Below are positions 1 through 40,388 of a stretch of DNA of 40,388 bases, one piece after another (the stretch's first letter is position 1; each line of letters begins with the position of its first letter). The stretch spans positions 1 to 40,388 of the forward strand of contig JALVQI010000081.1 in the NCBI GenBank assembly GCA_027031485.1, read 5' to 3'. Both the position numbers and the translations under genes were made by a program. A model generated the notes under the pieces. The model was given only the letters and a program-made list of their open reading frames with translations. It had not been told where the DNA came from and did not search any database. The DNA is from Candidatus Aminicenantota bacterium. GTDB lineage: Bacteria; Acidobacteriota; Aminicenantia; JAMOAD01.

Positions 1-423
1 ACACAAAAAGAGGTGAAATTCAGCTCTTCCGATAGAATTGAAAGAGAATTTGTGGATAAGGTTGAACTCGAATATCTCTATGAGGATGGCCATTTTTATG
101 TTTTTATGAATACTTCAAACTATGAGCAATATCACATTGAAGAAGCCTTGATTGAGGATATGAAATACTATTTAATTCCAAATGCTGTTTTCTACGGATT
201 GTTAATTTCAGATAAGATTGTGGGAATTGAACCACCAAAAAGCCTTGAGTTGAAAGTAGTGGAGACAGAACCCAATTTAAAAGGGGCTACAGCACAAACA
301 TCCAACAAACCCGCAGTTCTTGAAACAGGATTAAAGATATCAGTTCCTTTTTTCATTGAAGTTGGCGATATTGTTAGAATAGACCCTTCAACCAACAAAT
401 ATCTTGAAAGGGTAAAAAAATAG
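1..423 (+). CDS. efp: Elongation factor P, 3' part (5' end outside window)
   Basis: EF-P binds between the P and E sites of the ribosome and relieves stalling at polyproline stretches. The reading frame is open from base 1, so the GTG at 13 is an internal valine codon and not the start. About 140 of the usual ~185 residues are visible: the end of the N-terminal domain, then OB domains II and III. Diagnostic stretches are YLYEDGHFYVFMNT followed by YEQ, and near the C-terminus TGLKISVPFFIEVGD and the family ending YLERVK. The N-terminal loop with the residue that is modified in many bacteria lies outside the window, so the modification type cannot be judged. The EF-G paralog follows after 60 bp with its own promoter. 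Confidence 0.95.
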   Translation, partial: TQKEVKFSSSDRIEREFVDKVELEYLYEDGHFYVFMNTSNYEQYHIEEALIEDMKYYLIPNAVFYGLLISDKIVGIEPPKSLELKVVETEPNLKGATAQTSNKPAVLETGLKISVPFFIEVGDIVRIDPSTNKYLERVKK

Positions 424-428
424 CTTTC

Positions 429-457
429 TTGAAATATGAATTAAAATTTAGTAATAT
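429..457 (+). promoter_or_regulatory. Predicted sigma70 promoter for the EF-G paralog
   Basis: TTGAAA at 429-434 and TAATAT at 452-457 are separated by 17 nt. A GAGGAGG SD and the ATG at 484 follow. It lies in the 60-bp gap after efp, so the EF-G paralog can be transcribed independently. Confidence 0.6.
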
Positions 458-483
458 TATGGACAAAATTTGAGGAGGAACAG

Positions 484-2577
484 ATGAAAGAGTACAAGAG
501 CAACCAAATAAGGAATATTGCTGTCATTGGACACGGTAATTCTGGTAAAACAAGCCTTGTTTCCGCTTTTCTTTTTAATGCGGGAGTGGTAAACAGGCTC
601 ACAAAAGTGGAGCAGGGAAACACCATAACTGATTTTGACCAGGAGGAAATTGAGCGAAAAATTTCAATATATACGGGTCCCGCCTTTCTTGAGTGGAATG
701 GAGTAAAGATTAATATACTTGATACTCCCGGATATGGGAACTTTTTGTGGGATTCTCAGGCAGCTCTAAGAGTGGTAGAGGGAGCGCTGGTTATGGTTGA
801 TGCGACAGCGGGAGTGGAAGTTCAGACAGAAAAAGTATGGAGATTTGCCAATGATTACGGAGTTTCAAGGATTTTGGTTGTAAATAAAATAGATAGGGAG
901 AGGGCAAATTTTGATAATGCTGTGGAAAGTATCCACGAAGTATTCGGTAGAGGGGCTGTTCCCATTCAATTACCCATCGGAGAAGAAGCTAATTTTAAAG
1001 GTGTGATTGACCTTATTAAAATGAAGGCTTTTATATATGAAAATGATGAAAGCGGACAATTTGAAGAGACTGATATACCTGCAGAATTAAAAGAAAAAGT
1101 TGAAGAGAAGAGAATGGAAATGGTTGAGATGGTTGCGGAGCAGGATGAGGAAATAATGGAAAAATACCTTGAAGAGGGTGAATTAAGTGAAGATGACCTT
1201 ATAAAAGGATTAAAAGAGGGAGTGAAAAACAGAGAACTTTTTCCCATTATGGTGGCATGTGCCGCCTCAAATATGGGAACCCAGCAAATACTTGACACGG
1301 TAGTTTCACTTATTCCGAATCCGGTTGAAAGAGGAGAAATTAAAGCAACTTTAAACGGAGAAGAAACCACGATAAAACCGCTTGAAAACGAACCCTTTTC
1401 AGCTCTTGTTTTTAAAACGATCTCCGATCCTTATGCGGGAAGAATAAATCTCATGAGAGTATACTCAGGAACATTAAAAGTGGATACGATAGTCAGGAAC
1501 ACTACAAAAGGCATTGATGAGAAAATAGCAAACCTTGTGTACCTTCAGGGAAAGCAACAAACACCTGTTGAAAAAGTTTATGCGGGAGATATTGTTGCAA
1601 CATTAAAATTAAAAGAAACTCAAACTTCCGACACACTTGCAGCTCCGGAAAAACCTGTTGTATTTGAACCCATTAAATTCCCTGAAGCCTCAATATCCTT
1701 TGCGCTTGAACCAAAAACAAGACAGGATGAGGACAAACTTTCCACTGCATTAACAAGGATTGCGGAAGAGGATCCCACCGTTAAATTCAGAAGGGATGCT
1801 CAGACAAAAGAATTGGTTATTTCAGGAAACGGCCAACTTCACATAGAGATAATTGTTTCAAGGCTTAAGAGAAGATTTAATGTAGATGTTGTCTTAAAAC
1901 CTCCTAAAATACCTTACCTTGAAACAATCAAAGGTAAAGCTGATGTTGAAGCAAAGTATAAAAAACAGACCGGGGGAAGAGGCCAGTATGGACATGTTAA
2001 GATAAAATTGGAGCCACTTCCGAGAGGAAAGGATTTTGAATTTAAGGATGAAATTTTCGGAGGGGCTATACCAAAAAACTATATACCTTCTGTTGAAAAG
2101 GGAATTCAGGAGGCAAGGCAAAAAGGTGTCGTTGCAGGTTATCCGACAGTTGATTTCAGAGTAATACTTTATGATGGTTCATACCATGAAGTTGATTCTT
2201 CAGATATGGCATTCAAGATAGCTGCCTCCATGGCTTTTAAAAAGGGGGTTAAAGAGGCGAAGCCTACTATTCTGGAACCTATAATGAATGTTGAGATATC
2301 AGCTCCCGAGGAATATTTGGGAGATATTATGGGAAATCTCAACGGAAGAAGGGGAAAACCTCTTGGAACTGAACAGAGAGGAAAAATGAGTATAATAAAG
2401 GCTCAGGTTCCACTTGCTGAGATGCTTGATTTTGAACCCGCATTAACATCTATCACGGGAGGAAGAGGTTCCTATACAATGGAATTTTCTCACTATGAGG
2501 AGGTTCCCTCTCAGATTCAGCAAAAGATTATAGAACAGGCAAAGAAAGAAGGCAGAATTAAGGAAGAAGAAGAATAA
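484..2577 (+). CDS. fusA: Elongation factor G paralog (EF-G-2 type translational GTPase)
   Basis: EF-G family GTPase of 697 aa with the full domain order: G domain with insert, domains II and III, a domain IV containing GGRGQYGHV, and domain V. G1 is GHGNSGKT (16-23), G3 is DTPGYGNF (81-88) and G4 is NKID (135-138). Canonical EF-G has AHIDAGKT and DTPGHVDF; the catalytic His of G3 is Tyr85 here. From family knowledge this GH-x-x-SGKT plus DTPGYG combination marks the EF-G-2 subfamily (for example the second EF-G of Thermus), whose role in translocation is less clear. The main EF-G would be expected beside tuf and rpsG/rpsL, just beyond the right edge. SD is GAGGAGG about 5 nt before ATG. Family membership is certain; the cellular role is inferred. 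Confidence 0.95.
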   Translation: MKEYKSNQIRNIAVIGHGNSGKTSLVSAFLFNAGVVNRLTKVEQGNTITDFDQEEIERKISIYTGPAFLEWNGVKINILDTPGYGNFLWDSQAALRVVEGALVMVDATAGVEVQTEKVWRFANDYGVSRILVVNKIDRERANFDNAVESIHEVFGRGAVPIQLPIGEEANFKGVIDLIKMKAFIYENDESGQFEETDIPAELKEKVEEKRMEMVEMVAEQDEEIMEKYLEEGELSEDDLIKGLKEGVKNRELFPIMVACAASNMGTQQILDTVVSLIPNPVERGEIKATLNGEETTIKPLENEPFSALVFKTISDPYAGRINLMRVYSGTLKVDTIVRNTTKGIDEKIANLVYLQGKQQTPVEKVYAGDIVATLKLKETQTSDTLAAPEKPVVFEPIKFPEASISFALEPKTRQDEDKLSTALTRIAEEDPTVKFRRDAQTKELVISGNGQLHIEIIVSRLKRRFNVDVVLKPPKIPYLETIKGKADVEAKYKKQTGGRGQYGHVKIKLEPLPRGKDFEFKDEIFGGAIPKNYIPSVEKGIQEARQKGVVAGYPTVDFRVILYDGSYHEVDSSDMAFKIAASMAFKKGVKEAKPTILEPIMNVEISAPEEYLGDIMGNLNGRRGKPLGTEQRGKMSIIKAQVPLAEMLDFEPALTSITGGRGSYTMEFSHYEEVPSQIQQKIIEQAKKEGRIKEEEE

Positions 2578-2618
2578 ACTTTTTAACTAATTAATACTGC
2601 TTTATTTAACTTTAATCC

Positions 2619-2647
2619 TTGACAGAAAACTTTTAATATATTAATTT
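2619..2647 (+). promoter_or_regulatory. Possible promoter for purC
   Basis: A perfect -35 TTGACA at 2619-2624 lies upstream of purC in the 87-bp gap. The -10 is weak: TTAATT (16-nt spacer) or TAATTT (17-nt spacer) near 2641-2647. The predicted transcript start would leave only about 10 nt before ATG, so this is tentative. Confidence 0.4.
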
Positions 2648-2664
2648 AATAAAAAGGAGAGGAT

Positions 2665-3552
2665 ATGTTAGTTGAAAAGACAGATTTGAAAGGGATCAAC
2701 TTCCTTAAAAGAGGAAAAGTTAGAGATATTTATGATTTGGGAGATTCTCTGTTGTTAATTTCTACCGATCGAATCTCTGCCTTTGATTTTGTTTTACCAT
2801 CTCTTATTCCCTGCAAGGGAAAGGTTTTAAATTCCATTTCGGTTTTCTGGTTTCAAAAATTCAAAGATGAAGTTGAAAACCATCTTATTTACCACAAAAT
2901 TGAAGATTACCCTGATGAATTGAAAAAATATAAAGAAATACTTGAAGGTAGGTCCGTGATCGTTAGAAAACTGAATCCAATACCATTTGAAATTATTGTC
3001 AGAGGTTATATAACCGGTTCAGGCTGGAAGTCTTATAAAGAAAGCGGTCAAATTTCAGGAATCAAACTTCCCGAAGGACTGAAAGAGAGTGATAAATTCC
3101 CAGAACCTCTTTTTACCCCGACTACAAAAGCTGAAGAGGGACATGATTTGCCAGTATCAAAAGAAGAAATGGCAAATAAAATAGGGAAAGAGCTGACCGA
3201 TCTTTTAGAAGAAACAGCAATAAACATTTATAAAAAGGCAGCCGAATACGCTCTCAAAAAAGGAATAATAATAGCGGACACAAAATTTGAGTTTGCTGAA
3301 GAGGATGGTAAGTTAATTTTAATAGATGAAGTTTTAACTCCTGATTCATCAAGGTTCTGGCCACTTAAAGATTATGAACCAGGTAGAGCTCAAAATAGTT
3401 TTGACAAGCAATTTGTAAGAAATTATTTATTATCTTCGGATTGGGACAGAAAGACAACCCCTCCGCCACTACCCGAAGACATAGTTCAAAAAACTTCCTC
3501 TCTCTACAGGCAGATATACGAACTTTTGACAGAAGAAAAGATTAACTGTTAA
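2665..3552 (+). CDS. purC: SAICAR synthetase (phosphoribosylaminoimidazole-succinocarboxamide synthase)
   Basis: PurC performs the ATP-dependent joining of CAIR with aspartate in de novo purine synthesis, in the cytoplasm. Visible signatures are RGKVRDIYDLGD (residues 16-27), TDRISAFDFVLP, VRGYITGSGWKSY and, toward the end, DEVLTPDSSRFWP. At 295 aa it belongs to the longer class, compared with about 237 aa for the E. coli type. SD AAAGGAGAGG lies just before ATG. It is followed after one base by a CvpA-like gene. That pairing recalls E. coli, where cvpA precedes purF and purines and cvpA are linked. No other purine gene is in the window. Confidence 0.96.
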   Translation: MLVEKTDLKGINFLKRGKVRDIYDLGDSLLLISTDRISAFDFVLPSLIPCKGKVLNSISVFWFQKFKDEVENHLIYHKIEDYPDELKKYKEILEGRSVIVRKLNPIPFEIIVRGYITGSGWKSYKESGQISGIKLPEGLKESDKFPEPLFTPTTKAEEGHDLPVSKEEMANKIGKELTDLLEETAINIYKKAAEYALKKGIIIADTKFEFAEEDGKLILIDEVLTPDSSRFWPLKDYEPGRAQNSFDKQFVRNYLLSSDWDRKTTPPPLPEDIVQKTSSLYRQIYELLTEEKINC

Positions 3553-3553
3553 A

Positions 3554-4048
3554 ATGACAGCCCTTGACTATACCTTAATAGCTATAGTGTCCTTTTTTGT
3601 TTTAATGGGACTTCTAAATGGATTTATTTCAAGCGTAATCTCAATTATTACCTTAATAGGAGGAGTGTTTTTAGCTTTTAAATACGGAGTAGTACTTTCC
3701 ACAATTTTACCTTTTTCTAAAACAGTGGCTGAAATAGTCGCTTTCGTAGGAATTATCATAATATCAATAATTATTGGAAAGCTATCTTCCTATATATTAA
3801 AAAAAATCATGTTTGGCAGTTTAAAACTTTTAGATAGGCTTTTGGGAGCTCTATTGGGTTTTGTTGAAGGTTTTTTTGTCTCTTTTTTTATCGTTTACAT
3901 ACTTGTGGTTTTCGCAGCCGGGAAAATCACATTAAAGCAGAATAGTTTTTCTTACTTTGTTTATGAGAACGGGAGAAAAATCATTAATGTTGTAAAAAAA
4001 GAAAAAATAAAGAGATATAATGGAAAAGAATTTAAAGGGCAAGCTTGA
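3554..4048 (+). CDS. cvpA: CvpA family membrane protein
   Basis: Inner-membrane protein of 164 aa with about four hydrophobic helices (roughly residues 5-25, 28-48, 58-85, 98-125) and a charged C-terminal tail. The pattern of short loops with LLNGFISS near the start and LDRLLGALLGFVEGF in the last third is typical of the CvpA/colicin V production family. CvpA proteins are linked to cell envelope homeostasis, but no biochemical activity is established. Start ATG is 1 nt after the purC stop, so the two are translationally coupled. The tail overlaps the next gene by 29 nt. Confidence 0.8.
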   Translation: MTALDYTLIAIVSFFVLMGLLNGFISSVISIITLIGGVFLAFKYGVVLSTILPFSKTVAEIVAFVGIIIISIIIGKLSSYILKKIMFGSLKLLDRLLGALLGFVEGFFVSFFIVYILVVFAAGKITLKQNSFSYFVYENGRKIINVVKKEKIKRYNGKEFKGQA

Positions 4049-4256
4049 AGAAATTGCAAATTTTGTAATCAGAAATCATCTCTCCTTAAAGGATATTATG
4101 GATGAAATGGAAAAAACATTAATAGAAACAGCATTAAAAGAGACAAATTTCAATAAGGTGAGAGCTGCAAAACTATTGAAACTTCATAGAAATACAATCA
4201 GATTGAAAATAAAAAAATTGGGAATAAATGACGAGGAAACCATAGAGATTGAATAA
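4020..4256 (+). CDS. Fis-type helix-turn-helix protein (orphan HTH_8 domain)
   Basis: Small protein of 78 aa whose second half (about residues 38-70) is a Fis-type HTH: ETALKETNFNKVRAAKLL followed by HRNTIRLKIKKLGI. This domain usually ends NtrC-family activators or forms the Fis nucleoid protein. Here there is no AAA+ or receiver domain, and the N-terminal 35 residues form a short helical segment that could dimerise. The ATG overlaps the end of cvpA by 29 nt in another frame, with a purine-rich AAGAG before it. A DNA-binding role is inferred from the domain; targets are unknown. The strong promoter of the polyamine operon starts only 8 nt after the stop, so that operon is a natural candidate target. 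Confidence 0.75.
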   Translation: MEKNLKGKLEEIANFVIRNHLSLKDIMDEMEKTLIETALKETNFNKVRAAKLLKLHRNTIRLKIKKLGINDEETIEIE

Positions 4257-4263
4257 ATTAATA

Positions 4264-4291
4264 TTGACTATTTTTTTAAAAAAGATATAAT
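4264..4291 (+). promoter_or_regulatory. Strong predicted promoter of the polyamine operon
   Basis: TTGACT (4264-4269), 16-nt spacer, perfect TATAAT (4286-4291). Transcription would start near 4298, leaving a leader of about 95 nt before speD that contains a tiny ORF with its own SD. Confidence 0.75.
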
Positions 4292-4321
4292 ATAGGTTCT
4301 TAAAAAAATTGGAGGTTTGCC

Positions 4322-4369
4322 GTGTTAAAGTGCAACCAGAAATCTTTATTTTTTATTGATGATTTGTAG
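4322..4369 (+). CDS. Possible 15-aa leader peptide upstream of speD
   Basis: GTG start with an excellent SD GGAGG (4311-4315, 6-nt spacing), 15 codons encoding MLKCNQKSLFFIDDL, stop TAG at 4367-4369. The initiation region GGAGG-TTTGCC-GTG closely resembles that of speD 72 nt downstream (GGAGG-TGTGCC-ATG). It sits wholly inside the predicted speD leader. A weak hairpin may form between GGTTTGC (4314-4320) and GCAACC (4332-4337), placing the GTG in the loop. Translation is inferred; a regulatory role in polyamine response is a hypothesis only. Confidence 0.4.
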   Translation: MLKCNQKSLFFIDDL

Positions 4370-4393
4370 GAATTAAAATTTAGGAGGTGTGCC

Positions 4394-4798
4394 ATGCGGG
4401 AAGCATTGGGGAATCACATTTTAGTGGAATTCTACAATTGTGATTCTGAAAGGTTAAGATCAGTTGAGTACATTGAAAGGGTTTTATTAAGGGCTGCCGA
4501 AGAATCAGGGGCAAAGGTGGTAACATCAAATTTTCATCAATTTCAACCTTATGGGGTCTCAGGTGTGGTAGTCATAGAGGAATCTCATTACACTATTCAT
4601 ACCTGGCCTGAACACAATTATGCGGCTGTGGATCTTTTTTACTGCGATCCCTCAGTTGATGTTGACAGAGCCATTGATGTCATTAGTGAAGCTTTGAATT
4701 CAAAAAATTATTCCACTATGGAAATTAAAAGAGGAACTTTTATAAATCAAAAAACCCTTTCCAATGCTGAATCCGAGGTAGAAAGGGAGGCAGTTTAA
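4394..4798 (+). CDS. speD: S-adenosylmethionine decarboxylase proenzyme
   Basis: SpeD makes decarboxylated AdoMet, the aminopropyl donor for spermidine synthesis. It is made as a proenzyme that self-cleaves to give a pyruvoyl group. The class 1b bacterial/archaeal signature is clear: VVIEESHYTIHTWPEHNYAAVD, with predicted cleavage between Glu63 and Ser64, His69 for processing and Cys84 (LFYCD) as the catalytic acid. Length 134 aa is normal. SD GGAGG is 6 nt before ATG. It is followed after 2 nt by the first of two aminopropyltransferases, so donor-forming and donor-using enzymes are co-transcribed. Confidence 0.97.
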   Translation: MREALGNHILVEFYNCDSERLRSVEYIERVLLRAAEESGAKVVTSNFHQFQPYGVSGVVVIEESHYTIHTWPEHNYAAVDLFYCDPSVDVDRAIDVISEALNSKNYSTMEIKRGTFINQKTLSNAESEVEREAV

Positions 4799-4800
4799 TT

Positions 4801-5718
4801 GTGAGCGACGAAACCGACAATAGTGGCCTCTGGTACAGAGAGGATTTCGGAGACAGTGTAAGCTATCTTAATAGAGTAGAAAAAGTATATTTTAGCGGAA
4901 AATCAAAGTTTCAGAATATAGATATTGTTGAACTCGGATTTTTAGGCAAAACTCTCTTTTTGGACTCCAAAATCCAATCAGCTCAAATTGATGAGCATAT
5001 TTATCATGAAGCACTGGTACATCCTGCTTTACTCCTTCACCCCGAGCCAAAAAAAGTCTTAATAATAGGCGGCGGTGAAGGTGCAACTCTAAGAGAAGTT
5101 TTAAAATACAAAGATCTGGATAAAGCTGTAATGGTGGATATAGACGGCGAATTAGTGGAATATTGTAAGGAGTATATGCCTGAATGGTCAGATGGAGCTT
5201 ATGATGACCCCCGTGCCGAACTTATTATAGGAGATGCTAAGGAATACATAGAAAAGGACGGAGAAAAATTTGATGTAATTATTTCAGATTTAACGGAACC
5301 CCTTGAAGAGGGACCTTCTGTTTTTCTTTTTACCAGGGAATTTTATAATAAAATCTATGAACGGCTTAATAATCATGGAATATTTGTGGCACAATCAGGT
5401 TCCGCCTTTACGGGTATTGCTCAATTTATGGCAACAAATTATAAAACACTCGGGAAGGTTTTTCCGGAGGTAATACCATATCAAATTTTCATATTCTCCT
5501 TTTCCATGATGTGGGGGTTTAACCTTGCATTAAAAGGTTTGAACTTTAAGAATGAATTAAAAAAAGTAAATAAAAGATTAACGGATAAAGCAATTAACCT
5601 AAAACATCTTGACTATAATTTAATAGAATCCATGACAGTTCTTTCCAAAGAGCTAAAAAAAGAGCTTGAAAAGGGAATAATATCAACGGATGATTCACCG
5701 TTTTTCTGGACACTCTGA
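4801..5718 (+). CDS. speE: Aminopropyltransferase 1 (Thermus SpeE-like spermidine synthase paralog)
   Basis: Transfers the aminopropyl group of decarboxylated AdoMet to a polyamine or agmatine. Motifs: YHEALVHPA (68-76), glycine loop GGGEGATLREVLKY (90-103), MVDIDGELVE (111-120) that binds the donor ribose, and the catalytic region DLTEP at 163-167. The stretch EYMPEW-x5-DDPRA and the STDDSPFFWTL ending recall the Thermus enzyme that acts on agmatine and longer amines, so the acceptor may not be putrescine. Length 305 aa. GTG start, 2 nt after speD, with GGGAGG SD inside the end of speD. Family is firm; acceptor is inferred. Confidence 0.9.
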   Translation: MSDETDNSGLWYREDFGDSVSYLNRVEKVYFSGKSKFQNIDIVELGFLGKTLFLDSKIQSAQIDEHIYHEALVHPALLLHPEPKKVLIIGGGEGATLREVLKYKDLDKAVMVDIDGELVEYCKEYMPEWSDGAYDDPRAELIIGDAKEYIEKDGEKFDVIISDLTEPLEEGPSVFLFTREFYNKIYERLNNHGIFVAQSGSAFTGIAQFMATNYKTLGKVFPEVIPYQIFIFSFSMMWGFNLALKGLNFKNELKKVNKRLTDKAINLKHLDYNLIESMTVLSKELKKELEKGIISTDDSPFFWTL

Positions 5719-5721
5719 AAA

Positions 5722-6525
5722 ATGAAAGATGAATTTTGGTTCAAGGAATTTCATCATAAAGGCTTTTATATCGGCTTTAAAAAGAAAAAGGTCTTAAAGG
5801 AATTTAAATCTAAGTATCAAAAGATTGAGGTATTTTATAATGAGTTCTGGGGGAATGTTTTAATCCTTGACGGTCTTGTTATGATTACGGAAAAGGATGA
5901 ATTTTTCTATCATGAAGCTATTGCCCACCCTCCCCTTTTTGTCTCCGAAAAGCCCAAAAGAGTGCTTATAATAGGCGGAGGAGACGGGGGAACTTTAAGA
6001 GAGGTTTTAAAGCATAATGTGGAGAGTGCTGACCTTGTGGAGATTGATGAAGCTGTTATAAATGTGTCAAAGGAATTTTTTCCGGACATTGCTGCTTCAT
6101 TTACTGATAAAAGAGCAAATATAATAACAGAGGATGGCGTCAGGTTTTTAGAAAAAACGGAGAATAAATACGATGTGATAATTGTGGACTCATCGGAGCC
6201 TTTCGGTCCGTCTTCTGTGCTTTTCACCCGTAAATTTTATTCATTGATGAAAGATAAAATTAGTGATTCCGGAGTGATATCCGCCCAATTGGGAAGTTAT
6301 CTCTTTCATAAGAAATTCATCTCAGAGTTTTTCAAAGAGATAAAAGATCTTTTTAAGGATTCTTATCTTTATACAGGAATTACCCCGACCTATCCGGGAG
6401 GATTATGGACATACGGTATTTTCTCAAAGAAAAATTTAATAAAAGACTCTGTCTGGAAAAAGGATATTCAGACAAAATATTACAATGAGTTGATTTTCAA
6501 AGGCTCTCTTAAGAGTGAGATATGA
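5722..6525 (+). CDS. speE: Aminopropyltransferase 2 (canonical spermidine synthase type)
   Basis: Second spermidine synthase-family enzyme, 267 aa. Motifs: FFYHEAIAHPPLF (61-73), GGGDGGTLREVLKH (85-98), LVEIDEAVI (105-113), VDSSEP (155-160, normally D-[ST]-[ST]-D-P, so Glu replaces Asp) and the C-terminal TPTYPGGLWTYG (221-232) that lines the acceptor pocket in putrescine aminopropyltransferases. This is the more typical SpeE of the pair. ATG is 3 nt after the stop of paralog 1. Clear divergence between the two in the acceptor region suggests different amine acceptors and not a recent duplication. Confidence 0.92.
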   Translation: MKDEFWFKEFHHKGFYIGFKKKKVLKEFKSKYQKIEVFYNEFWGNVLILDGLVMITEKDEFFYHEAIAHPPLFVSEKPKRVLIIGGGDGGTLREVLKHNVESADLVEIDEAVINVSKEFFPDIAASFTDKRANIITEDGVRFLEKTENKYDVIIVDSSEPFGPSSVLFTRKFYSLMKDKISDSGVISAQLGSYLFHKKFISEFFKEIKDLFKDSYLYTGITPTYPGGLWTYGIFSKKNLIKDSVWKKDIQTKYYNELIFKGSLKSEI

Positions 6526-7184
6526 AAAAAGTTTTAATAACCGCCCCTCTCTCGCCTCTGGGAAAACTTTTCGTAAAATACTATGGCGAAAGAGGAGATT
6601 TTCTCTTTTTGCATTATAGAGGGACCCACCACAGCAGTGTTGATTCAATTCTCTCAAAATACAGAGGGGAAGGATTTCATTTTGAATTCAAAATGAATAA
6701 TATTGATGAGTGGATTGAAGAGATATCCTTTATTGAACCGGATGTGCTGATAAACAACTTTGGTCCCTTTATATATAAAAACTGGAAAGAACAGACCTAT
6801 GATGAGTGGAAGGAGATTATTGAGTATAATCTATTGCTTACATTTTTTTCAGCCCGGAAGGCTCTTGAATTGATGATAAAAAAGGGTTATGGCCGTGTAA
6901 TAAACATTGGATTTCACAATCTTGAAAAAAAAGATTTTTATTTCCCCAATGTATTACCCTATGCAATTTCAAAATTCGGTATTCAGATTTTAACGGAAAC
7001 TTTATCAAAGGATATTAAAGAGGAAAACATTAAAATAAACCTTATTTCTCCGGAATATGTAAAAGGGGTAAAACCTGATCCCATGAGTAAACCCGTATCA
7101 GAGAAAAGTTTATTTCCCATTCTTAATGAGATAATGGGGGATAAAGGTGTCAGCGGTAAACATTATATTATAAAGGAGGAATAA
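6522..7184 (+). CDS. Short-chain dehydrogenase/reductase family protein with degenerate active site
   Basis: Rossmann-fold SDR of 220 aa. Asn103 (IEYNLLLTFF) and the Tyr-Lys pair Tyr147/Lys151 (YAISK) of the classical active site are present, as is NNFG (78-81) in place of NNAG. Two features depart from the family: the cofactor loop is TAPLSPLG (7-14) in place of TGxxxGxG, and the catalytic Ser region reads INIGFHN, with no Ser near residue 131. Some pteridine reductases also lack this Ser, but nothing else proves that activity. ATG overlaps the previous stop by 4 nt (ATGA), so it is translationally coupled to the aminopropyltransferase. Substrate unknown. Confidence 0.8.
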   Translation: MKKVLITAPLSPLGKLFVKYYGERGDFLFLHYRGTHHSSVDSILSKYRGEGFHFEFKMNNIDEWIEEISFIEPDVLINNFGPFIYKNWKEQTYDEWKEIIEYNLLLTFFSARKALELMIKKGYGRVINIGFHNLEKKDFYFPNVLPYAISKFGIQILTETLSKDIKEENIKINLISPEYVKGVKPDPMSKPVSEKSLFPILNEIMGDKGVSGKHYIIKEE

Positions 7185-8140
7185 TGAATCCTAAATATAT
7201 ATTCGGTCCTGTTCCCTCAAGGAGACTGGGAAATTCACTGGGAATAAATCCTATCCCTCTTAAAACCTGTAATTACTCCTGTGTATACTGTCAGCTCGGA
7301 AAAACTTCGGATTTAAAAAATGAGATAAAAGAGTATTTTCCTCTGAATGAAATTGAAGCTGAATTGGTGAATTTTTTCCAAAATGTTAAAAATCTTCCGG
7401 ATTACATAACAATAGTCGGAGAGGGAGAGCCTCTCCTGTATTCAAAGTTGGGAGAATTAATAGCTTTTATAAAGGAGACTTTTTTACCTCCCGTAGCTCT
7501 TATTACAAATGGTTCCCTTCTTTATATTAAAGAGGTAAGAGATAGTGTCTCAAATGTCGATGTGATTTTGCCAACTGTTGATACTGTTATCCCCGAAACC
7601 TTTAAAAAGATTAACAGGCCCTATCGTGATTTGAGTTTGGAAAAGATTCTTGAAGGTTTGCTTCTGACGAAAGCGAGTTTTAAAGGAGAATTCTGGGCTG
7701 AGGTTATGCTCGTAAAGGGATTGAATGACAGTGAAAAAGAGATTATTGCTCTTTCCGAATATTTTAAAAAATTAAAACCCGATAGAATTTTCATAAATAT
7801 CCCCGTAAGACCTCCGGCTGACAGCTGGGTTGAATCTCCCGACATATCAGCTTTTCATATTGTGGAAAAATATATTCCGGAAGCAGAGTTCATAAATTTT
7901 TCTGCTGCAGGTATTATTGATCCTGAAGCCTATGACTCTCTGGAAGAGCTTATAATTTCGGTGTCAAGAAGACACCCGATAAGTCTTCAACTTTTGAAAA
8001 ATTCTGTAAATGAATCGGATGAAAAAATAGAAAAGGCAATAAAAAAACTTGAGAGTGAAGAAAAAATAAAGCTTTTAAAACACGGAAACAAAACTTTTAT
8101 AAGAGGGCTTTCAGAGAGAACAAAATTATTAAACAGATAA
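7184..8140 (+). CDS. Radical SAM protein (COG0731-like Fe-S oxidoreductase)
   Basis: Radical SAM enzyme of 318 aa. The N-terminus FGPVPSRRLGNSLGI (7-21) followed by the 4Fe-4S motif C29-x3-C33-x2-C36 (CNYSCVYC) identifies the family sometimes annotated as Fe-S oxidoreductase or wyosine-like. GEGEPLLY (79-86) is the SAM-binding GGE-type motif. The last 70 residues look like a winged-helix domain (ISLQLLKNSVNESDEKIEKA). Reaction unknown. Start ATG overlaps the preceding TAA by one base with AAAGGAGG before it, so it is the last gene of the polyamine operon. It converges with the next gene, leaving only 2 nt between stops. Confidence 0.88.
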   Translation: MNPKYIFGPVPSRRLGNSLGINPIPLKTCNYSCVYCQLGKTSDLKNEIKEYFPLNEIEAELVNFFQNVKNLPDYITIVGEGEPLLYSKLGELIAFIKETFLPPVALITNGSLLYIKEVRDSVSNVDVILPTVDTVIPETFKKINRPYRDLSLEKILEGLLLTKASFKGEFWAEVMLVKGLNDSEKEIIALSEYFKKLKPDRIFINIPVRPPADSWVESPDISAFHIVEKYIPEAEFINFSAAGIIDPEAYDSLEELIISVSRRHPISLQLLKNSVNESDEKIEKAIKKLESEEKIKLLKHGNKTFIRGLSERTKLLNR

Positions 8141-8142
8141 AA

Positions 8143-9138
8143 TCAGGGCATTTTCCCCTTTAAAAGATCAAAAAGGTATTCTGTGGGAATTCCCATAAAT
8201 GTTTTTCTCCACACTCTATCACAATTATTGCATGTTTGAAGATCTGCAATATCCTGTTTTGCATGCTTTTCTCTGAAATGGACTAATTTTTCCCCATTCC
8301 AGATCTCTTTTAAAGACATATCCTGTATGTTTTCAAGGGGATAGTATTCAAAGAAATCCTGAGAACATGGCATTGCTCTTCCGTTCCATAAAACAATTAT
8401 TCCATGCCATAAAAAGGTGCAGGGAGTGAACTTTATCTTTTTGTTTTTTAATCTGACATATCCTGCCCAATTATGAATTTTTTTTACCACAAGTTCGTCT
8501 AAGTCTAAACCCTCAAAATTTTTTAAAAATTTCCTCCGCTTTTCCATATCAGAAATCTCGGAGTTCGGAAAATCTATAAGTTCTATGGCAACTATCGGAT
8601 GCTTTGCTTTCATCTCCTTTTTTAAAATTAATAAATTTCGGATGTTTTCTACGACCTCATCAAATTTCGCACCCACACGTATTCTCTCATACGTCTTTGG
8701 TGTATAACCATCAAATGAAAAGGAAATTCTATCAAGTCCGGATTTTATGATTTCCTTTGATAATTCTTTTGTCAGGACAGTTCCGTTTGTATGAAGCTTT
8801 GTTCTCCATCTGTACTTTGTAACATAGTGCAATAATTTTACAAATTCCGGGTGAAGAAGGCTTTCTCCTCTGTGGAGAAGGCTTACATCAAAAATATACT
8901 CCTGGGCTTCATCAACAAGCTTTTTGAAAACTTCAAAATCCATATATCCTCTCTGTTCGTCAGGCAAATCCTTATTTGGGCACATTACGCATTTAAGATT
9001 ACAATCAGAGGAAAGCTCAATCCATAAACGAACAGGCAAATTTTTTAAAACGGTTTTTCTTCTGATATACTCAGAGTATAAGCCTAACAATCTTTTATAA
9101 TATTTTACAGTTCCTTTCATAGTTAAGGATTTTATCAT
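8143..9138 (-). CDS. Radical SAM/SPASM domain protein
   Basis: Protein of 331 aa. N-terminal radical SAM core with C46-x3-C50-x2-C53 (CNLKCVMC), LHRGESLLHPEF as the SAM-binding segment and LHTNGT in a later strand. The C-terminal SPASM-like region has Cys240, Cys258 (MPCSQDF), Cys303 and Cys306, able to bind an auxiliary Fe-S cluster. Similar proteins act in peptide maturation, sugar chemistry or are uncharacterised, so the substrate is open. It lies 40 bp downstream of dinB on the same strand and no good promoter was seen in the gap, so it is probably the third gene of the lexA operon. No SD is obvious; Met7 (9120) is an alternative start. Confidence 0.85.
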   Translation of the reverse strand: MIKSLTMKGTVKYYKRLLGLYSEYIRRKTVLKNLPVRLWIELSSDCNLKCVMCPNKDLPDEQRGYMDFEVFKKLVDEAQEYIFDVSLLHRGESLLHPEFVKLLHYVTKYRWRTKLHTNGTVLTKELSKEIIKSGLDRISFSFDGYTPKTYERIRVGAKFDEVVENIRNLLILKKEMKAKHPIVAIELIDFPNSEISDMEKRRKFLKNFEGLDLDELVVKKIHNWAGYVRLKNKKIKFTPCTFLWHGIIVLWNGRAMPCSQDFFEYYPLENIQDMSLKEIWNGEKLVHFREKHAKQDIADLQTCNNCDRVWRKTFMGIPTEYLFDLLKGKMP

Positions 9139-9178
9139 AAAAGAGTGTTTTATAAAACAAAAATTTCAAGATTGTTTT

Positions 9179-10321
9179 TTAAAAGAATCTGTTTTGAGCC
9201 AATTTTTTTGCGGTAAATATCTTGTTTTCTCCGAATTTCTCCTTTATTTTTATGATAATGGGAGAGAGACTTTCCCTTTTGTTAAGTTTTGAATCAAAAA
9301 GATAGGAATATGGCATTCTTTTTACATTTTCCCCGAACACAGTGACAGCCCTCAGTTTGCCCCTTATAGGATTATAATTTTTTAAAAACAGGGATTTTGC
9401 GGTTTTAAAAATATCCGAATAGTTGGAAACAGGAGGAAATACTTTGGTTTTGTAAAATTCCTCATAAAAATTGTAATACCTCAACTTTATTCCTAAAACA
9501 GAAGCCTTTACCCTGTTTTTGACAAGAGTCTCCGAGATCTCCCCGCAAAAATGAGAGATATAGGAAAGAATCTCCTCTTTATCACAGATATCTTTATCAA
9601 AGGTTTGCCCTCTTGAAACAGACTGAAATGGCAGAGAGCTTAATTGATTTCTCTCAAAAGGGAGCACATAAAGTCCGAAACCTGTTTTTATTTTCTCCCA
9701 GAGTAAAAAATCCTTTCTCTCAATATCCTCTCCCCTCTCAAAGCCAAGCATAGAAAATTTTACTGAGAGTCTTCTTCCGATCCCCGGAATCTTTGAGATG
9801 ATAACCCCTTTTAAGAATTCATTTTCATCTGTTATCTTACATATGCCCCCGGGTTTTGCAAGCTCTGTTGCAACCTTTGCCGAAACCTTTTTATCTCCTA
9901 TTCCGACCGAAGATTCAAGAGAAATAGAGCTTTTTATCCTCTCTTTTATCATGGAGGCAAGTTTTAAATCCGAATTCCACAAAAACTTGAGCCTTGAAAT
10001 ATCAATGAATGCTTCATCAATTGAATAGTGTTCCACATCAGGGGAAAACTCTTCAAGTATTTTAAAAAATTTGCGGGAATATTCCTCATAAAGCTCATAT
10101 TTTGCGGGGACAAAGATACAAGATGGGCAGAGAGAAAAAGCCTTTTTATAAGGCATGCCGGCTTTAATTCCATACTTTCTCGCCCCATAGTTTGCCGATG
10201 TCACAACACCTCTTTTACCGGCTCCCATAACAACAACCTCTTTTCCTCTCAAAGAGGGATCTTCGGCAATCTCCACAGAGGCAAAAAAAGCATCAAGGTC
10301 AATATGCAAAACTTTACTCAT
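9179..10321 (-). CDS. dinB: DNA polymerase IV (Y-family translesion polymerase)
   Basis: Error-prone Y-family polymerase that bypasses damaged bases. Catalytic acids are Asp8 (HIDLDAFFASVE) and Asp102/Glu103 (YSIDEAFID), with Phe12 at the usual aromatic steric-gate position. TSANYGARKYGIKAGMP is the fingers signature, SSVGIGDKKVSAKVATELAKPGG the palm/thumb signature, and ISKIPGIGRRL an HhH element of the thumb. The little-finger domain covers about 235-350. Length 380 aa. The final residues QNRFF may be a sliding-clamp binding motif. Start ATG overlaps lexA by 8 nt (ATGAGTAA), so it is under LexA control and translationally coupled to it. Confidence 0.96.
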   Translation of the reverse strand: MSKVLHIDLDAFFASVEIAEDPSLRGKEVVVMGAGKRGVVTSANYGARKYGIKAGMPYKKAFSLCPSCIFVPAKYELYEEYSRKFFKILEEFSPDVEHYSIDEAFIDISRLKFLWNSDLKLASMIKERIKSSISLESSVGIGDKKVSAKVATELAKPGGICKITDENEFLKGVIISKIPGIGRRLSVKFSMLGFERGEDIERKDFLLWEKIKTGFGLYVLPFERNQLSSLPFQSVSRGQTFDKDICDKEEILSYISHFCGEISETLVKNRVKASVLGIKLRYYNFYEEFYKTKVFPPVSNYSDIFKTAKSLFLKNYNPIRGKLRAVTVFGENVKRMPYSYLFDSKLNKRESLSPIIIKIKEKFGENKIFTAKKLAQNRFF

Positions 10322-10904
10322 ACTTTCTTAAAATTCCTATTACTTTACCGACTATTTTAAGCTCTTTTGCCTTAATAGGCTGATATTCTGGATTCTCAGG
10401 AATCAGAAGATAGGAATTCTTTAAAATTTTTAATTTTTTAAGTGTTATTGAGCCATCATCCAATATGGCAATAATCGTATCTCCCGAATGGACATCCTCC
10501 GTTCTCTTTAAGATTACTATATCCCCGTCATTTATGTAAGCATCTTTCATACTCATCCCTTTTACCTTAAAGGCTACTATATCTTTATTGTTTGAACCTA
10601 CAAACCAGTATGGTAATTCTATCTCCTCTCCAAGTTCGGAAAAGATTTCAAAGGGGAAACCAGCAGGGACAAAACCCACAAGAGGAACAGTGAAAAAATC
10701 GGAAGATTCTTTTACCAGAGAGTATTTTCCATCTTTAAATTTCACAAAACCTTCAGCCTCCAATTTTTTCATATATTTCCACACAGAGTTTGTTGAACTC
10801 AAGCCTGTATAGGAGGCTATTTCACGGAAAGAGGGGAAATAGCCGTAACTATCTATAAAACTCTTTAACCTATCCAGAAAATGTTTTTGCTTCTTAGTAA
10901 GCAT
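10314..10904 (-). CDS. lexA: LexA repressor, SOS regulator
   Basis: LexA represses DNA-damage genes and self-cleaves when RecA is activated. N-terminal winged HTH (about 1-65) contains FREIASYTGLSSTNSVWKYMKKLE. The cleavage bond is predicted at Ala81-Gly82 (VPAGFP). The S24-type dyad is Ser118 (GMSM) and Lys156 (ITLKK), spaced as in E. coli. Length 196 aa. Start ATG is preceded by AAAGGTG, and this SD is embedded in the proposed operator. First gene of a lexA-dinB operon, with promoter and operator directly upstream, so it is likely autoregulated. Confidence 0.96.
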   Translation of the reverse strand: MLTKKQKHFLDRLKSFIDSYGYFPSFREIASYTGLSSTNSVWKYMKKLEAEGFVKFKDGKYSLVKESSDFFTVPLVGFVPAGFPFEIFSELGEEIELPYWFVGSNNKDIVAFKVKGMSMKDAYINDGDIVILKRTEDVHSGDTIIAILDDGSITLKKLKILKNSYLLIPENPEYQPIKAKELKIVGKVIGILRKYE

Positions 10905-10906
10905 TT

Positions 10907-10921
10907 GTTCACCTTTTGTTC
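10907..10921 (-). promoter_or_regulatory. Candidate LexA operator (GTTC-N7-GTTC direct repeat)
   Basis: GTTC at 10907-10910 and 10918-10921 on the + strand are separated by 7 nt (on the coding strand GAAC-N7-GAAC). It sits between the -10 box and the lexA ATG, covering the predicted transcript start and SD. This spacing equals the LexA box known from Alphaproteobacteria and differs from the palindromic CGAAC-N4-GTTCG of Firmicutes. Assignment is by position and pattern; binding is not shown. Confidence 0.5.
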
Positions 10922-10924
10922 TAT

Positions 10925-10953
10925 AATATAGGAAAAATTCGGATAAATGTCAA
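10925..10953 (-). promoter_or_regulatory. Promoter of the lexA-dinB operon
   Basis: On the minus strand a perfect TTGACA (10948-10953), 17-nt spacer and TATATT (10925-10930). The start of transcription would be near 10918, inside the proposed LexA operator, leaving a leader of about 15 nt. Confidence 0.8.
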
Positions 10954-10961
10954 GGGTAAGG

Positions 10962-11219
10962 TTAGCCTTGAGCCCCTAAAAATCGGATAAGAAAGAAATT
11001 GTGAATTGTGAATTGGAGCTGTTAGTGTTTTGTTTATTGCTGTTTGTTTTTTATCAAATATAATTGATTGTAGGGGCAATTCATGAATTGCCCCTACAGA
11101 TATTTATTATGATTCGCCATTTTTTTAATTAAAGGAATCAAAAAATAATTAATTACGAGAAATTACCCACATTCCCTGTAATTAGCTCAGAGCTCAGGGC
11201 TCAATGCTCAGGGCTATTA
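10962..11219. repeat. MITE-like intergenic element, copy A
   Basis: About 258 bp that fills most of the 377-bp gene-free stretch between lexA and the TMEM43 gene. It opens with TTAGCCTTGAGC (10962-10973) and closes with GCTCAGGGCTATTA, an imperfect inverted copy (TAGCC[C/T]TGAGC). The interior holds a TTGTGAA tandem, GGAGCT at 11015, TTTATTGCTGTTTGTT, AGAAATTACCCAC and a GCTCAG-rich end. The same landmarks in the same order recur in copy B beyond the TMEM43 gene. Copy A is longer because it contains a 30-nt palindrome and AT-rich flanks that copy B lacks. No ORF is evident inside. Confidence 0.6.
11069..11098. repeat. Perfect 30-nt palindrome
   Basis: TGTAGGGGCAATTCA is followed directly by its exact reverse complement, giving a 15-bp stem with no unpaired loop. 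No T-run follows on either strand, so it is not an intrinsic terminator. It lies inside copy A and is absent from copy B, as if inserted. GTAGGGGC...GCCCCTAC palindromes of this kind are a known style of dispersed bacterial repeat. Confidence 0.8.
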
Positions 11220-11281
11220 CATTTAATTGCCCCTGCGATTTGATTTCCGATTCACACTGAACCATCTTTTAAATACTTCTC

Positions 11282-12415
11282 CTACGCGGATGCTTTTATC
11301 GCCTTTTTCTTTTTTCTGTGAAAAAAGAGGATGAATATTCCTATGACAACAACAATTGTAACAAGAAGTGCTATTAGATTATGGGCTATCATTGAGACAA
11401 GAATTATAATAATACTTAAAATTAGAGCAACAATAAAGGTGATTATATTTACAACTGTTCTTGTAATATTACCTAAGAATGGCAGAATATCCAAAAGAGC
11501 AAAGATAGGACCAAAGAGTGCACTTAACCCTGTCCAGATTAAAAAAAAGCCTACCAATCTTAAAAGCCATGATATAATCTTGTACTCTGTCTTCATTGTG
11601 GCAACAGCTTCATCCCTTGTACCCCTGAATAACCTGTATATCTTTTTCTTTCCCTTGTACAGGTAAGGAACTATGCTTGAGCCTTCCACTTTACCGAATA
11701 TTGTGGCAGGGGAAAAAGTGTTTGGTATGGCTGAATATGATATTCTTATATCTCCCACAACAGGTTTGTTTAATGTTCCTTCTCCGTTGAAAATATAACC
11801 TCCTTCAACATATCCTTCCGCTCCATCAATAAGCATATCTTCTGTCACGGAAATCGTTTGAGGTGATGGGAGTCTTACGGATTTTAAATCAATAGTATAA
11901 GCTCCTATTTTTGCAGAGTGCGCATAAAAAGATGCGGGCTTTACGGTTAGCTGAGGGTTTTCATGCCCCTCTGGATGTCTGAAGGACGAAGAAGAGGGAG
12001 GAGAAGATGTCCACTCTCTGGTATATCTGTAAGTGGTTACTCTCTCTGTTTTGCCGCCAATCTTCTTTTTTGTTTTTGTGCTTTTGTGCTCAACCCATGC
12101 ATACATTTCAACCTTTCTGTGAAGCACTGCATAGGGTCCCGGATTAATATATTCAGGGTCTCCGATCTCTCCTTCGCTTTTAAAAGTTCCTGTGGCTGAT
12201 ACAAATTTGCCATTGTAGGACATATCAATTTTTTCAGCATTTAGGGGAACACTGAGTTTTTCGGAAACCTTTCCCACATTTACTCTTCCCTCATTTACCC
12301 AGAGAATAATAACTCCAGCAATAAAAAGAAGAATACCAATAAAAACTCCTTTAATACTTGAGCCTATGTTTTTTCCAAGCCCTATCACTTCTGTCTCTGT
12401 AAATTCATCAGGCAT
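11282..12415 (-). CDS. TMEM43 family membrane protein
   Basis: Protein of 377 aa. Residues 14-44 (GKNIGSSIKGVFIGILLF, then a helix ending ILWVNEGR) match the TMEM43/LUMA signature of one N-terminal membrane helix followed by an NEGR motif. A large beta-rich extracytoplasmic region (about 45-280) contains YTREWTSSPPSSSSFRHPEGHENP. Three or four hydrophobic helices fill about 285-368 and the tail is basic (HRKKKKAIK). Bacterial homologs have no settled function; the human protein is in the nuclear envelope and ER. SD GGAGGG lies before ATG. It is monocistronic, between MITE-like copies A and B. Confidence 0.85.
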   Translation of the reverse strand: MPDEFTETEVIGLGKNIGSSIKGVFIGILLFIAGVIILWVNEGRVNVGKVSEKLSVPLNAEKIDMSYNGKFVSATGTFKSEGEIGDPEYINPGPYAVLHRKVEMYAWVEHKSTKTKKKIGGKTERVTTYRYTREWTSSPPSSSSFRHPEGHENPQLTVKPASFYAHSAKIGAYTIDLKSVRLPSPQTISVTEDMLIDGAEGYVEGGYIFNGEGTLNKPVVGDIRISYSAIPNTFSPATIFGKVEGSSIVPYLYKGKKKIYRLFRGTRDEAVATMKTEYKIISWLLRLVGFFLIWTGLSALFGPIFALLDILPFLGNITRTVVNIITFIVALILSIIIILVSMIAHNLIALLVTIVVVIGIFILFFHRKKKKAIKASA

Positions 12416-12501
12416 ATTTCCCTCCTTTTGATTTGTAAGTTTTTTATATTAACAAAAAAAAACACACATTAAAAGCAAACAGAATAGCACTGCTCCTCTG
12501 A

Positions 12502-12669
12502 TTAGCTTTGAGCATTAAGTCATAAGCAGATTCTGGAGCTTATTAGTTTATTGCTATTTGTTAGCTTTTTTAACTTAAAAAAGAAAATAGGGGGAAATTG
12601 ATAACAAGAAATTAAACACCTTCCTTGTGAACAGCTCAAGGCTCAATGCTATGAGCTCAAGGCTAATTA
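12502..12669. repeat. MITE-like intergenic element, copy B
   Basis: About 165 bp in the 358-bp gene-free stretch between the TMEM43 gene and the secreted-protein operon. It begins TTAGCTTTGAGC (12502-12513) and ends GCTCAAGGCTAA (12655-12666), an inverted repeat with 11 of 12 matches. Interior landmarks shared with copy A in the same order are GGAGCT (12535), TTAGTTTATTGCTATTTGTT, AAGAAATTA-x3-AC, and AGCTCAAGGCTCAATGCT. It lies in the same orientation as copy A. The rest of the stretch (12416-12501) is AT-rich leader of the TMEM43 gene with nothing else recognised. Confidence 0.6.
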
Positions 12670-12703
12670 TAAATGCTTCTCTAATATAATATAAAAAATC
12701 TCT

Positions 12704-12740
12704 ACCAATATAAATTTCTGTTACTAATATAAATTTCTTG
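12704..12740 (+). repeat. Short tandem repeat (about 19-bp unit) before secreted-protein operon
   Basis: ACCAATATAAATTTCTG (12704-12720) is followed by ACTAATATAAATTTCTTG (12723-12740), and a more degenerate CTAATATAATATAAA precedes at about 12681. It could be a duplicated regulator site, or simply AT-rich slippage. No clear promoter was identified between it and the start codon. Confidence 0.5.
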
Positions 12741-12773
12741 TTTTAAAAACTTATTTCTGTTAGGATGTTATAC

Positions 12774-13685
12774 ATGAAAATTTCAAGATTGATTTTTATT
12801 TTTATAGTCTTTTTCATATTTGGGCAGAGAATTTTTGCCTTAACAAATTCCTCTGATAAAGAGGATAAAACAAAGGAAAGCTGGTTTAATAAAATATCCT
12901 TAAATCTGGACATAGATAATATCACTTATGATTCCTTAAAAAAAGAATTTAAGGCGAACTTTGAAATAGAAATAACCAATGTCAATCAAGACAAATTTAT
13001 GTATAACCTTGATTTTTCTTATAGCTATGATAAAGACAGGGATATTTATGATAGTTCCGAAGTTATTGATACTGAAACAGATTTTGAGTTTAACTTTAAA
13101 ATAAATAAAATCATATTAAAAAAATTAGGGTTTGCCTTTTTATTTAAAATAAATAATGAGAAAGAAAATTCAGACTACACGAATGTTACTGATTTTGATA
13201 TTTCCCCGATCGGATTTATATATAATATCATTAATTCGGAAAACATCAATGAGTTTTCAATAAGTTATTTCCCGACTCTGAATATACATCAATACTATCC
13301 CTTAAGTTCCATGCCATCATATTCACCTGGAAATTTAGGCAGTTCCTCTCTTCTGTTTCTTAAATCCCTAAAACAGGTGCGGGAAAAGACGCTTCATCAT
13401 CTGTTTAAAACTGTCTTTGACGCCTCTTTCCTTAAAGAAAAGATTGATATTAAAAATAAATTATATTTTAAAATAGCTCATATTTTAAATAAAGATAATA
13501 ATGATTTTGAAGACATCAGCAATATAATAGTTCACAATAAGTTCAAAATAGAATACAATTTTTCGGATAATTTCTCAATCGGATATAAATATGAATTTAA
13601 GTTTGATGAAAGAAGAACCCGCGATCACCTGGTGCCGGCTATTGACAACAAAAATGCGATTGTACTTTCTTTCTCATGGAATTAA
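12774..13685 (+). CDS. Secreted beta-strand-rich protein, possible outer-membrane barrel
   Basis: Not assigned to a named family. 303 aa from this start. A signal peptide is clear (residues 1 to about 23, hydrophobic core LIFIFIVFFIFG, likely cut after IFA). The mature part has no Cys and many alternating polar/hydrophobic strands, and ends NAIVLSFSWN, an aromatic-rich terminal strand like those of outer-membrane barrels (DUF481-like pattern). ATG 12774 is preferred to ATG 12765 because TAGG at 12761-12764 is correctly spaced for it. It is followed after 19 bp, including AAGGAGA, by a second secreted protein, so the two probably work together. Confidence 0.6.
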   Translation: MKISRLIFIFIVFFIFGQRIFALTNSSDKEDKTKESWFNKISLNLDIDNITYDSLKKEFKANFEIEITNVNQDKFMYNLDFSYSYDKDRDIYDSSEVIDTETDFEFNFKINKIILKKLGFAFLFKINNEKENSDYTNVTDFDISPIGFIYNIINSENINEFSISYFPTLNIHQYYPLSSMPSYSPGNLGSSSLLFLKSLKQVREKTLHHLFKTVFDASFLKEKIDIKNKLYFKIAHILNKDNNDFEDISNIIVHNKFKIEYNFSDNFSIGYKYEFKFDERRTRDHLVPAIDNKNAIVLSFSWN

Positions 13686-13704
13686 ACAAACCTAAGGAGA
13701 TAAA

Positions 13705-15009
13705 ATGAAAAAAATTTTTTTGACAATTTTGATTGTCGTGGTTTTACTCGTTTATGCCCCCCGACTCTTTTCACAGGATGTTACACTTGAGACTGTTAAC
13801 CAAACCCTTACAGAGCTTCAAGCTCAGGTAAGTTCTATATTAGGAAGCGGCGAAGGAAGTAATTTGGAAACAATATTAAGCAGGTTAAGTAGTATTGAAG
13901 AAAAGTTAGATACCCTAACAAGAAATACCGGTAAACTTGAACAGATAGATACTCAGTTAACTGAAATAAACAGCACTATTAAAGAATTAAATCTCTCATT
14001 AAGAGAAATGAGAAATTTTTCAAGAGTAGCAGAGGATATTCCTGATGTTCAAGATATTGCCGAGATGGTAGAAAAAATGGACAAATTAGGAGAATTAATT
14101 ACAACAGCTCTGGAAAAACTTGAAAGGCCTACTCAAGAAGAAGTAAGTATAATAAAGAAAATATGGAAAAAAGTTGAGAAACCAGTGGATGTAGTCATAG
14201 CCATAGGTGTTTTAATTGACTTCTCTGAAAGGATAGAGGGATGGGTAAAAGATACTTTTGAATCATCAGATGATAACAGTTATCCTCTCCCGGCTCCCGG
14301 TTTTTATTCTTCGTCAAACAATAATAATTCATCTTATTACAAATGCATAAATGATCAGCTCATTGAGCTAAAAAATGATTATATACCTTTGTTAAAAGCA
14401 TATAAAACACTTCTGGTAAAAATTGATACTCCTGTAAAAGATATTGAAAATATAATTCCTAAAATAGAGGAAATTTCCAATGATCTGGAAAAAGCTCTGA
14501 AACCTGTTGATAAATTCAATAAAGATCTAAAACCTTTAAGGGAAAAATTAAAAAAAATGGATAAATTATTGAGGAAAAAGATTGATTTCAAATTTAAAGT
14601 TAAGATAATGGGTGTTACTTATAAGCATCATTTTCATTTAATTAGCGTTAAAGAGGCTTTAAAGGGAGTTGATCATATTGAAAAAATGATGGCAGATTTA
14701 TTACCCAATGACATCTATCTTGCTTTAAAAGCATTCGGTTTAAAAAAAGCAGCTAAAAAAATTCATGAAATGGCAGAACATCCGTTTAGACTTCTTTTAA
14801 GAGATATAAAAAAGTTGATAAAAAAGGTAAATATCCCGGGTGTTTCCGATCTTGAAAAGACTTTTGATAAAACAAAAGAAAAAATGAAATCATTTGAAAA
14901 CAAATTAACCGACATATATCATTTAGGCATTCCTGAGGTTGATGTTAACCTTTATAAAAAAATGGTTGAAAAAGGAGCAGACTACTTTATAGATAAATGC
15001 AAAAATTGA
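13705..15009 (+). CDS. Secreted coiled-coil protein of unknown function
   Basis: Not recognised. 434 aa with a signal peptide (1 to about 23, cut near LFS-QD). Long helical and coiled-coil segments at about 27-160 (heptads such as LSSIEEKLDTLTRNTGKLEQI) and about 215-435, separated by a low-complexity linker rich in Ser, Asn and Pro (187-212). A more hydrophobic helix (161-173, VDVVIAIGVLIDF) may associate with membrane. Only two Cys remain in the mature protein, Cys214 and Cys432, which bracket the second helical region and could form a disulfide. It follows the barrel-like protein with AAGGAGA SD and ends at a strong terminator. Confidence 0.6.
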   Translation: MKKIFLTILIVVVLLVYAPRLFSQDVTLETVNQTLTELQAQVSSILGSGEGSNLETILSRLSSIEEKLDTLTRNTGKLEQIDTQLTEINSTIKELNLSLREMRNFSRVAEDIPDVQDIAEMVEKMDKLGELITTALEKLERPTQEEVSIIKKIWKKVEKPVDVVIAIGVLIDFSERIEGWVKDTFESSDDNSYPLPAPGFYSSSNNNNSSYYKCINDQLIELKNDYIPLLKAYKTLLVKIDTPVKDIENIIPKIEEISNDLEKALKPVDKFNKDLKPLREKLKKMDKLLRKKIDFKFKVKIMGVTYKHHFHLISVKEALKGVDHIEKMMADLLPNDIYLALKAFGLKKAAKKIHEMAEHPFRLLLRDIKKLIKKVNIPGVSDLEKTFDKTKEKMKSFENKLTDIYHLGIPEVDVNLYKKMVEKGADYFIDKCKN

Positions 15010-15031
15010 TTTATTTCAAATAGAAATACTT

Positions 15032-15062
15032 AGAGGTGAGCTTTCAAGCTCACCTCTTTTTT
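15032..15062 (+). terminator. Intrinsic terminator between convergent genes
   Basis: AGAGGTGAGCTT (15032-15043) pairs with AAGCTCACCTCT (15046-15057), followed by a run of T to 15062. It ends the secreted-protein operon. The flanking sequence could also serve the converging BNR gene, whose stop is at 15072. Confidence 0.9.
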
Positions 15063-15071
15063 ATTTGTAAT

Positions 15072-17939
15072 TTAATCTTTCTCAAGTGTCTCTTCTCTTT
15101 CAAAAGGATTAAATGTGAGTGGAGCTCTGATTATTTTAAACTCTTCGCTATATTTTTTACCTCTGAATTTAAACTCCAATCTCAATGTTTGAGGTTTGAT
15201 TTTACCCTTCAAAAGTCTTCTTAAATTAAATCTGGTTACATTTATCCCCCTTTCAGCTTTTATTTTTTTCTTTCCGATCCTTTTCCCTTCTGCGTTAAAA
15301 ACAGATACCTCCAATTTACCGGCTTTTGAAGTGTAATAATAAACAGGAGGATTTTTATAAAGATAGTAAAAATCATAGTCTTCATAATAGGATACCATTG
15401 CCTTTTCCAACGGAAACAGATAAAACTCTTTCTTAAATATTTCAGAAGTTAACTCTTCAATCGGCTCAACATCAAGAACATAGGCGGATCTTCCGTGAGT
15501 TCCGATAATCAAATCCTTTGCCACAGGCTGAATTCTTAAATCGTGAACAGCTACATCAGGCAGATTTGTATTCAAGGAATACCAGCTCTCACCTCTGTTT
15601 AAACTGACATAGACGCCCTCATCGGTTCCCACATAGAGAATATTTCCATTAAAAGGGTCCTCTCTTATCACATTGACAGGTTCATCGGGTAGATTGGATT
15701 TTATGGATTTGTAAGTTTTTCCGAAATCATCCGATACAAAAAGATAAGCGGTAAAATCATCATCCCTGTAACCATTTAAAGTAACATAAACTCTACCTGT
15801 TTTAAATTTTGAGGCAATAACTCTTGAAACCCATTTTCTTTCAGGCAAACCATTTATAATTTTATCCCAGGTTGCACCATCATTTTTTGTAACCCATACC
15901 AGTCCGTCATCTGTTCCCACATAAAGCAATCCCGGCTCTATGGAAGATTCCGAGATTGTGGTTATTGTGCTATAAGGCACATCTCCTTGAGGTTTCTGGT
16001 TTGTTGTCAGATCAGGACTTATGGCAAACCATTTATCCCCTCTATTATAAGATTTAAAGACCTTGTTTGCTCCCAGATATAGGATTTGAGAGTTATAGTG
16101 GGAAATAAGAAATGGAGTAATCCAGTTAAATCTGAGCTTGGGTTCGCCGATTTTTGAATGGGGCTTTATCATTTTAGCTCTTTTATTTGCGAGATCTAAT
16201 CTTGAAATATTCCCGAATTGAAATTCCGCATAAACTGTGTTTTCATCATTGTGATCTATTTCAACATAACCTCCGTCTCCTCCGTAGATCATCTCCCACT
16301 TTTTATAATTATTAATAGTATTTACACTGGAGCCCATAACAACTCCATTGTCCTGCAATCCTCCGTAAACATTATAGGGCTTTTTCAAATCATAATTAAT
16401 AGAATAAAACTGAGAAATCGGCAATGTTTTTATTTTCATCCAGTTTTTACCACCATCATAGGAAATATTTACTCCGCCATCATTTCCTACAATTATGTGA
16501 TCAGTATAGTTGGGATCTATCCACATTGCATGAAAATCTCCGTGAACTCCTTTTCCTCCAGTATTTTTCCAGGTTCTTCCTCCATCAGTGGATTTCATAA
16601 TAGGAACACCCATTATATAAACCTCTTTATAATTCTTAGGATTAACTCTTATCTGACCGAAATAGTATCCATAGGTAACAGTCATTCCTCTTATCCTTCC
16701 CTTACTAACCTTTTTCCAGGTATCTCCACCATCTTCACTTCTGTAAACTTCTGTCCCCTTTATATTAGTTTCATATAAAGCCTTATCGGCATCCATTACA
16801 AAATCAGCAAGATCCTTTGTTGTGATTTTTCCCGATTTTAAAAGTGCAATCACTTTATCAGCAGTGTATTCCTTAGGAATATGATAGGATCTCAGGAATT
16901 CATTTATTTTTTTCCTTCCGAGGGAAATAAATTCTTTTGTGCTCATATTTCTTACTTTTATTGAATTTAATTTGCCCTCTTTCTTGGATTTTTTAACCGG
17001 AATTTTCTGTTGATTGTCAATTACAGCATAAATAATTTTCGGATTGGATTGATAAATAGCAAGACCAATTCTCCCTACAATTTTACCGGAAGGCAAACCC
17101 TTCGTGAGTTTCTTCCAGTGAGCTCCACCGTCAGTAGTTCTGTAAATTCCGCTACCTTCTCCGCTTTCAACAAAATTCCAGGCTCTTCTGTCTCTCTCCC
17201 ACATTGCAGCATAGAGTATTTTAGGGTTTTTAGGATTCATTACAATATCAATAGCACCGGTTTTATCATTTACATACAAAACCTTTTTCCAAGTTTTCCC
17301 ACCGTCAATACTCTTATAAACACCTCTTTCTTTGTTGTAGGTATAAAGATGTCCAATAGCTGCAACATATACTATATCCGGATTTTTCGGGTCAACGACA
17401 ATTCTACCTATATGGTGGGTATCTGAAAGTCCCATATGTTTCCATGTCTTTCCTCCGTCATCGCTTCTGTAAATTCCTGTTCCCGAGTAAGAACTTCTTG
17501 AACTATTGTTTTCTCCAGCTCCCAGATAAATTATATTTGAATTTGAAGGAGCAATAGCTATATCCCCTATACTGATCGAGGGAGCATGGTCAAAAATCGG
17601 AGTCCATGTAATTCCATTGTTTTCTGTCTTCCAAATACCTCCCGAAGCTGCTGCAACATAGTAAACATAAGGCTTATCCTTCGGAACCGCAATGTCCGTA
17701 ACTCTTCCGCTAATTTCAAAGGGACCGATTAGTTTCCATTTAAGAGCTTTAAAAATTGATTTCTCCTTCATCTTGTTGTGAATTTCAAATGTTTTTAGCC
17801 TATATTCAGGCTTTGTAGGATTAGGGTTAACTCTTTTCATCAAGAGTTCATCTTTATCCGCATCCTTTTGAGCTGAAAAAGCAAAAGTCGTAAAAATCAC
17901 AAATAAAAACAGGTTAAAATAAAAAAGAATCTTTTTCAT
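15072..17939 (-). CDS. Secreted BNR-repeat/VPS10-type beta-propeller protein
   Basis: Protein of about 955 aa with a signal peptide (hydrophobic ILFYFNLFLFVIFTTFAFSA). At least ten BNR/Asp-box motifs are visible, such as SDDGGKTW, SIDGGKTW, TTDGGAHW, SEDGGDTW, STDGGRTW and TKNDGATW, with VPS10/sortilin-like repeats between them. The C-terminal ~130 residues form a separate domain (YYYTSKAGKLEVSVFNAEGKRI) with the look of an immunoglobulin-like fold. Such ~1000-aa proteins are often annotated as glycosyl hydrolase but usually lack proof of activity. Start: ATG 17939 is chosen since the upstream ATG at 17951 overlaps the GGAGG that serves as its SD. It is monocistronic and ends at the shared terminator. 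Confidence 0.88.
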   Translation of the reverse strand: MKKILFYFNLFLFVIFTTFAFSAQKDADKDELLMKRVNPNPTKPEYRLKTFEIHNKMKEKSIFKALKWKLIGPFEISGRVTDIAVPKDKPYVYYVAAASGGIWKTENNGITWTPIFDHAPSISIGDIAIAPSNSNIIYLGAGENNSSRSSYSGTGIYRSDDGGKTWKHMGLSDTHHIGRIVVDPKNPDIVYVAAIGHLYTYNKERGVYKSIDGGKTWKKVLYVNDKTGAIDIVMNPKNPKILYAAMWERDRRAWNFVESGEGSGIYRTTDGGAHWKKLTKGLPSGKIVGRIGLAIYQSNPKIIYAVIDNQQKIPVKKSKKEGKLNSIKVRNMSTKEFISLGRKKINEFLRSYHIPKEYTADKVIALLKSGKITTKDLADFVMDADKALYETNIKGTEVYRSEDGGDTWKKVSKGRIRGMTVTYGYYFGQIRVNPKNYKEVYIMGVPIMKSTDGGRTWKNTGGKGVHGDFHAMWIDPNYTDHIIVGNDGGVNISYDGGKNWMKIKTLPISQFYSINYDLKKPYNVYGGLQDNGVVMGSSVNTINNYKKWEMIYGGDGGYVEIDHNDENTVYAEFQFGNISRLDLANKRAKMIKPHSKIGEPKLRFNWITPFLISHYNSQILYLGANKVFKSYNRGDKWFAISPDLTTNQKPQGDVPYSTITTISESSIEPGLLYVGTDDGLVWVTKNDGATWDKIINGLPERKWVSRVIASKFKTGRVYVTLNGYRDDDFTAYLFVSDDFGKTYKSIKSNLPDEPVNVIREDPFNGNILYVGTDEGVYVSLNRGESWYSLNTNLPDVAVHDLRIQPVAKDLIIGTHGRSAYVLDVEPIEELTSEIFKKEFYLFPLEKAMVSYYEDYDFYYLYKNPPVYYYTSKAGKLEVSVFNAEGKRIGKKKIKAERGINVTRFNLRRLLKGKIKPQTLRLEFKFRGKKYSEEFKIIRAPLTFNPFEREETLEKD

Positions 17940-17965
17940 GAAGACCTCCATCTGATTTAATATTT

Positions 17966-17995
17966 ATTATACGATAAAAAACAATAAAAGGTTAA
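17966..17995 (-). promoter_or_regulatory. Predicted promoter of the BNR protein gene
   Basis: On the minus strand a perfect TATAAT (17966-17971) with TTAACC (17990-17995) 18 nt upstream. The leader is short and contains the GGAGG SD. Confidence 0.5.
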
Positions 17996-18327
17996 CATTT
18001 CATATCACTTTTTATCTTTTAATTTTAATTTAATAGATTTAAAAGATAAAACCTTACTCTTCGGACAATCCCTATGTGATAATTGATAGAGGCTTGCTGA
18101 TTTATTTTCAAAACAGATTTATACACTATTTTTGATTAAACTTTAACAACAAATTGTATTCGTAAGGGCAAATATTAAAACAAATATCGAATTATGTAAA
18201 TACAGCAACACCACTGTTTCATCTTCTGCCCAATAATACTCAACTAAAAAACAAATCACTACTTTTCATAAGCGTAAGACTAAAGAAACCCAAATTAGTT
18301 TTTTTCTTAAAAAAAGTAGTTTTTTAA
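17996..18327. other. AT-rich divergent intergenic region with an inverted repeat
   Basis: Gene-free stretch between the BNR gene and the TCA operon. The one structure noticed is an imperfect inverted repeat: ACTACTTTT-CA-TAAG (18258-18272) against CTTA-AA-AAAAGTAGT (18306-18320), 13 of 15 positions matching, with a 33-nt loop and a T-run after it. It ends 7 nt before the -35 box of the TCA operon, so it could be a regulator site. No ORF, tRNA or MITE-like copy was seen here. Confidence 0.4.
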
Positions 18328-18356
18328 TTGATAAAATATAAGAAATCTTGTATAAT
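18328..18356 (+). promoter_or_regulatory. Promoter of the Fe-S/TCA operon
   Basis: TTGATA (18328-18333), 17-nt spacer, perfect TATAAT (18351-18356). The leader is about 45 nt and ends with CGGAGGAAAAG before ATG 18407. No other promoter of this quality was seen before the terminator at 25395, so seven genes appear to share it. Confidence 0.75.
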
Positions 18357-18406
18357 TTGTTTTAGAAATAAGGCACAAGAAATTTTAGTAAATATCGGAG
18401 GAAAAG

Positions 18407-19153
18407 ATGAAAGTTCTTTTATCGGGTGTCATTAATTTAAAGCATACCAATCAAATTGATGTTTTGGACAGCATATTAAACACCTTGAAAAAACTTGATG
18501 TGGAACTCAGTTTTATCGAAGGAGAAGTTATGTGCGGCGAAGCATCAATTAATCTCGGTATATCTGAAAAAATACTTCCAATTTTTAAAAGTTTCAAAGA
18601 AAAAGTGGAGGAGATAAAACCTGATGTTATCATATCTGCTTACGCAGCCGGAGTTGCAAAATGGGCAAGAGATCTTCCCAATAACTATGGTCTTAAACTT
18701 TCAGTCCCTTATATTCATGTAAGCGAATTTTTCGCAGAACAATTTTCAAAGAAAAAACCTGAATTTGCTCCATTTCCCCACTCATACTTTGTTCAGCACG
18801 GTTGCACTCTGGGAAGAAAACTTGGAAGATTCAGTGCCATAAGGGAAATCCTGAAACTAATTCCGGAATTAGAGGTAATGGAAGAGGATTATCCGACAGC
18901 AGAAATTGAGGGATTTGACCCTGCAGAATTTAATTCCTGTCCGGGATCCTGGCTTAATTTCACTCAACCTGATTTAGGTGATTATATAAAGGAAAACTAT
19001 GTGCTTGATATTTTAGTCCCCCGAAAACCCGAATATGCAGGTTCCACCTGTGCAAATGGTCATTTCGGAATAAGGCAGGGGCTTGAAATAGCTGAAATCA
19101 ATTCAATAAAACCATTATATTTTACCCAATTACTTGAAAAGGTTTGGAAATAA
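18407..19153 (+). CDS. LutA/HdrB-like Cys-rich iron-sulfur protein (degenerate CCG domain)
   Basis: 248 aa, cytoplasmic. The second half holds HGCTLGRKLGRFSA (131-144), NSCPGSW (176-182) and STCANGH (213-219), which resemble the layout of the cysteine-rich domain of LutA, GlpC and heterodisulfide reductase B. The usual CCG and CxxC pairs are reduced to single Cys (Cys133, Cys178, Cys215), with Cys43 a possible fourth. The canonical domain would ligate a cluster through more Cys, so cluster type is uncertain. It is followed after 10 nt by a LutB-like protein, which supports a two-subunit redox complex. Family placement is moderate; substrate unknown. Confidence 0.6.
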   Translation: MKVLLSGVINLKHTNQIDVLDSILNTLKKLDVELSFIEGEVMCGEASINLGISEKILPIFKSFKEKVEEIKPDVIISAYAAGVAKWARDLPNNYGLKLSVPYIHVSEFFAEQFSKKKPEFAPFPHSYFVQHGCTLGRKLGRFSAIREILKLIPELEVMEEDYPTAEIEGFDPAEFNSCPGSWLNFTQPDLGDYIKENYVLDILVPRKPEYAGSTCANGHFGIRQGLEIAEINSIKPLYFTQLLEKVWK

Positions 19154-19163
19154 GGAGGAAAAA

Positions 19164-20441
19164 ATGGAAAACAAAGAAAAAGATATAAAACAGATACACA
19201 ATGAATACATGAGTGAAATAATTGCAGACGGAGCTGAAAACGAGACATTGAGAACAGCAATAAAAAGAGCAAGAGAAGCTTACAGGAAAAATCTCAAAAA
19301 GGCCCTTGAAACTTTTCCTGAATCTGTTGAATACAAAGAAAAAGCAAGAAAGATCAAGGAGTATGCAATTGATCATCTTGAAGAATTAATAGAAAAGACA
19401 AAAGAAGCAGTGGAGAGAAATCACGGTCATTTTTATCTTGCAAAGGATGCAGAGGAAGCCAACAAGATTATTTCAAAAATAGTCGGAAAACCTAAAAAAA
19501 TTATTGTAAAAGGGAAAAGTTTGACCACTGAGGAAACAGAATTAAGACAATTCCTTCAAAAAGAGGGGCATGAAGTATGGGAAACAGATTTAGGAGAATT
19601 TCTTGTTCAGATAAGAGAGGGAAGACCCATGCATATGCTTGCTCCTTCTGTGGATCTTACAAGAGAGGAAGCCGCAAAATTAATATCCAAGATTACAGGA
19701 GAGAAGCTTCCCGAAGATAAAATTGAAACAAGTGTTGCAGCGGTAAGAAGATTTTTAAGGGAAAAATTCACCAATGCTGATGTCGGAATTGCAGGAGCAA
19801 ACTCCATATCTGCAGACACCGGGACTCTTTTTATAATTGAAAATGAGGGAAACATCAAATTAACAGCCTCTTTGCCCGAAAAATTCATAGCTCTTGTGGG
19901 AGTTGAAAAGATAGTGCCAACTCTTGATGATGCATTTCACATGGTAAAAACAACATGGAGATTCGCAAACTATCAGGTACCATCATATGTCCATATGATC
20001 TCAGGGCCTTCAAAAACAGGGGATATTGAAAAGGTTACAACCTATGGAGCCCATGGGCCAAAAGAGTTCCATCTTGTTCTCCTTGATAATGGAAGAATAG
20101 AATTATCAAAGAATAAGGATTTTAAGGAAATTCTTTATTGTATGAAATGCGGAGCCTGTATGTATGAATGTCCTGTCTTCTGGGTAACAGCAGGGCACTT
20201 CGGAAAAAGCTATCCCGGTGGTATAGGAGCTCTATGGGATGCATTCATAGCAAAAGGATTTAAAGAGGGGGCACCTTCCGTTTACAGCTGTGCAATCTGT
20301 GACAGATGCAGAGTCAGATGCCCTTTAAATATTGATACTGCAAAACTGATAATAAAACTCAGAAAAATACTTTATGAAAAAGGTTATGCTCCAACAACAG
20401 TAAAGGAAACTGAAAAGCAATTTTTCGGAGATATAGAATAA
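19164..20441 (+). CDS. LutB-like protein: LUD domain plus two 4Fe-4S clusters
   Basis: 425 aa. The N-terminal LUD domain (about 60-300) has GIAGANSISADTGTLFIIENEGN (208-230), a LutB/YkgF hallmark. The C-terminal ferredoxin part has C326-x2-C329-x2-C332-x3-C336 and C376-x2-C379-x2-C382-x3-C386, each followed by Pro. Known LutABC oxidises L-lactate; no LutC and no C-terminal DUF3390 extension are seen here. It probably moves electrons between a soluble oxidoreduction and quinone or another carrier. Start 19164 is chosen because AGGAGG (19153-19158) fits it, while the in-frame ATG at 19134 overlaps the previous gene. Upstream of citrate synthase in the same operon. Confidence 0.85.
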   Translation: MENKEKDIKQIHNEYMSEIIADGAENETLRTAIKRAREAYRKNLKKALETFPESVEYKEKARKIKEYAIDHLEELIEKTKEAVERNHGHFYLAKDAEEANKIISKIVGKPKKIIVKGKSLTTEETELRQFLQKEGHEVWETDLGEFLVQIREGRPMHMLAPSVDLTREEAAKLISKITGEKLPEDKIETSVAAVRRFLREKFTNADVGIAGANSISADTGTLFIIENEGNIKLTASLPEKFIALVGVEKIVPTLDDAFHMVKTTWRFANYQVPSYVHMISGPSKTGDIEKVTTYGAHGPKEFHLVLLDNGRIELSKNKDFKEILYCMKCGACMYECPVFWVTAGHFGKSYPGGIGALWDAFIAKGFKEGAPSVYSCAICDRCRVRCPLNIDTAKLIIKLRKILYEKGYAPTTVKETEKQFFGDIE

Positions 20442-20480
20442 TAATTAATAATTTAATAAACAATAGAAGGAGGTATAAAA

Positions 20481-21638
20481 ATGGGTTGTCTAACAGCCGG
20501 TGAGCAAAAATATTCAAGGGGTCTGGAAGGAGTAATTGCTGCAATAAGCGCTATTTCCTGTATTGACGGAGAAGAAGGTCATCTTATCTACAGGGGATAT
20601 CCCATAGAAGTGTTAGCAAAGTATTCTAACTATGAAGAAACTGCATACCTGCTTCTTAAGGGTAAACTTCCAAATAAAAGAGAGTATGAAGAATTCAAAC
20701 GACAATTAAAGGAGAATGCCGGATTACATCCCGGAATGATTGATGTGATTAAAAGATTTCTAATGGATGCACATCCAATGGATGTAATAAGATCTATGGT
20801 ATCTCTTATGGGAGTTTTCTGTCCGGACAAAAAAGAACATACACTTGAAGCAAAATACCTGAAAGCAATAAGAGTAACAGCAAAACTTCCCACAATGATT
20901 GCAGCTTTTCACAGATTAAGAGAGGGAAAAGAGATAATTGCTCCGGACCCCAATCTAAATCATGCTGAAAACTTTTTGTATATGATGACAGGAGAAAAAC
21001 CCGATGAACTAAGTGCTAAAGTACTGGATATAGCATTAATTCTCCATGCGGAACACGGTATGAATGCTTCTACCTTTTCAGGGATGGTCACAGCATCATC
21101 ACTTTCAGATATATATTCAGCAATTACATCAGCCATCGGAACATTGAAGGGACCTCTTCATGGTGGTGCCAATGAAAGAGTTATGCACATGTTAGATGAA
21201 ATAGGCTCCCTTGATAATGTGAGAAGCTTCATAGAAAATGCTCTCTCGGAAAAGAGAAAAATAATGGGATTCGGACACAGAGTTTACAAAGCCTATGATC
21301 CGAGAGCAAAAATCTTAAAAGATTGGGCTTACAAACTTTGTGAAATGAAAGGTGATTTGATGCATTTCAAAATGGGAGAAGAGATTGAAAAAATAATGAT
21401 TGAAAAGGTGGGTAAGAAAGGTATTTACCCCAATGTGGATTTTTATTCAGGACTTGTATATACTCATCTCGGAATTCCGAGGGATATATTCACGCCGGTT
21501 TTTGCAATGGCAAGGTCCATTGGGTGGTCAGCCCACATTGTTGAATATCTTGAATCAAATAGAATCTACAGACCAAGAGCCATATACAATGGACCGATAG
21601 ACCTTGAATACATACCTATTGACAAAAGAGACGAATAA
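20481..21638 (+). CDS. gltA: Citrate synthase
   Basis: Condenses acetyl-CoA with oxaloacetate to citrate. 385 aa, the shorter type II-like/methylcitrate-synthase length. Active-site residues: His192 region (ILHAEHGMNAS), His227 (GPLHGGANE), His266 (MGFGHRVYK) and Asp320 (NVDFYSG). SAISCIDGEEGHLIYRGYPI (24-43) is the family N-terminal signature. No zinc-type NADH regulatory insert of the E. coli kind is visible. SD AGGAGGT precedes ATG. Followed by both aconitase subunits and IDH, so it works as citrate synthase and not 2-methylcitrate synthase; that point is inferred from context. Confidence 0.95.
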   Translation: MGCLTAGEQKYSRGLEGVIAAISAISCIDGEEGHLIYRGYPIEVLAKYSNYEETAYLLLKGKLPNKREYEEFKRQLKENAGLHPGMIDVIKRFLMDAHPMDVIRSMVSLMGVFCPDKKEHTLEAKYLKAIRVTAKLPTMIAAFHRLREGKEIIAPDPNLNHAENFLYMMTGEKPDELSAKVLDIALILHAEHGMNASTFSGMVTASSLSDIYSAITSAIGTLKGPLHGGANERVMHMLDEIGSLDNVRSFIENALSEKRKIMGFGHRVYKAYDPRAKILKDWAYKLCEMKGDLMHFKMGEEIEKIMIEKVGKKGIYPNVDFYSGLVYTHLGIPRDIFTPVFAMARSIGWSAHIVEYLESNRIYRPRAIYNGPIDLEYIPIDKRDE

Positions 21639-21653
21639 AAATAAGGAGGAATC

Positions 21654-22907
21654 ATGGGAAAAACAATAGCAGAAAAAATTCTCTCTGAAAAAGCCGGAAA
21701 AGATGTAATTCCGGGAGAGATTATTGTTGCAAAAGTTGACCTCGCACTGGTTCAGGATGGGACAGGACCTTTAACAGTGGAGGTTTTTGATAAGTTCGGG
21801 TTTAAAGATGTAAAACCTGACAAAGCTATTTTATTTATAGACCATGCGGCACCAAGCCCAAGGAAAGAGCTTTCAAATGCTCATAATATTTTAAGAGACT
21901 TTGCAAAGAGGACAAGAGCAATGGTGTCAGATGTCGGGGAAGGAGTTTCGCACCAGATTATGGCGGAAAGATATGTAAAACCCGGAGATCTTCTTGTTGG
22001 CGCGGATTCGCATACATGTACAGGCGGAGGACTTGGAGCTTTTTCAACGGGAATGGGATCAACAGACCTTGCTCTGGCTTTTGGACTTGGAAAAGTCTGG
22101 TTGAAAGTTCCGGAAACTTTTCTTTTTGAATTAAAAGGAAAATTACCTGAGGGTGTTTATTCAAAGGATATAATTTTACACATAATAGGAACTATCGGAG
22201 CAGACGGAGCTACTTACAAAGCAATGGAATTTACCGGAGAAGTTTTAGAACAATTATCTCAGGAAGCAAGATTAACAATTTCAAATATGGCTGTGGAGGC
22301 AGGCGCTAAAGCCGGTTTAATCCCAACTGATGATATCACAAAGGCATATTTAAAAGAAAACGGAAGAGAGAAAGATTTTAAAGAGATAAAAGCTGATCCG
22401 GATGCTAAATATGAAAAGGTTTTTACAATAGATGTTTCAAACCTTGAACCCGTTGTTTCTTTCCCCCATACGGTTGATAATACGAGAAAAATCAGTGAAG
22501 CAAAGGGAGTAAAAATAGATCAGGTTTTTATCGGAACATGCACAAACGGAAGAATTGAAGATTTAAGGATTGCCGCCTCCATTTTAAAAGGAAGAAGAAA
22601 ACATCCTGAAATCAGACTTATAATCGTACCTGCTTCAAGAACAGTTTACAAAAAAGCCCTTGATGAAGGATTGTTCGATATTTTCATTGATGCGGGAGCT
22701 GCAATTATGGCTCCGGGATGCGGACCATGTGTCGGTGTACATGAAGGTGTATTAGGAGACAATGAAAAGGTTCTTTCGACTCAAAATAGAAATTTCTTAG
22801 GAAGAATGGGAAATCCAAAAGGAGAAATTTATCTTGCCTCTCCTGCAACTGCAGCTGCATCAGCTATAACAGGGGAAATCACAGACCCCAGAGACTATTT
22901 ACAATAA
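21654..22907 (+). CDS. Aconitase, large subunit (LeuC/homoaconitase type)
   Basis: 417 aa of the two-subunit aconitase/isopropylmalate isomerase family. Cluster ligands Cys296 (FIGTCTNGR), Cys356 and Cys359 (APGCGPCVG) bind the 4Fe-4S centre; VGADSHTCTGGGLGAFSTGMGS (115-136, shown in part) and IDHAAPSP are family motifs. Such proteins are often annotated leuC, yet here the gene lies between citrate synthase and IDH, with no leuA or leuB, so the reaction is most likely citrate to isocitrate. Homoaconitate or isopropylmalate cannot be excluded from sequence. SD AAGGAGG; 15 nt after gltA, 10 nt before the small subunit. Confidence 0.88.
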   Translation: MGKTIAEKILSEKAGKDVIPGEIIVAKVDLALVQDGTGPLTVEVFDKFGFKDVKPDKAILFIDHAAPSPRKELSNAHNILRDFAKRTRAMVSDVGEGVSHQIMAERYVKPGDLLVGADSHTCTGGGLGAFSTGMGSTDLALAFGLGKVWLKVPETFLFELKGKLPEGVYSKDIILHIIGTIGADGATYKAMEFTGEVLEQLSQEARLTISNMAVEAGAKAGLIPTDDITKAYLKENGREKDFKEIKADPDAKYEKVFTIDVSNLEPVVSFPHTVDNTRKISEAKGVKIDQVFIGTCTNGRIEDLRIAASILKGRRKHPEIRLIIVPASRTVYKKALDEGLFDIFIDAGAAIMAPGCGPCVGVHEGVLGDNEKVLSTQNRNFLGRMGNPKGEIYLASPATAAASAITGEITDPRDYLQ

Positions 22908-22917
22908 GGAGGTTAAA

Positions 22918-23418
22918 ATGATACTAAAGGGAAAAGTATGGAAATTCGGAGATGATATCTCAACAGATCATATAGCCCCCGGAAGATATTTTCATTTGAG
23001 GACCAATCTTCCGGAATTAGCAAAACATGTTCTTGAAGATGCGAGAGAGGATTTCGCATCAAAAGTTGAGAAGGGAGATATAATAGTCGCAGGTAGGAAC
23101 TTCGGACTGGGTTCCTCAAGAGAACATGCTCCAAGAATCATAAAGTTAGCAGGAGTATCCGCGATTATTGCAAAATCTTTTGCAAGAATTTTTTATAGAA
23201 ATGCCGTGAACATTGGTTTGCCATTAATAGAAATAAAAGAAGCTGATGAAATTGATGAAGGGGACATCCTTGAAATTGATCTTGCAAATGGAATTGTAAA
23301 AAACACAACCAAAGGAAAAGAGTATAGCTTTGTCCCTATGCCAAAATTCATGTTGGATGTTATCAATGAGGGAGGAATAGAGAACTATATAAGTAAATAT
23401 GGTGATTATAAAATTTAG
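22918..23418 (+). CDS. Aconitase, small (swivel) subunit (LeuD/homoaconitase type)
   Basis: 166 aa swivelling subunit that completes the active site of the large subunit. Motifs: [14 protein letters not shown] (12-25), [14 protein letters not shown] (59-72, with Ser66/Arg68 contacting substrate) and [18 protein letters not shown]. The specificity loop reads YFHLRTN (24-30): an Arg in this loop is typical of homoaconitase (YLRT type), while isopropylmalate isomerases carry hydrophobic residues there. That fits a tricarboxylate substrate such as aconitate. SD AAGGAGG. Followed after 11 nt by icd. Confidence 0.9.
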
Positions 23419-23429
23419 GAGGAAAACTT

Positions 23430-24629
23430 ATGGGTGAAAAGATAAGAGTTGAAAATAATAAATTGATTGTACCCGATAATCCAATTATCCCTTTTATCGA
23501 AGGGGATGGAATCGGGCCGGATATAACAAGAGCAATGAAAATTGTTCTTGATGGTGCTGTTGAAAAGGCTTACAATCGTAAGAGGAAGATTGAATGGAAA
23601 GAGATTTATGCGGGAGAAAAGGCTAATAAACTTAAAGGAGAGTACCTCCCTCAGGAAACACTTGATGCAATAGAAGAACATGTGGTTGCAATCAAGGGTC
23701 CTCTGACAACACCTGTCGGAGGAGGTTTTAGAAGCCTTAATGTTACATTAAGACAAAGACTTGATTTATATGCCTGCGTAAGACCAGTAAAATGGATCAA
23801 AGGAGTTCCTGCTCCTGTCAAAAAACCGGAAAACCTTAATGTTGTAATATTCAGGGAGAATACAGAGGATGTTTATGCCGGTATTGAATGGAAGAAAGAT
23901 TCCCCAGAATCAAAAAAAATTATTAAATTTCTTAAGGATGAATTTAAGGTAAATATCAGAGAAGATTCAGGTATCGGTATAAAACCTATAAGCGAATTTG
24001 CAACAAAAAGATTGGTAAAAAAGGCCATTCAATATGCAATTGATAATAACAGAAAAAAGGTTACGATCGTCCACAAAGGTAATATTATGAAATATACGGA
24101 AGGAGCATTTAAGGAATGGGGCTATGAAGTGGCAAAAGATGAATTTGGAGATAAGGTTATTTTTGAGTCAGAAATGAGCGGTGAAGCTCCGGAGGATAAA
24201 ATTATTATTAATGACAGAATTGCCGATAATATGCTTCAACAAATTCTCACAAGATCTGCAGAATACGATATCCTGGCTCTTCCAAATTTAAACGGAGACT
24301 ATATCTCTGATGCTGCTGCTGCACAGGTCGGTGGATTGGGAATGGCACCGGGAGCTAATATTGCTGATTTTACAGCGCTATTCGAAGCTACCCATGGAAC
24401 CGCTCCAAAATATGCAGGTCTTGATAAGGTAAATCCCGGTTCATTAATATTATCAGGTGTCATGATGCTTGAATATATGGACTGGAAGGAAGCGGCTAAT
24501 TTAATAGTAAATGCAATGGAAAAAACTATTCAACAGAAAAAGGTCACATATGACCTTGCAAGGCAAATGGAGAATGTAACACCTATAAAAACATCAGAAT
24601 TTGCCCATGAAATAGTAAAAAATATGTAA
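23430..24629 (+). CDS. icd: Isocitrate dehydrogenase, NADP-dependent
   Basis: Oxidative decarboxylation of isocitrate to 2-oxoglutarate. 399 aa. Isocitrate contacts are all present: Ser102, Asn104, Arg108, Arg118, Arg142, Tyr149 and Lys216; metal ligands are Asp290 and Asp294. Coenzyme residues Lys327-Tyr328 (APKYAG), Tyr374 and Arg378 match the NADP-specific set of the E. coli enzyme (Lys344, Tyr345, Tyr391, Arg395), all shifted by 17. [13 protein letters not shown] also holds the Ser targeted by IDH kinase in enterics. SD AGGAGG, 11 nt after the aconitase small subunit. Closes the route to 2-oxoglutarate and glutamate. Confidence 0.97.
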
Positions 24630-24645
24630 TAAAAAGGAGGTGGTT

Positions 24646-25386
24646 ATGCCTGACAATACCTGTCCAAACTGCGGTAATACCGTTAATCCACACTGGAAAT
24701 TCTGTCCTTACTGTGGATACCCTTTAATTGAAAATAAAGCTGAATATTATATTAGAAAATCAAGGGACCTTAAAGCTAAGGGAAAACTAAAAGATTCTAT
24801 CGCCTATTGTGAAAAAGCTCTCCAGTATCAAAAAGATGAATATATTCATAAAAGTATCGGAGACACATACTATCTTATTGGTGCTCTTAATAAAGCTATT
24901 TATCACTTCAGAAAAGCCCTCGAAATAAACAGTGAATATCCGGATGCTCACTATTCTCTTGCTCTTGCATATTACAGATCGGGAATGCTTGAAGAATCTA
25001 TAGAGTGTTTTGAAAAAACAATTGAGCTTAATAATGAATTTGCAATGGCTTATTATTGGTTAGGGATTGTTTACTATCATGCGGGTAAGTATGAAAAATC
25101 AATTGAATTTTTTAAAACATTACTGGATAAGAATCCGGAATCTGCCATAGCAAATTATCACATCGGAATCTCTCTGAATGCAATTGGAAGATACAAAGAG
25201 GCTATCGATTATTTTAAAAGGATGGAGAGAATAGATCCTAATCATGCGACACTTTTTTATCACCTTGCTTACTCCTATTACATGAACCACCAGATAAAGG
25301 AAGCAAAATCAACTTTAAAGAAAGCTCTTCATCTAAACCCTGAAGATAAAAGAGTACAGGAGTTAATGGGATTATTGTCAGAATAA
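24646..25386 (+). CDS. Zinc-ribbon and TPR repeat protein
   Basis: About 246 aa. An N-terminal zinc ribbon (Cys6, Cys9, Cys20, Cys23; CPNCG...CPYCG) is followed by about six TPR repeats covering 32-246, for example SIGDTYYLIGALNKAIYHFRKAL and LGIVYYHAGKYEKSIEFF. It lacks signal peptide and membrane segments, so it is probably a cytoplasmic adaptor. ATG 24646 is chosen over GTG 24640 since GGAGG (24636-24640) is well spaced for it and overlaps the GTG. Last gene of the TCA operon, 16 nt after icd and just before a terminator. Partner unknown; an adaptor or assembly role for the enzymes upstream is a guess. Confidence 0.85.
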   Translation: MPDNTCPNCGNTVNPHWKFCPYCGYPLIENKAEYYIRKSRDLKAKGKLKDSIAYCEKALQYQKDEYIHKSIGDTYYLIGALNKAIYHFRKALEINSEYPDAHYSLALAYYRSGMLEESIECFEKTIELNNEFAMAYYWLGIVYYHAGKYEKSIEFFKTLLDKNPESAIANYHIGISLNAIGRYKEAIDYFKRMERIDPNHATLFYHLAYSYYMNHQIKEAKSTLKKALHLNPEDKRVQELMGLLSE

Positions 25387-25394
25387 ATAAAAAA

Positions 25395-25428
25395 AAAGGG
25401 CGATTTTTAAAATCGCCCTTTTTTTTAT
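25395..25428. terminator. Bidirectional intrinsic terminator
   Basis: AAAGGGCGATTTT (25395-25407) pairs with AAAATCGCCCTTT (25409-25421), with a T-run after it on the + strand and an A-run before it that becomes a U-run in minus-strand transcripts. It serves both the TCA operon (+) and the ribosomal cluster ending at rplQ (-). Confidence 0.92.
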
Positions 25429-25437
25429 AATTATTTT

Positions 25438-25827
25438 CTATTTCTTCTTCTTTTTTTCCTTTTTCTTAAATTCATAATCAACGAATTCAAGAATTGCCAT
25501 TTCAGCCCCGTCACCTTTCCTTGGCCCTAATTTTATAATTCTCGTATATCCTCCGTTTCTTTCTGAAAACCTCGGAGCGAGTTCATCAAATAGTTTTTTT
25601 GTTTGATCTTTTTTGTTTAAGAACTTTAAAGCTAATCTTCTATGATGTAATGTTCCCTTCTTTCCAAGGGTTATCATTTTTTCAGCAAGAGATCTTGCTT
25701 CTTTGGCTTTAGCCACGGTTGTAATAATTCTTTCCCTTTCAATTAGAGAAAGAACCAAATTTCTTAACAAAGCTTTTCTATGACCTTGGTTTCTTCTCAA
25801 TTTCCTGTGGGCTACAAGATGTCTCAT
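25438..25827 (-). CDS. rplQ: Ribosomal protein L17
   Basis: Large-subunit protein near the exit tunnel. 129 aa; start [20 protein letters not shown] and the [16 protein letters not shown] segment are diagnostic. The tail ends in a Lys-rich run ([11 protein letters not shown]). Last gene of the cluster; ATG overlaps the rpoA stop by 4 nt, and the transcript ends at the terminator 10-40 nt downstream. Confidence 0.98.
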
Positions 25828-26837
25828 TGCTCAACTCCTTCTTTTTGATTTATTTTATTTTCTATTGCTTTAAGAAGATCATCCTTTATCTTAATTCCAG
25901 CATTAAAACCTAATTCCTTCATTTTTTCAATAATTTCTTCCACTGATTTTTTACCCAACTTTTCAGTTGCCATAAGCTCATTTTCTTCCATTTGAATTAA
26001 CTGATAAAGATAATTTACATTTGCTCTTTTTAAAGAATTTGTAGCTCTTGCAGAGAGTGATAAATCTGTTATCTTAGTACTTAAAAGATCTATTTTGTCC
26101 CAGAGCCATTCATCATCCGAAGATTTTTCAAACAATGTCAGCTCTTTATCAGAACTCATAAATATGGAAAAATGTTCTCTCAATATTTTAGCAGCTTTAT
26201 CAACCGCATCCACCGGATCAATACTCCCATTTGTCCACACTTCCAATATCAACTTCTCGTAATCAGTTCTAAATCCAACCCTTGCATTTTCCACTGAAAA
26301 TTTCACATTTTTGATCGGGGAATGGACGGAGTCTATCGGAATAAAACCATCACCTTTATAATTATATTCGGAAGGGACATATCCAAAATTTTTATCAACA
26401 TTCATTTCTATAACAAGTTTACCACCTTTATCCACTGTGGCAATATGTATATCTTTATCAATAATTTCAACCCCTTCGGGAACTTTAATATCTCCTGATT
26501 TTACTTCTCCCTCACCTACTTTTTTAAGAGTTAATTTTACGGGACCTTCTGTCTCCATTTTTATAGGGATTGATTTTAAATTAAGAATAATATTCAGAAC
26601 ATCTTCCCAAACTCCGGGTAATGTGGAAAATTCATGAACTACACCTTCAATTTTAACTGAAGTTATGGCAGCACCCTCTATAGAAGAAAGTAAAACCCTT
26701 CTTAAAGCATTCCCAACCGTAGTGGCAAATCCTCTCTCAAAGGGTTGTGCAACAAATTTACCATAATAATTTGTAAGAGTAGATTTGTCTACCTCTACAT
26801 CTCTCGGTCTTTGAAAACCTTTAATTATATCTTTCAT
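25824..26837 (-). CDS. rpoA: RNA polymerase alpha subunit
   Basis: 337 aa. The N-terminal domain (about 1-235) that dimerises and nucleates RNA polymerase assembly contains [21 protein letters not shown] (32-52 region). A linker (about 236-252) leads to the C-terminal domain (about 253-320) with [15 protein letters not shown], in which Arg264 matches E. coli Arg265 that contacts UP elements, and LGKKSVEEI. This suggests alpha-CTD promoter contacts are kept, in line with the AT-rich upstream regions in the window. ATG with AGGAGGAAT before it, 15 nt after rpsD. Confidence 0.98.
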
Positions 26838-26852
26838 TTAAAAATTCCTCCT

Positions 26853-27494
26853 TTACTTGGAGTAAAGTTCAACAATTAAATGTTCTTCAACAGGAATGCT
26901 TATATCTTTAATTGTAGGTAAATCAACGATCTCAATTTTATAATCTTCATGGTTAACCTGAAACCAATTTGGCATTCCTCTATTGGCTGAATTGGCAAGA
27001 TTTTTTGCTCTCTCAATTAACTCTTCAACTTTCTTCTTTTTATTCTCTTTTAACTCAATAACATCTCCCTTTTTAACCATAATAGAGGGAATATTTACAT
27101 TTTTCCCATTTATTTTGAAAAAACCATGCCTGACAAGCTGTCTTGCCTGGCTTCTTGATTCTGCAAAACCAGCTTTGTAGATCACATTATCCAATCTTCT
27201 TTCAAGTAATTGAATCAAATTTTCACCGGTAACTCCGCTCATTTTATTAGCCTTTAAGAAAGTGAGATAAAATTGCTTTTCACTCATCCCATAGTGTCTT
27301 TTAACTTTCTGTTTTTCTCTGAGCTGCAAATTATAACCTATTAACTGCTGCTGTCTTCCTTTTGCTGATTTTCCCGGAGGGAACTTTCTCTTTTCAAGGG
27401 GACATTTATCTGTATAGCACTTTGCTCCTTTTAAATACAACTTTGTCAACTCTCTTCTACAGAGACGACATTTTGCATCAGTATATCTTGACAT
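26853..27494 (-). CDS. rpsD: Ribosomal protein S4 (zinc-binding form)
   Basis: Primary 16S binding protein, 213 aa. Cys9, Cys12, Cys26 and Cys31 near the N-terminus form the zinc knuckle of C+ S4 proteins. The S4 RNA-binding domain is visible as LERRLDNVIYKAGFAESRSQARQLV followed by HGFFKINGK. In many bacteria S4 represses the alpha operon; no leader was examined for that here. SD GGAGGA; 12 nt after rpsK. Confidence 0.98.
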   Translation of the reverse strand: MSRYTDAKCRLCRRELTKLYLKGAKCYTDKCPLEKRKFPPGKSAKGRQQQLIGYNLQLREKQKVKRHYGMSEKQFYLTFLKANKMSGVTGENLIQLLERRLDNVIYKAGFAESRSQARQLVRHGFFKINGKNVNIPSIMVKKGDVIELKENKKKKVEELIERAKNLANSANRGMPNWFQVNHEDYKIEIVDLPTIKDISIPVEEHLIVELYSK

Positions 27495-27505
27495 TTATTA
27501 TCCTC

Positions 27506-27898
27506 CTAAACTCTTCTTCTTTTTCTTGCTCTACAGCCATTATGGGGGATTGGGGTCACATCCCTTATTGATTTAACCCTGAGTCCCGCTGAGTGAATTG
27601 TTCTTAAAGCTGCTTCTCTGCCGGGTCCCGGTCCCTTTATATTAACATCAACTGATTCCATCTTATACTCTTTTGCTTTTTCAACCGCCTGTTGAGCTGC
27701 TATCTGAGCTGCAAAGGGAGTACCCTTTCTTGCACCTTTAAACCCAGCCACTCCTCCGGAAGCCCAGGCAAGGACATTTCCCTCAGGATCAGTAATAGTT
27801 ACTATTGTATTGTTAAATGTAGAATAAATATTAGCAATTCCAGACGGAACAACTCTTGTAACCTTTTTCTTTTTTCTACCTCTTCTTCTCGGTGGCAT
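27506..27898 (-). CDS. rpsK: Ribosomal protein S11
   Basis: 130 aa platform protein of the 30S subunit. Signatures: [39 protein letters not shown] and the basic C-terminus [14 protein letters not shown]. Short basic N-terminus ([11 protein letters not shown]) as usual. SD AGGAGG; 10 nt after rpsM. Confidence 0.98.
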
Positions 27899-27908
27899 TT
27901 ATTTCCTC

Positions 27909-28277
27909 CTATTTTTTCTTCTTTATTAATGAGCCCTTGGGCCCCTTTCTTGTTCGAGCATTTGTCTTTGTTCTCTGACCTCTTACAGGCAACCCCATTC
28001 TGTGTCTCATTCCTCTATAAGAATTAATTTCCATTAATCTTTTAATATTCATCTGAATTTCTTTTCGCAAATCACCTTCAACCTTCTCTTCTTTCTCTAT
28101 AATACTTCTTATCTTATTAATTTCTTCCGGGGTTAAATCTTTAACCTTTCTATTTCTATCAACTCCTGCCTTTTCCAGTATTTTAAGGGATTTAGACCTT
28201 CCAATACCAAAAATATAGGTTAAACTAACCTCAACTCTCTTGTTTTCAGGAATTTCAACTCCTGCTATTCTTGCCAA
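27909..28277 (-). CDS. rpsM: Ribosomal protein S13
   Basis: 122 aa head protein of the 30S subunit. Signatures: [23 protein letters not shown] and [22 protein letters not shown]. The start codon is TTG (27 8xx frame confirmed by the ARIAGVE N-terminus), with GGAGG 6 nt upstream; no ATG is available at a sensible place. A weak TTG start may tune its level against its neighbours. Confidence 0.97.
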
Positions 28278-28288
28278 CTGACACCTCC

Positions 28289-28402
28289 TTAACCTTGTCT
28301 TTGCTTATGTTTAGGATTCTCACAAATAACTCTTACAACACCATGTCTTTTAATAATCTTACATTTATCACACATTTTTTTTACAGATGCTCTTACCTTC
28401 AT
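28289..28402 (-). CDS. rpmJ: Ribosomal protein L36 (zinc-binding form)
   Basis: 37-residue protein found by reading the gap between infA and rpsM. It starts [17 protein letters not shown] and ends HKQRQG. Cys11, Cys14, Cys27 and His32 give the zinc site of the C+ form. SD AGGAGGT before ATG. Its place between infA and rpsM is the standard one. Confidence 0.97.
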
Positions 28403-28412
28403 CTGGAACCTC

Positions 28413-28634
28413 CTAAAATCTATATACTATTCTACCCCTTGTCAAATCATAAGGGGAAACTTCAACCAATACCTTATCACCCGGCAGGATTTTAATCCTG
28501 TGTTTTCTCATCTTCCCGGAGATATGAGCCATCATAAGATGGTCCGGATTTCCTTCCATCTCAATTTTAAATTTACCGTCAGGCAATGTTTCAAGAACAA
28601 TGCCTTTAATTTCAATATGGTCTTCTTTACTCAT
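28413..28634 (-). CDS. infA: Translation initiation factor IF-1
   Basis: 73-aa OB-fold factor that binds the A site during initiation. Signatures: [38 protein letters not shown] and the ending [13 protein letters not shown] overlaps the map stop by one base (TAATG), which implies translational coupling. Confidence 0.98.
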
Positions 28635-29380
28635 TACACCACCGTTAAAATTTCAGGGCCTTCAGCATTTATAAAAATGGTATGTTCATAATGGGCCGCC
28701 CTGGACCCATCTTTACAAACTGCAGTCCAACCATCATTTAAAATTTCAGCTTCCCAATTACCTTCACATACCATTGGTTCTATAGCTATTGCCATGCCTT
28801 TTTTAATAACAGGGCCTCTTCCTGGCTCTCCATAATTGGGGATCTGAGGATCCTCATGAAGTTTTCTGCCAATCCCATGTCCGACAAATTGTCTGACCAC
28901 CGAAAATCCCTGAGATTCCACATAGCTCTGAATACTATGAGAAATATCAGAGATTCTATTTCCCGGAAATGCCTTCTCTATCCCTTTCATTAAAGCTTCT
29001 TTTGTTGTTTCCATTAGCTTAAAGCCTTTTTTGTCAACCGTACCCACGGCATAGGTTTTTGCTCCGTCTCCATAAAATCCATTCTTAATAGTCCCAACAT
29101 CTATTGAAACAATATCTCCATCCTTTAATTTTCTCTCTGAAGGAATACCATGAACAATTTCTTCGTTAATAGAAACACACAGAGTAGCAGGGAACCCTTG
29201 ATATCCTTTAAAACCGGGTATTGCTCTCTCTTTTCTAATCAAATCTTCCGCAAATTTATCAAGCTCTATGGTCTTCACCCCTGGCTTTATTAAACTCTCA
29301 ATCTCCTGTAAAACAAGTGCAACTATTCTATTACTTTCTTTCATCTTTTCCTTTTCTTCCTCTGTTTTTAAAACTATCAT
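28634..29380 (-). CDS. map: Methionine aminopeptidase, type I
   Basis: Removes the initiator Met from nascent proteins. 248 aa. The five metal ligands Asp94, Asp105, His168, Glu201 and Glu232 are present, with His77 and His175 in the active site ([17 protein letters not shown]). No N-terminal zinc-finger extension. Overlaps adk by 4 nt and infA by 1 nt. Confidence 0.98.
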
Positions 29381-30021
29381 AAATACTGCCCTATTATATC
29401 ACAAACAGAGTTAAAAATCTGCTCTATTTCACCTTCAGCATTAACTTTTCCTAAAATTCCCCTATTCTCATAGAACTTCACCAAAGGTTCTGTTTGTTCT
29501 TTGTAAACAGAAAGCCTTCTCTTGATCACCTCAGGCCTATCATCATCTCTCTGAATTAACTCACCACCACATTTGTCACAAACACCCTCTTTTTTCGGAG
29601 GGGAAACAACTAAATTGTAAATAGCTCCGCAATTTTTACAAACCCTTCTTGAAGAAAGTCTCCTTATAATCTCCTCATCTTTTACTTCAAAAAGTATTGC
29701 CAATTCCTTCCCTTCTATTCCCAATTTTTCAAACTCCTCAGCCTGTTTAATATTTCTCGGAAATCCATCAAGGATAAAACCTTTTTTACAATCCTCTCTT
29801 GAAACTCTTTCCTTTATTATTCCTAATATAATCTCATCATCAACAAGTTCTCCCTTATCCATTTTCTCTTTTGCCTTCATACCAAGGGGTGTCCTATTTT
29901 TTACTGCTTCTCTCAAAATGTCGCCGGTTGAAATCTTAGGAAAGCCATACTTTTTCGATATTAAATTTCCCTGAGTTCCTTTACCGGCACCCGGAGCTCC
30001 GAGTAAGATTATTTTCAACAT
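29377..30021 (-). CDS. adk: Adenylate kinase (zinc lid form)
   Basis: Interconverts ATP + AMP and 2 ADP. 214 aa long-lid type. P-loop GAPGAGKGT (8-16), DGFPRN (85-90). The lid carries Cys128, Cys131, Cys148 and Cys151, forming the structural zinc site seen in Gram-positive and other bacteria but absent from E. coli. It follows secY by one base and overlaps map by 4 nt. Confidence 0.98.
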   Translation of the reverse strand: MLKIILLGAPGAGKGTQGNLISKKYGFPKISTGDILREAVKNRTPLGMKAKEKMDKGELVDDEIILGIIKERVSREDCKKGFILDGFPRNIKQAEEFEKLGIEGKELAILFEVKDEEIIRRLSSRRVCKNCGAIYNLVVSPPKKEGVCDKCGGELIQRDDDRPEVIKRRLSVYKEQTEPLVKFYENRGILGKVNAEGEIEQIFNSVCDIIGQYL

Positions 30022-30022
30022 A

Positions 30023-31402
30023 TTATTTTCTACCCCTTATTTTCATTCTACTGGAAAAACTTTCATAATTTCTCATAACAAGCTGAGACTCTATCTGATT
30101 AAGTGTGTCCATTGCAACACCAATAACAATCAACAATGATGTTCCTCCAAAATAAAAGTTTATCCCCATACCATTTGTAAACCACTTAGGTAAATTGGCA
30201 TCCAAAAAACTACCTATAAATGGAATGGCATCTACTTTAAAACCAGCCATCAAAAATTCAGGTAAAATTGCGACAGCGGCAAGATATATCGCACCAATAA
30301 ATGTCAATCTTGAAAGAACTTTATCTATGTATTCAGCTGTGTTTTTACCTGGTCTTATTCCGGGTATGTATCCCGAATATTTTTTAAGATTATCAGCGAC
30401 ATCCTGTGGGTTATATATAATTGAAATATAAAAATAGGTAAAAAAGATAATTGCACTTATATACAACAAATTATATAAAGGCATTCCCCAACGTAATTGT
30501 CTTGCAATGGATTGAGCAATCGGATGTTTAATAAATCCGGCTACGGTCGCCGGGAATGTTATAACCGATGAAGCGAATATGATAGGGATAACACCGCCGG
30601 TATTGACCTTTAAAGGTAAATGGGTTGATTGACCACCGTATATTTTTCTTCCCTGAACTCTCTTACCATAGGAAACAGGTATTCTTCTCTGCCCTCTTTC
30701 AACAAAAACAATAAAAGCTGTGACTACCAGCATAAATGCCAATAAAAAGATAATAGTCAAGGGAGACATTTCACCGCTTCTGAATTTCATAATAATGCTT
30801 TTAATTCCCGATGGAAGCCCGATAACTATTCCTGCAAATATTATGAGAGAAATTCCATTTCCTATTCCTCTCTCTGTAATCTGTTCACCTATCCACATAA
30901 CAAAAATAGTCCCAGCTGTTAAAGTCAAAACTGTTAATAATCTGAATCCCCAACCCGGATGCATAACAACAGGCATTCCTGTGGGAGAAGTGGTTCTTTC
31001 CAATCCCACGGCAATTCCAAACCCCTGAATAAGGCATATTAAAACCGTCCCATACCTTGTCATCTGAGTTATCTTTTTCTGTCCCAATTCACCCTCTTTC
31101 TTTAATTTTTCAAGATATGGCCAAACAACAACAAGAAGTTCAAGAATAATAGCAGCAGATATATAGGGCATAATACCGAGAGCAAAAATAGTCATTTTGC
31201 TGAACGCTCTTCCTGCAAAAAGATCCATAAAACCCAAAAATCCCCCTCTCGCCTGATTAAAAAACTCAGCCAGAGCAGAACTGTTGATTCCCGGGTTTGG
31301 AATCTGAGCACCCATTCTATATACAGCCAACATAAGAAGAGTAAATATAATCCTCTTCCTTAAATCAGGAATTGAAAACATATTTCTAATTGACTTTAAC
31401 AA
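30023..31402 (-). CDS. secY: Protein translocase channel subunit SecY
   Basis: Core of the Sec translocon in the inner membrane, 459 aa with ten membrane helices. Signatures: IPDLRKRIIFTLLMLAVYRMG near the N-terminus, the GIGNGISLIIFAGI segment and the cytoplasmic loop RRIPVSYGKR. The start is TTG with GGGAGG 6 nt upstream; the next in-frame ATG is residue 8 and would cut the conserved N-terminal ML..IRN, so TTG is preferred. 12 nt after rplO. Confidence 0.97.
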   Translation of the reverse strand: MLKSIRNMFSIPDLRKRIIFTLLMLAVYRMGAQIPNPGINSSALAEFFNQARGGFLGFMDLFAGRAFSKMTIFALGIMPYISAAIILELLVVVWPYLEKLKKEGELGQKKITQMTRYGTVLICLIQGFGIAVGLERTTSPTGMPVVMHPGWGFRLLTVLTLTAGTIFVMWIGEQITERGIGNGISLIIFAGIVIGLPSGIKSIIMKFRSGEMSPLTIIFLLAFMLVVTAFIVFVERGQRRIPVSYGKRVQGRKIYGGQSTHLPLKVNTGGVIPIIFASSVITFPATVAGFIKHPIAQSIARQLRWGMPLYNLLYISAIIFFTYFYISIIYNPQDVADNLKKYSGYIPGIRPGKNTAEYIDKVLSRLTFIGAIYLAAVAILPEFLMAGFKVDAIPFIGSFLDANLPKWFTNGMGINFYFGGTSLLIVIGVAMDTLNQIESQLVMRNYESFSSRMKIRGRK

Positions 31403-31414
31403 CGTGGGCCTCCC

Positions 31415-31864
31415 TTATTTAAATTCTATAATAATTGCTTTTCCTCCAGCAGCTTCAATCTTTTTTCTTGCACTCTCTGAAAACTTATGAGCATAAACGG
31501 TATAAGCTTTGTTAACTTCTCCGACACCTAAAACCTTAACCGGTTTTTTATCACTTTTTATCAATCTTGAAATTTTCATAAGATCAAGAGTTATCTCATT
31601 TTTACCAGCTCTTGAAAGGTCTTTAAGATTGACTATCTGATACTCTTTCTTAAAAAGCGCATTTGTAAAACCTCTCTTCGGTAATCTTCTAATGAGAGGC
31701 ATCTGTCCGCCTTCAAACCCAAATCTTCTTGAATAACCGGATCTTGACTTTTGCCCATTGTGTCCTCTTCCAGCAGTTTTCCCCCACCCGGATCCAGGAC
31801 CTCTCCCGACTCTTTTTCTCTTTTTTATTGCTTTTTTAATAGGTTTAATATCTGTTAATATCAT
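31415..31864 (-). CDS. rplO: Ribosomal protein L15
   Basis: 149 aa from the chosen start. Signatures: KRVGRGPGSGWGKTAGRGHNGQ and FEGGQMPLIRRLPKRGF. The start MILTDIKP at 31864 fits the family and a GGAGG SD; the longer frame to 31885 would overlap rpmD. Only 1 nt separates it from rpmD. Confidence 0.97.
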   Translation of the reverse strand: MILTDIKPIKKAIKKRKRVGRGPGSGWGKTAGRGHNGQKSRSGYSRRFGFEGGQMPLIRRLPKRGFTNALFKKEYQIVNLKDLSRAGKNEITLDLMKISRLIKSDKKPVKVLGVGEVNKAYTVYAHKFSESARKKIEAAGGKAIIIEFK

Positions 31865-31865
31865 T

Positions 31866-32066
31866 TTATTCCTCCACTTCCTCAACTTTAACCAAATGAG
31901 GAATTTTTTTAACCATTCCCCATATTTCAGGTCTATCCTCCCTTACAACACTATGTCGGATTCTTCTCAAACCAAGACCTTTAACAGTTTCTCTCTCTTT
32001 CTTATTATAACCGATCACACTTTTAACAAGTGTAATTTTTATTTTCTTTTTCTTTTTCTTCCTCAT
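31866..32066 (-). CDS. rpmD: Ribosomal protein L30
   Basis: 66 aa. Signatures: [32 protein letters not shown] (core shown in part), and the basic KKKKKK start. ATG overlaps the rpsE stop by 4 nt (ATGA). Many bacteria have lost this protein; its retention in the standard place is ordinary. Confidence 0.95.
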
Positions 32067-32533
32067 TTTTTACTGCCTCCACCTCTTCTTGTTTTAAGAC
32101 TTTTTAATCCCTCTATTGTAGCCCAGGCACTGGTAATAGCATTTTTACTTCCTATAATCTTAGTGAGGATATTTTTTACTCCCGCCAGTTCAAGAATAAT
32201 TCTAACAGAACTTCCCGCAATAACTCCGGTACCCTGTGAGGCCGGCCTTAAAACAACATGTCCCGCTCCGAATCTACCTTCTATATAGTGAGGGATTGTT
32301 CCTCTAACAATAGGAACTTCGATAATATTCTTTTTAGCATCCTCTATTGCTTTTCTAATTGCCATGGGAACCTCTCTTGCTTTTCCCTTTCCTACACCGA
32401 CTTTACCATTTTTATTACCAACTGCAACCAAAGCGGAAAATCTTAAATTTTTTCCTCCTTTAACAACCTTAGTTACTCTTCTTATTAAGATAACCTGATC
32501 TACAAATTCTTCATTTTCTCTTTTGTTTTCCAT
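32063..32533 (-). CDS. rpsE: Ribosomal protein S5
   Basis: 156 aa 30S protein at the mRNA entry site. The double-stranded-RNA-binding N-terminal part has [20 protein letters not shown]-like sequence ([18 protein letters not shown]), then [15 protein letters not shown] and [28 protein letters not shown]; 9 nt after rplR. Confidence 0.97.
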
Positions 32534-32542
32534 CTTTTCCTC

Positions 32543-32917
32543 CTAAAATTTTAAACCTTGCTCTCTCGCTCCATCTGCAACAGCTTTAATCTTTCCATGG
32601 TAAATATAACCATTCCTGTCAAAAACAACTGTTTTTATACCTTTCTCAAGAGCCCTCTGCGCGATGAGTTTGCCGACTTCCTTTGAAATCTCAACATTTT
32701 TTGCGCTATTCCTTTCCCCTTTTATATTTTTCTCAAGGGAAGAAGCTGCCACAAGAGTAACTCCCTTAATATCATCAATAATCTGAGCATAAACATACTT
32801 TCTACTTCTGAAAACAACAAGTCTCGGTCTCTCCTCTGTTCCAACAATCTTTTTTCTGATTCTCATTTTAATTTTATTTCTTTTTCTAATTCTTTCTTTT
32901 AACTTATCTTTTATCAT
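32543..32917 (-). CDS. rplR: Ribosomal protein L18
   Basis: 124 aa 5S rRNA-binding protein. Signatures: [33 protein letters not shown] and [26 protein letters not shown] (shown in part). One base separates it from rplF. Confidence 0.97.
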
Positions 32918-32918
32918 T

Positions 32919-33458
32919 TTACTTTGCTCCTAACTTTCTTTCTTTTTGAATTATTCTTTCACCGACATACCTTATACCTTTAAGCTTGTAAGGTTCAGGA
33001 GGTCTTATTGCTCTGAGGTTTGCCGCCACCTGCCCTACCTTTTGTTTGTCAATACCTGAAACAGAAAATTTAAGCGGATTTTCTACCGCAAACTCAATTC
33101 CTTCAGGTGGTTCCACCTCAACAGGGTGAGAATAACCTATGTTGAAAACAAGCTTTTTACCCTGCAATTGAACCCTATATCCTGCTCCGACTATTTCAAG
33201 TTTTTTCACATATCCTTTCGTAACTCCTATAACAGCATTATTAATAAGGCTTCTTGATAATCCCCAATACGCTTTGGTCTGTCTTTCATCATTTTTCGGA
33301 GTAATTTCCAATTTATCTTCCTCAACCTTATAATCAAGAGTATCAAAGCGCGGAGTTTCAAGCTTTCCTTTTGGACCATTGATTATAATTTTATCATCTT
33401 TAATCTCAATCTTAACACTCTTTGGGAAACTGACAGGTAATTTTCCTATTCTTGACAT
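32919..33458 (-). CDS. rplF: Ribosomal protein L6
   Basis: 179 aa 50S protein near the sarcin-ricin loop. Signatures: [16 protein letters not shown] and, in the second domain, the ending [25 protein letters not shown]; 12 nt after rpsH. Confidence 0.98.
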
Positions 33459-33470
33459 CTCATCTCCTCC

Positions 33471-33863
33471 TTACCATATATAACACAATACCTCTCCACC
33501 GACATTTTCACTACGAGCTTTTGCGTCAGTCATAACACCCTTTGATGTGGAGATAATAGCTATTCCAAGACCATTTAAGACCTTTGGTAATTTTTCAGCT
33601 GTACTATAGTGTCTCAAACCTGGTTTTGAAATTCTTTCCAATCCGGAAATAGCTGATACACCATCTTCATACTTCAGAGTAATTTTAATAATACCCTGCT
33701 TCTTATCATCCATAACCTCATAATCTTCAATATAACCCTCTTCTTTTAAGATTTTAGTTATAGCCTTTTTCATATTTGAAGCAGGAACTTCAACCGTTGG
33801 ATATTTTCTTAAGATTGCATTTCTTATTCTTGTTAAATAATCAGCAATTGGATCTGTAAGCAT
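33471..33863 (-). CDS. rpsH: Ribosomal protein S8
   Basis: 130 aa 16S central-domain binder, translational repressor of the spc operon in enterics. Signatures: [14 protein letters not shown] and the C-terminal [26 protein letters not shown] (shown in part). SD AAGGAGAG; 23 nt after rpsN. Confidence 0.98.
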
Positions 33864-33886
33864 CTTTTACTCTCCTTAAATAATTT

Positions 33887-34072
33887 TTACCAACTTGCTT
33901 TTATAACACCGGGAAGCTCACCTTTATGGGAGAGCTCTCTCATGCATAGCCTGCAAATTCCGAACTTTCTAATATAACCTCTTGGTCTTCCGCAGATTTT
34001 GCATCTGTTATATGCTCTAACCTTAAATTTAGGTTTTTTTCTGTGTTTTGCTAATTGAGATTTTTTCGCCAT
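33887..34072 (-). CDS. rpsN: Ribosomal protein S14, type Z (zinc-binding)
   Basis: 61 aa, the short zinc form. Cys24, Cys27, Cys40 and Cys43 (CKICG, CRLC) bind zinc; the ending is LPGVIKASW. The start [12 protein letters not shown] at 34072 has AGGAGG before it; longer reading to 34156 would overlap rplE and is rejected. Confidence 0.97.
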
Positions 34073-34082
34073 AAAATCCTCC

Positions 34083-34625
34083 TTAACCTCTAAATGGCAT
34101 ACCAAACATTTCCAGCAAAGCAAAAGCACTTTTATCATCTTTTGCAGTAGTAACAATTGTAATATTCATACCTCTATTTTTATCAACCTTATTATAATCT
34201 ATTTCAGGAAAAACAAGTTGATCCTTTAAGCCAAGCGTATAGTTTCCTCTTCCATCAAAAGCTTTTCGGGATATTCCCCTGAAATCCCTGATTCTCGGAA
34301 TTACAATACTGATCAACCTATCTAAAAATTCATACATCCTATCCCCTCTTAATGTAACAGAAAGTCCTATTGGCATACCCTTTCTCAACCTGAAACTTGA
34401 AATTGATTTTTTAGCTCTTCTGATAACAGGAGCCTGACCTGTTATAGTTTTAAGGTCAGCAGCGGCTGCATCAAGTGCCTTTATATTCTGAGTTGCTTCT
34501 CCGATTCCCATGTTTACAACAATTTTCTCTAACTTGGGAACCTCCATAATATTCTTCAAATTCAGTTTCTCTTTCAAAGCCGATTTAATCTCTTTTTTAT
34601 ATTTCTCTTTTAATCTTGGCACCAT
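34083..34625 (-). CDS. rplE: Ribosomal protein L5
   Basis: 180 aa 5S rRNA-binding protein of the central protuberance. Signatures: [35 protein letters not shown] (in part), [16 protein letters not shown] and the end [20 protein letters not shown]; 10 nt after rplX. Confidence 0.98.
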
Positions 34626-34635
34626 TTCACTCCTC

Positions 34636-34953
34636 CTAATCTAATGTAGTCCCGCATTTTTTACAATATCTGACCTTTGACCCATCATCAAGAATTTTAA
34701 ACCCCACTCTAACACCTGTTCCACAATTATTACAAAGATACATCACATTTGAAATATGAATCGGAGCCTCTTTTTCAAGTGTTCCGCCCTGAACTCCTTT
34801 TTGTGGATTAGGTCTGACATGCTTTTTTATAAAATTAACCTTTTCAACAATAATTCTTTTTGCGGAAGGTAAAACCTTTATAACTTTACCGGTTTTCCCC
34901 CTATCCTTGCCTGCGATAACAACCACAGTATCATTTTTCTTTATTTTTAACAT
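34636..34953 (-). CDS. rplX: Ribosomal protein L24 with C-terminal zinc ribbon
   Basis: 105 aa assembly initiator of the 50S subunit. KOW motif [20 protein letters not shown] (10-29), then [20 protein letters not shown]. Cys74, Cys77, Cys97 and Cys100 form a zinc site seen in many but not all bacterial L24 proteins (absent in E. coli). ATG overlaps the rplN stop by one base. Confidence 0.97.
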
Positions 34954-35321
34954 TAAAGAACCTCCATTGCCAAAGATACTATTTTCATAAATCTTCTTTC
35001 CCTGAGTTCCCTTGCAACAGGACCGAAAACTCTGGTTCCGATAGGTTCACCTTCATTATTAATTAAAACAGCAGCATTATCATCAAACCTTATATATGAC
35101 CCGTCTTTTCTCCTAACTTCCTGATTTGTTCTAACTATTACAGCTCTCACAACGGACCCTTTCTTTATCTTACTGTTAGGTTCCGCCTCCTTTACTGTTG
35201 CGGTTATCACATCACCCAGTGATGCATTATTCGGAGATGCTCCGGCAACAGCTCTTATAGCCATGATCTTTTTTGCACCGGAATTATCAGCTACCCGAAG
35301 TATTGTCTGCATTTGTATCAT
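34953..35321 (-). CDS. rplN: Ribosomal protein L14
   Basis: 122 aa 50S protein. Signatures: [19 protein letters not shown] and [24 protein letters not shown] (in part). The start at 35321 has AGGAGGT 6 nt upstream and lies inside the end of rpsQ, overlapping it by 35 nt; ATG 35312 is a less likely alternative. Confidence 0.97.
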
Positions 35322-35589
35322 TTTTAACCTCCTGTTTACCTAAAACTTTTGCTGCCTGTACTATTTTTACAACTTTCCATCTTTTTCTTTTTGACAGCGG
35401 CCTTGTTTCTCTAATTAAAACAACATCCCCTTCTTTACATCTGTTATGTTCATCGTGTGCCATATATTTTTTCTTTCTTTTAATAATCTTTTTGTATAGG
35501 GGATGTTTCACCATTCTATAAATTGTAACCACAACCGATTTGTCCATTTTTGCCGAACTGACAATCCCAATTTTCGTTGATCTGCTCAT
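35287..35589 (-). CDS. rpsQ: Ribosomal protein S17
   Basis: 100 aa. Core signatures: [39 protein letters not shown] (in part). The family core ends near KVVKIV; an extra tail of about 20 residues ([20 protein letters not shown]) runs into rplN and overlaps it by 35 nt. The tail is charged and polar and probably disordered. One base after rpmC. Confidence 0.96.
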
Positions 35590-35590
35590 C

Positions 35591-35779
35591 CTATTCTCCT
35601 CTCTCTTTTAATATCGTTTTTATTCTTGCAATGTCTCTTTTAGTTTCTTTAATTTTCATTGGATTTTGAAGCTGTCCTAAAACCTTCTGGAAATTTAAAT
35701 TAAACAATTTTTCCTTTAATTCCGCTTCAATATTCTTCAACTCTTCAGACGATTTCTCTCTGAGATCCTTTGCTTTCAT
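35591..35779 (-). CDS. rpmC: Ribosomal protein L29
   Basis: 62 aa helical hairpin at the tunnel exit, docking site for SRP and trigger factor. Signatures: [23 protein letters not shown], and [13 protein letters not shown] at the end. SD GAGGTG; 4 nt after rplP. Confidence 0.97.
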
Positions 35780-35783
35780 TTCA

Positions 35784-36188
35784 TCACCTCTTCACAAACC
35801 TTGTTTTAAAAGGGAGTTTATAAGATGCCAATCTAAAGGCTTCTCTTGCCACCTCTTCGCTAACTCCTTCAATTTCAAAAAGAATTCTACCCGGCTTAAT
35901 AACATCCACCCATGAGTCAACATCCCCCTTTCCTTTTCCCATTCTTGTTTCTGGGGGTCTTTTTGTAATCGGTTTCCACGGAAACACCCTAATCCAGATC
36001 TTACCGCCTTTTTTAATATATCTATTTATTGCAATTCTTGCAGCTTCTATCTGTCTCGCAGTAAGCCATTTTCTTCCCAATGCCTGTAATCCATAATCTC
36101 CGAAAACAAGGGTATTCCCGGAATAAGCTTTTCCCTTCATTCTGCCTCTTTGTTGTTTTCTGTATTTAACCTTTTTTGGCATTAACAT
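35784..36188 (-). CDS. rplP: Ribosomal protein L16
   Basis: 134 aa 50S protein near the A-site tRNA. Signatures: [35 protein letters not shown] and [14 protein letters not shown]. The start M-L-M-P agrees with the family and with GGAGG. One base after rpsC. Confidence 0.98.
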
Positions 36189-36189
36189 T

Positions 36190-36855
36190 TTATGCCTCCT
36201 CTCTCAAATCTTTTCTAACGCTTTTTGGTTTAAGCTTTTCTCCTTTATATATCCAAACTTTAACACCGATCTGCCCATATGTTGTTTTTGCCTCTGCAAA
36301 ACCATAATCAATATCAGCTTTTAATGTCTGCAGAGGAACTTTACCTACAAGGTACCATTCGGATCTTGCGATTTCCGCTCCGCCCAATCTTCCGGAAACC
36401 ATTATCTTAATACCAATAGCACCTACTTTAATAGCAGATGAAACGGCAGCTCTCATTGCCCTTCTAAACGCAGTTCTCTTTTCCAATCTGAAAGCAACCT
36501 GCTCTGCTGTAAGCTGGGCAGATAGCTCCGGTCTCTTCACCTCTTTTATTTCAATGGCTACCTCTTTATTTATCATTTTATTAATCTTATCTCTTAAAGA
36601 CTGAAGCTCTTTTCCTCCTCTTCCGATTATAACTCCGGGTCTTGCAGTATAAATATTAATGGTAATTGTATCCGCTATTCTCTCAATAACAATATCTTTA
36701 ATCGCAGCATTTCCATACTCTTTCTTAATGAATCTTCTAAGTTTCAAATCTTCATGAAGTTTATCCAGATAATCTTTTCCATCACTATACCATAATGACT
36801 TCCATGTCTTATTAAAACCAAGCCTAAATCCATAAGGATGTGTTTTCTGTCCCAC
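36190..36855 (-). CDS. rpsC: Ribosomal protein S3
   Basis: 221 aa protein at the mRNA entry channel with helicase function. KH domain with [14 protein letters not shown], and the C-terminal [14 protein letters not shown]. The start codon is GTG ([12 protein letters not shown]) with AGGAGGT upstream. 9 nt after rplV. Confidence 0.98.
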
Positions 36856-36864
36856 TGTTACCTC

Positions 36865-37224
36865 CTACTTCTCATCTAAAAAAATTGAGATATGACTAAA
36901 CCTTCTGATTATGGGTTTCACTCTGCCCATAGGTCCAGCCTTAAACCTTTTCAACCTTGGTGCTTCGTTAGCATATATTTTCTTAATATAAAGTTTATCG
37001 ACCTCAATATTCGGAAATTTGTTCTCAGCATTAGCCACCGCACTGTTTAAAAGTTTTTCAACAATAGAAGATGCTTTTCTCTTTGAATTAAACTTTAGAA
37101 TGGTAATAGCTTCGTTTACATTCTTCCCTCTAATCAGGTCCAAAACCAACCTGACTTTTGAGGGGGATATTCTGATATACTTAGCATGGGCTTCAGCCAA
37201 ATAATCTCTTTCCTTTTCCGCCAT
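36865..37224 (-). CDS. rplV: Ribosomal protein L22
   Basis: 119 aa exit-tunnel protein, site of some macrolide resistance changes in other species. Signatures: IRISPSKVRLVLDLIRGKNV, LLNSAVANAEN and the beta-hairpin with APRLKRFKAGPMGR, of normal length here. 2 nt after rpsS. Confidence 0.98.
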   Translation of the reverse strand: MAEKERDYLAEAHAKYIRISPSKVRLVLDLIRGKNVNEAITILKFNSKRKASSIVEKLLNSAVANAENKFPNIEVDKLYIKKIYANEAPRLKRFKAGPMGRVKPIIRRFSHISIFLDEK

Positions 37225-37226
37225 TT

Positions 37227-37514
37227 TTATCTCCTCTTAGCAGTTTTTTCATTTTTTGATGTGTGTCCCTTATATGTCCTTGTAGGGGAAAATTCACCCA
37301 ACTTATGACCAACCATATTTTCCGTAACAAACACAGGTATGAACTTTTTCCCATTATAAACAGCTATTGTTAAACCAACCATCTCCGGAACCACAGTAGA
37401 TCTTCTTGACCAGGTCTTTATAACAGTTTTTTTCTTAATGTTTTCCTTAGCTTTCAAAACTTTTTCCAACAACTTTTTATCAACAAAAGGTCCCTTTTTT
37501 AATGATCTGCCCAT
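37227..37514 (-). CDS. rpsS: Ribosomal protein S19
   Basis: 95 aa 30S head protein. Signatures: [41 protein letters not shown] (in part) and [15 protein letters not shown]. One base after rplB, with AGGAGAAAG SD inside the end of rplB. Confidence 0.98.
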
Positions 37515-37515
37515 T

Positions 37516-38340
37516 TTACTTTCTCCTCTTTACAATAAATTTATCAGTTCTCTTATTCTTTCTTGTCTTATAACCTTTGGTCGGCATACCCCAGGGAGAA
37601 ACAGGATGTCTTCCACCTTTTGCCTTTCCTTCTCCTCCTCCGTGGGGATGGTCAACCGGGTTCATGGCAGTACCTCTTACATGGGGTCTTCTCCCCATCC
37701 ATCTTACCCTTCCTGCTTTTCCTATTGTAACATTTGAATGTTCAATATTACCTACCTGTCCAATCGTAGCTCTACACTTAAGATTAATTTTTCTAATTTC
37801 GCCAGAAGGTATTTTCATAATCGCATATTTACCTTCTTTGCCTAAAATCCTTGCAAGGGTTCCCGCAGATCTTGCAATTTGTCCTCCTCTTCCGGGATAA
37901 AGCTCAATATTGTGAACCAAAGTTCCCACGGGAATTTTCTCAAGTGGGAGAGTATTACCAACTCTTATCTCAGCTTCTCCGTTTGTTGATATTATTTTAT
38001 CCCCGACCTTTAAACTGTTAGGTGCTATTATATATCTTCTCTCACCATCCGCATACTTAATGAGTGCTATTCTCGAAGATCTGTTTGGATCATATTCTAT
38101 TGTCTCCACTATCCCTTCAATATCAACCTTATCTCTCTTAAAATCAATAATTCTGTATTTCTTTTTGTGTCCTCCTCCTCTGTGTCTTACCGTAATTCTA
38201 CCATTATTGTTTCTACCTCCACTCTTTTTAATCCTGACAGTCAGAGGTTTATAGGGAGTATCTGTAGTTATCTCCTCAAACGTAAAACCTGTCATAAACC
38301 TTCTTGAAGGTGTCACCGGTTTGTAATTTTTTATTCCCAT
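37516..38340 (-). CDS. rplB: Ribosomal protein L2
   Basis: 274 aa, one of the most conserved 50S proteins, needed for subunit joining and peptidyl transfer. Signatures: [38 protein letters not shown] (in part), [20 protein letters not shown] and the HGGGEG loop. 2 nt after rplW. Confidence 0.98.
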
Positions 38341-38342
38341 TT

Positions 38343-38639
38343 TTAAACTCCCTCAAAAAATTCTATCATTTTTTCGCCTTCTTTCAGCTTTACATAAGCT
38401 TTTTTGATCTTTGCAGATTTAGATTCAAACCTTCCATATCTTCTCGGCTTTCCTTTTCTAACCACAACTCTTACCTTTTCAACTTTAACCTTAAAAATTT
38501 CTTCCACAGCCTTCTTTATCTGGTGCTTGTTTGCTCTTATGTCCACAATAAAACCAACTGTTCTGTTAGACTCCTTCAAATCCGTTAACTTTTCCGTAAC
38601 CAAAGGCGCTTTTATAATTCCATACTTATCATACTTCAT
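38343..38639 (-). CDS. rplW: Ribosomal protein L23
   Basis: 98 aa exit-site protein that docks trigger factor and SRP. Signatures: [37 protein letters not shown] (in part). ATG overlaps the rplD stop by 4 nt. Confidence 0.97.
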
Positions 38640-39268
38640 TTAATTCTCTCCAAAAATGATTTTAAGCCTTCTTCACTGAACATTATATTCTTATATTTGA
38701 CAACATCATAAAGATTTACTTCCTCGTTTGATACACATTTAACCTTCGGAATATTTCTTGAGGCAAGATAAAGATTCTCAAAATTCTCATTTTTTTCCTT
38801 TGAATCAACTATAAGCACTGAATTTATATTAAAATTCTTCATTATCTCATTAAAAGTTTTTGTTTTAGGAGCATTAATAGAAAGATCATCTATAACAAGC
38901 ATCTCCTTATCTCTATATTTCGCAGCTATTGCTGATTTAAGAGCATTTTTTTTCATTCTTTTGGGTATATTCACATAATAATCTCTTGGTTTCGGACCAA
39001 AAGTGGTACCGCCATGTCTCCATAACGGAGATCTATTACTCCCGGCTCTGGCAGTTCCTCTACCCTTCTGTCTCCAGGGTTTTCTTCCACCGCCTCTGAC
39101 TTCACCTCTTGTCTTCGTTGAAGCTGTACCTCTTCTCCTGTTTGCAAGAAAAGCTTTTACAACCTCCCATATCAAATGTTTTTTTACGGGGTAGCTAAAA
39201 ATTTCTTCAGGTAATTCTATCTCTTTCACACTTTCATTATTTTTGTTTTTTACCTCAATCTTATACAT
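38636..39268 (-). CDS. rplD: Ribosomal protein L4
   Basis: 210 aa. The extended tunnel loop is visible as RRGTASTKTRGEVRGGGRKPWRQ followed by KGRGTARAGSNRSP. The start MYKIEVKN at 39268 is chosen because AGGAGAGG fits it; the TTG two codons upstream would overlap rplC. In enterics L4 represses the S10 operon through a leader; here the tuf-rpsJ gap is too short for such a leader. Confidence 0.97.
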   Translation of the reverse strand: MYKIEVKNKNNESVKEIELPEEIFSYPVKKHLIWEVVKAFLANRRRGTASTKTRGEVRGGGRKPWRQKGRGTARAGSNRSPLWRHGGTTFGPKPRDYYVNIPKRMKKNALKSAIAAKYRDKEMLVIDDLSINAPKTKTFNEIMKNFNINSVLIVDSKEKNENFENLYLASRNIPKVKCVSNEEVNLYDVVKYKNIMFSEEGLKSFLERIK

Positions 39269-39270
39269 TT

Positions 39271-39912
39271 TCAACCTCTCCTAAATTCACTATTTTTTAC
39301 AATAACAAGTCCTCCGTTGGGACCGGGAACAGCACCTCTTACCAAAAGAAGATTTTCTTCTTTCATAATTTTCTCAACTTTGAGATTCCTTACCGTTACC
39401 CTCTTATTTCCCGTCTGCCCCGGAAGCTTCTTACCTCTCATTACTCTTCCCGGATATGTTGCAGCTCCCGTGGATCCCGGTGTTCTGTGAATTTTAGAGC
39501 CATGGGACATTCTTCCACCTCCGAATCCATGTCTTTTCATTACTCCCTGAAATCCTTTTCCCTTGCTTGTACCCACAACATTGACTTTTTTAACATTCTC
39601 AAAAAGATCAACGGTTAATTCCTTCCCTTCTTCAAGCTCTTTCTCATCTTTTACCCAGACCTCTCTTAAAATTTTGACAAGCTGTTTTATTCCTCTTTTT
39701 TCAAGGTGGCTTTTAAAAGGCCTATTAAGGTTCTTCACCTTTTTATTTTCAATAAGCCCAAGCTGAACAGCTTCATAACCATCCCTTTCCAAGGTCTTTT
39801 TCTGAACTATAACACATGGCCCTGTTTTTATAACCGTAACCGGAATCATTTCACCATTTTCATTAATAATCTGAGTCATTCCGATTTTTCTTCCTATTAA
39901 TCCTTCTATCAT
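39271..39912 (-). CDS. rplC: Ribosomal protein L3
   Basis: 213 aa 50S assembly initiator. Signatures: GLIGRKIGMTQIINENG at the N-terminus, the central loop GFGGGRMSHGSKIHRTPGSTG (in part) and GNKRVTVRNLKV. The start MIEGLIGRK at 39912 has GAGG before it; the longer frame to 39993 overlaps rpsJ and is rejected. Confidence 0.97.
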   Translation of the reverse strand: MIEGLIGRKIGMTQIINENGEMIPVTVIKTGPCVIVQKKTLERDGYEAVQLGLIENKKVKNLNRPFKSHLEKRGIKQLVKILREVWVKDEKELEEGKELTVDLFENVKKVNVVGTSKGKGFQGVMKRHGFGGGRMSHGSKIHRTPGSTGAATYPGRVMRGKKLPGQTGNKRVTVRNLKVEKIMKEENLLLVRGAVPGPNGGLVIVKNSEFRRG

Positions 39913-39919
39913 ATTAACC

Positions 39920-40225
39920 TCACAATGCTTTAACTTCCACTTCAATCCCTGCCGGTAAATCAAGCTTTTGTAGCTCCTGAATTGTTTCATCATTATATTG
40001 TGTAATCAATATTAATCTTTTGTGTGTTCTAATCTCAAAATGCTCCCTCGATCTTTTATCAACATGGGGAGATCTTAAGACGCAAAATCTCTGAATTTTA
40101 GTCGGCAGGGGAATGGGACCAGAAACTTTGGCTCCCGTATTTTTAGCTCTATCAACTATATCTATTGCCGATTTATCAAGCAAAATATAATCAAAAGCTT
40201 TTAATTTTATTCTTATTTTTTCCAT
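39920..40225 (-). CDS. rpsJ: Ribosomal protein S10
   Basis: 101 aa 30S head protein that also acts in NusB-NusE antitermination. Signatures: [46 protein letters not shown] (in part), and [13 protein letters not shown] 40225 is chosen; the GTG three codons upstream is part of the GAGGTGAG SD. Only 11 nt separate it from tuf. Confidence 0.97.
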
Positions 40226-40236
40226 TTCTCTCACCT

Positions 40237-40388
40237 CTATCCAATAATCTCAGTAACAGAGCCGGCTCCTATCGTCCTTCCGCCTTCTCTGATAGCAAAT
40301 CTCAACCCCTTCTCCATCGCTATCGGCTTTATCAACTCTATCGTCATCTCAGTGTTATCTCCAGGCAATACCATCTTCACTCCCTCCG
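40237..40388 (-). CDS. tuf: Elongation factor Tu, 3' part
   Basis: Last 49 residues of EF-Tu: [40 protein letters not shown] and the ending AGSVTEIIG before TAG. The rest lies beyond the right edge. EF-Tu delivers aminoacyl-tRNA. Its place just ahead of rpsJ means the str and S10 gene groups are joined in this genome. Confidence 0.96.

Follow-up and report, generated by a model that had tools for sequence, protein, structure and literature searches.

A tight head-to-tail operon in an uncultured Aminicenantes bacterium comprises genes for an S-adenosylmethionine (AdoMet) decarboxylase (SpeD), two divergent aminopropyltransferases (SpeE1 and SpeE2), a short-chain dehydrogenase/reductase (SDR) and a radical SAM protein, and a short, conserved open reading frame (ORF) precedes speD. 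Our overall explanation, in which we place an even measure of confidence, is that this is a two-step aminopropylation operon in which a 15-residue leader peptide would control SpeD synthesis. The genes, the two enzyme clades, the pathway genes of the genome and the leader's spacing and peptide-level conservation were computed from the sequences. The tandem by itself is ordinary: both enzymes are of known kinds, and the locus extends a described theme to uncultured Aminicenantes. What merits following up is the conserved leader ahead of speD, which is less expected than the tandem enzymes.

The operon and its AdoMet decarboxylase

The window, the whole stretch of 40,388 nucleotides that was analysed, corresponds to contig C81 in an Aminicenantes genome of 2.97 Mb (97.8% complete, 5.8% contamination). 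Gaps or overlaps between the operon genes do not exceed 4 nt (Table 1): speD and speE1 are separated by 2 nt, speE1 and speE2 by 3 nt, and the SDR gene overlaps speE2 by 4 nt. Each of the five f1-family genomes has the SDR gene directly after speE2 and the radical SAM gene in the same place. The closest named relative of SpeE1, at 94% identity, comes from a Candidatus Aminicenantes metagenome-assembled genome. Because genes of SpeE1 type and SpeE2 type adjoin in 10 of 60 genomes surveyed, counting the genome studied here, the tandem is no assembly accident. Coordinates and profile matches agree with the preliminary description of speD followed by two SpeE genes; its span of 4394-6525 begins downstream of the conserved short ORF (4322-4369), and the leader peptide was missed. 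An Rfam search for RNAs and riboswitches over positions 3000-8200 returned four sub-threshold chance matches only.

Table 1. Features of the speD operon and the region upstream of it (positions in the window)
Feature	Position	Strand	Basis
Sigma70-like promoter, TTGACT-16-TATAAT	4264-4291	+	11/12 consensus positions; a consensus match, not a mapped start
Shine-Dalgarno sequence GGAGG of the leader ORF	4311-4315	+	Read from the sequence
Proposed speD leader peptide, 15 codons, GTG start, end I-D-D-L-TAG	4322-4369	+	Conserved position and C-terminal motif
Shine-Dalgarno sequence AGGAGG of speD	4382-4387	+	12 nt past the leader stop
speD, class 1b AdoMet decarboxylase, 134 aa	4394-4798	+	TIGR03330, 1.7e-41, above cut-off
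speE1, aminopropyltransferase, thermospermine/Thermus clade, 305 aa, GTG start	4801-5718	+	Clade, motifs, profiles
speE2, aminopropyltransferase, spermidine/N1-aminopropylagmatine synthase clade, 267 aa	5722-6525	+	Clade, motifs, profiles
SDR, operon partner	6522-7184	+	adh_short, 1.3e-18
Radical SAM protein, operon partner	7184-8140	+	PF04055, 2.3e-16

SpeD scores 141.1 bits against TIGR03330 (cut-off 75.65), and its S64, H69 and C84 correspond to the processing and catalytic residues S63, H68 and C83 of the Thermotoga maritima enzyme (PMC10407285); profile and Ser/His/Cys residues together identify it as a class 1b AdoMet decarboxylase. As far as the source covers it, AdoMet decarboxylases are told apart from the neofunctionalised arginine and ornithine decarboxylases of the SpeD family by a conserved Pro and the lack of a Gln/Thr/Phe/Tyr set. 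In SpeD the HTWPE block, where we infer the marker Pro to lie, is intact.

Two aminopropyltransferase lineages and their probable route

The Pfam Spermine_synth profile matches both SpeE1 (1.9e-46) and SpeE2 (2.4e-63), and the acceptor region differs between them, as had been claimed, reading PYQIFIFSFSMMWGF in SpeE1 and TPTYPGGLWTYG in SpeE2. Among solved structures, SpeE1 comes closest to the Thermus enzyme (2.3e-73) and next to Medicago thermospermine synthase (TSPS; 7.7e-63); for SpeE2 the closest relative is Bacillus subtilis spermidine synthase (6.7e-67). SpeE1 has E93 (within GGGEGA), D113 and, in the catalytic position, the aspartate D163; the corresponding list for SpeE2 is D88 (within GGGDGG), E107 and D156. 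The SpeE1 blocks GGGEGATL and VMVDIDGEL place GGGEGA and the Asp of motif 3 where Medicago TSPS has them, and SpeE2 combines GGGDGG with a Glu at motif 3. SpeE2 passes the TIGR00417 (speE) cut-off of 249.55 bits with 294.3 bits, and SpeE1 fails it with 222.7.

We constructed a maximum-likelihood tree of 75 aminopropyltransferases, from which a truncated SpeE2 row (L062) had been excluded beforehand. One side (32 rows, 100/99) holds 29 SpeE1-type rows together with the Thermus, Pyrobaculum and Medicago TSPS references, which are the only three characterised references on that side. The other (43 rows, 100/99) holds the SpeE2-type rows and the spermidine synthases of T. maritima, B. subtilis, Arabidopsis (SPDS1) and E. 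coli. Long end branches are frequent in this tree, and the software cautions that some joins may be false. A tree forcing the f1 SpeE1 proteins to the spermidine-synthase side was rejected (AU test, p = 0.018), more weakly than one holding the f1 SpeE1 and SpeE2 proteins together (p = 4.8e-7), as in-place duplication of the speE pair would have it; that origin was rejected. Judged from their sequences, SpeE1 and SpeE2 are old, separate lineages. The description of divergent paralogs, SpeE1 of Thermus/thermospermine type and SpeE2 of spermidine-synthase type, is thus borne out by clades, profiles and motifs. Grouping of both within a single putrescine-specific clade, the outcome that would speak against it, was looked for in the same tree and was not found.

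Such enzyme pairs, a thermospermine synthase (TspmSyn) with a spermidine/N1-aminopropylagmatine synthase, were characterised in bacteria in 2024 (PMC11107197), and the novelty first attached to the tandem was overstated. The pairs presented there resemble the present one in having one paralog per clade, as in Thermodesulfovibrio yellowstonii, GGGEGA in the TspmSyn-type member, and an arginine decarboxylase without a recognised ornithine decarboxylase (ODC). Here, unlike there, the two genes lie next to each other and to speD within a single operon that has a leader ORF; the main text of that paper contains the words "operon", "adjacent" and "leader" 0 times, and the parts considered describe gene linkage for Pseudomonas aeruginosa speD2-speE2 alone. 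The Thermus thermophilus SpeE (1uir/3anx), the closest solved structure to SpeE1, shares its GGGEGAT, MPEW and DLT[DE]P blocks. Thermus uses that one enzyme for agmatine and spermidine, whereas here a second enzyme of spermidine-synthase type is encoded alongside. According to the 2024 account, the TspmSyn clade also contains spermidine/N1-aminopropylagmatine synthases, and GGGEGA and the motif residues do not tell TspmSyn from spermidine synthase (PMC11107197). Because clade and motifs cannot set spermidine synthases apart from the other enzymes, the substrates and products given below for both SpeE enzymes are putative.

The genome encodes one SpeD, a pyruvoyl arginine decarboxylase (PvlArgDC) and an agmatinase above its cut-off. 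A profile search of the same genome found no PF02784 decarboxylase (ODC); no agmatine deiminase was found, and the AAT-fold decarboxylase PF01276 and branched-chain polyamine synthase gave sub-threshold matches only. Agmatine is the likely diamine source, since PvlArgDC and agmatinase are present and no ODC was found. PvlArgDC is present in nine of the ten tandem genomes, the exception being G001 (99% complete), and was not found in any of the seven f4 genomes, which have speD-speE1, the same kind of leader and SpeE2 elsewhere. The likely route on this gene content starts from decarboxylated AdoMet supplied by SpeD: SpeE2 would aminopropylate agmatine (or putrescine from agmatinase), agmatinase would convert the resulting N1-aminopropylagmatine to spermidine, and SpeE1 would add a second aminopropyl group to give a thermospermine-type tetraamine (or N12-guanidinothermospermine). 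On this reading SpeE2 is the putative core enzyme, with SpeE1 in an accessory role as tetraamine synthase. For the presumed products, the earlier suggestion of spermidine plus a polyamine that is longer or thermospermine-like is still the best one. The assignment of the TPTYPGGLWTYG pocket to a putrescine enzyme was not supported in the form given: SpeE2's kin mostly also use agmatine (17 of the 18 bacterial spermidine synthases in PMC11107197, as reported there), no ODC was found, and at the QxE position SpeE2 has QLG, lacking the acidic residue that in Arabidopsis SPDS is the acceptor-binding Glu236 (PMC6514230, for the part of that work concerned). We did not use this glutamate to exclude SpeE2 from the family, because E. 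coli SpeE, an annotated and solved spermidine synthase, has QNG there.

A natural deletion bears on the division of roles. The G003 operon is speD-speE2-SDR-radical SAM without speE1, and its speD and speE2 lie ~170 nt apart. Searching this genome (85% complete) gave a single PF01564 match and no SpeE1-type gene. Together with four f22 genomes (same phylum as the window, outside its class), G003 pairs speD with an SpeE2-type gene alone. The deletion fits a scheme in which SpeE2 supplies the core triamine and SpeE1 has an accessory part.

Two other divisions of labour were weighed. The genes might, as one of the earlier suggestions had it, provide two alternative routes, with SpeE1 mainly a Thermus-type agmatine enzyme and SpeE2 a putrescine enzyme, both leading to spermidine with no dedicated tetraamine synthesis. 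The Thermus enzyme, SpeE1's best solved match, does use agmatine (PMC11107197), and arginine decarboxylase with agmatinase makes both agmatine and putrescine possible. Yet in the results of that study considered here, N1-aminopropylagmatine was made by nearly all spermidine synthases and by no thermospermine synthase but that of Thermus, which reverses the assignment, and every pair tested had one spermine- or thermospermine-making member (PMC11107197); the retention of SpeE2 only in G003 points the same way, and we regard the two-route arrangement as unlikely. An exchange of roles, SpeE2 being a spermine synthase and SpeE1 the spermidine maker, appears more doubtful still. It draws on the published spermine-synthase pattern of Asp, +2 Gly and Glu (PMC11107197, in the portion used), which SpeE2 matches through GGGDGG and its motif 3 Glu, on the missing QxE glutamate of Arabidopsis SPDS, and on the spermidine synthases already noted within the TspmSyn clade. 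T. maritima spermidine synthase has the same pattern, however, TIGR00417 accepts SpeE2 (294 vs 250 bits) and not SpeE1 (223), and speD is accompanied by the SpeE2-type gene alone in G003 and the four f22 genomes. With SpeE2 as core enzyme and SpeE1 as tetraamine synthase, the tandem predicts tetraamines made from agmatine in Aminicenantes, a group for which a literature search turned up no polyamine work.

A conserved short ORF before speD

Related loci were defined by a speD with the active-site block ESH[YF]TIHTWPE and number 15: the window, G001-G004, the seven f4 genomes, G009, one WOR-3 and one Hydrothermota. A short ORF led by a Shine-Dalgarno (SD) sequence and ending [IVLW]-D-[DN]-[WLF]-stop precedes speD in 15/15 of these bacterial loci, which come from Aminicenantes, WOR-3 and Hydrothermota. 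The predicted peptides are 14-19 residues long, with the ends FFIDDL, FLDDF, YIDNW, YVDNW, IIDDW and FWDNW. From the leader stop to the speD SD sequence there are 11-14 nt in 13 of the 15 loci and 16-18 nt in the other two. Promoter hexamers identical to those in the window precede the leader in L004 and L005; sigma70-like sites in the 500-base stretch numbered 3, against 1.9 expected by shuffling.

One fixed rule was applied to 80 distinct speD loci. The ORF with its end motif was recovered in 13/13 bacterial ESH[YF]TIHTWPE loci, a count that omits G003 (contig-end filter) and G014 (identical SpeD segment), both of which have the leader. By the same rule, no leader was found in four IMG/VR contigs with the same speD active-site block. 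The end motif was absent upstream of f3-type (0/15) and other (0/48) speD genes, among them those recorded for Acetoanaerobium, Anoxybacillus, Persicobacter and Microvirga. No motif-ending leader was found before speE genes lacking an adjacent speD among the loci scanned. In 857 control regions lying upstream of other ORFs (150 aa or longer), an SD-led short ORF occurred in 110 and the end motif in none; as the motif was defined after the sequences had been viewed, these figures express rarity and are no blind test.

Substitutions within genera point to the peptide. In genus g1 (the window, G001 and G002) the four distinct leader changes are all synonymous, an outcome matched by 303 of 100000 random placements, and in the f4 genus g6 (four genomes) all five distinct changes are synonymous (84 of 100000). 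Leader pN/pS in four groups was 0.17, 0.06, 0.55 and 0.29, the 0.55 group having three members. No conserved RNA fold was detected among the eight leaders folded (z from -2.0 to +1.0, one below -1), and in 7/8 folding was not clearly better than that of shuffled sequences. Nascent-peptide leaders of the TnaC/SpeFL/MAGDIS kind are marked by a short ORF, conserved as a peptide, ahead of the gene they regulate; the ORF before speD, of predicted translation, shows this conservation. Beyond the last 3-4 residues the peptides vary widely between families, and on sequence grounds those few shared residues do not establish common descent of the leaders across phyla.

Proposed control of speD and comparison with known leaders

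AdoMet decarboxylase supplies the aminopropyl donor, and in animals a six-residue upstream ORF (uORF) keeps the enzyme under spermidine control (PMC13025110, as far as it was drawn on). This eukaryotic MAGDIS uORF makes the ribosome pause at its stop codon at high spermidine, which blocks initiation (PMC13025110), and by analogy we read the short ORF as a putative leader peptide that would control speD in a like manner. For the bacterial locus we propose that at high levels of polyamine, or of another pathway product, a ribosome would stall at the leader stop behind I-D-D-L, block the speD ribosome site 12 nt downstream and so shut off the supply of decarboxylated AdoMet; stalling, ligand and sign of control are all parts of the proposal. 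From usual ribosome footprints, a ribosome halted at the leader stop is estimated to overlap the initiating 30S subunit, and the proposed block follows from that overlap. More specifically, and tentatively, at somewhat less than even confidence, the leaders may form an arrest-peptide family before speD in three phylum-level groups that senses a polyamine in the ribosome tunnel (perhaps the thermospermine-type SpeE1 product, or spermidine) and blocks SpeD synthesis, a counterpart of MAGDIS that would have arisen separately.

Three other accounts dispense with a sensing peptide. The short ORF might merely couple translation to speD or load ribosomes, its peptide being irrelevant; strong SD sites and the short 11-14 nt spacing to the speD site suit this, as does a spacing of 3-4 nt in three of the four f22 loci. 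Coupling, however, needs no conserved C-terminus, and the synonymous-only change in two genera and the terminal motif common to 15 loci point to the peptide; we regard coupling as unlikely. That the ORF arose by chance, as its frequency among the control regions (110/857) might suggest, is hard to believe when the terminal motif occurs in 15/15 loci vs 0/857 controls and the changes within genera are synonymous only. A leader-speD fusion through stop readthrough or frameshifting, in the manner of eukaryotic antizyme, is favoured by the window, where leader and speD are in frame with no stop between them apart from the leader's own; the frame is kept in just 7 of the 15 loci and L005 has an extra in-frame stop between the two, and this candidate was set aside as scarcely credible.

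The arrest-peptide reading places the leader ORF beside known systems whose anatomy it has. Like MAGDIS, it is a very short ORF before an AdoMet decarboxylase gene with an acidic residue near the stop; unlike MAGDIS as described in the source, which has another sequence and depends on eukaryotic scanning, the bacterial block would act on an SD site, and stalling here is proposed. In E. coli, ornithine causes SpeFL to arrest at its stop codon, and MdtU, conserved at its C-terminus and preceding a spermidine exporter, acts with spermidine and involves Rho (PMC7815308, PMC8429421, in the parts relevant here). These too are bacterial leader peptides of polyamine genes, but in those accounts they precede other polyamine genes, whereas the present peptides of 14-19 residues stand before speD and show no conserved RNA fold. 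The spermidine riboswitch, a SAM-I variant, is likewise a 5' leader element of bacterial polyamine biosynthesis genes, but as presented it is a structured RNA (PMC10853860), and no riboswitch match was found at the Aminicenantes operon. By this comparison the ORF is a candidate, not a proven, arrest peptide. Searches of open-access PMC papers turned up no description of a leader peptide before a bacterial speD. If the arrest-peptide reading is true, the leader would be a second, independent case of control at AdoMet decarboxylase and would matter more than the tandem; it would have a very small, testable arrest sequence and would reveal which polyamine the cell measures.

A different peptide precedes speD in the four f22 genomes, in which speD is followed by the SpeE2-type gene. 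There an SD-led ORF of 24-29 residues lies before a speD of ~54-57% identity; three of the peptides share MVSD...DRC...WGIN...LQRDYTNG, and all four are without the terminal motif. The RCVGKK-WGIN stretch of f22 resembles LCVGKIYIDNW of f4, a sequence likeness that suggests, though it does not prove, a common origin.

Arginine, ornithine and diaminopimelate decarboxylases

A profile search of the whole genome to which the window belongs (G000) returned zero matches to PF02784, the ODC-fold decarboxylase profile, and therefore neither an ODC nor a diaminopimelate decarboxylase of this fold was found there. The proposed speD leader peptide ORF, speD and speE1 are all present in seven genomes of family f4 (G007, G011, G014, G017, G020, G023 and G026), and no pyruvoyl arginine decarboxylase was found in these seven, whose completeness reaches 100%. 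Long frames like the 780-aa G000 frame containing a third PF01564 (aminopropyltransferase) match are present in many relatives.

Paired and tandem SpeD homologs

In three genomes of family f5 (G034, G054 and G056), a SpeE2-type gene follows two neighboring speD homologs, and pyruvoyl arginine decarboxylase was not found in any of the three. PMC10407285 describes SpeD homologs that became arginine or ornithine decarboxylases by neofunctionalization; by analogy, the second f5 copy may be such an enzyme. The side-by-side SpeD matches in G051, G052 and G016 probably represent double-SpeD proteins. Microcystis phage MaAM05 (MW495066.1:247177-250560) is annotated with the gene run speD-speD-speE-speB.

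Genes flanking the window operon

The predicted speD promoter is immediately preceded by a Fis-family gene, omitted from the window ORF list for its length. The SDR and radical SAM genes following speE2 are present in all five f1 genomes, the window's family; an SDR gene also follows speE2 in G009, with 28% SDR identity.

Coordinates of SpeD, aminopropyltransferase and flanking features
Feature	Location	Strand	Remark
speD homolog pair, then SpeE2-type gene	G034:C12:10628-11393		
speD homolog pair, then SpeE2-type gene	G054:C60:1-634		
speD homolog pair, then SpeE2-type gene	G056:C654:8017-8838		
Two SpeD matches in tandem	G051:C12:175994-176710		both inside one 316-aa frame
Two SpeD matches in tandem	G052:C645:9162-9878		278-aa frame
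Two SpeD matches in tandem	G016:C93:39077-39717		one weak
Third PF01564 match	G000:C11:31758-32183	-	weak; within 780-aa frame
Fis-family HTH protein, 78 aa	window 4020-4256	+	PF02954, 1.2e-12
SDR and radical SAM genes	window 6522-8140	+	downstream of speE2
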